Source: Henricia sp. BOLD:AAB3569 (taxonomy: Eukaryota; Echinodermata; Asteroidea; Spinulosida; Echinasteridae). From it: a stretch of DNA of 64,000 bases. The stretch spans positions 62,001 to 126,000 of the forward strand of contig JBBELK010000372.1 of the NCBI GenBank assembly GCA_037783545.1, in the 5' to 3' direction. The notes beneath the pieces were generated by a model, which saw only the letters and a list, made by a program, of their open reading frames with translations, ran no database searches and was not told the origin of the DNA. Both the position numbers and the translations under genes were made by a program. Shown here piece after piece: positions 1 to 64,000 of the stretch. Each line of letters opens with the position of its first letter. Position 1 is the first letter of the stretch.

Positions 1-609
1 CTCCCTTCCAATTTCAAGTAGGTGCAAATTTTGCGAGCCTGGCTCATTTCTGATAGCCCCTTTTTAATTTGAGCATAGTGTTGAGCCACACGTATCAGAA
101 ATGAGCCATTACAAATCAGGAACATTCTTCGCAGTTTCGGTTATGTAAAAATGATGGTTCGGATTGAGAGCTCTTTTAATGCAAACATATTTTGAAGTGT
201 GATAAAAACCATTTTGACAACTTTGCTTTAATGGAAACAAGAAAAAGAATTATGTCTTTGGTATTGATTGCAAGATTTTTAGTTTTCGAGACAATGCATG
301 TGCCCGCGTTCAGAATTTAGTAGCACCGTGCATCACCACTTTGCAAAAATCAGCTATGAATTTTTCGCACTTTAGAAAATTGCAATGTTTAGGCCTAACT
401 CATCGCCGCAAAGTTTTTATTTCGGATATGTGCGAAGCCAGCGATTATAAATGTCTACCTTCTTGGCCCAATTGGGCTGTAGTTTAAGTCCATCACAAGT
501 TACTGAAGATCGCCAAACGTCAATTTTAAAAGGCTCGTTGCATCGTTTGCAAATGAATTTGTTTTGAAAAATTTCAAAAACAAAAGCATTACATATTACA
601 TATCTAAAG
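1..609. other. AT-rich intergenic DNA, nothing assigned
   Basis: No gene, RNA or repeat with a second copy in the window was recognised. Confidence 0.5.
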
Positions 610-845
610 AATAATATTGATAAACTGCCTTGTGGAAATTTCAGCCACATAGATGCAGTAATACTTCAGAAAACTTTAAAAATTTAAACATGGTTTATGT
701 GCTGAATGAATGGTATACCATTTTTGCACGGGGAAAATCATTTGGTGTTTGTTATCATTGCTATATCAACACTTTTTAGTCGAGTTTTTCATGTCAACTC
801 ATGAAGAAGAATTGTGGTCAGTGCAAATGATTAAATGGGGCTTTA
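610..845 (+). repeat. Family BB interspersed repeat, copy 1
   Basis: Begins with TTGATAAACTGCCTTGTGGA and runs to GCAAATGATTAAATGGGG. The same sequence recurs, diverged, at 3396-3635, 25083-25183, 30535-30775, 38511-38716, 53413-53683 (reverse) and 62111-62203 (reverse). Shared landmarks are TAGATGCAG, TACTTCAGAAAA and GTTTGTTAYCATTGCTAT. No inverted ends or tRNA boxes are visible, so the class is unknown. Confidence 0.75.
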
Positions 846-1479
846 AGTCGTTACCTTTTTATACATAATTCACTATAATACCAAACAAAAAGACCGAAAT
901 ATGTTATAACTGCAGGCGAATAATACAAGTCATCTAGTCTGAGCCATTGGGTGAAATTATGGTGCACGGTGTCTTGCCATTTTCAAGAAAGTGAAATTTA
1001 CGTATCTATTTAACACTTGACTTCTTGAAAATTGATAGCCTGTTGCCTTTTCTCTCGGGTTTTTAAATCCCTCGGGAAAGAAAATCCATCTTTTTCTAAA
1101 AAAAACAAAAGACGTATTGTTGATTCAAAACTTGAATAGTAGTTACTTATTAAAAAAACACAATTGTGCTTGCGTCGTGCGTTCAGATGCAGCAAGTGCA
1201 GCAAAATAAACTTAAAAAGCTGGACAACATGACATCTTCATTTCAGCGCAAACCTCGAAGAGTGAGAAATAACATTCTTGCACGATCAGATTCATTACAA
1301 AAAGTTACTGAAACCATACATTGGCATTTACAACTGACCTATTTGTGCTGTTTCTGTTTCAAACATTTTCAAGACAGTAGTGGTTTAGCTTACGGCTCTG
1401 CCACACCTTCGCTGTGTCGCCGATTCGGCAGTACGTGATTTGACCATGAATAGTTCCTAGCCGGACACGAAAGCTAACG
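846..1479. other. Intergenic, nothing assigned
   Basis: AT-rich; only short overlapping frames with no recognisable product. Confidence 0.5.
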
Positions 1480-2330
1480 CAATCTAGCCTATATTGTGCC
1501 AGATTGTCATTTCTGTGCCCACTCGAGCATCGCCTGAATTAATCGACTTCATTATAGCCCATGACGTGAGGGAGGGAACACTTTGTGATAGCGGATCCAT
1601 ATTTCAAACGGCTTTTAAATTTTTAACGAGCACGCTGCCGGCTGGGACAGCAGCGCGCGAAGCTGGGGTCCGCTCTGCCGTCATTTGGCCGTTCCGCACC
1701 GCGGTGTTTCCCCGGCCACGCCGCGCTAGCTTCGATGAGCCGCGACCCCCACGGCGGCCCCGCTCCCAGCGGTACTAATGAATAGATGATTACGCACTTT
1801 GGATGAAATTTGCGCCTCCCGGAGGAACGAATGCGACACGCCGCAAATGCTTGTCTTGTTTCCCGGCACAACTCCTCGTCATTCGGGACTTTGCAGGAGT
1901 TATCAGACGTGCGAATCAAGAGACCCCACTGCTGTGGTGTTTTTGATTTTAATCCTGTGCTCTGCTTCAGATTTCAGACTTAAAAATTCCCGCGATAGAC
2001 AGAGAATCTCTCTGTCTACAGGGGAGGAAATGCAAGGTGATACTTGCACCACTGCGCTCTCTGCCAAAATGAGATTTATCTGGCCCAAAACGTGACCTCC
2101 CTACCAAAAGATGTCGACACCCCGCGGCCTCGTCTCTTCAACATCTGTTGTAGGCCGTCTGGCTGACCCGGTTGTTTGAGTCGCGCACTCAAGCGGGACC
2201 GCTGAGTAAAAAACACGGGGGAGAAATTGTCTCTGGGACCCCTCTCCCGGGTGGAATACGCAAGGGGGTAGAGAGCTCCAGTCCCCCACAACACCTCCAG
2301 ATGACGGTTAGTAAAAGGCTTCTCTCAATA
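1480..2330. other. Low-repeat, GC-rich, CpG-dense block
   Basis: Base composition differs sharply from the AT-rich surroundings. Around 1620-1775 the sequence is very GC-rich with CpG roughly every 6-7 bases. No inverted ends or family members elsewhere were found. Overlapping short frames on both strands reflect composition and look non-coding. It may be a CpG-island-like regulatory element or conserved non-coding DNA; this is inference from composition only. Confidence 0.35.
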
Positions 2331-2839
2331 ATGATCCTTAATTCCAGGCACTCTATGAATAACCAATCAGGCCTCCAGGGTCGGGACGGCCATCAAGCTC
2401 TTTGTAATTTTCCGCATCCGTGAATGTGACCAATATTCACCCCTTAATGACTGCAATGGGCCATCGTAATGGATATGTTAATCGTGTCTTTAATTGAGCG
2501 AAGTCTATCATGACTGTCATTTGTAATGACATTCTTGAAGACTTGGTGTGAAAGTCTGAGACGATTAAAAGTGAAATTGATTGCATCCCCGGGAAGGGAT
2601 TTGGGGCGTTCACCTATGGTTTAAGACTACTTAACCATGCCTCGGATTTTGTGGTGTTTAAAAATCTACCATGGTTGCACCTTTCTATTTTACATTCAAT
2701 AGCTTCAATTTGCCGTGAAAAATTATCTTGGAAGGAATACTTAAGGCCCTCTCATAGGGCCTACACGGAAAAATCTCGGGCGCGAGCTTCAAGAGTTGGC
2801 GAATTCGGGAAACTCCTATAGTAAAACCCCTGGCGTCAC
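2331..2839. other. Intergenic with a possible conserved non-coding stretch
   Basis: 2440-2580 is unique in the window and contains several TGTCA/TGACA and ATTA words (for example ATGACTGTCATTTGTAATGA), the kind of sites bound by TALE and other homeodomain factors. This resembles developmental enhancers but is inference without alignment. A short palindrome GGCCCT...AGGGCC lies at 2752-2760. Confidence 0.25.
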
Positions 2840-3390
2840 AATGTCTACGAGTATACTACGAGCGTACTACGAGTCGGTTACAAATTTGGTACGAGTTGTC
2901 TCGAGTGTACTGCGAGTTTTACGAGTTAACTACGAGTTATTACGAATGAGGCAGGAGTTTCCCAAGTAAGTCACGAGTTTACTACGAGCTTTCCGAACTT
3001 ACTGCGAATCAGTTACGACTTCGGCATTTTGCGTGGAATTTGGCGCCAAACCATCTGGGATTTCACTGACTCTTGCATCTCGTGCGTGAGGTCGTTGACA
3101 ACTCGTACAACTCGTATCAAAGTCTACCCAAAGTCGTGTGATACAGTTTGCAACGATCTGTACGAGTGGCCTAAAGCGGGCCTCCCACTGTGCTATTTTT
3201 GCCACGAGTTTCCTACGAATTGGTACGATTATCTTAGTCTGCCTATAGACTCTACACACAATCGTACCCAATCGTACCCCGGTCGTAGCTAATTCGTGGC
3301 AAAAATCGCACAGTGGGAGGCCCGCTTCAGAGTTATAATTATACGGGTTGCACGAGTTTGGTACGAGTTGCACGGGTTTGAACATGAAAT
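2840..3390. mobile_element. Family D: ACGAG-rich block with palindromic MITE core
   Basis: The core at 3174-3327 has near-perfect inverted ends of about 34 bp starting AAGCGGGCCTCCCACTGTGC. On both sides the DNA is saturated with ACGAG/CTCGT words (TACGAGT, GCGAGTT). Reading frames on both strands here are by-products of the inverted structure. The form is that of a non-autonomous DNA transposon; the superfamily is not determined. Confidence 0.75.
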
Positions 3391-3395
3391 TTTGA

Positions 3396-3635
3396 ACATG
3401 TTGGTAAATGGGCCTGCAGAAATTAAATTTCCATTAAATGTCTGCTATACGTAGATGCAGCAAAATCTTTATCCGGCAACACATGGTTTCAGGGTCAATT
3501 AATGCTGGAAAAACATTTTTTTTGACAGAAAGAAAGAAAGAAAACGCGTCGTTTGTTATCATTGCTATATGAACGCTTTGAGTACGGTTTTTCTCAAGTC
3601 AAATTTTAGTCATTTCAAGTGATGCAATAGACCTA
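3396..3635 (+). repeat. Family BB, copy 2
   Basis: Diverged copy of the 610-845 repeat, sharing TAGATGCAGCAA and GTTTGTTATCATTGCTATAT. It is interrupted by a GAAA microsatellite at 3528-3546. Confidence 0.6.
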
Positions 3636-4107
3636 ACGCTGGCTTTTGAAAGTTTCATCACTATTAAGAAAGATTTCCCCACAATTTTAAATATGACTCC
3701 ATTGCCTGAAACGTCTTTGTTCATTTCCCAGTCTTATTGCTACATTATTTCAATTATGTAAAACTCAATTGGTAAAACTCATGACTTGATGGTGAAAACA
3801 AAGATCCTTTTCCACACACTTTAATACTGCCTTTCATCCGCTTGATGTCAAACTGTACCATTGGCAGAGCTGCACAAAAATAGTAATTTTCCGAAGAATG
3901 TGTTGCAAAATCCGGGAGGGTTGGCAGCTCTGCATTGGCGTATTTGTTCATTGATCACTTATTCAAACTTTTTGCAGCCTTTTAATAATTAATTTGCAAC
4001 AAAACGAACGGGTACTGGACGATAAAGTTCTCATTTGTATACATGTAAAAAGAACACAGTATCAATTTTGCATCCCTGATACCAATATCCCGTGTGCGAC
4101 ACCGCCT
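3636..4107. other. Intergenic, nothing assigned
   Basis: AT-rich sequence without recognised features. Confidence 0.5.
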
Positions 4108-4217
4108 GAGGCGAGTTCAATAGCGCAATACGTATGCATACCGACAATACCTTCAACGGTGAAGGTATAGGAAAATACCCAATACCGGCGTACGTATTGT
4201 GCTATTGAACACGCCTC
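4108..4217. mobile_element. Small palindromic MITE (family AA)
   Basis: A 110-bp unit bounded by inverted ends of about 27 bp, GAGGCGAGTTCAATAGCGCA on the left and its near complement on the right. No second copy was found in the window. Confidence 0.65.
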
Positions 4218-4588
4218 TGATGTACATCCAGCGTGGAGTATACTTTTCACATTCCACCTCTTGGTGGCGTGCTCCACACGTACCGTTTCATAAGATATTT
4301 TCGAAACGACTGTCTTCGTCTTCGGTTTCTGCCCTCAGAAATAGTAAGAAATACAGAATGAAGCGAACAATATGTCTTTCCAGCTTCTACCATAGACTCG
4401 TGTATAATGTCGGGCCAAAACAATGAATTCAGACTTAGCCAAATTATAATTATACACGAACTGTTGGAAACACGAACACGACGTAAACAAAACACCAAGC
4501 AGACGAGCGTCCTCTATTGACAGTGTCATGCAAAATACCCTCTGCCTTCTCGTCACCGAATATTCTACCAGATTCAGATGAGACTTCG

Positions 4589-4685
4589 GTGGCGGATCCA
4601 GACACATTGAAATTCAGAAATACAAAGGAATGCACCTGGCTTTTCCCATTGTATTCCTGTAGTTTAATGAGCCCGGATCCGCCAC
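4589..4685. mobile_element. Mini inverted-repeat element with GGCGGATCC ends
   Basis: An 11-bp perfect inverted end GTGGCGGATCC closes a 97-bp unit. The end resembles the CAGGGGCGGATCCAG ends of family A, so it may be a reduced relative; this is tentative. Confidence 0.45.
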
Positions 4686-4714
4686 TGGAATTCGCCAAGA
4701 TATTTTCCGTTGCA

Positions 4715-4895
4715 CTGCTGCTTCAGTTGTGGAGATGGGAGGAAAAACTCCTTACAGAACATGTGGTGAACGCCAACGGAACCGCGTAGGAACCGAGAAT
4801 CCGATTAACATACTGCATAGGCAGGATTCGAACCCGGACCACACAGGTGGAAGGCGAATAAAGAACCTCTAGTTTAACCTGATTCCCGGCCCCAG
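4715..4895 (-). mobile_element. tRNA-derived SINE, family T2, copy b
   Basis: On the minus strand a B-box-like GGTTCGAATCC (about 4830-4840) follows a degraded tRNA-like head. The body is shared with copies at 8518-8699 and 9968-10235. The A box is decayed, so the copy is old. Confidence 0.6.
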
Positions 4896-5438
4896 TCAAA
4901 CTCAACAGAATCTGGCAATGGAATGGGTTGAGAAATTGAGTCACGAGCTAATAGTTTTTAGTTTCTAAGCATTGTTGCAAATTGGCCTAGGTTTGAACCT
5001 TTTTTTAGGGGGGGGGGGGGGGGGGACGGTGGGGCGGGGGGCAGGGAGGATCGGTTCCAATTTGACTTAGGAATCGTGGTTTCGTTCGGATTCGAATCCA
5101 TTTTCAAAATAAACATTGACATTGACCGAACTTTAAAAGAAAACAAATCTCGCAAAATTATGTAATTTCTGCATTTCACTAACATTCAAAATCACCGGGT
5201 ACTTCCTGAAATCGAGTATTTCCTAGTCAGAATCGCGATTGGAATCGATTCTAATCGACCCCGGAGAGAACTCGCCCAGGACTAGTTGCACGCAGCTTGC
5301 TACAATATATTGAAAATATACCGTTTTAGTTTAAAATGGGTTAAATATTTTGATTTCACTGCAGTTTACCTGCTGAGTGACCGGCAAGCTCCTGTACATC
5401 TTAAACGAAACGATCTACTTCCATCTGTCAGTTCTGAT
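4896..5438. repeat. Intergenic with a poly-G tract
   Basis: A run of about 20 G at 5008-5025 continues into a G-rich stretch to 5048, with G-quadruplex potential. The rest (5050-5240) has ATTCGAATCC/GGAATCGATTC-type words also seen around 18580-18800, possibly a shared old repeat. No gene. Confidence 0.5.
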
Positions 5439-6059
5439 TTAAAAAAACAAAGATAAAGAACCAATGTTCGGAAATTGGCTTCTTCTGTTGTATTGTCCAA
5501 AATGACGACACAGCTTTTGTGGGCAGTCAACGCATCCTGTAACGGTCACTGCATCCCGGCTCGCATCAGCAAAGACAATCATTTCATTTTGCGAAAAATT
5601 AAAGCTGGTGAGCCGACCTTTCGTCGGACAATTCCTTTTTGACCTCTGTTGATGGGACAGAAGATTGGAGCCGGGAATACGATGGGCATTTCTCTCTCGT
5701 TTGTTTGCATCCAGACGACCCTTGAATGGACATAAACTGTCCGTGCTATAGATGCAGTCAATCACCATGTCTTCGGGCCAAGTCCGCAGCAATAACCTCC
5801 CGTCTGGAGCCGTTTCCCATCCCGGTCTTTGCCGTTCAAGAAGGTCAACCTCTAGTTTTATACATTGTGACAGACCATATCCTCTAATTTGTCGATTGTC
5901 CGATGGAAGGTATATTTTTAAGGTCTTGGTTGGAGGGCGGGCTAATGCGTTGCATGTGGGGGACACGGTGTGAGACGCCGAATTGAGAAGATTGGAAACA
6001 CGTGGAGGCGTTTTGGGTTTTCTAATCACATCGGGATTACGGGGCAAGAATTGAGCCAA
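5439..6059 (-). other. Unassigned 206-codon open frame, possible exon or chance
   Basis: This is the longest uninterrupted frame outside the GPCR and lies in a segment without recognised repeats. It opens at a TTG; the first Met is near residue 97 (EDMVIDCIYSTDSLCPF). The translation has scattered Cys, no signal peptide, no membrane helix and no motif I recognise. It could be an internal exon of a gene extending outside the window, or a chance frame. Function is not assigned. Confidence 0.2.
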
Positions 6060-7765
6060 AAATACCGGGGAATGTCAGAAAATACCCTGAAACTGACCAG
6101 GCAAAAAGCAATGTATTATCAGTTGCTAGCATAATTTCTGTGTATATATGTAGACAAGGAAATGATACATGCACTAGCAACTGATTTTGGTTTGCAGGAT
6201 TCTTTAACAATTTGTTAAGCGCCTTTTAACGTTTCTAGCAAAAGTCATCATGTTAAATGTTTAGTAGCACGCAAAATGTTTGCATTCTAAGTGATATATG
6301 CGATCATTAAACCATTTAAAAAGAAACCATTTTAGTTTTAAATACATTTGATTGGCAATTATGTTTCTTGAAAACCCAAATCGCGTGTATGTATGCAGTT
6401 TCTAACAGAGTGCAGCGGTCGCGCACGTATGCTAAAAATTACGTAATCTAGATAACCGGCGCAATTTCCAAAATAGTTACTTGTATAGATTGACGACTCC
6501 ATTGTTGTAAACAAAAAACTAAAGTTTAATTTCCTAAAGAATATTTTCATGTCATTTAATTTTTTTGTCATTTTATAGACACTTGCGTGCTAAATCTCCG
6601 TTGTGCATTGCTAAGGAAAGGTAATTGCGTTCCTATGAGCACAAGTTGTCACTACTCTCTGCGTAAAGGACTCGTAGACGGCAAAGACCTGTGCTGCCAC
6701 CAAGCGTTGAAAAAAGGACATGTTTTCGCGATCTTGAACGGAGACCTGTTTCTGACGTATTCTAGATTCAACCAATGGTCAGTTTTGGTCGTCGGCAACC
6801 GAGCTCGTTTATTGGTTTAACTATAATAGTAATTACGTGACAAACGCGTTCCTGGTTATGTTCGCGAAAACAGGCCCTTGGTGTGACGGGTGAATCTAGT
6901 TTGGTCCAATTCGTTTCCCCCCCAAAGGTTGAAGCTCGCAACAGACCTAAATGTTAACATAAAAAGCCACACACGAACAGACAGGCAACACATCTGCCTT
7001 CGATCCTTATTCATGGTAGGAGATACGTCTTGACAGAGAGCGAGCCAAATTCAGAGAGACGTTTACCATGCCACGGTTTCATATGGGCCAAGAAACGAAA
7101 CCAGACTATTACAACAGGTGCACATAATCAGCGGCCCACGGAAATATCACATTTCAGCACAGGACACAATAATACGCGTTGCAAGACAAGCAGGAGGGCT
7201 GGCTGCGTCAACTTCCCCGGCAGTGGGAAATGAGCTCGTTACGGGGGTACCTCTGGCTTCGCTGCTCGGTCTTCACGGATGGGTGTCACAAATTGAACGG
7301 GGGAGGTCCTTCGCCGTGAACTCGCAGTAACAAGGCCGTTGACTCTTGCGGCGTATTATTAAGGGCAAGGTGGGGGAGGAGACGGTGGGAGGTGAGACGC
7401 TCGGTTTATCGGAATTGGGTCATACGGTTGGAAGAATATGAGGCTGCTGCTGTACAACCGCAACATCACTGCACTAAATATCACAAGGAAAGGTCCAAAG
7501 GGGAATGGTGTTTCATATTGAGCCTATGAAACTTATCATGTACATTTGTGATGTGACTGAACTGTTGAGTTGTTTGTTGAAAGTTCTGATTTCGAAATAT
7601 ACCCTCAAAATAGATAAGTAATGTGGTATTATAAAATTATACGATTTTGGAATTTAGACCATCCAAAGCTTACTACATGTACAAACAAACCAAAATGAAA
7701 GTTATCGAGAGAAAAAAACACCGTTGTAAGACATGTCTGTAACTTCTGAACGAACGCGATAGTTG
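6060..7765. other. Intergenic, nothing assigned
   Basis: No repeat with a second copy here. 7020-7340 is somewhat GC-richer and low in repeats, but its short overlapping frames have no recognisable domain. Confidence 0.4.
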
Positions 7766-7865
7766 CAGAGGCGGAATTTGTTAATGTAAGCTTGTTGCGG
7801 ACAGGCGGACACACAGAAAATGCAATACATTTTTTGGGTGTCAGAGCAGGGTCTGAATCCGCGCC
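7766..7865 (+). mobile_element. Family A (hAT-like) MITE, internally deleted copy
   Basis: Starts CAGAGGCGGA, keeps the internal GGACAGGCGGACAC segment and ends AATCCGCGCC, as in 9118-9304, but lacks about 85 bp of the interior. Confidence 0.65.
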
Positions 7866-7879
7866 GTTGGAATGAAACA

Positions 7880-7985
7880 ACCAAACTTGGGATGAGAGAA
7901 GAAAAAAATCGTACGGCCTTATCGGGATTCAAGCTTAAGACCTCTGACTAACCTGGCAGATGCTCCACCAGCTTGGTTGTCATTT
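7880..7985 (-). mobile_element. tRNA-derived SINE, family T1, copy a
   Basis: Shares the AACTTGGGATGAGA tail and GCCTTATCGGGATTCAAG head region with copies at 55546-55639 and 55741-55839. The promoter boxes are damaged. Confidence 0.6.
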
Positions 7986-8272
7986 CTGAAGTAAAAGTCA
8001 TAGTCTCAGGGGTTTTCACCGAATGAAAACTAGACATCATTGCTTAATTCCTTGAACTAGAATTCCCGAAATTAATGTGGGCAGACGACGCAGCCCGATT
8101 CAATAGACTGCCGAAGTGAATACGTCACCCTATTGTTAGTTGCCTAGGCAATGGCTCTACACTAACAATCACTGAACCGTTTCCCGGTGCTTTTACAATG
8201 GTGTTTTATCTGGCAGCAATGATGTTTGGAGCCAATCGCCATGGCAACACGTCAAACTTCGGCATAACATTT

Positions 8273-8729
8273 GGTGCACGATATGAGGCCGAGTAAAACC
8301 CTGCCCCCTCCATTGTTCCCCCATTTTGTGTCAAACATGCAAGGAATTTCCTTTCAGGTTTTAGGAGGGAGTCGTACAAAAGGGAAGAGTGTGTTGACGT
8401 ATAGCGGCGGTAGGGGGTTGGGGAGTTCATGCACTCGGTTGCATCTTCGGCAACTAAGGCCCTTTATGCCATCAACTATACGGTTTTAGCTTTAACTATG
8501 CTTTATTATTAACTTGAGATAACGATGAAGGAGTTGCAGTTTTAGAAGTGGGAGGAAAACCCCCAGAGAAATCCTCAGGGGAAAACCCACGCGGTCAAGT
8601 AGGGACTGCAAACCCAATCCACATACACGCCCTGGATTCGAACCCGGGACACCAGAGGTGAAAGGCGAGGAAAGAACCACTACGCCAACCCGACCGCCCA
8701 GTTCACTCGGTCTTATGTCTTGTAGCATA
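8273..8729. mobile_element. Family S element carrying a nested SINE
   Basis: Begins GCACGATATGAGGCCGAGT and ends CACTCGGTCTTATGTC, roughly inverted. The body (CCATTGTTCCC, CTTTCAGGTTTTAGGAGGG) recurs at 26680-26860, 26873-27262 and 28545-28730. SINE T2 copy a (8518-8699) interrupts it, so the S insertion is older than that SINE. Confidence 0.6.
8518..8699 (-). mobile_element. tRNA-derived SINE, family T2, copy a (best preserved)
   Basis: On the minus strand the head has an A box, TTGGCGTAGTGG, and a perfect RNA polymerase III B box, GGTTCGAATCC, about 45 bp later. It is followed by a non-tRNA body with TTTTCCCC and GGGTTTTCCTCCCAC. This is the classic layout of a SINE mobilised by LINE machinery. 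Confidence 0.8.
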
Positions 8730-9117
8730 TAGTTTCACTCTATCAACCTGACGGTTACTGTGGGCGCATTGTTAGTTGCGAATACAATCGACTATAAGCA
8801 TTGACCCTGCGCACGTTGTCTATATCAGTTTAATGTAGCGACTGAAATGAGACAAGTCCATTAAGATTTTGTGTCCAAAATTTGCTTCCTCAAAACCCAT
8901 GAGGTATCTTTGAGAGACATTAACAGAGAAACGAAACATTTCAGAGGAATACATGTCGGTGAATCTTCTAATCTTTTGTGCCACCTTTGGGCGCGTGTTG
9001 TCGTCCTAAATCGCCTAATTTTGGGAAAAAATGCCGTGTAAATAAACGCATTATAATTTGAATAACGCAGTTACACCAGAAAGCTTCCGGTGAAAGTGTT
9101 CATGTTAAGAGACGTTA
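8730..9117. other. Intergenic, nothing assigned
   Basis: No feature recognised. Confidence 0.5.
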
Positions 9118-9304
9118 CAGGGGCGGATCCAGGAATTTTTCCAGGAGGGGGTTTTGCCACCAGGGAGGGGTTTTGCCCATCAGATTTTTATGTCAGCTCG
9201 TTTCGGACAGGCGGACACGCAAAAAATGCATTACATTATATGTTTTGGTGTCGGAGCAGGGGGGTTGTTTGACCCCCAAAAGACCCCCTCTGGATCCGCG
9301 CCTG
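9118..9304 (+). mobile_element. Family A MITE, hAT-like ends, intact copy
   Basis: Inverted ends CAGGGGCGGATCCAG and CAGGCGCGGATCCAG enclose 187 bp. Both flanks carry CGTTA (9113-9117 and 9305-9309), a likely 5-bp target duplication. A reverse-orientation copy lies at 58724-58932. CAGGGG-type ends are common among hAT elements. The frame conserved between the copies is a by-product of shared sequence. Confidence 0.8.
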
Positions 9305-9380
9305 CGTTAAGACATCCGTTGGAAAGTATGTAAACAACGCCTGATGTCATCTAGATTTCGCTAGTCTTTTCTAAAAGAGA

Positions 9381-9801
9381 GAGGTTTCGCAAGTGCACGG
9401 ATACGGATAGCGCGACGGATACGTCACAGGTTGTGACGTCATACGCGTCTGACTATCTGCTACGCGTTTGCACGGCACGCGTATCGAGGTCGCTATGCGT
9501 AAGCACTAAACGCGTAGTGAAATTTCGGATTTCTAGTGTTTTAACTTATTTTTCGTTGCGTTTACGTAGCCAGGTTATGAATTATGAATGTCTACGAACT
9601 TTTTGTGCATTTCAAAGCTTTGGATTGAAAGTAAAATTAGTATCAAAGCCGTGTTGTGCCGGGTAGTTTTCCCGCTGTCGGAAATAGACGCCTTTAAGCT
9701 AACACGCTGTAGTTTTGAAGTTGCGAAACCAGAGAAATGTCACTAACGGTTACGGATAACTAAACGTCTGCGTACGCGTATCCGTCGGTTTGCGAAACCT
9801 C
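9381..9801. mobile_element. Family JJ: palindromic CpG-rich element
   Basis: Inverted ends GAGGTTTCGCAA enclose about 420 bp with paired ACGGATACG/CGTATCCGT motifs near both ends and a TGACGTCA octamer at 9435-9442. No other copy was found here. Confidence 0.5.
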
Positions 9802-9967
9802 CCTATTATAAAAAAATTAACCATACACCAAAAAAAGAACCACACGACAGACAGCAGCAAAACAAAAGGTTCGTGCATGCATGACAATATGCCATGCACA
9901 TGCTTGGCATGTTACGCCGGAATAAAGAGGTAAAATATTCGCGGATTGTTACGCTTCACTTTTTCTA

Positions 9968-10235
9968 TCGTATGATCCCCTAAAAGAATCGGGTTGTTGA
10001 GATTAGCCCTGCAGCCACCTAGGGGGTTCTTCAGCACGGCCACGAAGTGCAAGAGAACAGGAAGAAATGCTCAGTTTTAGAGGTGGGAAAAAACACCACA
10101 AGTGTGGGAAATCCAACGGAATCAAACAGGCACTGAGAACCCAATCCACTTACTGACCCGGACGGGATTCGAACCATGGGTACAGTACAGGTGTAGAAGG
10201 TGAGGAAAGAACCACTACGCCAGCTTAATTCCCCG
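9968..10235 (-). mobile_element. tRNA-derived SINE, family T2, copy c
   Basis: B-box-like GGTTCGAATCC and A-box-like GGCGTAGTGG lie on the minus strand. The downstream body (CCACGAAGTGC, AGAACAGGAAGAAAT) extends beyond copy a and matches 17474-17690. Confidence 0.65.
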
Positions 10236-10937
10236 TTATACGCTTCACTATCTAGTGCAGTCGTCAGGGCCGCCATTTTGGACTGTCTTTTGAGTTCTAT
10301 GTTAATTTCGCCTCGAAGGAGCATATTCCTGAATCGGCTATATAGAAGGTACATGTATGTCCGAGATGAGATCATTTAATTAAATGGCGCGCGATGATAT
10401 ATCACTGCAGACGCAGCACCGTACACGTCGTACGTTTAATACCTAACACCTGGTCGTCTCCCGTCACTGTCACAATCATTTTGGCGCGCAAATGTTGAGG
10501 AGATGTCGTCTGCTGACAGGCCGGAACGATTCGTCTGCGGGTTCCCGCCGCCCTGTTTCCACGGGATGGGACGAGGTTAGTTCGGCCTACAAGAACCGCC
10601 CAGTAAACAATCTGTACATTCCATTCATATAACTTATGGTGTAGTCAGTAGTCACCATAGCACCGATGACAAACGAGGAGCACAGACGCGCGATTTTGTA
10701 ATTGTGAATGCAAGGAAATGCCGACAATGCATCGCAATAATTGCGAGTGTCGTTTGTTGTTAATTTTGAGGATGTTTTGTTTTTTTCTATTGCAAAACAG
10801 ACTCCAAAAATGTGGTTCCTAAAATGTTGTTCTTCTGATACACGTCATTGAATAGACCTAAAACAGGATGACGCCACAATTCGTTTACATGTGCGCATTT
10901 CTATCGGAAAACGTGAAACAGGCTTGGGTCTATAATA
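10236..10937. other. Intergenic, nothing assigned
   Basis: Includes a GC-richer patch near 10430-10600 without recognisable features. Confidence 0.4.
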
Positions 10938-11077
10938 GACCTTATGCATGGCGGCCATGACAGAGGGCAGGTTTTCATATTCAAATGATGTGACAATAGA
11001 CCCACAAAGTGCCTACTCGTGCATGACGCACTGTGACAATGTGACTGCCCTCTATCATGGCCGCCGAGCATAAAGTC
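10938..11077. mobile_element. Family E MITE, copy 1
   Basis: A 140-bp unit with about 33-bp inverted ends starting GACCTTATGC and containing GGCGGCCATGA, flanked by TA on both sides. A second copy lies at 13497-13628. Confidence 0.8.
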
Positions 11078-11520
11078 TATACTCATGTATGGGTAAAACA
11101 AGGGACGACCGCCATGTTTCGCGTTTTCTTTTAAGTATCGTGTATGTCATCAGCCGCGTCTGATTTGTTTGGTACAGATCTGAATGCTTTTCGCACAAAA
11201 GGGGTCATGTCTGAGATTCAAATTGGTTTGAATGGTTCTCGTTTTTAAACGTCTGTGATCACCGTAATGTTTAAAATAAAAATTGACAACTTGGGAGAAA
11301 ATTGATTTTTAAATTAAAAAGTTGCTTGAGTGACATCCAATATCTTCAAATGTAAAATAGTACAATGTATCACAACAGTTCGCTGCATGTGCTATATTTT
11401 AAAACTATTGCGGAGTATCAAGAGTAGTTTCATCCGTTTGTCTATAGGTACATCTCTGCTGACGTTGTGTCGGGCCTATTTTTTTTAAAAATATATAAAA
11501 CGAAAAGTTTCTATTTTCTT
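11078..11520. other. Intergenic, nothing assigned
   Basis: AT-rich, no feature recognised. Confidence 0.5.
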
Positions 11521-12026
11521 AAATGCACGCAGATGTCACTGACCCTTCGCCAGTTAGCGTTAATTACCGGCGACTGCGTGTAAAACGCCGCCTGCTCAGC
11601 TCTGCAGCGCCATTTCAATCAACCTTACGTAATCCGGATCGACATGGAAACCCTACCTCCAGATTAACGCCACATCAGGCCCAAACAATACTCCCCTTTT
11701 TACCAAGCTGCGAAACCATCGATTTCGGCGAACCTGCGAAACGATCGCCCGGCTCCGGATCACCTCTCGCTAGCTTATTTCCCGCCAACATTTCGATTGA
11801 CGCAGGAAGCAGACATCGACCATTTTTGCTTGGGGAAAAAAACTGCCGTCTTTTCCCGCCGCCTGTAATTCCGCCACGCAACAAAAATAAATCGTCTGCG
11901 ATTGTAATCAAGTGGTTCAACGGACGAAGGAATAATGTCTTTCTTTTTTTTTGCGCAGGCCTACGGATGCCCGTGATGGACACCTTAAAGATCGTATACA
12001 GGATTTGCAATGTCCCAATATTTTAA
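11521..12026. other. Low-repeat GC-richer block with a weak open frame
   Basis: A plus-strand frame of 167 codons begins with ATG at 11523, and a 111-codon frame overlaps it on the other strand. The translation is low in recognisable structure and matches no family I know. The block stands out from its AT-rich surroundings and could be conserved non-coding DNA. Coding status is doubtful. Confidence 0.2.
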
Positions 12027-12375
12027 TTTAAAAAAAGTTACCTTAGAAAACACCTTACTCAGTGGGAGACGGAAGTAGTTCCAACTTCTCAATGAATGGT
12101 TCCGATCAAGATGATATATTTCTTTCACGAGAAAACAATAATTTAAGATTAATTGAATTAATATGCAAGGGCGCCCTCATGAGAACAAAGCTCGGCGCCC
12201 TGACTACCGTGGTATCATGGCCCCGTTTTACGTGCACATAGCCAGGGAACCAACCTAAATAGAAAAGTGGCTTCGCACATTTTCTTGAAAGCACGGACAG
12301 TTTTTCATTGTTCCAGAACGTACGCGGGGTACTCGGCTGACTTATCATAGTCAATAGTCAATTCAAGAGTGCAGT

Positions 12376-12980
12376 GGACCCATCATCCTTGAAAAAAAAG
12401 CCAATGTTTGCCCATTGTTAAAGAAAACAGGTTTGAGCACGGAAGAGTTGAAAAGTTACAGGCCAGTATCCAATCTTTCCTTTTTTATCAAAAATCATTG
12501 AAAAAGCTGTATCTTTGCAACTTGGCGATCATTTGAATGTTAACAATCTGCATGATACATTTCAGCCAGCCTATAGACCACTGCACTCAACAGAAACTGC
12601 ATTGATTAAGGTTTTGTCAGACATAAAACAGGCACTTGATAATGGAGATGTTGTGCTTCTCTTGATGTTAGATATGTCAGCTGCCTTCGACACAATTGAC
12701 CATACCATCCTCCTCCGTCGCCTTGAGCATTCATGTGGCATCACCGGGGACGTTTTGACTTGGTTTAAGTCATATTTGTCAAACGGGTGCCAGAGCGTAG
12801 TAATTAAAGACACACGATCTGATGAGTAAGTAGTTAAGTACGGGGTGCCTCAGGCTTCGTCTTGGGACCGATACATTAGGCCTGTTGGTCATATTTTGAG
12901 TACTAACGGTCTTCCTTATACCATCTTTATGGGGATGATTTTCAGGACATATGTCATTGTCAAACCGTCCCCTGTGAATT
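12376..12980 (+). pseudogene. Degenerate non-LTR retrotransposon reverse transcriptase fragment (CR1/L2-like)
   Basis: The segment reads as the central reverse-transcriptase domain of a LINE, split over several frames. A first block ends with the conserved SYRPVSNLS core near 12455-12478. A T-rich run at about 12478-12486 shifts the frame. The main block (12515-12829) carries the finger-region QPAYRPLHSTETAL and catalytic motif A, LDMSAAFDTIDH, with its Asp codon at 12671. That block ends in a stop at 12827-12829. After another frame change the YxDD box appears as YGDD (12928-12939). Endonuclease, N-terminal and 3' tail parts are absent, so this is a dead, truncated copy. Assignment to the CR1/L2 side of the LINE tree rests on motif style and is tentative. 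Confidence 0.85.
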
Positions 12981-13496
12981 TTGCTGCTGCTTTTGGTAAG
13001 TTTCGGGAACCAAGTATAGGCAAGGAAAACAAATGCTTTAAATAAAGGCAAATTAACGATAATGCCACACAACGAGTATAAAATCAAAACATTTTGCATT
13101 TTCAGGTGGCCCCTGTAGGTATCCGTAGACATTTGGGCGAATGACCGGATCAGTACGTTTCGAACCCCCGAAGGACACATAATATGGCCAAGAAGTTATG
13201 GTCGATGTGTATGAGTTTTGCCATGTGTTTTATGGTTTTTGCTCTGTTCAGTACTTGTACATGGTGAGGAGTCTGTGAGGGGTGAATGCACGCCGGCGGC
13301 TGGGGCGGTAAACGGCGCGGTATGCGATGGGGACTCGCTGTTTTAATCTTTGGAATGAGATACCCGAGACGCGTGTTGGCAGCAAACAGCTTTTCCCTCT
13401 TCTGTTGTTACGTCATTTTGAGCATGCGCATTTCAGCTCAAACTTAACGCAAAGTATATTTGACAGATTTTATACAGGTGATCCACACAACACATA
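12981..13496. other. Intergenic, nothing assigned
   Basis: No retroelement tail is seen after the RT fragment. A GC-rich stretch at 13280-13380 has no recognised content. Confidence 0.4.
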
Positions 13497-13628
13497 ATCC
13501 TTTGCACTGGCGGCCATGACAGAGGGCAGATTTTCAAATATATATGATATGACAATAGATCTACAAAGTGCCTACTCGTGCATGACACACAGTGGCCGCC
13601 ACTGTCATGGCCGCCTGTGCAAAGGATC
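13497..13628. mobile_element. Family E MITE, copy 2
   Basis: Ends ATCCTTTGCAC / GCAAAGGAT flanked by TA, with the shared GGCGGCCATGACAGAGGGCA and GTGCCTACTCGTGCATGAC segments of copy 1. Confidence 0.75.
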
Positions 13629-13798
13629 TATACTCTATTGAAGGTAGTATAACCAGTCTGGGAAAGGAATTTTCTTTTCTGAAGTAAAATGGCGGACGGT
13701 ATTTTTTTTTCAGAGAGTCGCTTACTTGTTTGCTGCCACCACACGTTTCAAAAGTCTCCATTACCGTCAAAATATGCATATATATATACATGTACATG

Positions 13799-13906
13799 TT
13801 TCTTTGTTCCTTTAGGACAAGCATGGTTGCACATTTTGTGCTCACAATGTTGATCAATTTAAATGTCAAAGGTTGCCCTACAAGATGGCAGCTGCTGGAT
13901 ACGGTC
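13799..13906 (-). mobile_element. Family G MITE, truncated copy
   Basis: Reverse-complement match to 21402-21537 (TTGTGCTCACAATGTTGA, AATTTAAATGTCAAAGGTTG, GATGGCAGCTG). It ends at GGTC next to TA, and the opposite terminus is lost. A GGTGGCAGCAAAC module shared with 21085-21362 lies just upstream (13725-13763, reverse). Confidence 0.7.
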
Positions 13907-15480
13907 TATATGCCTAATGTATATATTTATATCATGTACAATTTCAAAACTGATAGTGAAATGAAGGCACTATGGGATTTTCATTAGCCCTGCGTGGTGT
14001 AGCTGTGTTTGCACATACCTGGCGATTCCTTTGGGATTTCAAAATCGTTTATGAATGTTTTATTGCTCGTTTAGCTGCGGTCTACAAAACTTCAGAATGT
14101 TGTTGCTTGTTGTTGCGGATGAAGGTAAAAGACCCACGCCACGCGAATGATTTAGGTTTACTTTCGGTTTGAGGCTTTCCGTTCAACGTGACACCAAAAA
14201 TGTTGAACTCGCCACTTTGGGATAAGAAAGTATGATTGTATGTTATGATCGGAAGGATTGTACACTTCTACATGTACAGTTATCTCTTCAAAACGCCCAC
14301 TTTTCTTGAAAATTATTTTAAAGCTTCAAAATGTTTTGAGCCAGCCACATATACCGCAAACATAAATTGCGGTGTTTATTCTTGGCTACATGCCAAACTC
14401 ATTACATTATGTAAATTCGGACATTTTTACTGCATACGGACCAACAGTCCCAGGCCGTTTTCCATATTCATGAATGCTTCTGGTGACTTTTCCCAGCGAT
14501 GAGCTATTTCATTCACCTCTAACTTTAAATTAAATTTGTGTATGACTGGAATTCATTTTGCATACATTAGATGTTGCTTGGTAAGTTTTTTTGTCATTTA
14601 AGTAGGCATGAAATTTGCATACATTCAAGATAATTTGTTATAATTTGTAATTTTCTGATAGATGCAGCTCATTTTATCAATCGACAACGTGTATAAATAC
14701 ACGCATCTCTTGTGGCACGGCTGACTGCAACCGCCTCCATAAGAGCCGCTGAGGCAGGGTGGGCCACTAAAGTGCTCCCTGAGAACCTGAACTTCTATGG
14801 TTTTGTTTTTGAACGCGCGGTTCTAGATGTCATCCCACACAGCTAGTAAATTGCAGGTTTAATCATGTTAAAACCCAACAAAATCAGTTTTCTGGGAGCC
14901 TTTTAAAAAATCTCCCAGAAACGGCAAATATTACATTTCGTTGCTATAAGAATCACTTTGTTCAAACAGGTCCATATTTAAACTTGAAGTACTCGTGAAT
15001 GATCACCCCTCCCCTCATCTGAATTACTCAACGAAGCAAAGCAGTGTCAGATCAGGAAACGCAATTTGACAATAACCCATATATCTTGAACCCTTAATTT
15101 GCTGACTCCAGCCACAACTGCCCGCAGGTAGCCCCCGGAGTCCGGCCACGATCGCATAGGGGGCGTTGCGCGGCTATCAGCGGTCCGGTCAGACGGGCAG
15201 TCGATGATAGGGCCGCGCTACTGCTAATTAATGAGCTGCAAACAAGTGACGGCCAATAAATGTTAACGTTATGAAACGATCACGAAGGCGACCGGAGGAA
15301 ACCAACCCTGGGGCCACATGTTGGGGTCAGGGACCTCAGGGGGTCGAGTACGGTCAAACCATTTTGGGAAAGTGCATTGAGCAGAAATGACGTTGCATGT
15401 ACAATCGGCGGAATAGTTTTTTTTCATCGATATCCTTTCAGCGAGAAAGGATTAGGTCACTCTGCGTATTATGAGTTCTG
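13907..15480. other. Intergenic, with a possible conserved non-coding stretch
   Basis: Mostly AT-rich and unassigned. 15110-15320 is GC-richer, unique in the window and includes TAATTAATGAG with CpG-rich flanks, reminiscent of homeodomain-bound enhancers. That reading is inference. Confidence 0.3.
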
Positions 15481-15725
15481 TCCATGGTGCGTGTGCCCTT
15501 GGGAAAGGCACTTTGCCATAAATTGCCTCCCTCCACCCAGGGGCAAATGGGTATCCGCGAGGCTATAGTGAAGGTGTTGGGTTTCAATAGCTCATAAGGC
15601 AGCCGGGCTGTACACTCCCTGGCGCAAGGGAGCTTGGAAGGTTCAATTAAAGAATGTTATCAAGAGCCCAATGGCCAGGGGTAATAAGCGATTATGATAA
15701 AACGAGATGTGTGCGCTGTATAGTA
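15481..15725 (+). mobile_element. Family U SINE-like retroelement, copy 1
   Basis: Shares TCCATGGTGCGTGTGCCCTT, GGGAAAGGCACTTTG, CCTC..CCACCCAGG and GTTATCAAGAGCCCAATG with 38224-38504. The 3' end (GCGCTGTATAGTAT) is decayed relative to that copy. Confidence 0.65.
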
Positions 15726-15829
15726 TCTGCATTTATGATGCCAGAACATCGTAACAAGCAACAGATACATCTTTGCTGATCGACCAAACCCCATTTTTAT
15801 CGTATACAAGGCGCCGGCGAGGTTTTGTA

Positions 15830-16290
15830 CACTGTTTAAAATTTCTCCGTTCTTTTACGGAACGTCCTGCAGCAAAATTACCGAAACATTTTGTTTTTCT
15901 CCGTAAATTTACATAATTATTCCGTTTATTCCGTTGTTTTGTCCGTAAAAAATACCGATTATTCGACAATTACGGAGCTCGATCCTTCAATAAACAGTGT
16001 GAATTCCGTAAAAATACGGAAACTCCGTAAAAATACGGAATTTTTTTTTTTTTAAATCCGTAAACAAATTTTACGGGTTTTTCGGAAAAATTCCGGCAGC
16101 ACTTTTTTTTTACCAGAACTTTGTTCTGCTCCGTAAATTTACGGAATAAATTTTACGGAAATACGTAATTTTACGGAAATAATCCGTTTATCCAATATGT
16201 TTGTGCAATTAAAAATACGGATTATACGTGTGCAGTCCGTAAAATTACGGAAATCACCCTGACAATTCCGTAAAGTTTTGTCCGTACAAA
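15830..16290. mobile_element. Family X: element saturated with TCCGTAAA/TTTACGGA
   Basis: About twenty occurrences of TCCGTAAA or its complement, many as short hairpins such as TCCGTAAATTTACGGA, crowd 440 bp. Termini are unclear. It resembles palindromic MITEs that carry many transposase-like subterminal motifs. No coding content. Confidence 0.6.
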
Positions 16291-16518
16291 TGCGAAATGT
16301 TTAACAATGTATGTCCTGGCTAAGCCACAGTAGCTATAGCCTATGCTTTCCCTCCCTGATTTTAGAGGCAGTACCATTAAGCAATATTTTGAAGGTGGTT
16401 CACTTTTTAGAGTGCTTTGGTCCGATCTCCAGAAAATTGCGCGGAAAAATACATTCCCACATTGTTTTGTGTTCATTTCCTATTGGGGGCAGGGCCAGTG
16501 ACAAAGTCAACCAGGCGC

Positions 16519-16770
16519 AATTAGCCTTTTTGAAGTATGGCGGACACAATAGGAGGGTGCACTTTGCAGTGGGTATAACATCGACTAAAATGCAAAATAA
16601 CTCAGTTTTTCACTTTACACTTATTAATTTTATTTATAATTCTGTCTATGTATTATAATTACAACATGTAAATCAAGTTTTTGGAAAGAAATACAATTGA
16701 TAAAAATATTCATACCCAAATGAAATTGCGCCCTCTCCTTTTGTTCCGCCATACTTCTAAAAGGCTAATT
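16519..16770. mobile_element. Family M MITE, copy 1
   Basis: Ends AGCCTTTTTGAAGTATGGCG and its complement form inverted arms of about 35 bp around an AT-rich centre. A second copy lies at 31371-31612 with the same TTATAATTACAACATGT / AAAGAAATACAATTG core. Confidence 0.8.
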
Positions 16771-17473
16771 GAATTTAACATTTCTTTATGAATAAGTTAT
16801 TAGTTTTAGGGACCGCCGGGGTGAATGAATTCGGAACATTTCTAATCAATTTTACGATGATTTTCAATAAATTAAAAAAGACTTTACATGAAAAATACCG
16901 ACATTATAAAGAAACTATATTTAAAACTAAATTTCCCCAATTGTACGGTGGCCCGTAAGAACATTTTAATGTTAACCAGAGGTCTCGGGTTAGAAATTGG
17001 ACTTGGACAAACTTTCCTTCCTCATGTTGGTGGCACAGCCACGTCTGTCCATCAGTGAAACGTCCGAAGTATTATCAGTGTGCCCCGCGCAGTCCTTTAA
17101 CTGTCTACAATATGCTATTTCTAGCGACTAGAGCCCTCAGCGAGAGGGGCTTTATACGAAGGGTGTTGATGGGTGTGTAGCCGGCTGTTTGATGGAGACG
17201 GGGCGCCAGATGAGACGACCCGGCTCACGATTGTCTCGTTGGATGGTACCTCATTAGTGGATGGGGTGCCTACAGACACACGTACGTACGTACGTGCGCA
17301 GGACCGCTATAGCCTGACATTGGACTTTAAATGCTATTGTGAAAATCTTTGACTAGAAAAATACAGGGTGTCCTATAAAAAAAAAAGGGACGCCATCCTT
17401 GAAGCCGTTGGTCCAATGTGTTGTGTAACGCACTTAAAAGATCCCGGGTGGAAGATGCTTCTTTTTCTTTTTT
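16771..17473. other. Intergenic with small repeats
   Basis: An ACGT tandem tract lies at 17281-17297, and a solo ACAGGGTGTCCTATAAAAA end at 17365-17383 resembles the terminus of family Q. 17040-17290 is low in repeats. No gene. Confidence 0.4.
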
Positions 17474-17690
17474 CGTATGATTCGGCCCCTAAAGGGATCT
17501 AGTTGCTGAAGGATTTGCCGACTTAAGTCGTTGCCCTGCAGCTACCTTGGAGGTTCTTCAGCTCAGCCACGAAGTGCGAGAGAACAGGAAGAAATTCTCA
17601 GTTTAGAGTATAATAGTGGGGAAAACCCACGGAATCAAGCAGGGACTGAGATAACCCAATCCACATACTGACCGGACAGTGGAAGAGGCT
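17474..17690 (-). mobile_element. tRNA-derived SINE, family T2, copy d (head lost)
   Basis: Shares CTGCAGC..CCT, TTCTTCAGC and CCACGAAGTGC..AGAGAACAGGAA with 9968-10235. The tRNA-like boxes are missing. Confidence 0.6.
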
Positions 17691-20139
17691 TGATTTAGGT
17701 GGAAGACGCTTGTATGCTTCATGTAAATCAGCCTACGGGCTGCGATTTGAAGTTCATTAAACCCATAATTAAACAATTTTACGACGGTCAAAGTGACCCT
17801 GTCAGAAATAGCTTCGCACCAAGTATAGGTTAATCTACTAAAAAGGATAAACAGAACAACTAGAAATGTGGTGTTTTTTAGAAACAAACACGCTGTTTCG
17901 GACATTTTTAATTATCTGGTTTTCAGCTTTAAAAAAAGTGTAAAACTGTTTGAAAAATATTTATGAAACTGTCTACATGTATACCCTTCATAAATTTTAG
18001 GTCATACATGTACTTATAAATACTGTATTTAAAATACAAAAGCACCGCAATGAATACTGTGTGACGTCATTACGTTTTTAGGTTTGTTGCTACTTTCAGG
18101 TATGAAGTTATCAAATACCTATATATGGGGAGTTGTGTTGGAATGAATAGTTTATTAAATAGTGGTTGTATTGTCTAAATTAGAGATATATACATTCCGT
18201 GAGTCCTAGGTGAGTATTTGACATTTCGCTAAAGATATAAAAATTACTCGCTTTCATATGAGACTCCATTTCATACCTACTACCATTTTTAAATGGCGAG
18301 CCAGCCTCGTTTTTGACCAAAAGGAAGGTCAAGGTCAACAAAATGTAGTACTCAATTAATTAAGCACAAAGCCGACGAAATTTTGTCTTTATCTTAAACG
18401 GTTGATTTTTTACGGATTTTTTTATATTGAAATAACCAATATTCGACTGCTTGTAATCCGACACCTGGTCACGTAACAATGAATCCGCGCAATGGTGTAA
18501 CACCCTCAGAGGATGTATACTACTAACTATGCCAAGTTTGACTGGAATCGGATGTGTATAAGTGTGTAACAATTCTTATTCCACTTTTCCGCGGGAATCA
18601 CGATTCCATTCGGATTAAATTCCATTACAAAACGAAAGTTGCCACTGATATCAAAGAAAAAAATCTCGCAACCCTGATGCAAAACACTGCCAAAATTTCC
18701 AGAATTGTGTAAATTCCGCGTCCGTTAATGTTCAGAATTGCCGGCCGGGTAAATCCTGGAATCACCAAGATAGTGGGAATCGGTTCCCAACTTAAAATCA
18801 ATTCTCATCGACTCACAAGAGAGTGATCGATTATCATTCACTTAATGATGCAGTTGACGGAATTATGTGAATTTTACATGATTCTACAGATGAAGGAAAG
18901 TATAATCCTAATTTTCAAAATTCACAATTCAAAATCTTACAACCCATTCTGCTTTTTGTTAGCTGACTGTTTTTCTTTCTCTTCTTTTATCGTTTTCCTG
19001 TTGTCTCTTTTGTTTTACTTGGCCAATGACCCTGTTTAGTGACAGGTGCTCTCCATAAATTACATGGCTGTATACCCTTTAGATAAGTGGATATATACAC
19101 AGATATATGGACGCCGTCAATTTTGAGAATTGCCTTTTCATTTCGGAGGTATTAAAGCCCCCGCCTGAATCTTTTAGCACAAATTATAGAAAGAGATAAC
19201 CCAATAGGAGTGAAGATCTAAATGGGCTGGAATTATCACAGGACCAATTCCCAGTGGAACAAGTCATAATGGCTTGGATAAACAAGCAAAACTGAATTCT
19301 ATCAAGAATGAAATGAACGACCGCTGATGACATTTGGCAACCAGTGAAATCTCCAGCAGGTGGGTGACGTGGGGGCTCAGAGTCCGGGACGCGTACGGTC
19401 CATCAATTATGAGACTCCTCGCTTCGACACCTTAGAGTATATTTTAGAACCCAATGCTGCAATACACCGCCTGGGAAAACAACCCATAAATCTAGGCCCG
19501 TTTTAGAATGAAGCCCGAATGAAGAATAACGATGGGTCAGTATGGAACTTAATTCCAGCTAGCTGCTGAACAATGGAAATTTGCAGTATAATGCTTTCTC
19601 GGTACGGTGTGTGAATGGGCCCCTCATGGACGAGGGCCAATGACAGCTTTCGGAAAAGGTCACGTGATACCAGGCGACCAATGGAAGCGACGGTAGGCGT
19701 GTTCGTGGGAATTTCCCAGGCGGGCATGAAAAGCAATCTGTCTTGACCAAACAAAGCAATTTTATTTAGTCATTTGAGAATCTTTTTCACAGAGTTGGTG
19801 AGAATGAGATTAATAGGACTAATTAGAAATATGAGTTATGGTTGTTTTCTTCCAAAGAAGGACGTGTTAAGTGGAATGCGACACGGACAAGTTTTTCTTA
19901 TTTTCTCGATTTTCCCTTTCTTTTTACTAAAAAAAAGAAAATCCGAATTCGCGAAAATTGAAGTCCTGAAATCTGGCCGAATTGGGATTCGAATACGAGC
20001 CTCTAGTTTACCGTTGTAGCGTATTAAAACAAAATGGCAATTATTAATTTTGCACAGAGTTTTAATAAGGACACGATTTATAGAAAATGGATGCAATTAA
20101 AACGTTTAACTTGCACTGTGCCAAATTAAAAATGTTAAA
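17691..20139. other. Intergenic, nothing assigned
   Basis: AT-rich. 18580-18830 has GGAATC/GATTCC words shared loosely with 5050-5240. 19330-19480 is GC-richer and low in repeats. A B-box-like TTCGAATCC on the minus strand near 19985 may mark an eroded SINE. Confidence 0.35.
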
Positions 20140-20312
20140 AGGGAAAATGATGGCAACAGTATTGCATGGATGACATCGGGATTTGGCGCTTGTTTCCGAC
20201 TCAAACACGCCGTGAAGTACATTCATGAACAATTTGCTGTGACCTGACTCACGCCCTCTCGAGTTCGAGCGCCGAACTGCAAAACGTGGCCACTTACATG
20301 AAGCACAATAAG
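20140..20312 (+). repeat. Partial copy of TTAA MITE family DD
   Basis: Matches part of 34240-34623: GCATGGATGAC, ACGCCGTGAAGTA, CTGACTCACGCCCTCTC, CACTTACATGAAGC. The terminal inverted ends are absent. Confidence 0.6.
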
Positions 20313-21084
20313 ACGCAGATTAAAAGTGATTTTGTTTGACCAAATGGTCAGAAGGGATACAGTTCGAAAAAAATAAGCCTCCATGTGTTACTTTTATAAC
20401 AAACTTTGCTTTACTGACGATACTGAAAATTGAGCAACCTTCTGCAAGACTAGTGTTTATTTTCATTTAACTTCTGCAAAGGTATGATGAACCGAAAACA
20501 GCAAAAAGAGTGCCACGTTCCCACCCATCCCAGTCCCACAGCTGGTTTATGATCAAACAACACAGTCAATAAACCGCTGGTCTAATTTACTTGTCCCCCA
20601 TAAAGCGACACATTACATCAACTCCCAACAATATGGGCGTTGCACTTTTCTTTTGAACTCTTCCTTTTTCCTCTCAAATGTGCAGGGCCAAGACATCAAA
20701 CGGGGTGTAATTTTCCATATGTTGTGCACTTTTGCCGGAGTTCGCTTGCACACCATGCCGTAAACTCGCCACATATAGCGGGTTGATCGCTCCGTAAACT
20801 CAGCCCGGGAGTTGGGATGAGAGGCGGCGAACTTTGATCGTGGGCTCATTTTGCGGAGTACCGAGCGGAATTATGAGCGTTTAATGTCATCGTTTTGCCC
20901 AGTCCAAACATGGGTTATTGGAGGTTGGAGGCGGCCCGCAACTAACAGCAGGCACAATAAAACAGTTTATGTTGGCACATTAAAGTGTTATTCCCGTTGC
21001 GATTTTTCCACTATGGGATGTGTTTTAAAGTGCAGCCCACCTTTTCTATTTAAAGGAATGGACAACGTTGTAATTTACCAACAA
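20313..21084. other. Intergenic, low-repeat
   Basis: 20590-21030 is unique in the window and GC-richer. Short frames on both strands show no recognisable product. Confidence 0.35.
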
Positions 21085-21362
21085 CGTTGGTGAATTTGAG
21101 ACGCTTGGTGGCAGCAAATACCCCCTCCTTTTCCACTGTTGGTATCCATCGATATGTAACAACTGAGGCTGCCGCTTTCAAACGCGGCACCAGGGATCCC
21201 TGGTGTTCCCTAAACCAGCCCAGAAGCGCATTGGTGCACCAGATGGTGGCGCCAACTGTTCCCGGCCACCACCGCGTCGGGACAACTGGGAGAGATTCGC
21301 TTCCCGTGGCATTTGAGACTTTTGAGACGCTTGGTGGCAGCAAACAGTCCGGTCCTTTTCCA
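21085..21362 (+). repeat. Direct repeat pair with GCTTGGTGGCAGCAAA
   Basis: Two copies of GAGACGCTTGGTGGCAGCAA followed by CCTTTTCCACTGT lie at about 21096-21141 and 21322-21367. A third, inverted, occurs at 13725-13763. The module travels close to family G in both places. Its nature is unknown. Confidence 0.6.
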
Positions 21363-21401
21363 CTGTGTGTGTCGTATACATCTGGGTTCAATATTATAAT
21401 A

Positions 21402-21537
21402 GACCTATCGAATAGCTGCCACCTTGTAGGGCAACTTTTGACATTTAAATTGGTCAACAATGTAAGCACAAAATTTGCAACCGTGCACGTCCTCACGGAA
21501 CAAAGAAACTACCCTATGGCAGCTATTCGATACGGTC
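21402..21537. mobile_element. Family G MITE, intact copy
   Basis: A 136-bp unit flanked by TA, with inverted ends GACC(G)TATCGAATAGCTGCCA. A truncated reverse copy lies at 13799-13906. Confidence 0.75.
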
Positions 21538-21578
21538 TATAGAAAAGTGTGGATTCAATCTTTATCTTTACGTACACG

Positions 21579-21811
21579 CAGTTGAAGTCAGAAGTATAAA
21601 TGCATGTACACCACTACCATCATCACCCAAAATGGTAAACAGGACTACCCGAACCATTGCAAGGTGTACAAGCTATGTTTTAAGTAGTGCATGCACGTGA
21701 GGAATTCCACAAAATCAAGAATTTAATAAAGATTGTTACAAAAATGGTGTAAGCACACCAGTTTTAACACTTGGTTGCATACAGTTGTATTTATACTTCT
21801 GACTTAAACTG
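21579..21811. mobile_element. Family H MITE with Tc1/Sleeping Beauty-like ends, copy 1
   Basis: The left end CAGTTGAAGTCAGAAGTATA and its complement on the right, next to TA, closely resemble known Tc1-type termini (CAGTTGAAGTC...AAGT). The 230-bp interior has no transposase. Related copies lie at 55271-55471 and 58617-58650. Confidence 0.8.
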
Positions 21812-21934
21812 TATGTCCAATCAACCATGTGCACTTTAGCTCACACATGACATAGAAAATGGAAAAGCACCGGTTTGTTTCCTGCCACCACAATTTCCTT
21901 TGAATGTTTACATTTTCTGAAAATCCGCTACACA

Positions 21935-22869
21935 GCCTTGTCCAAGGGCTGTAAAATTATGTGAATCCGTGAAGAATTGGCCTGTATGCTATACAGCGAA
22001 AGTGCGCCACCGCGCGGTGAATTGTAGCCGAATGCAAAATAGTCTGGTTACCGAAATATCTTGTTCTGAATCCTGACTTCACGCGCGAGGCTGAATCACA
22101 GCCTTGTTCTTTCTGTACTCGATGTGTTTTATGGGCGGGGACTCTTTATGCTAATTTTTCATAGAGAGCACCGAGACGTAAAAGCTCATTGGTTAACGGT
22201 TGTTTTGACAGAACAACACGGTGCTGTTTGAAAAATAGCAGATTTTCCGTACGTATACCCAGTTGGTAAGTTAACAAATACGTCATAGGGCCTACCTTTT
22301 ATACAGAAAATATGTGAGGGCTATCTTCTGGTTTTCGTGAAAGTCATCAATTTGCAATTTGTCGGCTACAGCATAATTCAAACTAACGTTGATTTCCTCA
22401 GTTGTAACACTACGTGATGATGCCGCCATGTTGCATCAGAGACATGAGATAATGGTTTCCCGATAATCACGTACTACATGTACATGTACATGTAGGCCTA
22501 AATGTACTTAGCCTACAAACGTTTTAAGTATGCTTGCAAACCGGTCACATGACCCGAGGGTCAAAATAGTGATCTCTGATTGGATATTCTGTAAGATATG
22601 AATATTTATAAGCACTCGGGTTTCGCATAAGTAATTGCGTCTGATTTCCAACGTAGTTATAAAGAAACACATAACAAATCGAGTACAGAAAGAACAAGGC
22701 TGTGATTCAGCCTCGCACGTGAAGTCAGGATTCAGACAAAGATATTTCGGTAACCAGACCATTTTGCCGTTGGCTACAATTCACCGCGCGGTGGCGCACT
22801 TTCGCTGTATATAGCATACAGGCCAATTCTTCACGGATTCACATAATTTCACAGCCCTTGGACAAGGCT
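21935..22869. mobile_element. Family W: long foldback with ~200-bp arms
   Basis: Arms 21935-22132 and 22669-22869 are inverted copies with only scattered differences, starting GCCTTGTCCAAGGGCTGT and containing CACCGCGCGGTG and TCTGGTTACCGAAATATC. The 536-bp centre is unassigned. Compatible with a foldback DNA element. Confidence 0.75.
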
Positions 22870-23239
22870 ACCCTTTAATCAGAATGCACAGGGTATTCTT
22901 CGCATTGACCGAAGGGGAAAAATCACACACACGCAGACCAAAGGTGGGAAATTTCTGTAACCAGATACGAGGGGCGGTCTCGGAGTAGGCGGTCTGGGGG
23001 CCACAGGAGGCGGGCGATTCACACTTACAAGCCGGATGCGCTGCGTCCAGCGAACTCAGTCAGTTGAAATCTGCCGCGGGAACATTGAATATCCCATTTC
23101 ATTCCCGTTTTCTGACACCTCAACGTGCTAACTTATTATTTATTGTTCATCATGTGTGAGAGGCGACTGTGTTGATAGAACGGCGATATTGGAAATGTGG
23201 ATAGAGAAACCTCACATCGCCAATAGCATAATGTGGCAC
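22870..23239. other. Intergenic, nothing assigned
   Basis: Partly GC-rich near 22960-23070; no feature recognised. Confidence 0.4.
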
Positions 23240-23290
23240 TGTGTCTCATAGGTCAGTTGGTAGAGCATCTGCCCGATGTGTCATAGGTCT
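23240..23290 (+). mobile_element. tRNA-derived SINE, family T1 head fragment
   Basis: CATAGGTCAGTTGGTAGAGC matches a tRNA D-arm/A-box. The rest is cut off by MITE B copy 1. Confidence 0.5.
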
Positions 23291-23298
23291 GGGGTTAA

Positions 23299-23772
23299 AG
23301 GCAGTATACATGATTGGTATCTCGAAAATCAGAAATGTTCACAGATTTACGCCTAACTTACACAATATAAACATGATGACCATAGAAAACTTCCTCGGAA
23401 ATGGTTTTGTCTGAAGTATAGTCTTTGAGAAATGAGTAAAACAATTAGTTTTCGCCCAAGTGCCATTTCGCCCCCAAACCACTTCTCCCGAGTGCCATTT
23501 CGCCCCAAATTACTTCGTTTAAACACTACATCGCCCAAATGCCACTTCACCCCAAAACCACTTCGTGCACAGGCCGTGGTTCAGAGCGAAATGGTTCAGG
23601 GCGAAGTGGTTTGGGGGCGAAATTACTGCAAACCTTTTTTGGACTGTTTTCTCAAAAGGTTAGACAAAGGACGGAGCTGGTTTTTGCTCAGGTTGGTTTC
23701 AATCATGCATATCTTCAATTACACAGGGGGATAAAACTATTTGTAACAGTTTACCAATCATGTATACTATCT
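23299..23772 (-). mobile_element. TTAA-flanked MITE, family B, copy 1
   Basis: Ends AGGCAGTATACATGATTGG and AGATAGTATACATGATTGG (inverted), with TTAA directly outside both (23295-23298, 23773-23776). The core is an array of GGGGCGAARTGG / CCAYTTCGCCCC units. TTAA duplications are the hallmark of piggyBac-type transposition. No transposase inside. Confidence 0.85.
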
Positions 23773-23904
23773 TTAAGCTCCCTGCAAGAGCTACGTGGTT
23801 ATCTTCTCGCCCCGTATAATGTACCGAGTTGTTGAATTTGAAGAGGACTAATTAACAAGTACATGTAGAATCCAAGTAATGCGGTGATGAATGGCGCGCT
23901 GAAA

Positions 23905-24062
23905 AGTTGACGTTGCGGTACTTTCCTCGTCTTCCATCTCTGTGGCTCTGGTTCGAATCCAATCCAAGCCATTATGTGAATTGCGATTTCAATCACTGCT
24001 TGATTCAGTGGGTTTCCCCACTAGATGTGTGTAGGGGGTTTCCTTCCACTGAGCATTTTTTT
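23905..24062 (+). mobile_element. tRNA-derived SINE, family T2-like, copy e
   Basis: B box GGTTCGAATCC at 23951-23961 on the plus strand, followed by GTGGGTTTCCCCACTAG and GGGTTTCCTTCCACTGAGC, as in other T2 bodies. Confidence 0.6.
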
Positions 24063-24557
24063 TCATAATTATCGAGTCTTCAAAGTTTTCTTTAGGCTTA
24101 TGAGCTACAGTGCTATGGTCACTTTTTGAGGAATCCTTGGTTTCAGTACCAGGAGAAATTACATGTAATAATTAAAAATTAAAAAGTGGTAAATAATAAC
24201 TGTGCCGGAGATCATTGGACAAAAACTGCGTGCTTCACGAATTCAACTTGTTTTACATTTAACAAAGCATCGCAAATAACAACAGCATCAAATTATTGGC
24301 TGATTGTATTTCCGTAAAAATGGCCGAACAAATCTTAAAATGTGGATGGAAAAATAGACAAATTTAGTGACTTGGTAAATGGGATTTCACTAATTTACGA
24401 TGTAAATTAAGGACCTACCATACGATTAGCATGATTGTATCTATAATTAGCAATCGAAACAATCACAATACCGAAGTAGGGCAGCGAACCAGTCTATACC
24501 ACATTATTGCGGGTCCAATGACGAAAGAGGGCGCTATTTCAATTTGCGGACACTTAA

Positions 24558-25020
24558 TATTGGTATTAAAACTGTTACAAATAGTTGTATCCTCATGTGT
24601 GATTGAAGATTATGCATGATTAAAACCAACCTGAGCAAAAACCAGCTCCGTAGTTCCTCTAACGTTTGAGAAAACAGTCAAAAAAGTTTGCAGTCATTTC
24701 GCCCCAAAACCACTTCGCCCTTAACCATTTCGCCCTAAACCATGGCCTGTGCACGAAGTAGTTTTGGGGCGAAGTGGCATTTGGGCGATGTAGTGTTTGG
24801 ACGAAGTGATTTGGGGCGAAATGGCACTCGGGCGAAATGGTTTTGGGGCGAATTGAATTTTCGTCTCATGAGACGAAACTAATTGTTTTACTCATTTCTC
24901 AAAGACTATAGCACTTTTCGACGGAAGTTTTCTACGGTCATCATGTATATAGTGTGTATAAGTTAGGCGTAAATCTGTGAACATTTCTGATTTTCGAGAT
25001 ACCAATCATGTACACCGCCT
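24558..25020 (+). mobile_element. TTAA-flanked MITE, family B, copy 2
   Basis: The right end is intact next to TTAA at 25021-25024. The left terminus is eroded, with TTAA at 24554-24557. It contains the CGTCTCATGAGACG hairpin and the GGGGCGAAGTGG array. Opposite orientation to copy 1. Confidence 0.8.
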
Positions 25021-25082
25021 TTAAAGGTCATTATATCATTTGTAGATGAAACTTTTTTTTATGAATTCCTGGAGTTAAAACA

Positions 25083-25183
25083 TTTACATGCCTCAAAACG
25101 AATATTGGTAAACAAGCCTTTAGAAATCTCAGTTACATTGCACTCATGGTGCTTCAGAAAACTTTGAAATTCCATGCGTGATT
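25083..25183 (+). repeat. Family BB, copy 3 (partial)
   Basis: TTGGTAAACAAGCC, AGAAATCTCAG and GCTTCAGAAAACTT match the 5' part of BB. It stops at family C copy 1. Confidence 0.55.
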
Positions 25184-25192
25184 TCTGCTTAA

Positions 25193-25761
25193 AGGGCTTA
25201 TTTAGGATTTTTATCAATGAAATCTATGCTTTAAAACCACTCTACTCAGTTAAAGTCATAAAATCCTATTTGGAGCTTGCTTTGGGGGTTAAAACAAAGG
25301 TTTTTAGTTTTTATGCTAATGAAAATATGCATATTCATGACCAAGGTCACGATGTCACAAGAGGCAAACACAGGAAATTCACATTCAACTGTGCACAAAA
25401 GATTCCACTTTTTTCTCAATTTTCCTGAAACTTTTGTAATCCATGGCTGTTTGAGTTTGTTTTACATGTTGCCTGCTGTAAGCCATGACAAAACTGGGGG
25501 TAGAAACTGCAGCAATTTGCCACAAGTCCAACTTGAAGTCTTATGTTTTTTCTTAACTTTTCCCTTCTGTCTTCCTTATGTGATGCACTCAAAACAGCGC
25601 CCTCTGTCTGTGATTTATTGCAATGAAATCTTCAAAGTTGAAAAAGGCCACCTTTTATTGATTTTACATCCAAACGAACAATAGTATGTCTTGCTGAACA
25701 AGTAATCCGTCATTATGAAGCAAAGCTTAGGCACAAAGTTGTTTAGCATGTCACAGGCCCT
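25193..25761 (+). mobile_element. TTAA-flanked MITE, family C, copy 1
   Basis: Flanked by TTAA at 25189-25192 and 25762-25765. About 570 bp aligning end to end with 40790-41361 (ACTGTGCACAAAAG, TTTTACATGTTGCCTG, AACAGCGCCCTCT). The left terminus has diverged from the right. The 135-codon frame inside is a by-product. Confidence 0.8.
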
Positions 25762-26120
25762 TTAAAGGAGCGTGCCCAAACCGGTTTGGATGGATGTTGG
25801 TCGTCCGTTTCCAACGATGCCGCACAAATTCCGCACAAATTCAGCACAGAAAAATCTACGTGGTGGTTTGCTTGGCCTCCAGGTGGCGTTGCTTGGCAAC
25901 AACACATTGACATCGGGTCAAGTGAAAGCGCCCTCTGTAGACTCTGAACACAGTCTCAGGTAATCTCAACAGATCTAAATGTACTCATGGATGAATTGGT
26001 TGCAAAATCACACAATGGAAGTCCGTCTTTACGAAGAGCAAGTTCGTGCAACGAGTAATAAAATAAACTGGAAAATTCAATGAGTTGTTACAGGTCATTT
26101 AACTCCACATAATATATTAA

Positions 26121-26580
26121 AGATATATATATGATTGGTAAACTGTTACAAATAGTTTTATCCCCCTGTGTGATTGAAGATATGCATGATTAAAACCAAC
26201 CTGAGCAAAAACTGCTCCTCTAACTTTTGAGAAAACAGTCAAAAAAGGGTTTGCAGTCATTTCGCCCCAAAAACCACTTCGCCCTGAACCATTTCGCCCT
26301 GAACCACGGCCTGTGCACAGAGTGGTTTTGGGGCGAATTGGCATTTGGGCGAAGTGGTTTGGGGGCGAAATGGCAATTGGGCGAAATGGTTTTGGGGCGA
26401 ATTGAATTTTCGTCTCATGAGACGAAAACTAATTGTTTTACTCATTTCTCAAGACTATAGCACTTTAGACAAAACCATTTCAGGGGAAGGTTTCTACGGT
26501 CATCATGTTTATACTGTGTAAGTTCGGCGCAAATCTGTAAACATTTCTGATTTTCGAGATACCAATCATGTATACTGCCT
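26121..26580 (+). mobile_element. TTAA-flanked MITE, family B, copy 3
   Basis: TTAA on both sides (26117-26120, 26581-26584), with the same GGGGCGAAGTGG core and CTCATGAGACG hairpin as copy 2, in direct orientation with it. Confidence 0.85.
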
Positions 26581-26679
26581 TTAAACATTACAATCACCTG
26601 CTGCACCTGAAACATTCCTGTGGATTCTACACGTGGCTCTCTTGTTCTCTTCATCCTGGATGACAAACCATAATGCAGC

Positions 26680-26860
26680 ACGCGCACGATATGTGGCAGA
26701 GTGTACTCCGCCCCCTTCCATTGTGTCTCAAACATCCAATGAATTTTAAAGGAATTCCTTTCGGGTTTTAAGGGGAGGTGTTGGTGCGTTAATAAAAGGA
26801 AAGAGTGTGTTGAGGCATAAGGCGACAGGGGGCGGGAGTCCCTTTGTCACGCATCGTGCT
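26680..26860 (+). mobile_element. Family S, copy 2 (partial)
   Basis: GCACGATATGTGGCAGAGTG start, CCATTGTGTCTCAAACATCC and TTTAAAGGAATTCCTTTC body shared with 28545-28730. Confidence 0.6.
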
Positions 26861-26872
26861 GGGCATTATCTA

Positions 26873-27262
26873 TAGGTGCAAGATATGAGACCGAGTGACT
26901 CTCCCCTTCCGTTGTTCCCATATTGTGTGTGTAAATATCCAAGGATTTTCCTTTCAGGTTTTCGGGGGTAGTCATACGTTAACAAATGAAAAACAAGTCT
27001 CAACATTTTTTAAAACTTGCCAACAAAAGTACGGTATGCCAGTTTCAAACAGTCTATCAACATTTGAAAGTCATGCCAAGCTGTTTTGTTTTCTTGCGCA
27101 ACATTTGCGAAAATATGCGTCAACATTAAAAAAAAAAAAATTCGCTTTGGCGTGCCATAGTATGGACACATTAATGGCGGACAGCAACCGGTTGTCAAGA
27201 AAGTGAAACCCAAGAATAGGGGCGGTATAGGGAGAGTCACTCGGTCCATGTCATGCAGCACA
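26873..27262. mobile_element. Family S, copy 3, with nested family R fragment
   Basis: Starts GATATGAGACCGAGTGACTC and ends GAGTCACTCGGTCCATGTCA, inverted. The middle (about 26988-27218) is a truncated family R copy ending TTGTCAAGAAAGTGAAACCC, so R landed in S. Confidence 0.65.
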
Positions 27263-27416
27263 TAATATCTGGACGACAAACTTGAGAGAGTTAGTGAACT
27301 GTAACAACATAAACTACTTTATTCTCCGAGTAGAGTCCCCTGAACGACGGGAGAATTTGGTCGATAGTCGCCATCTTGTTCGAAAAATTTCCAGAAAGTC
27401 ACAGGAAATCCATGCG

Positions 27417-27475
27417 TACCAACCGGGACCTATAGGTGAAAGGCGGGGAAAGAACCACTACGCCACCCCGATAAA
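27417..27475 (-). mobile_element. tRNA-derived SINE, family T2, head fragment
   Basis: Minus-strand GGCGTAGTGGTTCTTTCC..CGCCTTTCACC matches the T2 head of 8518-8699. Confidence 0.55.
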
Positions 27476-28544
27476 AAGCCCTACCGTGCTGGGTCTCCTG
27501 TATCGGGCGTGTTGAACTGCTGTATTGCCGTATACATAGTGGCCAGGAGGGAGATTGTGTATGGAATGATTTATTGAAAAATATTAAGAGGATTCAGGAT
27601 GGCTGGCTCTGAAAAACCCCGTTGCAAGCAGTTGAGCACCACGACATGTTATAAGGTATCTGACTTCTTTATTTCACCAAGTTAAATTAGGGAAAGAATT
27701 AAGTGGTTGATCATGGCTTTAAACTTCGTGTACAAAACATATGGGACTGGCTAAAAATGTCTGTTTTGTTTTAAAGAAAATCTTTAATTGTAATCACTCC
27801 TACATTTATGTTTTGCTATCACATCTGTACCTACTGATGCTTGATAAGTCATTTTAAAGAAAATATGAATGATCAACCTCTCAATTCTTACCCTCAAAAT
27901 GGCCACAAAATGGTAGGCATGCGTATGTTAAACGTAAATGTCTATATCTAACTCTACGATATCGGCATAGTCGCTTGGTCCGTGAGATCGCCACTCTATT
28001 CATCAGCCATTGTTCATTAATATGGTGGCGAGGTCACGGACCCGGGGTTCGTTTCAAAAACATCCATCTTAGAGGTTCTTAAGTCCTATTGTATAGGAAT
28101 TAAGCACAGTCAACTCCTGTCGCTAAGACCTTTTCCACTAAGTCCTATTTTGGTGAAATAAACCCCTGGCGACTTTGCCGACATTTACGTCAGGATTAAA
28201 GACTAATTAAAAGTTCATTTTCTGTAAAAATTTAGATTACTGATTACGAATGGGATTTTCAAATCATCACTTAAAATATCACGGTATTTTGGTTCGCTTT
28301 GACCGTCATCGGATCAAGGTCTTTGGCGAGTTTATTTCGGATCGGTGCATGCCACCTTACAAATTACGGTGGGTTCATTACCATGCCAGACACCCAGGAT
28401 TTTCCTGATGACATATAAACCATGTAAACATGTTAATTTTGCTGTCTGTCCGTCTGGCCGTCCGCTCAAAAGTTTTTTGTTCAAGTTTTTGGTTGAATTT
28501 TTTTATTAAAGTTTTTTGTTAACGTAGTTGGGGTTGGCAAATGC
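27476..28544. other. Intergenic, with one small palindrome
   Basis: An imperfect 66-bp palindrome with GGTCCGTGAGATCGCCAC ends lies at 27977-28042. Nothing else recognised. Confidence 0.4.
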
Positions 28545-28860
28545 AGCGCCAGGCAGCGCGATATGTGACAAGGGGTACTCCCTCTTCCGTTGTTCCCCAT
28601 TGTGCATCAAACATCCAAGGAATTTTAAAGGAATTCCTTTCAGGTTTTATGAGGAGTTGATGTGTTAACAAGAGGGAAGAGGTACATGTGGGTGCGTTGG
28701 AGTCCCTTTGTTATAGGCCTAGTGCTGGGTATTGGGGTGGAGGTGATGGGGTGGGGGAATTATTGTATTGCAGGTGGAGGTGATGGGGCACTAGGGTGGG
28801 GGTTTGGGTGCGGAGTGATGGGTGTGGGGTGATTGAGTAGGAGGGTGGGGGTACGGGTAG
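28545..28860. repeat. Family S copy 4 and adjoining G-rich minisatellite
   Basis: 28545-28730 matches family S (CCGTTGTTCCCCATTGTGC, TTTAAAGGAATTCCTTTC). 28731-28860 is an irregular GGGGTGGAGGTGAT / GGGTGGGGG tandem tract with G-quadruplex potential. Confidence 0.6.
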
Positions 28861-28885
28861 ATCCCCTTGGGTAATAGTTGGGAAG

Positions 28886-29304
28886 TTGATCAGGTATTTT
28901 TTTCGTATACATTGAACAAAGATTTTAAGGAAATTACCTCCTGGAATGAACAGATCATCAAATTCTAAGATATACTTCCCACTTGCACTTCTGTCGCAAA
29001 TATTGCATTTCTGAGATAAATAAATGATAAAATTACTGCATAAAGTAATGCACAAAATGACGTGCGAGCGGTCTGTGCGTAAGCGCGACAACAGAGGGCG
29101 CTGCGCGCGCGCGTGAATGGTTATCTTGTGCACTAACTGAAGGAAATTTTTGAAGAAGAAAACGTTATTTTTCTACAGAAAAGCAACATTTGCGACAAAA
29201 GTGCAAGTCGGAAGTATATCTTAAAATTACATTATGTGTTGATTCCAGGAGGTAATTTCCTTATAATCTTTGTTCAATGTATACGAAAAAAATACCGTTG
29301 ATCA
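28886..29304. mobile_element. Family Y foldback, ~120-bp arms
   Basis: Arms 28886-29007 and 29188-29304 are inverted copies (TTTTTTTCGTATACATTGAA, GGAAATTACCTCCTGGAAT). Both are bounded by TTGATCA. The centre contains a CGCGCGCG stretch near 29105. Confidence 0.7.
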
Positions 29305-29635
29305 GAAATGTTCCTTAAAATGGCGCATCTAGCTTTGGAATGTGCAGATTTGATGGGGAAAAAAACATTTCAATTGGGAAAATTTAAGATTTTGTGAGGA
29401 TACGCTTAGCAATTCTTCAGCCTGTCTCATATGTTTTGCACACAAGTTCTGAAGCCATGATCATCTTCCCAATTCTTTCCGTTGGAGGTTGGGTGGGGAG
29501 TTGGGGTGGGGTTTTAATTCGTATATAGGAATCGAAATAGTAAGGAGTAAGTGATGGCGGCTTCGCCCTTTTTTTTTCTATTTTCACTAAAAAGTCAGAG
29601 TAACCCTCTGAAAAACACTACCAACTTTAGTAGAT

Positions 29636-29775
29636 CCGATTCACGCGTTTAAACGGGTCAATCACGTCCCCTGAATCAGTTATATAGTGTGCAAACTGTC
29701 GGTTGGAAAGGTGCCAGTTACGTATGCGTTCAAAACCTCGATCTGAAGACGAGGCTTGGAACGCATTTACCCGAA
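29636..29775. mobile_element. Family LL, copy 1 (partial)
   Basis: TTCACGCGTTTAAACGGGTC start and a GTTCAAAACCTCG..CGAGGCTTGGAACGC hairpin shared with 54586-54745. Confidence 0.6.
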
Positions 29776-30534
29776 GGTATTTATTTTCGCAAAATATCTT
29801 AGAACTTAATGCAAGACAAAATCTCACTACTTGACAAAATACGATATTTTTCTATCCTTGCAGAATGTGACATTTCGCATCGTAAGCAGTAAACATAATT
29901 TTTCAAAATTGAAAACCCAGACTAATGTTCAATTACGGAAGGTCAATGACATAGGTTGAAAATGTGATAGATATAGGTACCTTTGTGCCCCCGACCGGGG
30001 GAAAACATTTGGAGCACAGGGGTAATGTCCTAACATTGAACCCTCGAAGTCCAAAACATACCAATTGCAAAATGTCATCCTTTGTGTGTTGCCAAAGTTA
30101 CTGGGCGTACACCAAACCAGTGAATATTTTCCCCACGCAATGGACGTTTCAGTTTACCAGCGGATGTTTAGACCAAATTACCCTGGCAGTTGACGTCACA
30201 CTATAGTCTATGGGGTTAAATGCGAGTTTCCGTCTATTTCTGTGCTTTATTTCTCATTCACAAAATGCAGCAGAAGCTGTTTAAAAACAGAAGTTGCGTG
30301 TACTAAATGCAATTGTCATGTTAGCATATTGTGGCTAGCATTGTAATTTGAAAGATATTTACCAGGATAATTTTTCTGAAGTGCCCGACAAGACCCGGTT
30401 TGTGATCAGAGCGTGCAATGATTGGCCGACATGAACTTCTTATATACGAATGCTCGACTTTCACGGTAATGTATACTTTGCAAGATGAACCTTTTAAACG
30501 GATTTCAGATATAAAGGCATGACATATCTGACGA
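29776..30534. other. Intergenic with a two-copy repeat (EE)
   Basis: 30098-30208 resembles 46960-47056 (CAATGGACGTTTCAGTTTACC, AATTACC, GACGTCACACTATAGTCT). The class is unknown. The rest is unassigned. Confidence 0.45.
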
Positions 30535-30775
30535 AGAATGTTGTATAAACTAGCCTGCAGAAATCTCAGCTATATAGATGCATCAATGCTGTGGAAAAAA
30601 TGCCTGTGCACACACATTTTTAAACCACCTTCAGTTGTTAGTTTCTTTCAAAAAGTATCTTGTGCCGTTTGTTACCATTGCTATATATAAACACCTTTTA
30701 GAGTAGGGTTTATCTTGTCAGCTCATTGAGTAGACTTCAGGGTTAATGCAAATGATACAATGAGCCTATAAATAT
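30535..30775 (+). repeat. Family BB, copy 4
   Basis: TTGTATAAACTAGCCTGCAG, CACCTTCAGTTG and GTTTGTTACCATTGCTATAT match BB. Confidence 0.65.
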
Positions 30776-31246
30776 TGAGTCTTTTGTCCGCCATCTAAGA
30801 GCAAGTTCGATATGGTTGGACCATTTTGGCCCGAAGTCAGTGTTGTCAACGATGGTTCGTTGGGTTTAGTCTGTTTTAAACCATAGCGCTGGCTATGGTG
30901 GCCCTATAGTCACTGATGCCCGGCCGTCTTATAGTGAGTATAGTTGTGGTGTATAGGCCTACAGTTGGCAACCATCGGTAATGCTTATAGAGATGTTCGT
31001 GCATTAATTAAAACGCATCCGTATATGACGAAATCCCGAACGAAGCAGTATCTCCCTTGTAAAAAAATAGTGTGCAGATGCATTTACATGTAATAAATTA
31101 ATATTCAATGATCGTATACTCTTATAAATATATATGTATTGGGCAGTTGGAACCATGTCTATATCTTCAACTTGACTATAGGTTTTTCCCGGTCAAATGG
31201 TGGATAAAAATGTTGGGACATTGCCAATTCTCTGTACGGGGTTTAA

Positions 31247-31346
31247 AGGCACAGGCTCGTCGACAATGCGCGCGCGCCAAATTCGTGCCACAAAATACGC
31301 AGCTCCATAAAATTCGTGCACGCGCATTGCTGACGAGCCTGTGCCT
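31247..31346. mobile_element. TTAA-flanked MITE, family K, copy 1
   Basis: A 100-bp unit with inverted ends AGGCACAGGCTCGTCGACAA / AGGCACAGGCTCGTCAGCAA and TTAA on both sides (31243-31246, 31347-31350). A reverse copy lies at 43767-43857. Confidence 0.85.
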
Positions 31347-31370
31347 TTAAGATGCTCAAAGCAAAATTAC

Positions 31371-31612
31371 ATTAGCCTCTATGAAGTACGGCGGACGCAA
31401 TAGGAGGGCGCACTTAGTTTGGGGTATCAAATCAAAGTAAATGCATTTTTTTCCACTATGCATCAACTTATTTATTTTAGATTATCAGTATTGTAATTAC
31501 AACATGTGAACATATTTTTGAAAGAAATACAATTGTTGAAAAATCATGTCCAAATACAATTGCGCCTTTTTATTGCTCCTTTTGTTTCACCATATACTTT
31601 TAAAAGGCTAAT
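31371..31612. mobile_element. Family M MITE, copy 2
   Basis: ATTAGCC..TGAAGTACGGCGGA start and TTTTAAAAGGCTAAT end. The core matches 16519-16770. Confidence 0.75.
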
Positions 31613-32639
31613 GCCAAGCAACAAGTTATACGTGTACATGTTGTGAATTAAGTTTCGTCTTATGATCATGATGGATTATTGGATCATGGAATTTTTAAGA
31701 TATCCCTGTGGTGAAACAAGTTGCATCAACCGGAATAAAATTTAATATTTTGACCGTAAAATAAGCGGCTGTCCGTCATTATTTCACTTAAATATTGCAT
31801 CAAAGATCAAATGTATATTAAGAGCCAGAACGGGGCGTCTTGACAGCAACAAATCATCTCGCCGCATCAGGAGCTTGACCCAGTAACTCCCCATTCCTGC
31901 CTTATCTGTGTAAATTCTTTATTTCACATTTATGGTTTCTGAAAAATAGTTGACCAAGATTTTGTTTTTTAAACATACTTTTAGTCTTGACCCCCAAGAA
32001 GAATTAGAAATGAGAAAATGGCGAAAGGTTTTTATTTTTTTAGATTTTTGAGATCATCCGATTTTCCCGCTGTGCAAAAGCAGCATTATACTACACTACA
32101 ACCAAAAAGTACTCGGCACACCCCCACACCAACCCCCCGCCCCCCCCCCCCCCCATTCCTTTGTTGACCATATTGAATTTTATAATAAGAAAAGTCTCGT
32201 TTAGATTGAAATTTGAAGCCATGCACTCGTAGCCCTATACGTGCATTTGAACTGCCCTAGAAATAATAATTGTGTCCTTTAGTATTCACGCAAACCTTCA
32301 CACCATTTCTTGCAAAATATAAACCTACATTTTCCATCTTTTTATGCCCATTTTGCATAAGAATTTTGTCTCGAGCCCATTTTATCTTGGATGAAAGAAA
32401 TGTTTGCTTGTTTAAGTGCGTCTTTTAATAAAGATTCACAATCAGTCGATGTAAGCAATACACGGCGACACCAGTTTAAATCATTTAAAAGTGGCTTGCA
32501 AACAGGCAAAAGTATACGGATGTCTAACTATGTCCATGATTCCTAAGTTGCTATATACATGTACTTTGTATATTCTTTCTTAGTTTACTGCAGCTTTCTT
32601 CTACGTTCATTTTGTCTTGGCGATTCGCTTCTTTTAATA
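31613..32639. other. Intergenic with a poly-C tract
   Basis: A C-rich run at about 32121-32154 includes 15 or more C. No gene or other repeat recognised. Confidence 0.5.
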
Positions 32640-33780
32640 AGTTACTTTGATGAAGGTTTTGTGACATGTCAAAAGGGCTCTCCCCGAAGCTCGAAGGGCC
32701 CCGAAGCTTCAGTAATCCACACCGGGCCCCAGCCGCTCGGAATGCCCAGGTCTGACTGACAAAAATCCCCCCGCGCGTTGCTCCTTCTCTCCGGTCACAA
32801 AGGAATTAACCCCGGAGTCATGGAAATTACATTTTCTTCCCAAGAAAGCGGGCACTCTCGTGGATTAATCAGTTGACAAGAGGTAGAAGTCTTGATCTTG
32901 GAGATAAAAGTCATTGGTTAATTTATTTGTTTTGGCTTCATTGAGAGCCCGAAACCTGGCTGAAATCCTGAAGCTTGGCGCTCGGCCCGAGGCGTCGTCT
33001 GCACGGCCAAACTAAAACTGCTTTTAGTAAAGGATCTAACTTCATCGCTCGCGATCCCGACTCCGCGGAATCTACAAATCTCTGCAGCCATCTTCAGTCG
33101 AATAAATTTCCCTCCAAGACTTTCCCCTAAAACCCCAGACACCTGCAAGCGTATCAACCCCGCGAGGAAACGTCGCTTTCCGCAGGATAAAGTCGAATTT
33201 GCGGTGAGCGATTTAAAGATGATGCCGTCTCGCAAAGTATAACCGTCATTTTCTTTCTACAACGAGGACCTTTTTTTCACCGGCGAGGACCTGTGCCGCC
33301 AGCGGGTTCGAGTGAACGACACAACCCATGGATCTTAGCCGCAATCCCGCGGATTCCCTCCCGCACAAACAACGATCCTTTAATACCCTCAGGAAATGGA
33401 AACTGCCATAAAGCCAGATCTGTTTACTTTAAAATGATAATAGTCTTCCTTTGGTTTCACCTGCCCCGTCCAAACGTGTGGATATCGAACACACAGAGCA
33501 TGTGAAATTGTCTGTAAAAACGAGAATTATTGTCTGTAAACGAGATCTAAGCGATCTGCATTAGACTCGTGATGGAGCCGGTTTCAAATTGGATGCTTGG
33601 TGCTTATTTGAGGCCGGAAACTGCGAATTTGTTGTCAGTGGTGCAAACGAAGTCATCGTCACGAAGACACGAACTGATTTTCCCGCTGAAAATTTGCTGG
33701 GCTTTTTCTAGACGAGTATTGGAAGAAACAAAGATGGACATTTTGACGACAAACATGGACTAATTTGAGTATAAGGGGCC
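32640..33780. other. Low-repeat, GC-richer block, possible regulatory DNA
   Basis: Over 1.1 kb without any recognised repeat, with elevated GC and CpG. It contains words such as GTGGATTAATCAG that resemble Otx/homeodomain sites. Frames on both strands (for example 32918-33235 minus) have no recognisable domains. A conserved regulatory role is inference only. Confidence 0.3.
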
Positions 33781-33919
33781 GACCAAAGTTGTCAACATTT
33801 TGTCAACAAAGCGTATAAGTGAGGGGAGGGGGTCGAGGGCCGCGTACGACTGTACATGCACGGTAAAATGTACAACCGTGAAAATGTTGACAAAAATGGA
33901 CGGCTCCTAAATTACTGCC

Positions 33920-34210
33920 ATATGTAAATGCTGCATATGGTGCTACCGTTGTGTCTATACGCAATTTAAATATAGGATTTCGTATTGTTTGCAAATTCCA
34001 TGCATACAACAAAAGTTGCTCTTAACGACCACAAAAGCTTGTCCAGGGCTTGTCTTATACCCATGCAGCAACAACTAAATTTATGCAAAATGATTTCAAC
34101 CAACTGAAATCGAATTTAAAGTAATAGAGAATGAAATACATGTTAGCAATGTCACATAAGAAACTACGAGCTTGGATACATTACAAAAACGGCATGTTGT
34201 ACCCCAATTT
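33920..34210. repeat. Two-copy repeat CC, copy 1
   Basis: AACGACCACAAAAGCTTGTC, GGGCTTGTC and TGGATACATTA..AAAACGGC recur at 52085-52290. No inverted ends seen. Confidence 0.55.
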
Positions 34211-34239
34211 TAGTTTCGACAAAGTACGATGAACATTAA

Positions 34240-34623
34240 AGGAAGGGACAACACTTGTTCGAAGTTATCGACGAATTTAATTAAAAATATTACCGGTGTA
34301 TATATTGCATAAACCTTCATGAGAATCAGAGAATCAGAGAATCTTGTTTTCAATCTTGATGATAAACTCTGCAGCTAATGCAACTATATGTGCTGCGCCA
34401 TATTTGAAATTTTGAAAGGGATGATGACGTTAACCATGCAACGATTGCATGGATGACGTCGAGATTTATGCCTTGTTTCCCGACTCCTATACGCCGTGAA
34501 GTATGTAAAAATCTGGTGGACCTGACTCACGCCCTCTCAAGTCCGAGCACCGAACTGCAAAAGATGGCGACTTACATGAAGCGTACAGAATTAGGCAACC
34601 CTTTGCAAGTGTTGTCCCTTCCT
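34240..34623. mobile_element. TTAA-flanked MITE, family DD
   Basis: Perfect 18-bp inverted ends AGGAAGGGACAACACTTG. TTAA on the left (34236-34239) and TTGA, a one-base decay, on the right (34624-34627). Part of the interior recurs at 20140-20312. Confidence 0.85.
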
Positions 34624-37253
34624 TTGAACAAACGGGAAAATACTATCGGCAGCATTATAATATACAGTCAACCTTATGAAAATTTAATTTGTCGATCGTT
34701 TCGACTTGTAATCCCAATCCTTACAGGATTATATAATTATCATAAACGAATGTTTAAAAGCATTAATATGCACTCCAGTATACCAACCGCAACAACCCGT
34801 CCTATTTCGTTTCAGATATAACATTTTGAAACAACTTAATGTCATGTAAGATTTTTACGCGACGAAGAGGAAAAGCTGCCAATTGAAAGAATCAAGAAAC
34901 TTCTCACTGGAACTGTTTTTTTTGTGTGAAAATTGCTGCAAATCCTCTTTGTGCTTTAATTTCTTTGTGTTTTCTTTGTGTCCTTCCATGGTCCTTAACT
35001 GCTGCAATATTAGACCTTGTATTATAGTACTTGTCTCAGCATGCCAGAAAACCATTATTTCCCAATCTGCCCTTTTCCTTAAAATTTTCTTTCGTTCATT
35101 AGTATAAGAACTTCTGCATGTGATTGTTTTCCAACATAGATAAAGTATTAATGAAAGTAAATCTTTAGCTGTTCGATTGAACTAGGTTGCACATTGCAAC
35201 AATTTTAGGTTACTTAGAATAGGATGTCCGTTTCTTGTGACACTCTGCGTTGTCCATTTCCTGTGTTTCAATAAAATATACAACGAAGTGATTCGTACAA
35301 AATTTATGATATAACTTTTTTTTAATATCTAACTTCAGGTTTTAAACACGAATGCTAGAATGCTGGTTATCAGGACATTAACAGATGACATCAAGTTAAA
35401 CAAATGGTTAAATTACTCTTGGAAGAATACGGGAGTTATACGCGACGAGTTTTAAGCGCAGACCTGGATGTCAGGGCAACCGTGTGACGGACGGTTTTGA
35501 CGGGGCTTGTGACCCACTAAAACTCGCTGCGAAATCTTTGCGCTGTGTAGCCGTAAGATTAGCTGTCTTCAACTGACAACTTACAACCAAACTCGCAAAT
35601 CTTGCAATTGTGCGCATTTTTGAGCTCGGAAATTGACTGTTTTTTATCAATTTCATTGTTTGATTTAAAACATTTTCTTTATTAAATTTAATTGATAAAA
35701 AAGTTGAAAATGTGAGAATTTGGTCAATTTTTATTTCAATGGTGTTTGCCGGTGTGTCACTTTTCTTCATTTGTTTTCCCCAGAGAAGTTCGCACGAGTC
35801 ATTGTTCAGGACTCATTTTGACGATATATCAAAAGAACACAAAAATTAACTTGCCATTTTACAGTTCGTGTTGTGTATTTTAGTGTGTCGTTCGCGCGTT
35901 GAGCATTGTCCTCACGCGAAGCGAGTGTTTAGCGCGTCTTGGCCCTTCAACTCGTACCGTCAAACTTCACTTGAACACGGTATAGAAACTTCGTGAAACT
36001 CGTCAGCACTTGTGACCCCGTGGTATAAACATTCCACGTCGCCCGGGTATGAGTTTTAATGTGTCGTAAAACTTTCTAACTTTTAGCGATTATAGTCCTT
36101 CACATTTTAAACAACATTTTAAAAATAAAACAAAAACAAAACGATTAATGGTTTATAAATGTGTGTAATTTAAAAAACGTTGACGTCAAACAAGGTTCTA
36201 TAAGTACATTTTTATCCATAATTTTACATTGGTGGACTTTTCCCCCAGATTTTTCACTCGAAAAAAAAGAAGGTATGCAGGCCTAAGAAACCTCTAATAT
36301 TATAGTTATAATTAAAATGTATCACTTACCATAGACTCGTGTGTAATTCCAAGACATAATCCATAGAATTTGGACATGACCATAATCACGAAGACATGCT
36401 TCAATATGGCGGCACGCATGACAAACTGCACGGATCGAATAACTGAGAAGTCATCGTTGTTTATAATGTGTAACTTGCTTTTGCAAAACAAAAATCCTGT
36501 CCCTGGGTCACAATCCCTAAAAAATAATCACTTATTCACAAACAAAATTATGATAGTTTTCTAAGTAATTGTAAATCATTTTAATTTCATGACTCGCACC
36601 TTACGATACATTTGGCTCGTTTTGTAAAGATGTTAAAGTTATTTTGTACAAAACATGTTTAAATATTTTCGTAAAAACAATTGCGGCACACGGACAATGA
36701 CTCTTGTTATAACCTATAAACCATGTAAAATTGCTAGCTTGATGATACAAACACAACGTTAAGATAACAAATGTTTCGATTTTGCTAAGGAAAACCTGGA
36801 ATTTTTCTACCAATTTTTTTTAAAACTTGGCCCATAGGTTGTGGGCATGGGGGTCTAAGGCAGTGTCTGTGTGTAAGGTAATCGTTTCAACATCCGCTAT
36901 ACGTGATGGTATAACTAAAACGGTAACCAAGTAATTTAGGTCAAAATACTTACACCAGCACCAATTAAGTATGCTTGTTTAATAGTGAACCATGGCAAAT
37001 CTCTGTTACTACAATGTCATGCAATTTACGACTGCATAGGAGTCCACATATAAAGCAAAACAGATGAAGTTATCCTTTACAAAAACCGCTAAGTTTTCCA
37101 AATTGCATCAAGTTTGTATAAATACATTAAGCTTTTATTTTTACGAATTTATGGAAACACGATAGGTTAAAAAGCACACAGACCTTAGCGATAAAGGTGA
37201 ACACTGTGTTGATTATTTGGTTCATATGAATTTTACAACCAACAACATGCGTA
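34624..37253. other. Intergenic, nothing assigned
   Basis: 2.6 kb of AT-rich DNA with no recognised gene or second-copy repeat. Confidence 0.45.
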
Positions 37254-37500
37254 TGGGTCTTTCTATAAATTAGGGGTCCAAAAGTGTGACATTTAGAGTC
37301 CCCCGTTACACCTGCTATGTGTTATTTTTCGTACAAAAATCATTAAAATGGCATTTAAACAATTTTGTATGAATTGTACTTTATGTACTCACTCTTTGAG
37401 ATGGAAAGTATTTTAAAAATGTGTCCTGAATTTACAAAAACAAGATGTAAAATGTAACGGAGGACACCAACATTGGACCCCTAATTTATAGAAAGACCCA
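37254..37500. mobile_element. TA-flanked MITE, family N
   Basis: Perfect inverted ends of about 29 bp beginning TGGGTCTTTCTATAAATTAG, with TA on both sides, enclose an AT-rich 247-bp unit. Consistent with a mariner-type target. Confidence 0.85.
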
Positions 37501-38223
37501 TATATCAAAAGCTAAATTCAGCAGTAATGGCTCTAAAGATGCGTATTAGACTACGGTTCATAGAGTATAGGCCTACATTGGTTTACATTGTGTGCAGTTT
37601 TCAAACTGAATAGACATACAGTATAGTAATTGATATTCAAACTATTGTTTGTGGTAATGGAATCACAAATACACAACCGTGCTTGGTGTGTGGTTACAAA
37701 AATATATATACTTTTTATTTGACCAAAACGACATTGGTTTTATAAGTCCATTTGGTGATAACAGTTCATTTTTGTGCGTGCATGTATCGTATAGGCTAAC
37801 CAATAAATTATGGTTCGCATTTTATAAAATCGGCCCAAAAAGTTCATCGCCCCGATTTTAATTTCCAATATCGTAAAACTAATGTTTTATTATGCCAAGG
37901 CGTTTTGTGTATGATAGTCACGATCCATGATGCGATAATAATCTCTTACCGTGACTTTGCTGGGGACGCGCCCGGGCCACGGTGCCGATTTTCGGGCCAG
38001 CCTTTCGGTCGTGTCTCGGTGGACTGTACAAATCCATTTCAGTGCCACATCTGTACCTCAAGTTCGAAACGTATAGGGCTTTGTTTCTCCGAACCAATTC
38101 CCTCCTGTCTTCTGATTGGTCGGATGAACCGGAAGCTTGTCACATTTTGCGGTCATGTGATATCCATGCGCCAAGAAAGTGCCAGTGCCATTGCGGAGCC
38201 ATGGCGGAGTGGGCCTGTTTACG
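37501..38223. other. Intergenic, nothing assigned
   Basis: 37945-38220 is GC-richer with open frames running into SINE U; no domain recognised. Confidence 0.35.
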
Positions 38224-38504
38224 TCCATGGTGCGTGTGCCCTTGGGAAAGGCACTTTGTCATGCGGTGCCTCTCTCCACCCAGGAGCAAATGGGTACCTG
38301 TGAGGGCAGTGAAAGAAGATGTTTGATTAGCTCATGAGTGCCTAACAGGTTACTGGGGCTGCATACTCCCGAGGGAGTGTAGAAGGCTTAAATATGGAGT
38401 GTTATCAAGAGCCCAATGACCAGGGATAATAATAATGTAAGAGCGCCTTGAGCATGGATACGTGCGCCATATAAATTTAAATTATTGTTAATATTATTAT
38501 TAAT
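38224..38504 (+). mobile_element. Family U SINE-like retroelement, copy 2
   Basis: Begins TCCATGGTGCGTGTGCCCTT and ends in GCGCC..TATAAATTTAAATT plus an ATT-rich tail. Such a tail is typical of RNA-mediated insertion by LINE machinery. Better preserved than 15481-15725. Confidence 0.7.
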
Positions 38505-38510
38505 ACATGT

Positions 38511-38716
38511 ACTTCAGAAGACCTTAAAATCCATGCGTGGTTTTTGTGTTAAATGAATGGTGAAACAAAATCGTTTGCAAGCACCTTCAGTTGGCAATTT
38601 CGCCGACAAATGTACCATTTTACACGGGAACATATCGTATGGTGTTTGTTACCATTGCTATCAACACTTTTAGTGTAACATTTTTGGGTAACTGCAAATG
38701 ATGTATTGGGGCTTTA
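38511..38716 (+). repeat. Family BB, copy 5
   Basis: ACTTCAGAAGACC, CCATGCGTGGTTTTTGTGTT, CACCTTCAGTTGGCAATTT and GTTTGTTACCATTGCTATC match BB. It abuts the U tail. Confidence 0.7.
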
Positions 38717-39133
38717 AGAGGGACGTAGCTGAAAACGAGCTTTCAAAAAAAAAATTTGTTCAAAACCTGTTACAAAAAGTAATGTCTTTAATATATATTC
38801 AAAATTACTTCACATGTTGTCCTAAATGTAATCATAATTTTGTACATAAAATACCCCGAACGTTGGATTTAAAAATTTGCCATGCATATGCTATACTGTA
38901 TAACCTTATGTTTGTATTTAAGATTTTAATATGGGTCTGTCCACAGTACTGAAAGGACTTGGCGACCAAGGTCAAATCTGTGGCTTTTGTATGTTCTTTT
39001 AAAATAAAAGACGATTTTAAGAAGATAGTTTCAGCCCTACGACGGCAACAGATAAAACAATAAAACAATGTAATACCTTACTTTTTCCAAAAATTGTCAG
39101 TATATCATTGTTTTATAGGCAGACTAGTATATA

Positions 39134-39564
39134 TGGGTCTGTCCACAGTAATGGGGTACATTTGAAAAATAAGTCAATAATTCCTTTCAGATGTCTTTAG
39201 TTTATCTCAGAATTAAAGAAATGTCCTTGTTTCGTTCTCAGGAGATAACTTTTACGCAAAAAATAAGAAATTGCTGCCACAACATACATTTTTGAAAAGC
39301 CTGTGTACAAATTTTCCTATTACGTATGTAACGTGGACAGACCATTTTGTGACATTTTTTCCGTCTTTGTTACATGCGTAATAGGAAAATTTGTGCACGG
39401 GGTTTTCACAAATGTATGTTGTAGGACTATTTTTCGTACTCCTTGGTGAAAAAGTTATTTCCTCAGTTTAGCTTGATAAGATAAAATTAAGACATTTGAA
39501 GTGAACTGGGACCTAAGATCTTGAATGTTACAGAAATGTACCCCCATTACTGTGGAAAGACCCA
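39134..39564. mobile_element. TA-flanked foldback MITE, family O
   Basis: Ends TGGGTCTGTCCACAGTAATG and its near complement, next to TA. A second inverted pair inside (ACAAATTTTCCTATTACG and complement) makes nearly the whole 431 bp self-complementary. A solo end lies at 38930-38950. Confidence 0.85.
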
Positions 39565-40204
39565 TATACATAAATGATGTTAGCTTTTAATGACAAACGA
39601 GCAATTGATCACAACAAATCTCAATATTGGGATATTAATGAAATATTGCTGAAAATGTTGTAAAATTTAGTCTGTGACTAAATACGTCTGTTTTACATCA
39701 TCCTAATTTTCCACATTATATTTTAACTGGATACGGCCGTTTGAATTTTACAAATTTAGATTACAAATGATTGTTTAGATCGCGAACTGTGCTAATGTCA
39801 AATTTAACAAGATTACTTTCAGGGTCAGAGTAAATTGAGATAAAATGGCGTGGCGTCCCCGTAACATCGGTAACCTTAATTTTTTTTTCAAATAATTCAA
39901 AATTGCTAAACTCCTTCAAGACTGAAGACTCAACAATTATCACAGAACAGGCAAAGCAACCATATCATGCAACATCATTATAGAGAACATGACTCTCTGC
40001 TCACTTATTGGCCATTTTGTGGAATGAAGAAATGTCATACTTTTGTGTCTCAACCTCGTGGAACGACCACTAAGGCTAATTAGTTAGTTCATTTCCATGG
40101 TGATAAGACGTCATATTGTTTTCGACAAATCATATAGGCCAGATGTCACCTTTATAGGTCATATGTTACCTAGCATCTCAAAGTAAATTATCCAGCTAGC
40201 TGGC
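39565..40204. other. Intergenic, nothing assigned
   Basis: No feature recognised. Confidence 0.45.
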
Positions 40205-40280
40205 TCACTCACCCCACCCCCACCCCCACCCCCACCCCCACCCCCACCCCCACCCAACCTAACCTAACCTAACCCAACCC
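40205..40280. repeat. CACCCC tandem tract joined to AACCT repeats
   Basis: About seven CACCCC units are followed at 40254-40275 by AACCT repeated three to four times and CCCAACCC. The minus strand is G-rich with strong G-quadruplex potential. The AACCT part resembles a TTAGG-type telomere word but is too short to call telomeric. Confidence 0.75.
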
Positions 40281-40789
40281 ACCAAAATCCTCTGCTACGC
40301 CATCCCCACAAGACTGCCTCGCGTCTGTCTGCCATACACTTTCGCAATCATCTTATTTTTATCGATCGGGTAATTATGCACGGACATACACAGACAAGAC
40401 CCATTTGGCACAGGTCGTGTTTCATCAGAATGTAGAACGGGTGAAATACTGTTTGCTCAGATTCTGGGGAAAGCGATTCATTTTGCGGAAGACGGTGGGT
40501 ATATATCATCCGCGGTTGAATCTTAAATTAACGTTTCAACTCGGGTTCTTTGACAAGGTAACGTTACGTGCGCGCGTGGAGCTTTGCTATACGGATACAT
40601 GTACATTTGCCACTGGCTCGTGCAATAATTTTAGTTTTCATTATTTTGCACCAAATTCATTCAAGAAAGCAGTGTTAAATTGTAGTGTTAAACAAACATC
40701 ATCCTTAAGAACATATTCAGTATTTTGAAAGCTAGAAATTGTGTAAATTATATCCTAATGACGATGTTTATCTCCATATAAATTCTTAA
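40281..40789. other. Intergenic, nothing assigned
   Basis: A 107-codon frame at 40405-40728 has no recognised domain. Confidence 0.4.
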
Positions 40790-41361
40790 AGGGCTCCTGA
40801 AATTGTGTTTTTTATCAATGAAATATGTGCTATGAAACTAGTCCATTAATTTACAATCATAAAAACCCTACTTGGAAGTTGTTTGGGGGTTAAAATCAAG
40901 GTTTTAGATTGTTATGCTAATGAAAATTTACATATGCATGAGCAAAGTGGTGATGTCACATTAGGAAAACCAGGAAAAATCTCATTCAACTGTGCACAAA
41001 AGTTTCCACAATTTTCTCCAACTTGCTGAAACTTTTGTAACCCATGACGGTTTAGGTTTGTTTTACATGTTGCCTGTTATAAACCATGAGAACAATAAGG
41101 CTGGAAACTGCAGCATTTTTCCACAATTCCAGTTTGAAGTCTTATGTTTTTTTCTTTGCTTTTCTGCTGTGTGTTCCTAATGTGACATGCCCCAAACAGC
41201 GCCCTCTTTCTGTGAGTTTATGTGAATAAATTTCAAAGTTGAAAAATGCCACGTTTTATTCATGGGGCATCAAAATAAACAGTAATAGTGTCTTTCTAAA
41301 CAAGTAATCCTTCATATGCAGCAAAAACTGTGCATAAAGTTATCGAGCATTTCAGGACCCT
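40790..41361 (+). mobile_element. TTAA-flanked MITE, family C, copy 2
   Basis: Inverted ends AGGGCTCCTGAAATTGTG / AGGGTCCTGAAATGCTCG, TTAA on the left (40786-40789) and TTGA on the right. The interior aligns with 25193-25761. Confidence 0.85.
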
Positions 41362-41489
41362 TTGAGGTGACATCATAAAACAGAACAGCGCCCTCCCATG
41401 GCGGAGATAAGTGCTTCTTTTGGTTTGATACTAAAATCAGCACCTATACATGTATTGCAAAGAATGTGCCAGAATTGAACGTACTATAC

Positions 41490-41590
41490 ATAGGCCTTTT
41501 TTTCCAAATCTCGACTTGGGCTCAGGCTCCGTCTCCATGTAAACCACATGAAAACGGAGACGAAGACGAGATTTGGAAAAGCCCCATAGC
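41490..41590. mobile_element. Small palindromic MITE, family Z
   Basis: GGCCTTTTTTTCCAAATCTCG-like left end and CGAGATTTGGAAAAGCCCC right end enclose a 100-bp unit, with GGCTCCGTCTCC / GGAGACGAAG paired inside. Confidence 0.6.
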
Positions 41591-42067
41591 TATTGTTCGT
41601 GTTCTAATCTGCTCGTGATAAAGACAAGCGCCCCCTAGCGTCATCAGTGTTGTTGGTTTTTTTTTTATAAACTTTGGTGTAATCGTCTTATGTTGATGAC
41701 ATTTTCTGTAATTGCGCTTCATTTGTTGTTTAATTTTTGTTTAATTTTTACCTGGAAATCTTAACAGTGATAACGTTTTTTTAAATATATAATCAAGAAA
41801 GACCAACTTGGGAAACGTATGCAATTAATACCTAAGTCACAATTAAAGCGAAAGCCGGACGGCGTGTGCGATTTATAGGCATCGGTCGGCGTGTAGAGAG
41901 GTAGGTCGGCGAAAGATCGCGCGATAGGGCGGTCACAGTCACAATTAAGCGTGCCCCGCACGCTGTTTGCGATGCGAAACGCCGCACCAGGTTTTAAGTC
42001 TCGATGCCCGCCTGATGCCAAAAAGCGGTGGTGGAGCGGTGGAGCTGGAAAGTCATGGTACGTGTAC

Positions 42068-42810
42068 GTCCGCCATAGCTGGGGGCCATCCAGTGCCATG
42101 AACTGTGGGTTTTGTGTTGATGATATGCTGTTACATTATGTTGTCACTTCGAACAAGTTTGCGCGTTTATTTGCTTGTGAAGCCTGTGTACGCGTACGCG
42201 ATTTGCGCTGTTCGATTTAACAACAAGACAAAGCGCCCAGTCCATGGCAGTGGATGGCCCCCAGTAATGGCGGACTTGCAGGGAAGGAGTCCTTAGCAAC
42301 CGGATTCGTGTATAGGCTGTGCGTTTTGTGTTGCTGTTAGAACGAACGCGCCCCCTCCGCGTGCACGCGACGCGCCTCCTTCGCGTACACGCGGCGCGCC
42401 CGCCTTCGCGTACACAACCCGACAAAGACGCGCAACTTGTTCGGAGTAAACAAATGCATAACAGCTTCAGCAACAGCAAAAACATACAGTTCATTCAGTG
42501 GACTGGAAGCCCACAGCTATGGCGGATGTTACCAATCCGGTAACCAAGTTCTCCTTCCCTGTATATCGGCGATAGCTGGGGGGCGTCCATATGCATGGGC
42601 TGTGTTAAGTTTTGTGTAAATTTTTTGCTGAAAGCGCTAATCCATTACATGCACGAAAGCGCCCCCTTCGCGTGCACGCGACGCGCCACCTATGCGTACA
42701 CGCGACGCGCAACCCTACAGAGACGCGCAACTAGTTCGAAATAAACAAATGCAACTCCAGAAACATATAGTTCATTAAGTGAAAGCCCCCCAGCTATGGC
42801 GGATATAAAG
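42068..42810. mobile_element. Family V cluster: three CpG-rich palindromic units
   Basis: 42068-42274 has inverted ends TCCGCCATAGCTGGGGGCCA. 42569-42806 has the related GCTGGGGGGCGTCC / GCCCCCCAGCTATGGCGGA ends. 42300-42525 keeps only the right end. The last two share arrays of CTTCGCGTACACGCGACGCG units (42345-42420, 42664-42712). Very CpG-rich. Confidence 0.65.
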
Positions 42811-42830
42811 AAAAGGAGTCCTCGGCTCTC

Positions 42831-43648
42831 CGATTGGTGTATAGGTTCTAAACCAATCACTGATGCTGTCGGTGACAGGTGACATTCTTCAGCCATAAAC
42901 TTGATTTATGTTGCAAACAAAACTTGACCAATCCTGGCAAAATTCAAAACGAGTATTTGCACATTTGACTGTTGTTGAAGATTAAGCTTTAGCGGAAACA
43001 TTAGCATCCGTCAGCGGGACGTTTCCCCCGCACCAGCCCCGTCAATTACGGACGGCGATAAAACATTTTTACTCCAAACCCGGCAATGGGCCCAGGAGAA
43101 AACGGCAAATAAAAACTTGTGTGCGTAATAAGATGCGGCTGATTCCTACATCACGAGACGTATTCCAGATATACAGCAATCCCGGCGAGTACAATTTATC
43201 ATTGTGGGGTCGCAGCTTGAGAGTTTATGTGCTGTGTTATACTCGGGATTCCGGGTGGAGTAAGTCCTGAAAATGGCACAGCCGTGACGATGACGTCATG
43301 GTTGTGTCAGTTGGTGTACGGTGTATGACAGGCGTTGGGCACCGCCCCTTGTACAAGGTGATGTTCGGTCAGCCTACCTATGTCACGGTGTCCCAGTTTC
43401 CGTGACCACGCATTATTGCCCTATTTTTAGTCAGTGAAATTCATTGGTTGGTTTGGGCCAAGTGGCACGTGGCCTACTTGAGCATTTTTGTTGTGTTAAT
43501 TAAAGGGGCGAGGATTTCAAGCGTACTATTTGACAAATCGACGGCATTTAAAGAGCACTCAAAACAAAGTAGAAATGGCCTCGCCTCAAAAGAAAGTAGT
43601 CCTTTTTACCGAGCGAGGGCGCTGTTCATGACACATCATGGACAGAAC
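42831..43648. other. Intergenic, low-repeat
   Basis: 42990-43270 is GC-richer and unique here; no gene recognised. Confidence 0.35.
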
Positions 43649-43747
43649 TAGACTGTCCCCTGTCCTCATATTTACTTTCCCTTCGTCGTATATGAGAGAG
43701 CAGCGTAGCGAGAGCAGCGTAGCGCACATGGACAGGGGACCAGTTTA
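43649..43747. mobile_element. Small MITE with 9-bp target duplication (family GG)
   Basis: Inverted ends TAGACTGTCCCCTGTCC / TAAACTGGTCCCCTGTCC are flanked by GGACAGAAC on both sides (43640-43648, 43748-43756). Nine-base duplications are typical of Mutator-like elements. A GAGAGCAGCGTAGC doublet lies inside. Confidence 0.7.
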
Positions 43748-43766
43748 GGACAGAACCTACAGTTAA

Positions 43767-43857
43767 AAGCACAGGCTCGTCAGCAATGCAAATGCATGGA
43801 GCTGAGTATTTCGTGGCACGAATTTGGCGCGCGTGCATTGCTGACGAGCCTGTGCCT
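43767..43857. mobile_element. TTAA-flanked MITE, family K, copy 2
   Basis: Same inverted ends as 31247-31346 in opposite orientation. TTAA at 43763-43766 and TTGA at 43858-43861. It sits 19 bp from family GG. Confidence 0.8.
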
Positions 43858-46089
43858 TTGAAGTGGAAGTGCATGTGCATTCAAGAAACAAAACATACTG
43901 AGCTATAAGTGCAAATCATACTTCATATAGCCTATACAGACAAAGAATGGTCACCGGGATGGGAAGCTGAAAGAGACATCCAAATGTAGCCTATGTCAAT
44001 TGCACCGTTGTCTGTTAAACAAGAACTGCGCCATATTATCCGGACAGGTCATATAGTCTCCGCCCCGCGAAATACAACTTCTACTTGATTCTCTCCATGG
44101 AGTTGAGTCACAAACTGTGACATTTTCACAAAATGGTCAATAAGTGAGAAACAAATTTTCATTTTATACAATGATGTTGCATTATGATTGCTTTCCCTGT
44201 TCTATAGTTTTTAGTCTTGACGGAGAACGGCGATTTTCAGTCTTCTCCAGAGTCCGACAATCTTTTCGTCCTCTAATTTCTTCTTTCGTGTGCATACGAA
44301 AAAAATGCTGTACACAGATATAACACCCCTTTGTAATCTGAAATTAGGGATTCTGGTTTGAATTTTTGTGTGGTTTGAAGAAAATTTGTTGCAAAATTAA
44401 CGAACATTTGCATTAATGTACAAACGTGTATAGTTCCCTGTTGCTCCCATATTTTGTTACAAACAATGGTGGTTTTTAATTTATCTCTCAGTCAACTTAG
44501 CCGGTATTTCTAAGCACTATATTGACTCATGGGATTCATAAGTGCAAAACATATGATCAAAAAGGTTTCGGATGTAACAGAAACGCCGTATCTCAACCTT
44601 ATGGAATGACGCCATTTCTATTGAAGTCAGACAAAATATTTCACCAGTAAACAGTTTCAACTGGTGTAAAAATAAGGCATCAACTTGTCACTGAAATATA
44701 TCTCAAGTCTTGTGCTTTTCTGATCATGTTTCACCCATGACGTATTTCCCCGGACGTCAAAGGTATCATCAGGATTCAAATTTCTAGAAAAGGTTTTCCT
44801 TTCTTTTTTTCAACAAAACGATTATACCATCTGCTGTTGTTGCGCTGAAGAAAGGAAGGACAAATAAACCACGGACAAAGTAGGCCGTGGGTCGAAATGT
44901 TGTTCGAGTGCTCCTGCCAAAAGGTGAATAAATATTATTTTAAAACCATGATGTGAAAGATTCACAGTTAAAAATATTAAATCATGAACGTTCATGTGAA
45001 AGCACTGGTTCATTTTTTAAAATATCAGTAATTTTGGAGCTTTAACCTCGATCACTATTCTGTGCTGAGAAATTATCGAGTATGTACTTACCCTGGTAAT
45101 AGTCACGATTGCAGTTTTAGTCTGGTTCCCAGACCAAAATATCTCGACTATTCTGAGATGATATTTAGGTCCGGCAACCGCCAGTATACATGTTAGTCCC
45201 CCATATTGAAACAGGAGGAATTCCTCCTTTTTCCAAAGGTTCCCGAAGTTACACGAATGCACGTCCGGACGTTATCGTTAATCGTCGGGTACGATTCGTC
45301 ATTGTTACGAAAATTTGAGTTGGTGCCGCCGCGTGTTTATTTATGATGATGCAGACAAGGTTTGAATTTGATTTGTGATGCTATAATGGGCATGCGTAAT
45401 ATTTTAAGATGAATATATTAAATTTCTATTGGCCAAATATGGAATAACCCATTTTAAATTGTTATACACTCGTGCTGCAGCGCGCAGCGCGCTTTGAAAA
45501 TTATTCGCTCCTAACAATAAATGCATGCTTAGTGCTATTTTAAACACTACGGTAGCCGGTCCTCATATTCAGTCGTTGTATGTGGAATATGTGGAGCGGG
45601 AACCAGTCTTGTGCAGTTTCAGCCTTGTTCTCACGAACAATTATACAGTGTGCACTGACCCCGGGAATGGTCACTTAAAAGATTATGAACAGCCGAAATA
45701 TAGAGAAAAAAAATTACATGGAAAACCGACATTTGGGTGTACAGTTCATGCCTTCGCCTCTTTGACAGGAGTTATCCCACTTCCAGAGCAATTTTTCACC
45801 TTCGGCCCACGGCCTTCAGCGTTAAACTTTCATTAGCCTTATCCTGTCGCTAGAGGTCGCTCTTTACTTTTAACGTCTCTGAAGCAAAATGTCCGAGCTT
45901 CACTGAGCGACTAGTACGCATGTATGAGATTCTGGCCTACAATAATGGTCCTGGAGCATTATTCGTTGTTAATACAGACCATATGAAAACGTCTTGAGAA
46001 TAGACTAGGGTATGGGTAAAGGGTTAGGTGTCGGGGGCCCGGGGGCAGGTTTAGGGTTGAATTCATTTAAAAGTGATAAGCTTGCAGCG
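43858..46089. other. Intergenic, nothing assigned
   Basis: 2.2 kb without recognised features. Confidence 0.4.
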
Positions 46090-46165
46090 AGTTCGTTTGG
46101 TGTAGTGGTTAGAGTGATAGACTTCTGTTATGAATGTCCCTGGTTCGATTCCCATTTGTGACAAA
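46090..46165 (+). mobile_element. tRNA-like SINE head or tRNA relic
   Basis: A-box-like TGGTGTAGTGG (46098-46108) and B-box GGTTCGATTCC (46142-46152) are correctly spaced. The T and acceptor stems do not pair, so it is not a functional tRNA. Confidence 0.5.
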
Positions 46166-47512
46166 TTTTGTGCAATATTCGTTACTTTGTTTTAAAAGAT
46201 AAAGTAGTTAGAAGCTTGAAAGAGCCAGAAAAAATGGTAGTCTCTCTTCTGAGTGTTAAATGTGTTAAAGAAAAATGAGAAAATTGGGCTTATGGTCCAG
46301 GACCAGTATTGTAGGCCAGAATCTCACGCGTGCCGACTAGTACAGCTCAGCTCAGCAGCTACATGTATTTTTAATCGAGAGTTATACAGCTACAGCAAGT
46401 TAATATGCTTCGGATTTGAGAAGAAATCGAGAAAAATGGCTATTTATAGTTAGACCAAAAATATTCATGTAATCCTGGAAAATAGGCCAAGGCACCGCCA
46501 ACTGAAAGACATGCTATAATGCTAGTTTTGGTACAGAGTTTTGGTAATTGGTACAGAGCGCAGATCATGGCATGGTCCCCTACATCCGATTTTATGCGTG
46601 CGCGATAGCCTAATTACAAATGATTGTATTAGATGATTCGGCTCTTAGTTGGACGCGCATTTGCCCTTGGCAAGTCCGAAGCCATTTCCACGTTTTTAAT
46701 TGACCGAACTAGTTCCACATTTTTCTTATAAATCACCCCTAATGTTGCTAAGACAAGCTGACCAATCGAGTCTTTCTTGTCTCACGACGGCTGTTTTATG
46801 AGTGCATAACTCGCTTAAGGAACATGGGGTGAACAGCGAAAAGTCAAATTTCCACCATCCTCCCTGCTCCAAAAACATGGTCCCTGCTCCAGAAGAGCAC
46901 TAAAGTTGAAGAGTCACCCTTTGGAACCAGGGTTAATGAGTCTACTATAAAAACCATTTCATTGTTTTCATGTGGTTTAGCAATGGGCGTTTCAGTTTAC
47001 CACCGAACATTTAGAACCAATTACCTTGATAAATGACGCCACACTCTAGTCTGTACGTCTACATAGTACATACTACTCGACCCATTCCTCAATATCACAC
47101 GAAACAGTCGTCTACTGACTTGCTGGTGCACGTTCGAGCGGATGAGTCCTCCCCTACTATTGCCGTTTGAAGAGGGGTCTCCTTCGGAACTCCTTAGGGA
47201 CACGGGGGCCTCGGAGACACCCAGCGGAAGATCTTGCCACACAAGAGGAAGTATCGGGTTTCTAGGGCTGTCATGTTTCATTCTGTGTAATCCCACGACG
47301 CAACAAAACTAATTTCACTTCTGATAGGTGACGATATGCAGAGACCGTTTTCTACGGTGTCTCCCAAGAGACACCACGGCTGTGTATTCCTTGCGCAACC
47401 TTTTAATGCTTTCACTCTGTTTTGATTTTGGAGGTTTTCAAAGATTTGGTGCTCGCTAAAGATGTGTGGAAAACAAAACGGCCTGTGCCGCAAAGCGATA
47501 TGTAACCACTTA
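46166..47512. other. Intergenic with EE copy 2
   Basis: 46960-47056 matches the two-copy repeat at 30098-30208. 47070-47330 is GC-richer and low-repeat. No gene recognised. Confidence 0.4.
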
Positions 47513-47691
47513 CAGTGAAACTTGTCTATAGTGGCCACCCTCGGGACCGTAAAAAACTTGCCACTATAAAGAGGTGGCCTCTTAATAGAGGTTTTTAAGC
47601 ATTATACACATGGCATTTGAGACCAAAGGTGGGTGGCCACTATATGCGGTTGGCCTGTTTATCAAGGTGGCCTTAATTGCAGGTTTCACTG
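47513..47691. mobile_element. TA-flanked MITE, family P
   Basis: Ends CAGTGAAACTTGTCTATAG / CAGTGAAACCTGCAATTAAG are inverted and flanked by TA. The interior is built of GTGGCC / GGCCAC repeats. Confidence 0.8.
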
Positions 47692-48475
47692 TATTTGCAT
47701 ATTTGGATAGGTTGCGAGGGGGAGATGCCTGCCTTGCAAATTCGTTTTGAAGAACGTGGTTTTTTTACTATAATAGATATACATTATACACTGCATGCTC
47801 ATCATCTTCGACTCCCCAGCTCAAACGCCGTACGTTCGCCGGGAAAATGAGTCGAAAATTTGAGCATTTCGCGAACCCAAGCGTAACGAGGACTTTAAAG
47901 ATGGATTACATGATTGCAAAAACTGTATGTAACAAACGTGTGGTTGAGGATGTGTGTGCTAAAAACCGACACGTGTATACATGTATAACTTTAGATTAGT
48001 ACCTCGTCTGTGTTCCAAGAAAATGATGAAAACATGTGTCCATGTCTCAATAAATTTTCGCAGCCACCGTCCTATTTAGGCTGGTTCCTCGAGTATACTG
48101 CACGGAAAATGGAGCCATAATAGTCTGCGCACTTCCACGGAGGCTTTTCGTGTCAAGACAGCAGTACGCGTGCGCTACAAGTACACTGTGTTATACACGT
48201 GTACATACGTACGTGGCATTTAGGAGTGATTGTGCATTCAAGTGCATGCGTACATTAGTTCACTTCAGTTGCTTAACACGAAGAGCCTCGTTATCAAACC
48301 CGGAAGTGCGCAGACCGGTCTCAAATTGGTAAATTTGGAATTCGTCTACCATGGGACTCGGGGCGTAGTTTTGCTCATATGGGGGCGCTCTTGTAAAAAT
48401 TTGTGTATAGCACTGAGCTGTATGCACTGGATTGATATGCAACAATGACTGGATGGGAGATTTGATATCACGCGC
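47692..48475. other. Intergenic, nothing assigned
   Basis: No feature recognised. Confidence 0.45.
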
Positions 48476-48627
48476 CGGCCATCTTAGTACTCCCAAGACG
48501 ATGGTTTCCCAAGACTGCTCCCTGTCCATACGATTGCTTGCATCCCACTTAACACATGTACTATAGTGAAGACAGTATAACCAGTCTGAGCAACGTATTG
48601 TCTTGGGAGCACTAAATTGGCGGACGT
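48476..48627. mobile_element. Palindromic MITE, family F
   Basis: Inverted ends around GGCCATCTTAGTACTCCCAA / GTCTTGGGAGCACTAAATTG. The AGTATAACCAGTCTG segment is also at 13644-13692. Confidence 0.6.
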
Positions 48628-49511
48628 TGGCTTCAAATTTAGACGGCGTTGCCGCACCCAGAGGTTAGATTCGATGGTATACACATTTCATCTCCAATTC
48701 TTTTTCTTGCGTTGCAATAAGATGCAATTTGGGTTTAGAAGTGAGTTTAGCATCAGTATAGGTCACCCCAAAATAATCCTATTTCTGAAATTGACAGCAG
48801 CAAAGGCTAATAATCATGTACATGTACTACCTTTAAGTGCCCAAACCGGAGTTAAGTGGAAAACCATCGAATCATACCAATTTCCTTCTTGGTGCCCTGC
48901 GGGCAAAAGCTGGCTAGGGAGGGAAAATGTCCACAAATTCCCGTTTTCAATTATGTTTGTTTTGTAACTCCAACATGCCATAATAATTTTTAATTGATGA
49001 GGCACGGTCAGATTTTCTGAGCCAAATAGTGTTGAATAAGTGTGTCATTGTGAAAACAAATCCGGCCAATTTTTCATTTTCAAACTTGTGAGCTGTGACG
49101 AGTGCTGTGGAAATAGAGAGGTCTCTTTAACTTGATTATTTTTGAGCTAGGACAACACGCATCCTGAAAAGTACTATAGGCCTACATTGTCAGCGTGTCC
49201 AGAACACATTTTTAAGCCCTCACCCCGCCCCCATTTTTCCCATTGCTGTTGAGATTTTTGTAACCTATCATTTGCCATATTTCTCATTACCATTTTGAAA
49301 TTTCGCGTTCTCAATCGTCAAAAAACCACCAATGTTTTGTAAACTAATTTATTCGTTCCATAAAGCAGTGCAGTGATTACACCAACCAGCCACACTGGCC
49401 CTTTCTCGAAAGACACAGGCCAGTAAATCCCACCTCCTCCATAAGATCGTCACGGATATGCCACAGCGCATGCGCCTCAAGTCCCGGCGCACTTTTGCTA
49501 CACACGCCCAC

Positions 49512-49549
<38 letters not shown>

Positions 49550-51798
49550 CACACTGGATGAAGCAACGCGTCTAAAATTGAACCCATTTTTTCCATGGGT
49601 GTTGAGAATATTGTCAAAAGTCCACCGATGTTTGATATATAGTCTCGTTTCAGATCCTGAGCCATTGTATTGAATCACGCGTCTTTTTATTATCTGTTCG
49701 TATTATCACAAAATAAAGCACTTAGGCCTCGTTTTAATTTTTTTTTATATAGACGGTGTGACCTCTGACATCACGGCATGCATCAAAACATTGGGGGTGT
49801 GGCTATCGCTGTGGGCACGCACATATCGCTGTGCGTAAATTTGGATAGGGAATAAGGTGAATTTTGATACCTTTTACACAACGGCAGGCAAGATTTGAAT
49901 AGATGGCGTTTTAGATGTAAACAAATGGCACACGGTCTATACAGGATAAACATTTCTCAAAAAATAACATCACTTGGTTGACAAAAACAAATCAACTTTT
50001 TGAAAGACTTCCGTGAGAGTGCGCTGCGGTATGTACTGAGCCTAACCATACAGATTGTATGGCGCCAGCAAGTGGCAGCTCTATCATCGCGGGCGCACGC
50101 CTGTTCAAGGCTCATAGAGATATTAACTGGTCTGGTTCCCAGAAGAAAAAACGGCAGTCCGTTTTGTCGCTAGCAGACGACGCTAACGGTTCGAAAAACA
50201 AAACTGGACCAAGAATTCAAATGAAATTTTGGGTCCTAAATGAGGCAATTTTGAGTGCAAATCCCGTTTGTGGAACATGTATGAGACATGGTTAGACATT
50301 TGAGGGCCTTTTTGGCGAAAATGATTTACATATTTTGGACTAAACTGCAATTTTAGATCATCTTGTGGATTTACAAAACGCAAAATTTTGTTTTTTCAAA
50401 ATGTTTAGAGCAATTTCTCCAAACCACCTTTTTCCTTGATATAACAATTTATGTCGATCAAAGGAAATGTCTTTAAAAAAATAGCCATTCAAAACTTAAT
50501 TGGGCAATAAACATTATTTTACTTCAATTTGAATTTATAAACAAGCATCGCAGCGTAAGTAAACACGAGCGAATACGGCGGCGCGTGGTTTGCATTAGTA
50601 TCGATTATTGACGCTGAAACTGTTACTGTAGTCGATACCACGTGCATACCACGTGCATGGCCACTGTACCGCACGCTTTGTGCACAGTACTGCGCGTAGT
50701 ACAGGTACTAGATACATTTACGCAAATTTCGCGCCAAATTTCAAAATTGTTTGAACACAATATAAAAAAAAATTCAAATTTAGACACTAAAATAGTTCAT
50801 CAACTATACAAACAAACATCAATGTTCCCTCAATGTTGGGAAAATGATATCTTGCGAGCAATAAGGTAAATTGTAAAGTAGGCCTATGTTTTTCCCCCCA
50901 ATTTTTTTTTTAAAATCAAAGTAGGCTAATTCCGAGTCATATCTGCCTTCTTAAAGATTTGTTTGCCTTGCAATCATTTAAAGTAGGTCTTCACAAGTCA
51001 TTCTGCACATTGTTACTGGTTGTTTATTTTTGCCAAACATTGCGTAGGATAACACCCATACGATTTCGACACCAAAATGCGCGCCAAATATAAAACACAC
51101 CTACAGCGGCCGTTAAAAGTTCGCACATGCGCAGTACTCTGTGTCACCCCTGGACAGGCGTGGGCGAGGGGCGGGGATGCCTAGTCTCGTAGCCAGACCT
51201 GTTGGGGATGCTCGCCCATCATGGGTCGGGTTCGGGTGGGCTGTTCTTGAAACGCGTCCGTACGACAGGAACTCGACCCTAGAACACTGCACTCGGAATA
51301 GGATCACACGCCCACCTATATTATACGAGAACTACCCGTGTCAAGAACGGACCGCCCGAACTCGACCATTGCGAACAAGGGTTGTTGGCCGGTCTTAAAG
51401 TCTGCGTTTAAAACGATGATTCGCGCCACTTTTTTGTGTCAACTCATAATTTAAAGTAAAGTTTTGGGTCATTGCAAAAAATGATACAACGGGCTTTTAA
51501 TGAGGTCTATGTTAAAAGCAAATATTCCAGTTGCCTGGCATGAGATGCAGGGCACCTGTGCAATTAGTCGTGGCCTATTTACGATCTGAAGAACGAGTCT
51601 GCTGAGCTGCCACACTGCAGAAGACCGTGATTTATTTTTGTATAATGTTGGATAATTGTCATGAAATCACCGGGTATTTTTTGCTTTATTGTAAGGTGGT
51701 TAGAATTTTGGACTTGACAAACATAATTGTTTTGCTCGCGTGATATCCAATCACAATCATTGAGGAACAACTGCAATACCATGTTTCAAGACCACCAG
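48628..51798. other. Intergenic with an AT microsatellite
   Basis: An AT dinucleotide run lies at 49517-49541. The repeated TTGTCAAAA..CCACC(A/G)ATGTTT at 49316-49336 and 49612-49632 suggests a small duplication. 51120-51400 is GC-richer. No gene recognised. Confidence 0.4.
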
Positions 51799-51884
51799 TT
51801 GGCTTCATATCTCAATTGGTATAGGGCATCGCACATTAAACAGAAGGTCCGCAGTTCGAACCCCGGTGGAGCCAACTTGTTTTT
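51799..51884 (+). mobile_element. tRNA-like element with acceptor stem and T-run
   Basis: TTGGCTT (51799-51805) pairs with GAGCCAA (51869-51875), and AGTTCGAAC supplies a B-box-like T loop. TTTTT at 51880-51884 would stop RNA polymerase III. The T stem and D arm are mismatched, so this is likely a tRNA relic or SINE. Confidence 0.45.
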
Positions 51885-52084
51885 CACTGCATCCAGATTC
51901 CCCAAACTAATGGACATTTGTCCACATTGGTATCGAATTAATTAACCCTGGCTATCCCTGGGTCATTATCTCTAAAAGAAATCTCCTTTTTATATTTATA
52001 CATAATTTGAGAGAAAGAGAGACTTTGTTTCTTTTATTCATTTTTTAAGATTCATTTTCAGGAAGAACACAACCGGATTTTCAC

Positions 52085-52290
52085 AACGTATATGTAAATT
52101 CTATGCGTATAACAAAATGTTAACGACCACAAAGCTTGTCCGGGGCTTGTCCTACCTATAGCAACAGCTAATGTATGCAATACGAATAATAAAAACCCAA
52201 AGTAACAGGTGAATGAAATAGCTCATCTAGTCAATGTCACAAGAAACATCCACGAAGTTTGGATACATTATACGAAAACGGCCTAGACAA
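52085..52290. repeat. Two-copy repeat CC, copy 2
   Basis: GTTAACGACCACAAAGCTTG, GGGGCTTGTCC and TTTGGATACATTA match 33920-34210. Confidence 0.55.
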
Positions 52291-52550
52291 ATTTGACTCA
52301 AAAATAATTATGGATGTCAAAGTCAGATGAAAAATGTCCCAGAAAATGTTATGTGTTTTGAGCAAATCGATATCACGCCGTATAATGGGGTCGGACTTTG
52401 ATTTTGTCGCAAATGAAAGCAGCAGCAGTCGTGAGTGAAATTGAATTAATTTGCGATGTTAAAGGTAAATTCTGCCTCCTAGAGAAGCTGGATATTCCTT
52501 GAGGCTTGTATAAGATGGTTATATACAAATGAAAGTGGCACACATAACTG

Positions 52551-53380
52551 CAGGATGTCCTATAAGGTGTCCCAGAAAAAAGGAAACCGAGATCATATTG
52601 CCAAATACTCGGTAATGACTGAGAATTAAAAAACAAAACGGCAACTACTATACGTTTGATTACCGTGTCCTCTTTCTTATGACGCCAAGAAATCCAGAAT
52701 AGCTTCATATATAGATGACCGAGCATGGTTCAAAGCGAGCCTGTCAGAAATACCTTTGTACAAAACTACTTCCGATACTATGCTCGTTTGGAACCATTGG
52801 TCCTTGGTCATCTATGACTTCAAGTTATACTCCGAATGTTTTTCATCACTATTACAGTCTGTGTCGGCGCGTGTTGTCGGCGCGTGTTGTCGGCGCGTGT
52901 TGTCGGCGCGTGTCGTGTGTCGCAAGCGCAGCGTGTCGTGGGCGACAAAGAGCGTGCCAAAAGTATACGACACAACTGACGTCATAACGACACACGTTCT
53001 TGTCATCTGCCATCAAAATGGATGTAATAGATGTGATAACGCTCGTAGCTGCCTTTGTCGGTGGCGTGGATGTGTCGCAATTCGTGTCGCATATGCTGAC
53101 CAATATCACGATAAGAGTCATGGACGCCCACGACTCATTCCGACACACGGGTGCGTCATACGATTTTGAAAACAGGTTCGAAAGTGTCGGAAACCCCACG
53201 ACACACACACGACACCGACACTGTCGTATTTGTGTCGTGGGGTGCGTCGGAATCTTAAACCCACTGCCCCGAAACATCCCTGCTTCCCGACACAACTGGG
53301 GTCATTTGTGTCGGGAAGCGTGTCGGGCTTGAGGGGTTCAGCCCCTTTATCTTGGTTTCCTTTTGTCTAGGACACTCTGT
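52551..53380. mobile_element. Family Q: large element saturated with GTGTCG/CGACAC
   Basis: Ends share GTGTCC..AGA..AAAAGGAAACC in inverted orientation. The right half is packed with GTGTCG words, including a 13-bp tandem GTGTTGTCGGCGC (52861-52913) and hairpins CCCCACGACACA..TGTGTCGTGGGG (53193-53245) and TTCCCGACACAA..TTGTGTCGGGAA. Frames here are by-products. Confidence 0.65.
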
Positions 53381-53412
53381 AGTGCATTTTTTTCACTGCA
53401 TGATGTGTCAAT

Positions 53413-53683
53413 TGAAAGCCCCAATGCAACATTTGCAGTTACCCAAAATTTTACTTTAAATGTTCATAGCAATGGTAACAGACACCACATGATTTTTTTC
53501 CGGTGTAAAATGGTACCTTTGTGGGGAAAATTGCCAACCCAACTGATTTTGTTTTGTATATGCAGACAGTTTGTTAACCATTCATTCAACACAAACAAAA
53601 ATGCATGGATTTTTTCAGGTTTTCTGAAGTATTACTGAATCTGTTAGTTGAAATGTCTACAAGGCAGTTTATCAACATTATTC
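53413..53683 (-). repeat. Family BB, copy 6 (most complete)
   Basis: Reverse-complement copy spanning CCCCAATGCAACATTTGCAG to GGCAGTTTATCAACATTATT; it serves as the reference for the family. Confidence 0.75.
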
Positions 53684-54585
53684 TATTAGTTAAGTAATGC
53701 TGCTGTTTTCCAATCTGTCCTTAAGGCCAATTGTTTTTGTACCTCAAAGTGCCCAATATATACCACGAAGCTCTTTCGTTGCTAGTAATATCAAAATCAC
53801 GAAAACCGAAATCGTTCGGTTGATAATTGCAAAATTTGACAAACTAAAGGTACAATTCTGGTTAAAATTTAACACGATTTCGGTGCACGCACTATTTCTT
53901 GTGCGTTGTCCGAGAATCTTCGCTGGAGTGACTGTCACTTAAAATGAGGTTTCCACTCCGCTGATCTAATATTGATGCATCCTAGAAACACTCCCTTTTA
54001 ACAAATTCCTCTTGCGAAGCGCCGACACTATTAAATTTTGGACTACGGTGAATTGAACTGCATGAAAACAACTTTGTGCCATAAAGACGAAACTGGGTGG
54101 AAATCGTGTTCATGTTGTGTAACTGCATTAAAGTGTTTGGTACTGGAAAATAGAATTAAGTAACGACAATTAAGACATGCTAAAGCTTTTAGACCTGCAC
54201 TTATCAGAGCAAAACGCAAGTATTCTTGCATTTTGCTCTGATAAATGCAAGTCGAAAATGTAGGCCAACTCAGTCACGTGACCGCAATGTATCGAAACAA
54301 GACGCTGAAAAATATTTTTTAAAACCCGTCCACCATTTGCATTACATTTTATATTTGAAATAATATCAAAATATTAATCGTATATAAAGACGTATCGGTA
54401 ACTTTGTCCACAATGACCCGACTTAAAAAGCCCGCCTAAAAAGTCACATGGATAAATCTGCGCATGCGTAAAACGTAAATACGAACTGACTTTTTAACAC
54501 GAGCCCGTGTTTCTTTACGAAGCGAAAAATATACTGTATTCACACGTTTTACCGGTTCAATCGTGTATACCCTGAATCCGGGCCT
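53684..54585. other. Intergenic, nothing assigned
   Basis: Contains the small hairpin CTGATAAATGCAAG / CTTGCATTTTGCTC near 54205-54250. No gene recognised. Confidence 0.4.
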
Positions 54586-55119
54586 GAATCACGCGTTTGA
54601 ACAGTTTAATCGGGCCTCCTGAATCACTTCGATTGAATACAAACTACTGATTGGAAAGGTGCCAGACTACTTATGCGTTCCAAGCCTCGTCTTCAGATCG
54701 AGGCTTGGAATGCATACGTAACTGACACCTTTCCGATCATCTGTTTGCATTCTATTCTTGGGTTTCACTTTCCTGACAACCGGTTGCTATCCGCCATTAA
54801 TGTGTCCATACTATGGCACGCCAAAGCGAAAAAATAATTCAACACTGACAAATTAATGTTGACGCATATTTTCGCAAATGTTGCACAAGAAAAAAAAAAA
54901 GGTTAGCACGACTTTTAAATGTTGATAGACTGTTTAAAACTGGCATACCGTGCTTTTGTTGGCAAGTTTTAAAAAATGTTGAGACTTGTTTTTCAGGGTT
55001 GATGGCAAAATTATCAGTATGGACACAATAATGGCGGATAGCAACCGGTTGTCAAGAAAGTGAAACCAAAGAATAGAACTGGTTCGGGTTACACGAGTGA
55101 ACCGTTCAAACGCGTGAAT
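54586..55119. mobile_element. Family LL copy 2 with nested family R
   Basis: Outer inverted ends GAATCACGCGTTTGAACAG / ATTCACGCGTTTGAACGG. A 45-bp-arm hairpin lies at 54651-54745 (GTTCCAAGCCTCG / CGAGGCTTGGAA). The second half (54750-55078) is an intact family R element. Confidence 0.65.
54750..55078. mobile_element. Family R MITE, intact
   Basis: About 55-60-bp inverted ends, beginning TTCTATTCTTGGGTTTCACT and containing GACAACCGGTTGCTATCCGC. A truncated copy lies at 26988-27218 inside family S. Confidence 0.8.
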
Positions 55120-55270
55120 AGGGTCTGTAACGTTCTTGCTCTTTTTCTGGAAAGAACGTAGGCCTACACTGAAGGGTCGATCAATGGAACGGTCGCTATC
55201 ACGTAGGCCATGTCATGTACGGTTAGCTATCAACCACATAATCCGCCCATCTTCTTAGAATGCAATCAAT

Positions 55271-55471
55271 ATACCATCATCACCCAAAATGGTAAACAGG
55301 ACTACCCGAACCATTGATGCAAGGTGTACAAGCTATGTTTTAAGTACTGCATGCACGTAAGGAATTCCACAAAATCAAGACTTTGGTTAAGACTGTTACA
55401 AAAATGGTGTAAGCACACCAGTTTTAACACTTGGTTGCATACAGTTGTATTTATACTTCTGACTTCAACTG
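55271..55471. mobile_element. Family H MITE, copy 2 (left end lost)
   Basis: Nearly identical to 21630-21811 and ends ACTTCTGACTTCAACTG next to TA; the left terminus is missing. Confidence 0.75.
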
Positions 55472-55545
55472 TACCTGAAAGTGAAAGTCTTCAAACTATT
55501 AAAGGTACAAATTTTAATTTACATGTTACATGTAATATCAACCAA

Positions 55546-55639
55546 ACTTGGGATGAGACAAAAAATCGTAAGGGCCTTATCGGAATTTGAACCCGAGACC
55601 TCTCACTCACCGGGCTCTATCAGCTGAGCTATAAGGCAC
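55546..55639 (-). mobile_element. tRNA-derived SINE, family T1, copy b
   Basis: Minus strand carries GCCTTATAGCTCAGCTGATA (tRNA head) and the TCTCATCCCAAG tail. It forms an inverted pair with copy c about 100 bp away. Confidence 0.65.
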
Positions 55640-55740
55640 TGTGGTATACTTCGTCGGGTTTTCTACGTCAGAACCAAATTTTCTCTCTGTATTGCATGGG
55701 TGCGTATCTATACGCAAAGAAACCAACGCAATATCTGGCA

Positions 55741-55839
55741 TGTGCCTTATAGCTCAGCCAGTAGAGCAGCTGCCCGGCGAGTCTAGGGTCTTGGGTCCGA
55801 ATCCCGATAAGGCCCTTACAATATTTCTCTCATCCCAAT
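55741..55839 (+). mobile_element. tRNA-derived SINE, family T1, copy c
   Basis: The acceptor stem GCCTTAT (55744-55750) pairs with ATAAGGC (55807-55813), and the D and T stems also pair. TAGCTCAGCCAG and GGTCCGAATCC serve as A and B boxes. The anticodon stem is mismatched. The non-tRNA tail ends CTCATCCCAA. Confidence 0.7.
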
Positions 55840-56229
55840 ATTTCTCTGATCATACCAGATATTGCGTTGGTTATGTAATATCAAGAAAACAATAGATATT
55901 GGATACGGTATTTTGCCCCGTTACCGGTTACCTTGAGAGAAAAAAAATGTGTTTCGTGGAAAGGTTTCGAGCACACCCTTGCTTTATCCCGTGCGTTCGG
56001 GCCTCTGGCGATGAAGGTAAACGAAATTCAGTCTTACGGTTAACCGTTCAACAAGATGCTTTCAATCTCGCTGTCGTACGTGTGCGTCGATAATTAACGT
56101 TGTGCCGGCCTGTTTGTCAGGTGAGGTCTACAAGTTCATCAAACTCTATCAATAAAATGGATAAAAGGTGACGAAATTACGAGCTGTGAACGCGCCTGCG
56201 CTGGATCCGTCACGCAGTCATTTGTCAGT

Positions 56230-56345
56230 CAAGTAGGTACGGTCTCTGAGAATTCCTCTTTATTTATCACTGACGTCACTTGTCAGGAAATATTGCCCGA
56301 AGATGGTATTGCGCAACGAGAGTGAGATAGAGAGAGAGAGCGAGT
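56230..56345 (+). promoter_or_regulatory. Candidate promoter of the GPCR gene
   Basis: A perfect palindromic cAMP-response octamer TGACGTCA lies at 56271-56278, about 175 bp before the ATG. It is preceded by a TTTATTTA stretch (56260-56267) and followed by a GA-rich tract (56323-56342). These are known classes of promoter element. Their use here is inferred from position only, and no transcription start can be placed from sequence. Confidence 0.4.
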
Positions 56346-56452
56346 CGTGTTTCATTTGATGTCGTTTGCGGAAGTGTTCTTAAAGTGTGTTGCGCATTAA
56401 CGGTCGCTATCTTTCAATAACGGGACATTTTAGCTTGTTAAGGTGATTGAGG

Positions 56453-57529
56453 ATGGACGTATACGGGATGGATAATTCTACAACTACCGCAGGTGGGGAT
56501 AACTATTCTACAACTATCATGGGGGAACAAGCGACCACCAGCCCGTACCATGTCACCGCTGTCTCGCTGATCAAGGCTAGTCTCTTAGGTCTTACGGCCA
56601 TTCTCGTTCTTTTCGGCAACACCATGTGCCTCATCGTCCTCCGATTGACACACGACGGGGTCAGCCCCGTCACCAAGCTCTTCCTGGTTTCTCTGACCAT
56701 CAGCGATATCTTGGTCGGTGTGCTTGTCTGTGTGCCTGTGATCGGCTCAACCGCCCTGCAGAGCTGGCCGTACGGTGATGCCTACTGCACCGTAGTGGCT
56801 ATGTGCCACACGCTGTACTTTAACGCCAGTCTGTCCGTGTTGGCCATCAATATTGAGCGCTACATAGCAGTGATTTGGCCGCTGAGATACCCATCCATTG
56901 TCACCATAAGGAAAGCGGTTATCGCCGAGATCTTTGTGTTTGCAATGTTACTGGCGTGGACTCTGATGTACGTTCTCGGACGCAATAGGACGGCGTTTTA
57001 CTACAACAACTTTAGTGTGTGTTTCATCGATTCAAATAATGGCTCTGATTTCATGGGCCAGCTTGGAATTACGGTCTTCCTCGCCGTTCCGATGCTAATC
57101 ACGGTCATTCTTCACATTCGGCTGTTTCTACTGGCAACTCGCCATGCAGCTAAGATATCCTCCATAGTTATTGGAGACATAAACCCACCAAGAGCGACGA
57201 ACACCGAGTGCCTGCAGATCGCAGAGCCACAGGCTCATCGGCATTCCAGCACTGGAACGGTTCGTCCGGGACGCGTTCGCGCGCGTTCGTCCCCAGAGAC
57301 GAAAGCTGCAAGAACGTTCTTCATTATGGCGGCCGTTGCAGCCATTTCGTGGACGCCATATTACATCACCATCTCGTGGGAGAACGTTCGGGCCGAGCCC
57401 GTGCCGGAGGCCTGGGCCTTTGTTTCACAGATACTCCTGCTTCTCAACAGTCTATGGAATGTTATCATCTACTACACGAGGAACAACGCGTTCAGGAAAA
57501 CGGCAAACAGAGTCCTGGGTTGTTGTTAA
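56453..57529 (+). CDS. Intronless class A (rhodopsin-like) orphan GPCR, complete
   Basis: Predicted plasma-membrane seven-helix receptor of 358 residues that should couple an extracellular ligand to G proteins. The ATG at 56453 has a good initiation context (A at -3, G at +4). An in-frame TTG at 56447 is not a credible eukaryotic start, and another ATG follows at 56468. Approximate helices: TM1 38-63 (GN, N56), TM2 75-100 (D85), TM3 111-137 (C112; ERY 135-137), TM4 154-175 (W169), TM5 202-228 (P213), TM6 284-308 (SWTP 299-302), TM7 320-341 (NVIIY 336-340). C190 in loop 2 can pair with C112. N-glycosylation sequons are at N8, N17, N178, N186 and N196. The third inner loop (~229-283) is basic, and the chain ends in Cys-Cys, a possible palmitoylation site. 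The aminergic TM3 Asp is absent (C118/H119 there). TM6 has SWTP instead of CWxP, and TM7 has NVIIY instead of NPxxY. The ligand is unknown. It may belong to the lineage-expanded sensory-type GPCRs known from echinoderms; that is inference. Confidence 0.93.
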   Translation: MDVYGMDNSTTTAGGDNYSTTIMGEQATTSPYHVTAVSLIKASLLGLTAILVLFGNTMCLIVLRLTHDGVSPVTKLFLVSLTISDILVGVLVCVPVIGSTALQSWPYGDAYCTVVAMCHTLYFNASLSVLAINIERYIAVIWPLRYPSIVTIRKAVIAEIFVFAMLLAWTLMYVLGRNRTAFYYNNFSVCFIDSNNGSDFMGQLGITVFLAVPMLITVILHIRLFLLATRHAAKISSIVIGDINPPRATNTECLQIAEPQAHRHSSTGTVRPGRVRARSSPETKAARTFFIMAAVAAISWTPYYITISWENVRAEPVPEAWAFVSQILLLLNSLWNVIIYYTRNNAFRKTANRVLGCC

Positions 57530-58616
57530 CGAGTTTATCCGTGGCGGGGCTAAGAGTTTTCCTTATGAGATTCAAACACTGAACAGTGCTGCAGTTTTCT
57601 CAAGCCACCATATAGACAACATCAGCTTAGCCGCAATGGACACGCAGTGATAGTCGCAGTTCATTCAAACAGCCTGGCGCTTGACTAAGATGACCCTTTA
57701 ATGGACACGCATGGCCTTTGTTATGCACAGCACGTTAACATGGCACCTTACTAACGGACGATATTTGGCCAGCATGAACGCAAAGGCGTTCGGTAATTTT
57801 GTTCGTATACATGTATTAAAATTACACAGGCAGTGAAATGTTCAAGTTATACCACACGTCATGTTTAGTATGCAGTGTGAGTCCTGTTAAAGTGCGTTTC
57901 TGTGGCCTGTTTACATCTCATAAACATGCTTCTAATTTCCACTAGGCAACATATTTGAAAGAATGCATTCACACCTATTTCTGTTAAATATGCGGTAGAA
58001 TTGATAGCAAGGCAGGTTAAACGCATTTTAAAAAGTGAAACAACGTATTTACGTGTGCGTCAACGTGTGCCGGGTGCTTTTCAGGTTGTTTATAAATGAA
58101 TGCGAGGTTAGAGGTTGCACAAACATTCGTGACATCATCACTGATATACGCAAGCACCCCCACCCCCCTCCTCCCTCCCTCCCTCCCTATCTAAACCTCT
58201 CAACAATCTGGTTGCAATGACAAAGGCAGCGATTTTTCAATCAAACAATTAAAGCCATAAACCTAAGTGTTACGGATCAACATAGTCAAAATATTTTACC
58301 CAATCAAGGGACATGCAATATCAACTCGACGCAGATCTGCTTTTGTGAACAGTCGAACTATAAAGTTCACGACTTTGCTGTCGTTAAGTAAGATGTATTT
58401 GTAAACAGTACAAAGTGTGTGATTCAAATTGATATTTTTTTCATTTTTGCTGTACTGTAAATTATTATATTACGTTTGAGTGCAATTTATTATATTTATA
58501 AACAATTTTACTCTAAGTCCGAATCCTTGTGTTTGGCAAAAATTGGCAGGGCATACATGTATAGGTGTATACATATATATGGGATGCGAGTTTAGGTGGT
58601 AACTTTATTCTATAGT
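57530..58616 (+). other. Region downstream of the GPCR, possible 3' UTR
   Basis: No gene or repeat is recognised. An ATTAAA hexamer at 57815-57820, about 290 bp after the stop codon, could serve as a polyadenylation signal; no AATAAA was seen nearer. A C/T-rich tract of CCCT/CTCC units lies at 58151-58190. Confidence 0.3.
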
Positions 58617-58650
58617 GGTGTACATGTATTTATACTTCTGACTTCAACTG
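58617..58650 (+). mobile_element. Family H right-end fragment
   Basis: TTTATACTTCTGACTTCAACTG next to TA, identical to the right end of 55271-55471; cut by family I. Confidence 0.65.
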
Positions 58651-58652
58651 TA

Positions 58653-58759
58653 CACTCTCAGAAATAATGGTTCAAATCTGCACCCTCACGGGTGCTTATC
58701 TTTGATACAATAGCAGCACCCCTCAGGCGCGGATCCAGAGGGGGGGTTTTAGGGGTCAC

Positions 58760-58791
<32 letters not shown>

Positions 58792-59109
58792 TGCTCCGAC
58801 ACCAAAAAATAGAATGTAATGCATTTTTTGCGTGTCCGCCTGTCCGAAACAAGCAGACATAAAAATCTGATGGGCAAAACCCCTCCCTGGTGGCAAAACC
58901 CCCTCCTGGAAAAATTCCTGGATCCGCCCCTGCCCCATGTGCATTATGTGAACATGATTTGCACATTGAAAGGAGCGAGTCTGCACTTTAGGGGTGCACA
59001 TATGTTCAAATGGTGCAAATTTGCTCCCATAGGGGTGCACATTTCCTCCTATAGGGGTGCTGCTATTGTATCAAGATAAGCGCCCCAATTGCACCCTAAT
59101 TTCTTAGTG
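58653..59109. mobile_element. Family I MITE, split by family A
   Basis: Inverted ends CACTCTCAGAAATAATGG / CACTAAGAAATTAGGG, with GATACAATAGCAGCACCCCT on both sides of the insert and TGTA directly outside both ends. Family A (58724-58932) sits inside. Confidence 0.75.
58724..58932 (-). mobile_element. Family A (hAT-like) MITE, nested copy
   Basis: Reverse-orientation copy of 9118-9304 with ends CAGGCGCGGATCCAG / CAGGGGCGGATCCAG, enlarged by a poly-C run of over 30 bases (58760-58791). Confidence 0.8.
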
Positions 59110-59405
59110 TGTACATGTATTTTAAATTACGAGCTTATCTTTTGTCAAAGATCTGATAAAGGTCTTGTCGTTTACCTCTCGGAACCTTTAAGCATGTGCC
59201 ATTCCATACCTCGATAAAAAAAAAACTTGAAGCAAACAATTCCTTGAAAAAAAAAACGACAACCTAATTCCTTTATCGCCACTTAATTATTTTGATTTAT
59301 TTAAAAGATCTCAGAAAGACGTCGAGCTAGTTGTGACACCCACAACATTCACACTGACATGCTCAAGTGTTTATCTTTAATATGGATGCTTCAATTCAAA
59401 AACCT

Positions 59406-59731
59406 CGGGGGATTGTCGGGTCAGCGAACCCGTTCAGGGAACGTGTTTATGGATGAGTAACCAACGGGAAACATGTGGTTTTTGTAAATTTCATGGAGGG
59501 TTATTTTATGACGGTGCCGTACAAGGGATGTCACATATCGCAAGTTTGTAAATATTTTTTAATATTTTTAAATATTTTAAAAATATTTTTAAAATGCGAT
59601 ATGTGACATCCCTTGTACGGCACCGTCATAAAATAACCCTCCATGAAATTTACAAAAACCACATGTTTCCCGTTGGTTACTCATCCATAAACACGTTCCC
59701 TGAACGGGTTCGCTGACCCGACAATCCCCCG
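59406..59731. repeat. Perfect 137-bp inverted repeat with AT-rich loop
   Basis: 59406-59542 and 59595-59731 are exact reverse complements over all 137 bases, compared base by base. The 52-bp spacer is made of AAATATTTTT-type words and is itself partly self-complementary. The sequence just outside the right arm (ATATGTGACGTCACTGTACG) resembles the inner end of the arm (ATATGTGACATCCCTTGTAC). No coding content. Confidence 0.95.
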
Positions 59732-60624
59732 ATATGTGACGTCACTGTACGCCACCACAGTATAGCCTATAATTATTTGGAGGGAATTTGTTTTTACTAA
59801 AACTGGTGGGCCGACAATCGCTAGAAGTTTATTTTAAAATCCGTTTTTGTTGAACGTGACAGCACACATAATGGATCGGATTTTTATACGGTGGCTCCGA
59901 CCATCTTTCACTTATACAGTCAAACGGTAGGCCTGTCTCATAATAATAATTGGCATTTTTCGTATAAATAGCGTCTGATGCGCTGATGCACGTTCACATG
60001 TTAGTATCCAGATGGCCAGACTAAATTTGTGTTGCTATGTGGTGCACGCGGCAGGTATTTAGTACAGAATCAGTACCGTGTTGACTGTAGCAGATAATGG
60101 CCTAAAGCGACCATTCTGTCGGTTGCGTGGAATTGACAGGCACCACGTAGCAACAACAGCATAGTGTGTATAGACTTTCTGAACTGCACCTCCATTTGAG
60201 AGTAAAGAATTCGGGGCGCCAGACATAGTGCAAAGGTTACACGCAACTAAAATCTAATTTGGTAGCTTAGTCTATTGATGTTTACAAGATGGCGTGTATA
60301 ATTATAGACTCAATTCGGTATACGGTCGTGTTTTGCCGTCTAACGCCATTTTACCGCGCACGATCGATAGCCGTTTTTATGTGCAGTATATATTTTGGTT
60401 TCGACCTGTATACCGACTTGAGAAACTCCTTCACATTGTTGCCATAGCAAGAACTGATCACGGTAATACATGCACCGCACTCCACGGTGTGGTGTTTAAA
60501 TGAATATGCAATAAGAACATTTTTGCAATAGATACGTGTCTTTATTCAGATAAACTGCGTTTAACTTTCAGCGAAATATAGTAGGTCTTCTTTGAGTCAC
60601 TAGTACTTATACTGCGTACATTAA
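59732..60624. other. Intergenic, nothing assigned
   Basis: No feature recognised. Confidence 0.45.
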
Positions 60625-60946
60625 AGGAGCATGACCAGAGTTTCTGGAAAATAGTTTTTGATGTAACTTACCAATATTATCAAGTAACTCCCATACACAC
60701 CTCCCATGTCCCAAAAACCCGAAAACATTCGCGATTTCCAGTACAAAATTGAACAAAACTATCGAGTCGGCTTTCAGTGGATAAACGTTGATACTGGAAA
60801 ATTAGTTTACAAATAATCGGTGGATTTTCGACGATATCCTCGGAAATATGCGGCCTAGAAGCGCGGGAGTTTCAGTTTCGTTATGATATAACAATCTCAT
60901 AACCCGGGGAGTTATGGGTAAAAAAAAGTGATCTGGTCACACTCCT
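60625..60946. mobile_element. TTAA-flanked MITE, family L
   Basis: Inverted ends AGGAGCATGACCAGAG / AGGAGTGTGACCAGAT, with intact TTAA at 60621-60624 and 60947-60950. A 322-bp interior without coding potential. Confidence 0.85.
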
Positions 60947-62110
60947 TTAACCAAAACTTGGGCCAACGGAAAGGTCGAATTATTACTATGATTATGTCTC
61001 ATTTTGAAATTCAGGAGTAATGGATATTGATAGGTCCACTACTTGTGGAAATCTAATTCGCAAGCACATTCAGTTTTGAAAATGTGGCTGAATATTAATA
61101 AAGCTCCGTGTCTCGACCAATCGGATCTCTACGTCCAGTTCTGGTAGCAAACTTCATAGCCCGTGTACAAAGTGACAGACAGGTTTCTCAAGTCGGTAAC
61201 TGGAGGTGGTCTAGACTTGTCCCCAGTCCATTCGCGACTACGCTGCTGCGGTTTACGAACCAACCGGTCCAGTTACCGGCTTGACATCAAGTCTATGTAT
61301 AATAGGGACTTTCAAACAATATTAAACCGTCCTCATTGGAGAACGGTTTCGTTGAAGTCAACTTAATCACCTACGGTCCGAAATCAAAGGGCCGCAAAGG
61401 GATTCGACGCATCGTTTCCCTTAATAGAAAAAATCCCATTAACGTATTGGCAACAGTCTAGAGTATGTATACCCAAATGTCAAAATGACATTTAATTAAT
61501 TGTTCGAACGTATACGACGGCTCAATCAGGTGAATAATATTGGAAATTGTTCTCGTGTCCGCTGTAGACTGAATTTCCCTCAGCAATCAAACACGATTTC
61601 ACAATGTTTTAGATGGTTAAAAGTACATCTGTAAATGATGCCCGATATTGTGCAGTTTGGCATATGCAATGTTTGGTTTGTAAAGCGATGCGTCTGTTTG
61701 ATATTGTTTGATAATTATAATGAAAACGTGTATGGCTTCGTGGTGTTTGTCAAATATAATTTGTCTAATAGTGTATTCTGTGACATGCAAAATTACCGTG
61801 CATTCATGAATAGCAAAATGGGAGACATTATCAGCCATGGTTGTATTGGTTTTGTCTGTTCAAAGTCTCCTTTCAAAGTCAATCTTTTCATCACATAAAA
61901 TAATGTTACATCGAATGCGGGGTGTTTGTTTGGTTTTTAATTTAGGGCCATTTTTACTTATATTGTATCATTTTCACTGATATTGTATCATTTTCTTGGT
62001 ATCGTTGTGAAAATATGAATTCAGTTTCTACTTTGCACAAACCATGTACCCGGCTGTATAGAGAGAGGATTTCATATTAAAACTATATTCCATCATTTTG
62101 CAAGACGAAC
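60947..62110. other. Intergenic, nothing assigned
   Basis: A short doublet CTGATATTGTATCATTTTC lies near 61960-62000; otherwise nothing recognised. Confidence 0.4.
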
Positions 62111-62203
62111 CCGACTAAAAGTGTTGATATCAATGATATAACAAACACCACGATTTTCCCTGTGTAAAATGGTATACCTTTGTGGGCAAAATTGCAGAAG
62201 GTG
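62111..62203 (-). repeat. Family BB, copy 7 (partial)
   Basis: AACAAACACCACGATTTTCC and GTAAAATGGTATACCTTTGTGG match BB in reverse. Confidence 0.6.
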
Positions 62204-62276
62204 TTTCACACAAAAGCGCCCCCACCCCCATTTTTGGGGTGTTCGCACACACATTTATGTTAATTTGCGTTAAGTG

Positions 62277-62532
62277 CACTCTAAAAACAGATTGGTTGAA
62301 TTCAACCAATGTGGTTGGTAGATATGTGTCCAACCAATCTATTGGTTAATCTTATTGGTTAATAACCAATCCATATTGGATTGGTTATTTTAACCAATAA
62401 ATATTGGTTGGACACATATCTAACATCATTGGTTGAATTTAACCAATCTGTTCGATTGGTTATTTTAACAAATATATATTGGTTGGACACCTAACTACAT
62501 CGGTTGAATTTAACCAATCTGTTTTTAGAGTG
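62277..62532. mobile_element. Family J MITE saturated with ATTGGTT/AACCAAT
   Basis: Inverted ends CACTCTAAAAACAGATTGGT (at least 26 bp). Inside, about twenty ATTGGTT or AACCAAT words in alternating orientation, with GTTGGACACATATC units repeated. No coding potential. Confidence 0.85.
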
Positions 62533-62679
62533 TGTCGTTTTCTTATCAAAATATATCATAATTGAAACCACTTCTATCTTCTATATATTTAAGTATTTTT
62601 TTCCCGATCAAATCTAGTTGGATACAATTTTGGGACATCGAAAATACGGGCTTAGAAACCGATATACAAGAAACATCTT

Positions 62680-63086
62680 GGGCGTGTTTGTTTCGGACGG
62701 ATCCAGATTCAGATCCGCGCATATCCAAGGTGAACTCGTTCACTTCGCGCACATCCTGATCGAGATCTGTGATCTGTGGAATCCTTCTCGAGAGATAGTT
62801 CAGCGCTAGATCCAAAATGGCGACGTAAACATCGCGGAGATTTTGTGTGAGTAAAACCGTGTCGTTTCAGTTTTCAGAGGCAACACACGATAGATACAAA
62901 TTTAGAATGCTTGTTTATTTACGACGAATGTCGTGGGAGAAATTTGGAATAGAAATTTGACAAATTTGGTAAATAAATTGCAATTCACGTGATTTGAGAT
63001 CCGAGTTGAGAGCGGTTTTGTTTGTTTCTGCGTGGCAAAACAGATCGGGATCTGGATTCGGATCTATCATGAAACAAACACGCCCC
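62680..63086. mobile_element. Family FF: foldback with GGATCTGGATTCGGATC ends
   Basis: GGGCGTGTTTGTTTC and GAAACAAACACGCCC are inverted ends, with GATCCAGATTCAGATCCG / GGATCTGGATTCGGATC just inside. The interior has an AAAATGGCGAC stretch that could be mistaken for a start codon. Confidence 0.65.
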
Positions 63087-63498
63087 TTGTCAATGCCTCT
63101 TCCATGAAGTCACGTGTGACGTTCTTGTTGTCACTATGTCATTGACCCTTAATTGAGCGCGTGGAACCTCTTAAAAGCAGGAAAACACAACACGGCGAAT
63201 CAAAATTACAATAATCACGCCGCGAGTGACGAGATGTTTCTGCGAAATCGGCGGCCTCGTCGACTTCAACCTTTCAATTCATATCAGTCAAAACATCAAT
63301 CTCTTCGTTTAGCCAAGCTTCCTTCTTTCTCTTTCTACAAGTAAATTGTAGATTAATGCAAAAAGCCACCGTGACTGTGGATTTATAGCAGGTTGGAAAT
63401 GCAAGTAGGCCTATAGCATTTCTTTCCGTAGTACGAACTATTTCGGATGGCGTTAGAAACACTCAACTGGGGCATAATTACAAACCAGCCATACTTAA
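63087..63498. other. Intergenic, nothing assigned
   Basis: No feature recognised. Confidence 0.4.
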
Positions 63499-63976
63499 AG
63501 GCAGAACACATGATTGGTAAACCGTTACAAATAGTTTTATCTCCCTGTGTGATTGAAGATATGCATGATTCAAACCAACCTGAGTAAAAGTCAGCTCTGT
63601 ACGTCGTCTACCTTTTTGAAGGAAAAAAAAAGTCAAAATTTGTTTTAGTCACTTCGCCTAAAAACCACTTCGCTCTGAACCACGGCCTGTGTACGAAGTG
63701 GTTTTGAGGCGAGGTGGCTTTTTAGGCGAGGTGGCTTTTTAGGCGAGGCCTGAGGTGGCGTTTGGGTGAAGTGGTTTTCGGGGCGAAGTGAACTTTCGTC
63801 TCATGAGACGAAAATTAATTGTTTTACTCATTTCTCAATATATAGCACTTCAGACAAAACCATTTCACGGGGAGGTTTTCTACCATCATCATGCCTGTTT
63901 ATATTGTGTAAGTTATATGTGTAAATCTGGGAATTCAACGTTTCTGATTTTCGAGATACCAATCATGAGTTCTGCT
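63499..63976 (+). mobile_element. TTAA-flanked MITE, family B, copy 4
   Basis: TTAA on the left (63495-63498) and TTGA on the right (63977-63980). The core GGCGAAGTGG array has an extra duplication of AGGCGAGGTGGCTTTTT. It reaches almost to the window end. Confidence 0.8.
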
Positions 63977-64000
63977 TTGAAGGAGCTTGCTCAGATTTTT

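What the first reader, a model, noticed from the sequence alone, without database searches (positions are those of the whole stretch)
59406..59731. Perfect 137-bp inverted repeat with a 52-bp AT-rich loop
Both arms are identical over every base, while all other palindromes in the window have diverged. This means very recent formation, gene conversion between arms, selection, or an assembly or sequencing artefact. If transcribed it would give an uninterrupted long double-stranded hairpin, a potential endogenous siRNA source. Sequence outside the right arm echoes the inner arm, which hints at a template-switch or fold-back replication origin.
Basis: partly seen in the sequence, partly recalled or inferred. 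Interest (0 to 1): 0.8.

Follow-up and report, generated by a model that had tools for sequence, protein, structure and literature searches.

The report
Fold-back copying made perfect palindrome
A long perfect DNA hairpin present on one of two assembled copies of an unnamed, apparently animal genome looks like the fresh scar of one copying error, in which the copying machinery folded back at a small old transposon and duplicated the neighbouring DNA in reverse; the mechanism is known, but this is an unusually clean before-and-after pair.

Summary
The palindrome is real in the sequence: arms 59405-59542 and 59595-59732 are identical over 138/138 bases around a 52-base spacer. The next longest exact arm in the window is 54. 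It is not a young MITE: the arm was found only here and on one homologous contig, C353. C353 behaves as the other haplotype: collinear, 2.6% diverged, with the only near-identical copy found of a nearby receptor gene. C353 lacks the right arm; there the locus is left end, AT-rich middle, right end of a small terminal-inverted-repeat (TIR) element. Its ends match (25 of 29 each) a repeat family with 204 TIR matches and 6-bp target duplications. One template switch reproduces C372 exactly: 13-nt pairing of the TIRs, 122-138 nt copied, return at 3-nt microhomology, net gain 133 bp. Best reading: a recent, polymorphic template-switch or fold-back mutation primed by a transposon hairpin, probably without function. 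Known mechanism; clean, long instance. Not settled: replication versus break repair, and reads to exclude an artefact.

The parts
59405..59542 (+). left arm, the inferred template: about 109 bases of flank with no other genomic copy found, plus the left TIR
   Evidence: exact 138-base reverse-complement match to the right arm; in the genome found only on C372 and, in two pieces, on C353
59514..59542 (+). left TIR of a small old terminal-inverted-repeat element
   Evidence: 25 of 29 bases match the TIR of a repeat family; 25-mer at <=3 mismatches finds 7 places outside this locus, reversed control 0; family pattern has 98+106 matches, control 0
59543..59594 (.). AT-rich spacer (the element's interior), hairpin loop
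   Evidence: present in C353 too; AT-rich array of period 10
59595..59732 (-). right arm: inverted copy of the left arm, absent from the homologous contig C353
   Evidence: net insertion of 133 bp, copied stretch 122-138 nt
59595..59623 (-). third TIR copy, carried along inside the new arm
   Evidence: one search shows two opposed copies of the same TIR in C372 (L014)
59595..59607 (.). first switch region: TGCGATATGTGAC, 13 nt shared by the original right TIR and the inverse of the left TIR
   Evidence: last base before the switch lies at 59594-59607 in all 56 four-point solutions
59730..59732 (.). second switch (return) at CGA microhomology
   Evidence: outermost copied base 59405-59408, return point ambiguous by 3 nt
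59730..59755 (-). original right TIR of the element (the 'echo')
   Evidence: in C353 the complete right TIR matches the family at 25 of 29 alignment columns (one gap); at <=3 mismatches it finds only C353 and C372

Best explanation
A small old TIR element (MITE-like, about 110-130 bp) sat here with an imperfect hairpin: left TIR, AT-rich middle, right TIR. On the C372 lineage, DNA synthesis that had copied the right TIR paired its 3' end (13 nt, TGCGATATGTGAC) with the left TIR and copied outward for 122-138 nt, through the left TIR and about 105 bases of adjacent single-copy flank. It then returned to its own template at a 3-nt match (CGA) in the right TIR. One event turned an imperfect hairpin into a perfect 138-bp-arm palindrome; it is young and polymorphic, and probably has no function. 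Shown by sequence: the two states and an exact path between them. Inferred: which state came first in C353, that the event was replication-associated, its direction, and its neutrality.
For: Three TIR copies within C372 itself (left, inverted copy, original right) mean that the new arm was copied after the element had inserted. C353 has the predicted pre-event junction TTTTAAAATG|CGATATGTGACGTCA. A single four-point template switch reproduces C372 exactly from a model in which the insert is removed. C353 behaves as the other haplotype: 38,101 aligned sites at 2.6% substitution, and among the candidates scored the nearby receptor gene has two near-identical copies, C372 and C353 at 98%, with the next match at 36%. 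The C353 element folds as a DNA hairpin (-30.9 kcal/mol, z -8.65). Zero differences between the arms, against 3.6-5.1 expected if they were as old as the haplotype split (P(0) 0.006-0.028). Of 38 indel or unaligned segments of 25-1500 nt between the haplotypes, 2 had a nearby inverted match by my thresholds, and only this one (seen there as 59625-59729, 105 of 105 bases) was full-length and 100% identical.
Against: No outgroup polarises insertion against loss. Of 26 other sampled copies of the TIR family, 0 show their flank re-copied, so the element is not a frequent trigger. The right TIR at <=3 mismatches finds no family member outside this locus, so the element is a diverged copy and its family link rests on 25 of 29 positions at each end. 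The copied stretch (122-138 nt) is long for this class: median 12, maximum 128 in the great-ape gold-standard set (PMC7954356, passages). Break-repair fold-back predicts the same product. The target-site duplication of this particular element is not clear.
Confidence: 0.65

Rival explanations
1. The same fold-back copying, but during repair of a double-strand break in the right TIR: the resected 3' end snapped back on the left TIR, was extended, and was rejoined at CGA microhomology (snap-back synthesis-dependent end joining, or gap filling at a TIR element).
For: Foldback priming at breaks near inverted repeats is supported as a source of inverted duplications in yeast (PMC10622511, passages). 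Single-copy animal Pack-TIRs are mostly attributed to transposition-independent gap filling, with microhomology of 1-36 bp, median 2 (PMC8277862, passages). The 3-nt return microhomology fits.
Against: The path needs no untemplated base at either junction, and nothing in the sequence marks a break. It is indistinguishable from replication switching by sequence alone.
Confidence: 0.22
2. The palindrome is older than the haplotype split, and C353 lost the right arm by deletion between the 11-bp direct repeats CGATATGTGAC that flank it.
For: Palindromes are deletion-prone (recalled), and the direct repeats exist (59597-59607 and 59730-59740). C353 also has a 30-bp gap within the left arm.
Against: The C372 arms would need zero differences over the whole time since the split (P 0.006-0.028 without gene conversion), and the four C353/C372 substitutions in the arm would all have to lie on the C353 side. 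The direct repeats are themselves a by-product of the copying event.
Confidence: 0.06
3. Assembly or library artefact: a chimeric fold-back read built into contig C372.
For: Template switching during amplification can make artificial structural variants (PMC11226609, passage); reads of this genome are not available.
Against: The sequence returns exactly to the correct right flank with a 3-nt microhomology; both contigs are over 1 Mb long; a consensus is normally built from many reads (recalled, the assembly method is unknown to me).
Confidence: 0.05
4. A functional hairpin (siRNA or miRNA source) kept perfect by selection or arm-to-arm conversion.
For: It would form an uninterrupted 138-bp duplex if transcribed.
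Against: Absent from the other haplotype; no Rfam match at gathering score; no transcript evidence available; youth alone explains the identity.
Confidence: 0.02

Closest known systems
Template-switch mutation, four-point model (Loytynoja & Goldman 2017, recalled, not held; PMC7954356 passages; PMC8794818 part 1 of 6 plus passages)
   Same: reverse-complement copy of adjacent DNA placed between two switch points; creates a perfect hairpin in one step; quasi-palindrome start and microhomology return
   Different: the copied stretch, 122-138 nt, is near or beyond the 128-nt maximum of the great-ape gold-standard set; seen between two haplotypes; seeded by a transposon hairpin
Pack-TIR formed by gap filling (Tan et al. 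2021, PMC8277862, passages and outline)
   Same: non-element DNA copied from close by into a TIR element without transposition, with microhomology
   Different: the filler is the element's own left flank in inverted orientation, together with the TIR, giving a palindrome
Inverted-repeat homogenisation by template switching in yeast genes (PMC8604942, passages)
   Same: an imperfect inverted repeat turned perfect by switching between arms
   Different: the perfect arms in the passages I saw are 7-16 bp; here copying ran past the repeat into unique flank and left the old right arm outside
IS3EU/GingerRoot-type non-autonomous elements (PMC10045372, PMC12730594, passages)
   Same: 6-bp target duplications and TAT...ATA ends in the repeat family
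   Different: no transposase found or tested; the copy at this locus is diverged and its target duplication is unclear

Membership tests
Template-switch mutation (four-point) | derived sequence reproduced exactly by copying nearby DNA in reverse between two switch points | tested here: met
   56 equivalent solutions with a copied stretch of 60 nt or more, all one event; the pre-event sequence was modelled from C372 minus the insert
Template-switch mutation (four-point) | a sequence without the copy exists at the homologous site | tested here: met
   C353 has the predicted junction
Template-switch mutation (four-point) | derived state polarised by an outgroup | not testable with these tools
   no related genome is held for G000; dating by arm identity is indirect
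Pack-TIR | non-element sequence between the two TIRs of one element, parental copy elsewhere | tested here: met
   flank copy lies between left TIR and original right TIR; parent is the adjacent left flank
Pack-TIR | target-site duplication flanking the whole element | tested here: inconclusive
   no clear 6-bp duplication at this locus by eye
IS3EU/GingerRoot-type non-autonomous element (repeat family) | 6-bp target-site duplications | tested here: met
   11 sampled copies: 46 of 66 bases match vs 22.1 expected, 0 of 10,000 permutations reach it; 4 of 11 are 6/6, the others 1 to 5 of 6
IS3EU/GingerRoot-type non-autonomous element (repeat family) | TA...TA termini | tested here: met
   10 of 11 sampled copies have TAT...ATA at the ends as I placed them; the exception, L041, ends in TTG; the TA..TA rule is from PMC10045372
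IS3EU/GingerRoot-type non-autonomous element (repeat family) | related autonomous element with IS3-like transposase | not tested
   stop-to-stop frames of three held stretches with longer copies were listed but not searched against families
Young MITE made of the whole palindrome | many genomic copies with the same arms | tested here: not met
   full arm only at this locus, both strands; C353 homologue in two pieces; no other match at E <= 10

The most novel reading that the evidence does not exclude
Ageing MITE hairpins act as built-in primers for unusually long (>120 nt) template switches that extend into host flank, so that dispersed TIR elements seed new, perfect long hairpins of host sequence, raw material for hairpin-RNA or miRNA loci, which segregate as polymorphisms.
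Probability: 0.12. Interest if true: 0.6.

Novelty: new member of a known kind. Interest (0 to 1): 0.38.

Why it matters
How long perfect hairpins arise is an open question, because point mutation is unlikely to build them. Here what look like the before and after states survive in one assembly, both switch points can be read to within 3-13 bases, and the priming structure is identified as a transposon hairpin. It is a ready test case for whether TIR elements seed long template switches in animals, and whether such hairpins are transcribed before they decay. As a single neutral-looking mutation of a known type it is of modest importance.

Tried and rejected
Ordinary young MITE: rejected, the arm is not repeated. 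First impression that the window holds other long exact palindromes (242, 134): wrong. Those were seed spans, and my notebook entry repeats the error; one search corrects it. An earlier count gave the inversion as 3.8 kb; the inverted alignment spans about 3.3 kb. Hits of the spacer on C867 and C99: AT-rich spacer only; two stretches were fetched but not studied. Autonomous element: frames of three stretches with longer family copies listed, nothing recognised by eye, no family search made. There I kept 19 plus-strand blocks by diagonal (offset 473,500-477,000) and dropped off-diagonal repeats, blocks under 150 bases, the inverted segment and segments over 1500 bases. An 823-bp segment with a 197-bp inverted match nearby fell below my 50% threshold and is not among the 2 counted. 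Naming the organism: not attempted beyond noting a rhodopsin-type receptor gene. Literature: 10 searches. The whole-word combination mite, template switch, palindrome gave 0 papers, but whole-word matching misses 'MITEs' and 'template switching', and only this library was searched, so I make no claim that such cases are unpublished. PMC9962433 was seen only in a search listing.

Full report
OBSERVATION. The next longest exact inverted pair within 5 kb in the window is 54 bases. In 5 mononucleotide shuffles the longest was 14-20. As RNA the stretch folds to -286.2 kcal/mol (z -44.6).

WHERE IT LIES. The window is C372:62001-126000 of an unnamed 740.7-Mb assembly in 2104 contigs. The assembly appears to hold both haplotypes, at least here. 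Contig C353 is collinear with window 16297-64000 apart from gaps and one inversion, at 2.6% substitutions over 38,101 aligned sites (994 mismatches). A class-A receptor gene at 56447-57529 has two near-identical copies among the candidates scored, C372 and C353 (98%), while the next match is 36% identical. The left flank (10 candidates scored) and the right flank (40 of 3255 candidates scored) likewise have full-length matches only on C372 and C353 in those lists. C353 is therefore very probably the allele.

THE ALLELE WITHOUT THE ARM. In C353 the sequence runs left flank, left arm (4 substitutions over 108 aligned bases and a 30-base gap relative to C372), AT-rich middle, then directly TGCGATATGTGACGTCATTGTACGCCACC and the right flank. 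The right arm is missing. The arm as a DNA query finds only C372 (both strands) and C353 in two pieces, even at E up to 10, so the palindrome is not a dispersed element, as far as that search sees.

THE HIDDEN ELEMENT. The inner ends of the C353 structure are diverged terminal inverted repeats of a genome-wide family. A 27-base family TIR pattern with up to 3 mismatches has 98 forward and 106 reverse matches; the same pattern read backwards has 0. Searched from this locus, the left TIR (25 bases, up to 3 mismatches) finds 10 places, of which 3 are this locus and its allele and 7 are elsewhere, control 0; the right TIR (28 bases, up to 3 mismatches) finds only C353 and C372. Aligned to the family, each end matches at 25 of 29 positions, the right one with one gap. 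Complete family copies of 53-658 bp between facing TIRs were seen. In 11 sampled copies of 65-2106 bp the 6 bases on either side agree at 46 of 66 positions, against 22.1 expected; 0 of 10,000 permutations reach this, and 4 of 11 agree at all six. Six-base duplications and TA...TA ends are the published marks of IS3EU/GingerRoot elements (passages of PMC10045372 and PMC12730594); no transposase was tested, so this is a lead. I could not see a clear target duplication for the old copy at this locus.

HOW THE PALINDROME AROSE. C372 contains three TIR copies: the left one (59514-59542), an inverted copy within the new arm (59595-59623), and the original right one (59730-59755). The new arm therefore copied both the left TIR and about 105-109 bases of flank after the element was in place; this follows from C372 alone. 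A single four-point template switch on a pre-event model (C372 minus the insert) regenerates C372 letter for letter. The first switch falls within the 13-base TGCGATATGTGAC shared by the two TIRs in inverse. The copied stretch is 122-138 nt, ending at 59405-59408, with return at a 3-base match (CGA) and a net gain of 133 bp (56 equivalent placements). The C353 form folds as a hairpin (DNA, -30.9 kcal/mol, z -8.65), which gives a reason for the switch.

AGE AND DIRECTION. If both arms were as old as the split of the two haplotypes, 3.6 to 5.1 differences between them are expected, for divergences of 2.6%, about 3.4% (my sum over the three blocks around the locus) and 3.7% (the arm itself). None is seen, P = 0.028 to 0.006. 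This ignores gene conversion between arms, so loss of the arm in C353 is unlikely but not excluded. No outgroup was available.

HOW SPECIAL IT IS. Among 38 indel or unaligned segments of 25-1500 bases between the haplotypes, 2 had an inverted match of at least half their length at 85% or more within 1.5 kb. One is a 32-base segment at C353:530751 (90%); the other is this one (seen as 59625-59729), the only full-length, 100% case. An 823-bp segment with a 197-bp inverted match fell below the threshold. Among 26 distinct other copies of the TIR family, out of 30 fetched loci, 0 show their outer flank re-copied in inverse within 1.5 kb. Such events are thus not routine for this family.

COMPARISON. 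Template switching is a recognised way to create perfect hairpins in one step (PMC8794818, part 1 of 6 and passages). In great apes the copied length has median 12 and maximum 128 in the gold-standard set (PMC7954356, passages), so this event is near or beyond that range. Filling of TIR elements with nearby DNA at microhomologies without transposition is described in animals as Pack-TIRs (PMC8277862, passages and outline), and foldback priming at breaks near inverted repeats is described in yeast (PMC10622511, passages). The present case joins these: it is filled like a Pack-TIR, but with its own flank, inverted. Sequence cannot separate replication switching from break repair.

FUNCTION. None is shown. 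There is no Rfam match at gathering score in 58000-61500, no RNA data, and the other haplotype lacks the structure. I take it to be a neutral mutation, with the dsRNA idea untested.

Noticed in passing
window 55272-58614 vs C353:532083-535798: An inversion of about 3.3 kb between the two haplotypes carries an intact class-A receptor gene (56447-57529, Pfam 7tm_1 E 6.7e-34). The collinear alignment resumes at 59116, about 290 bp left of the palindrome.
   Followed up: partly
window 21640-22462: 823 bp present in C372 but not in C353. It holds the left arm (21934-22128) of a 94% inverted repeat whose right arm lies at 22673-22869; possibly an element insertion.
   Followed up: partly
window 59942-60265: Part of a very abundant repeat (3255 first-look candidates, 40 scored; the 38 scored matches outside C372/C353 are 77-84% identical) begins about 210 bp right of the palindrome.
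   Followed up: no
window 23295-26585: Three related arms (23295-23777, 24569-25027, 26131-26585), the first inverted relative to the other two; the palindromic 20-mer TTTCGTCTCATGAGACGAAA at 24859 and about 26408 recurs at 63794.
   Followed up: no
window 58761-58791; 52862-52913; 40212-40255: 31-base poly-C; perfect 13-bp x 4 tandem repeat; perfect (CCCCAC) x 7.3.
   Followed up: no
L057 (C515:1255122): A complete 65-bp copy of the TIR family is almost only two TIRs, with target duplication matching 5 of 6 bases.
   Followed up: no
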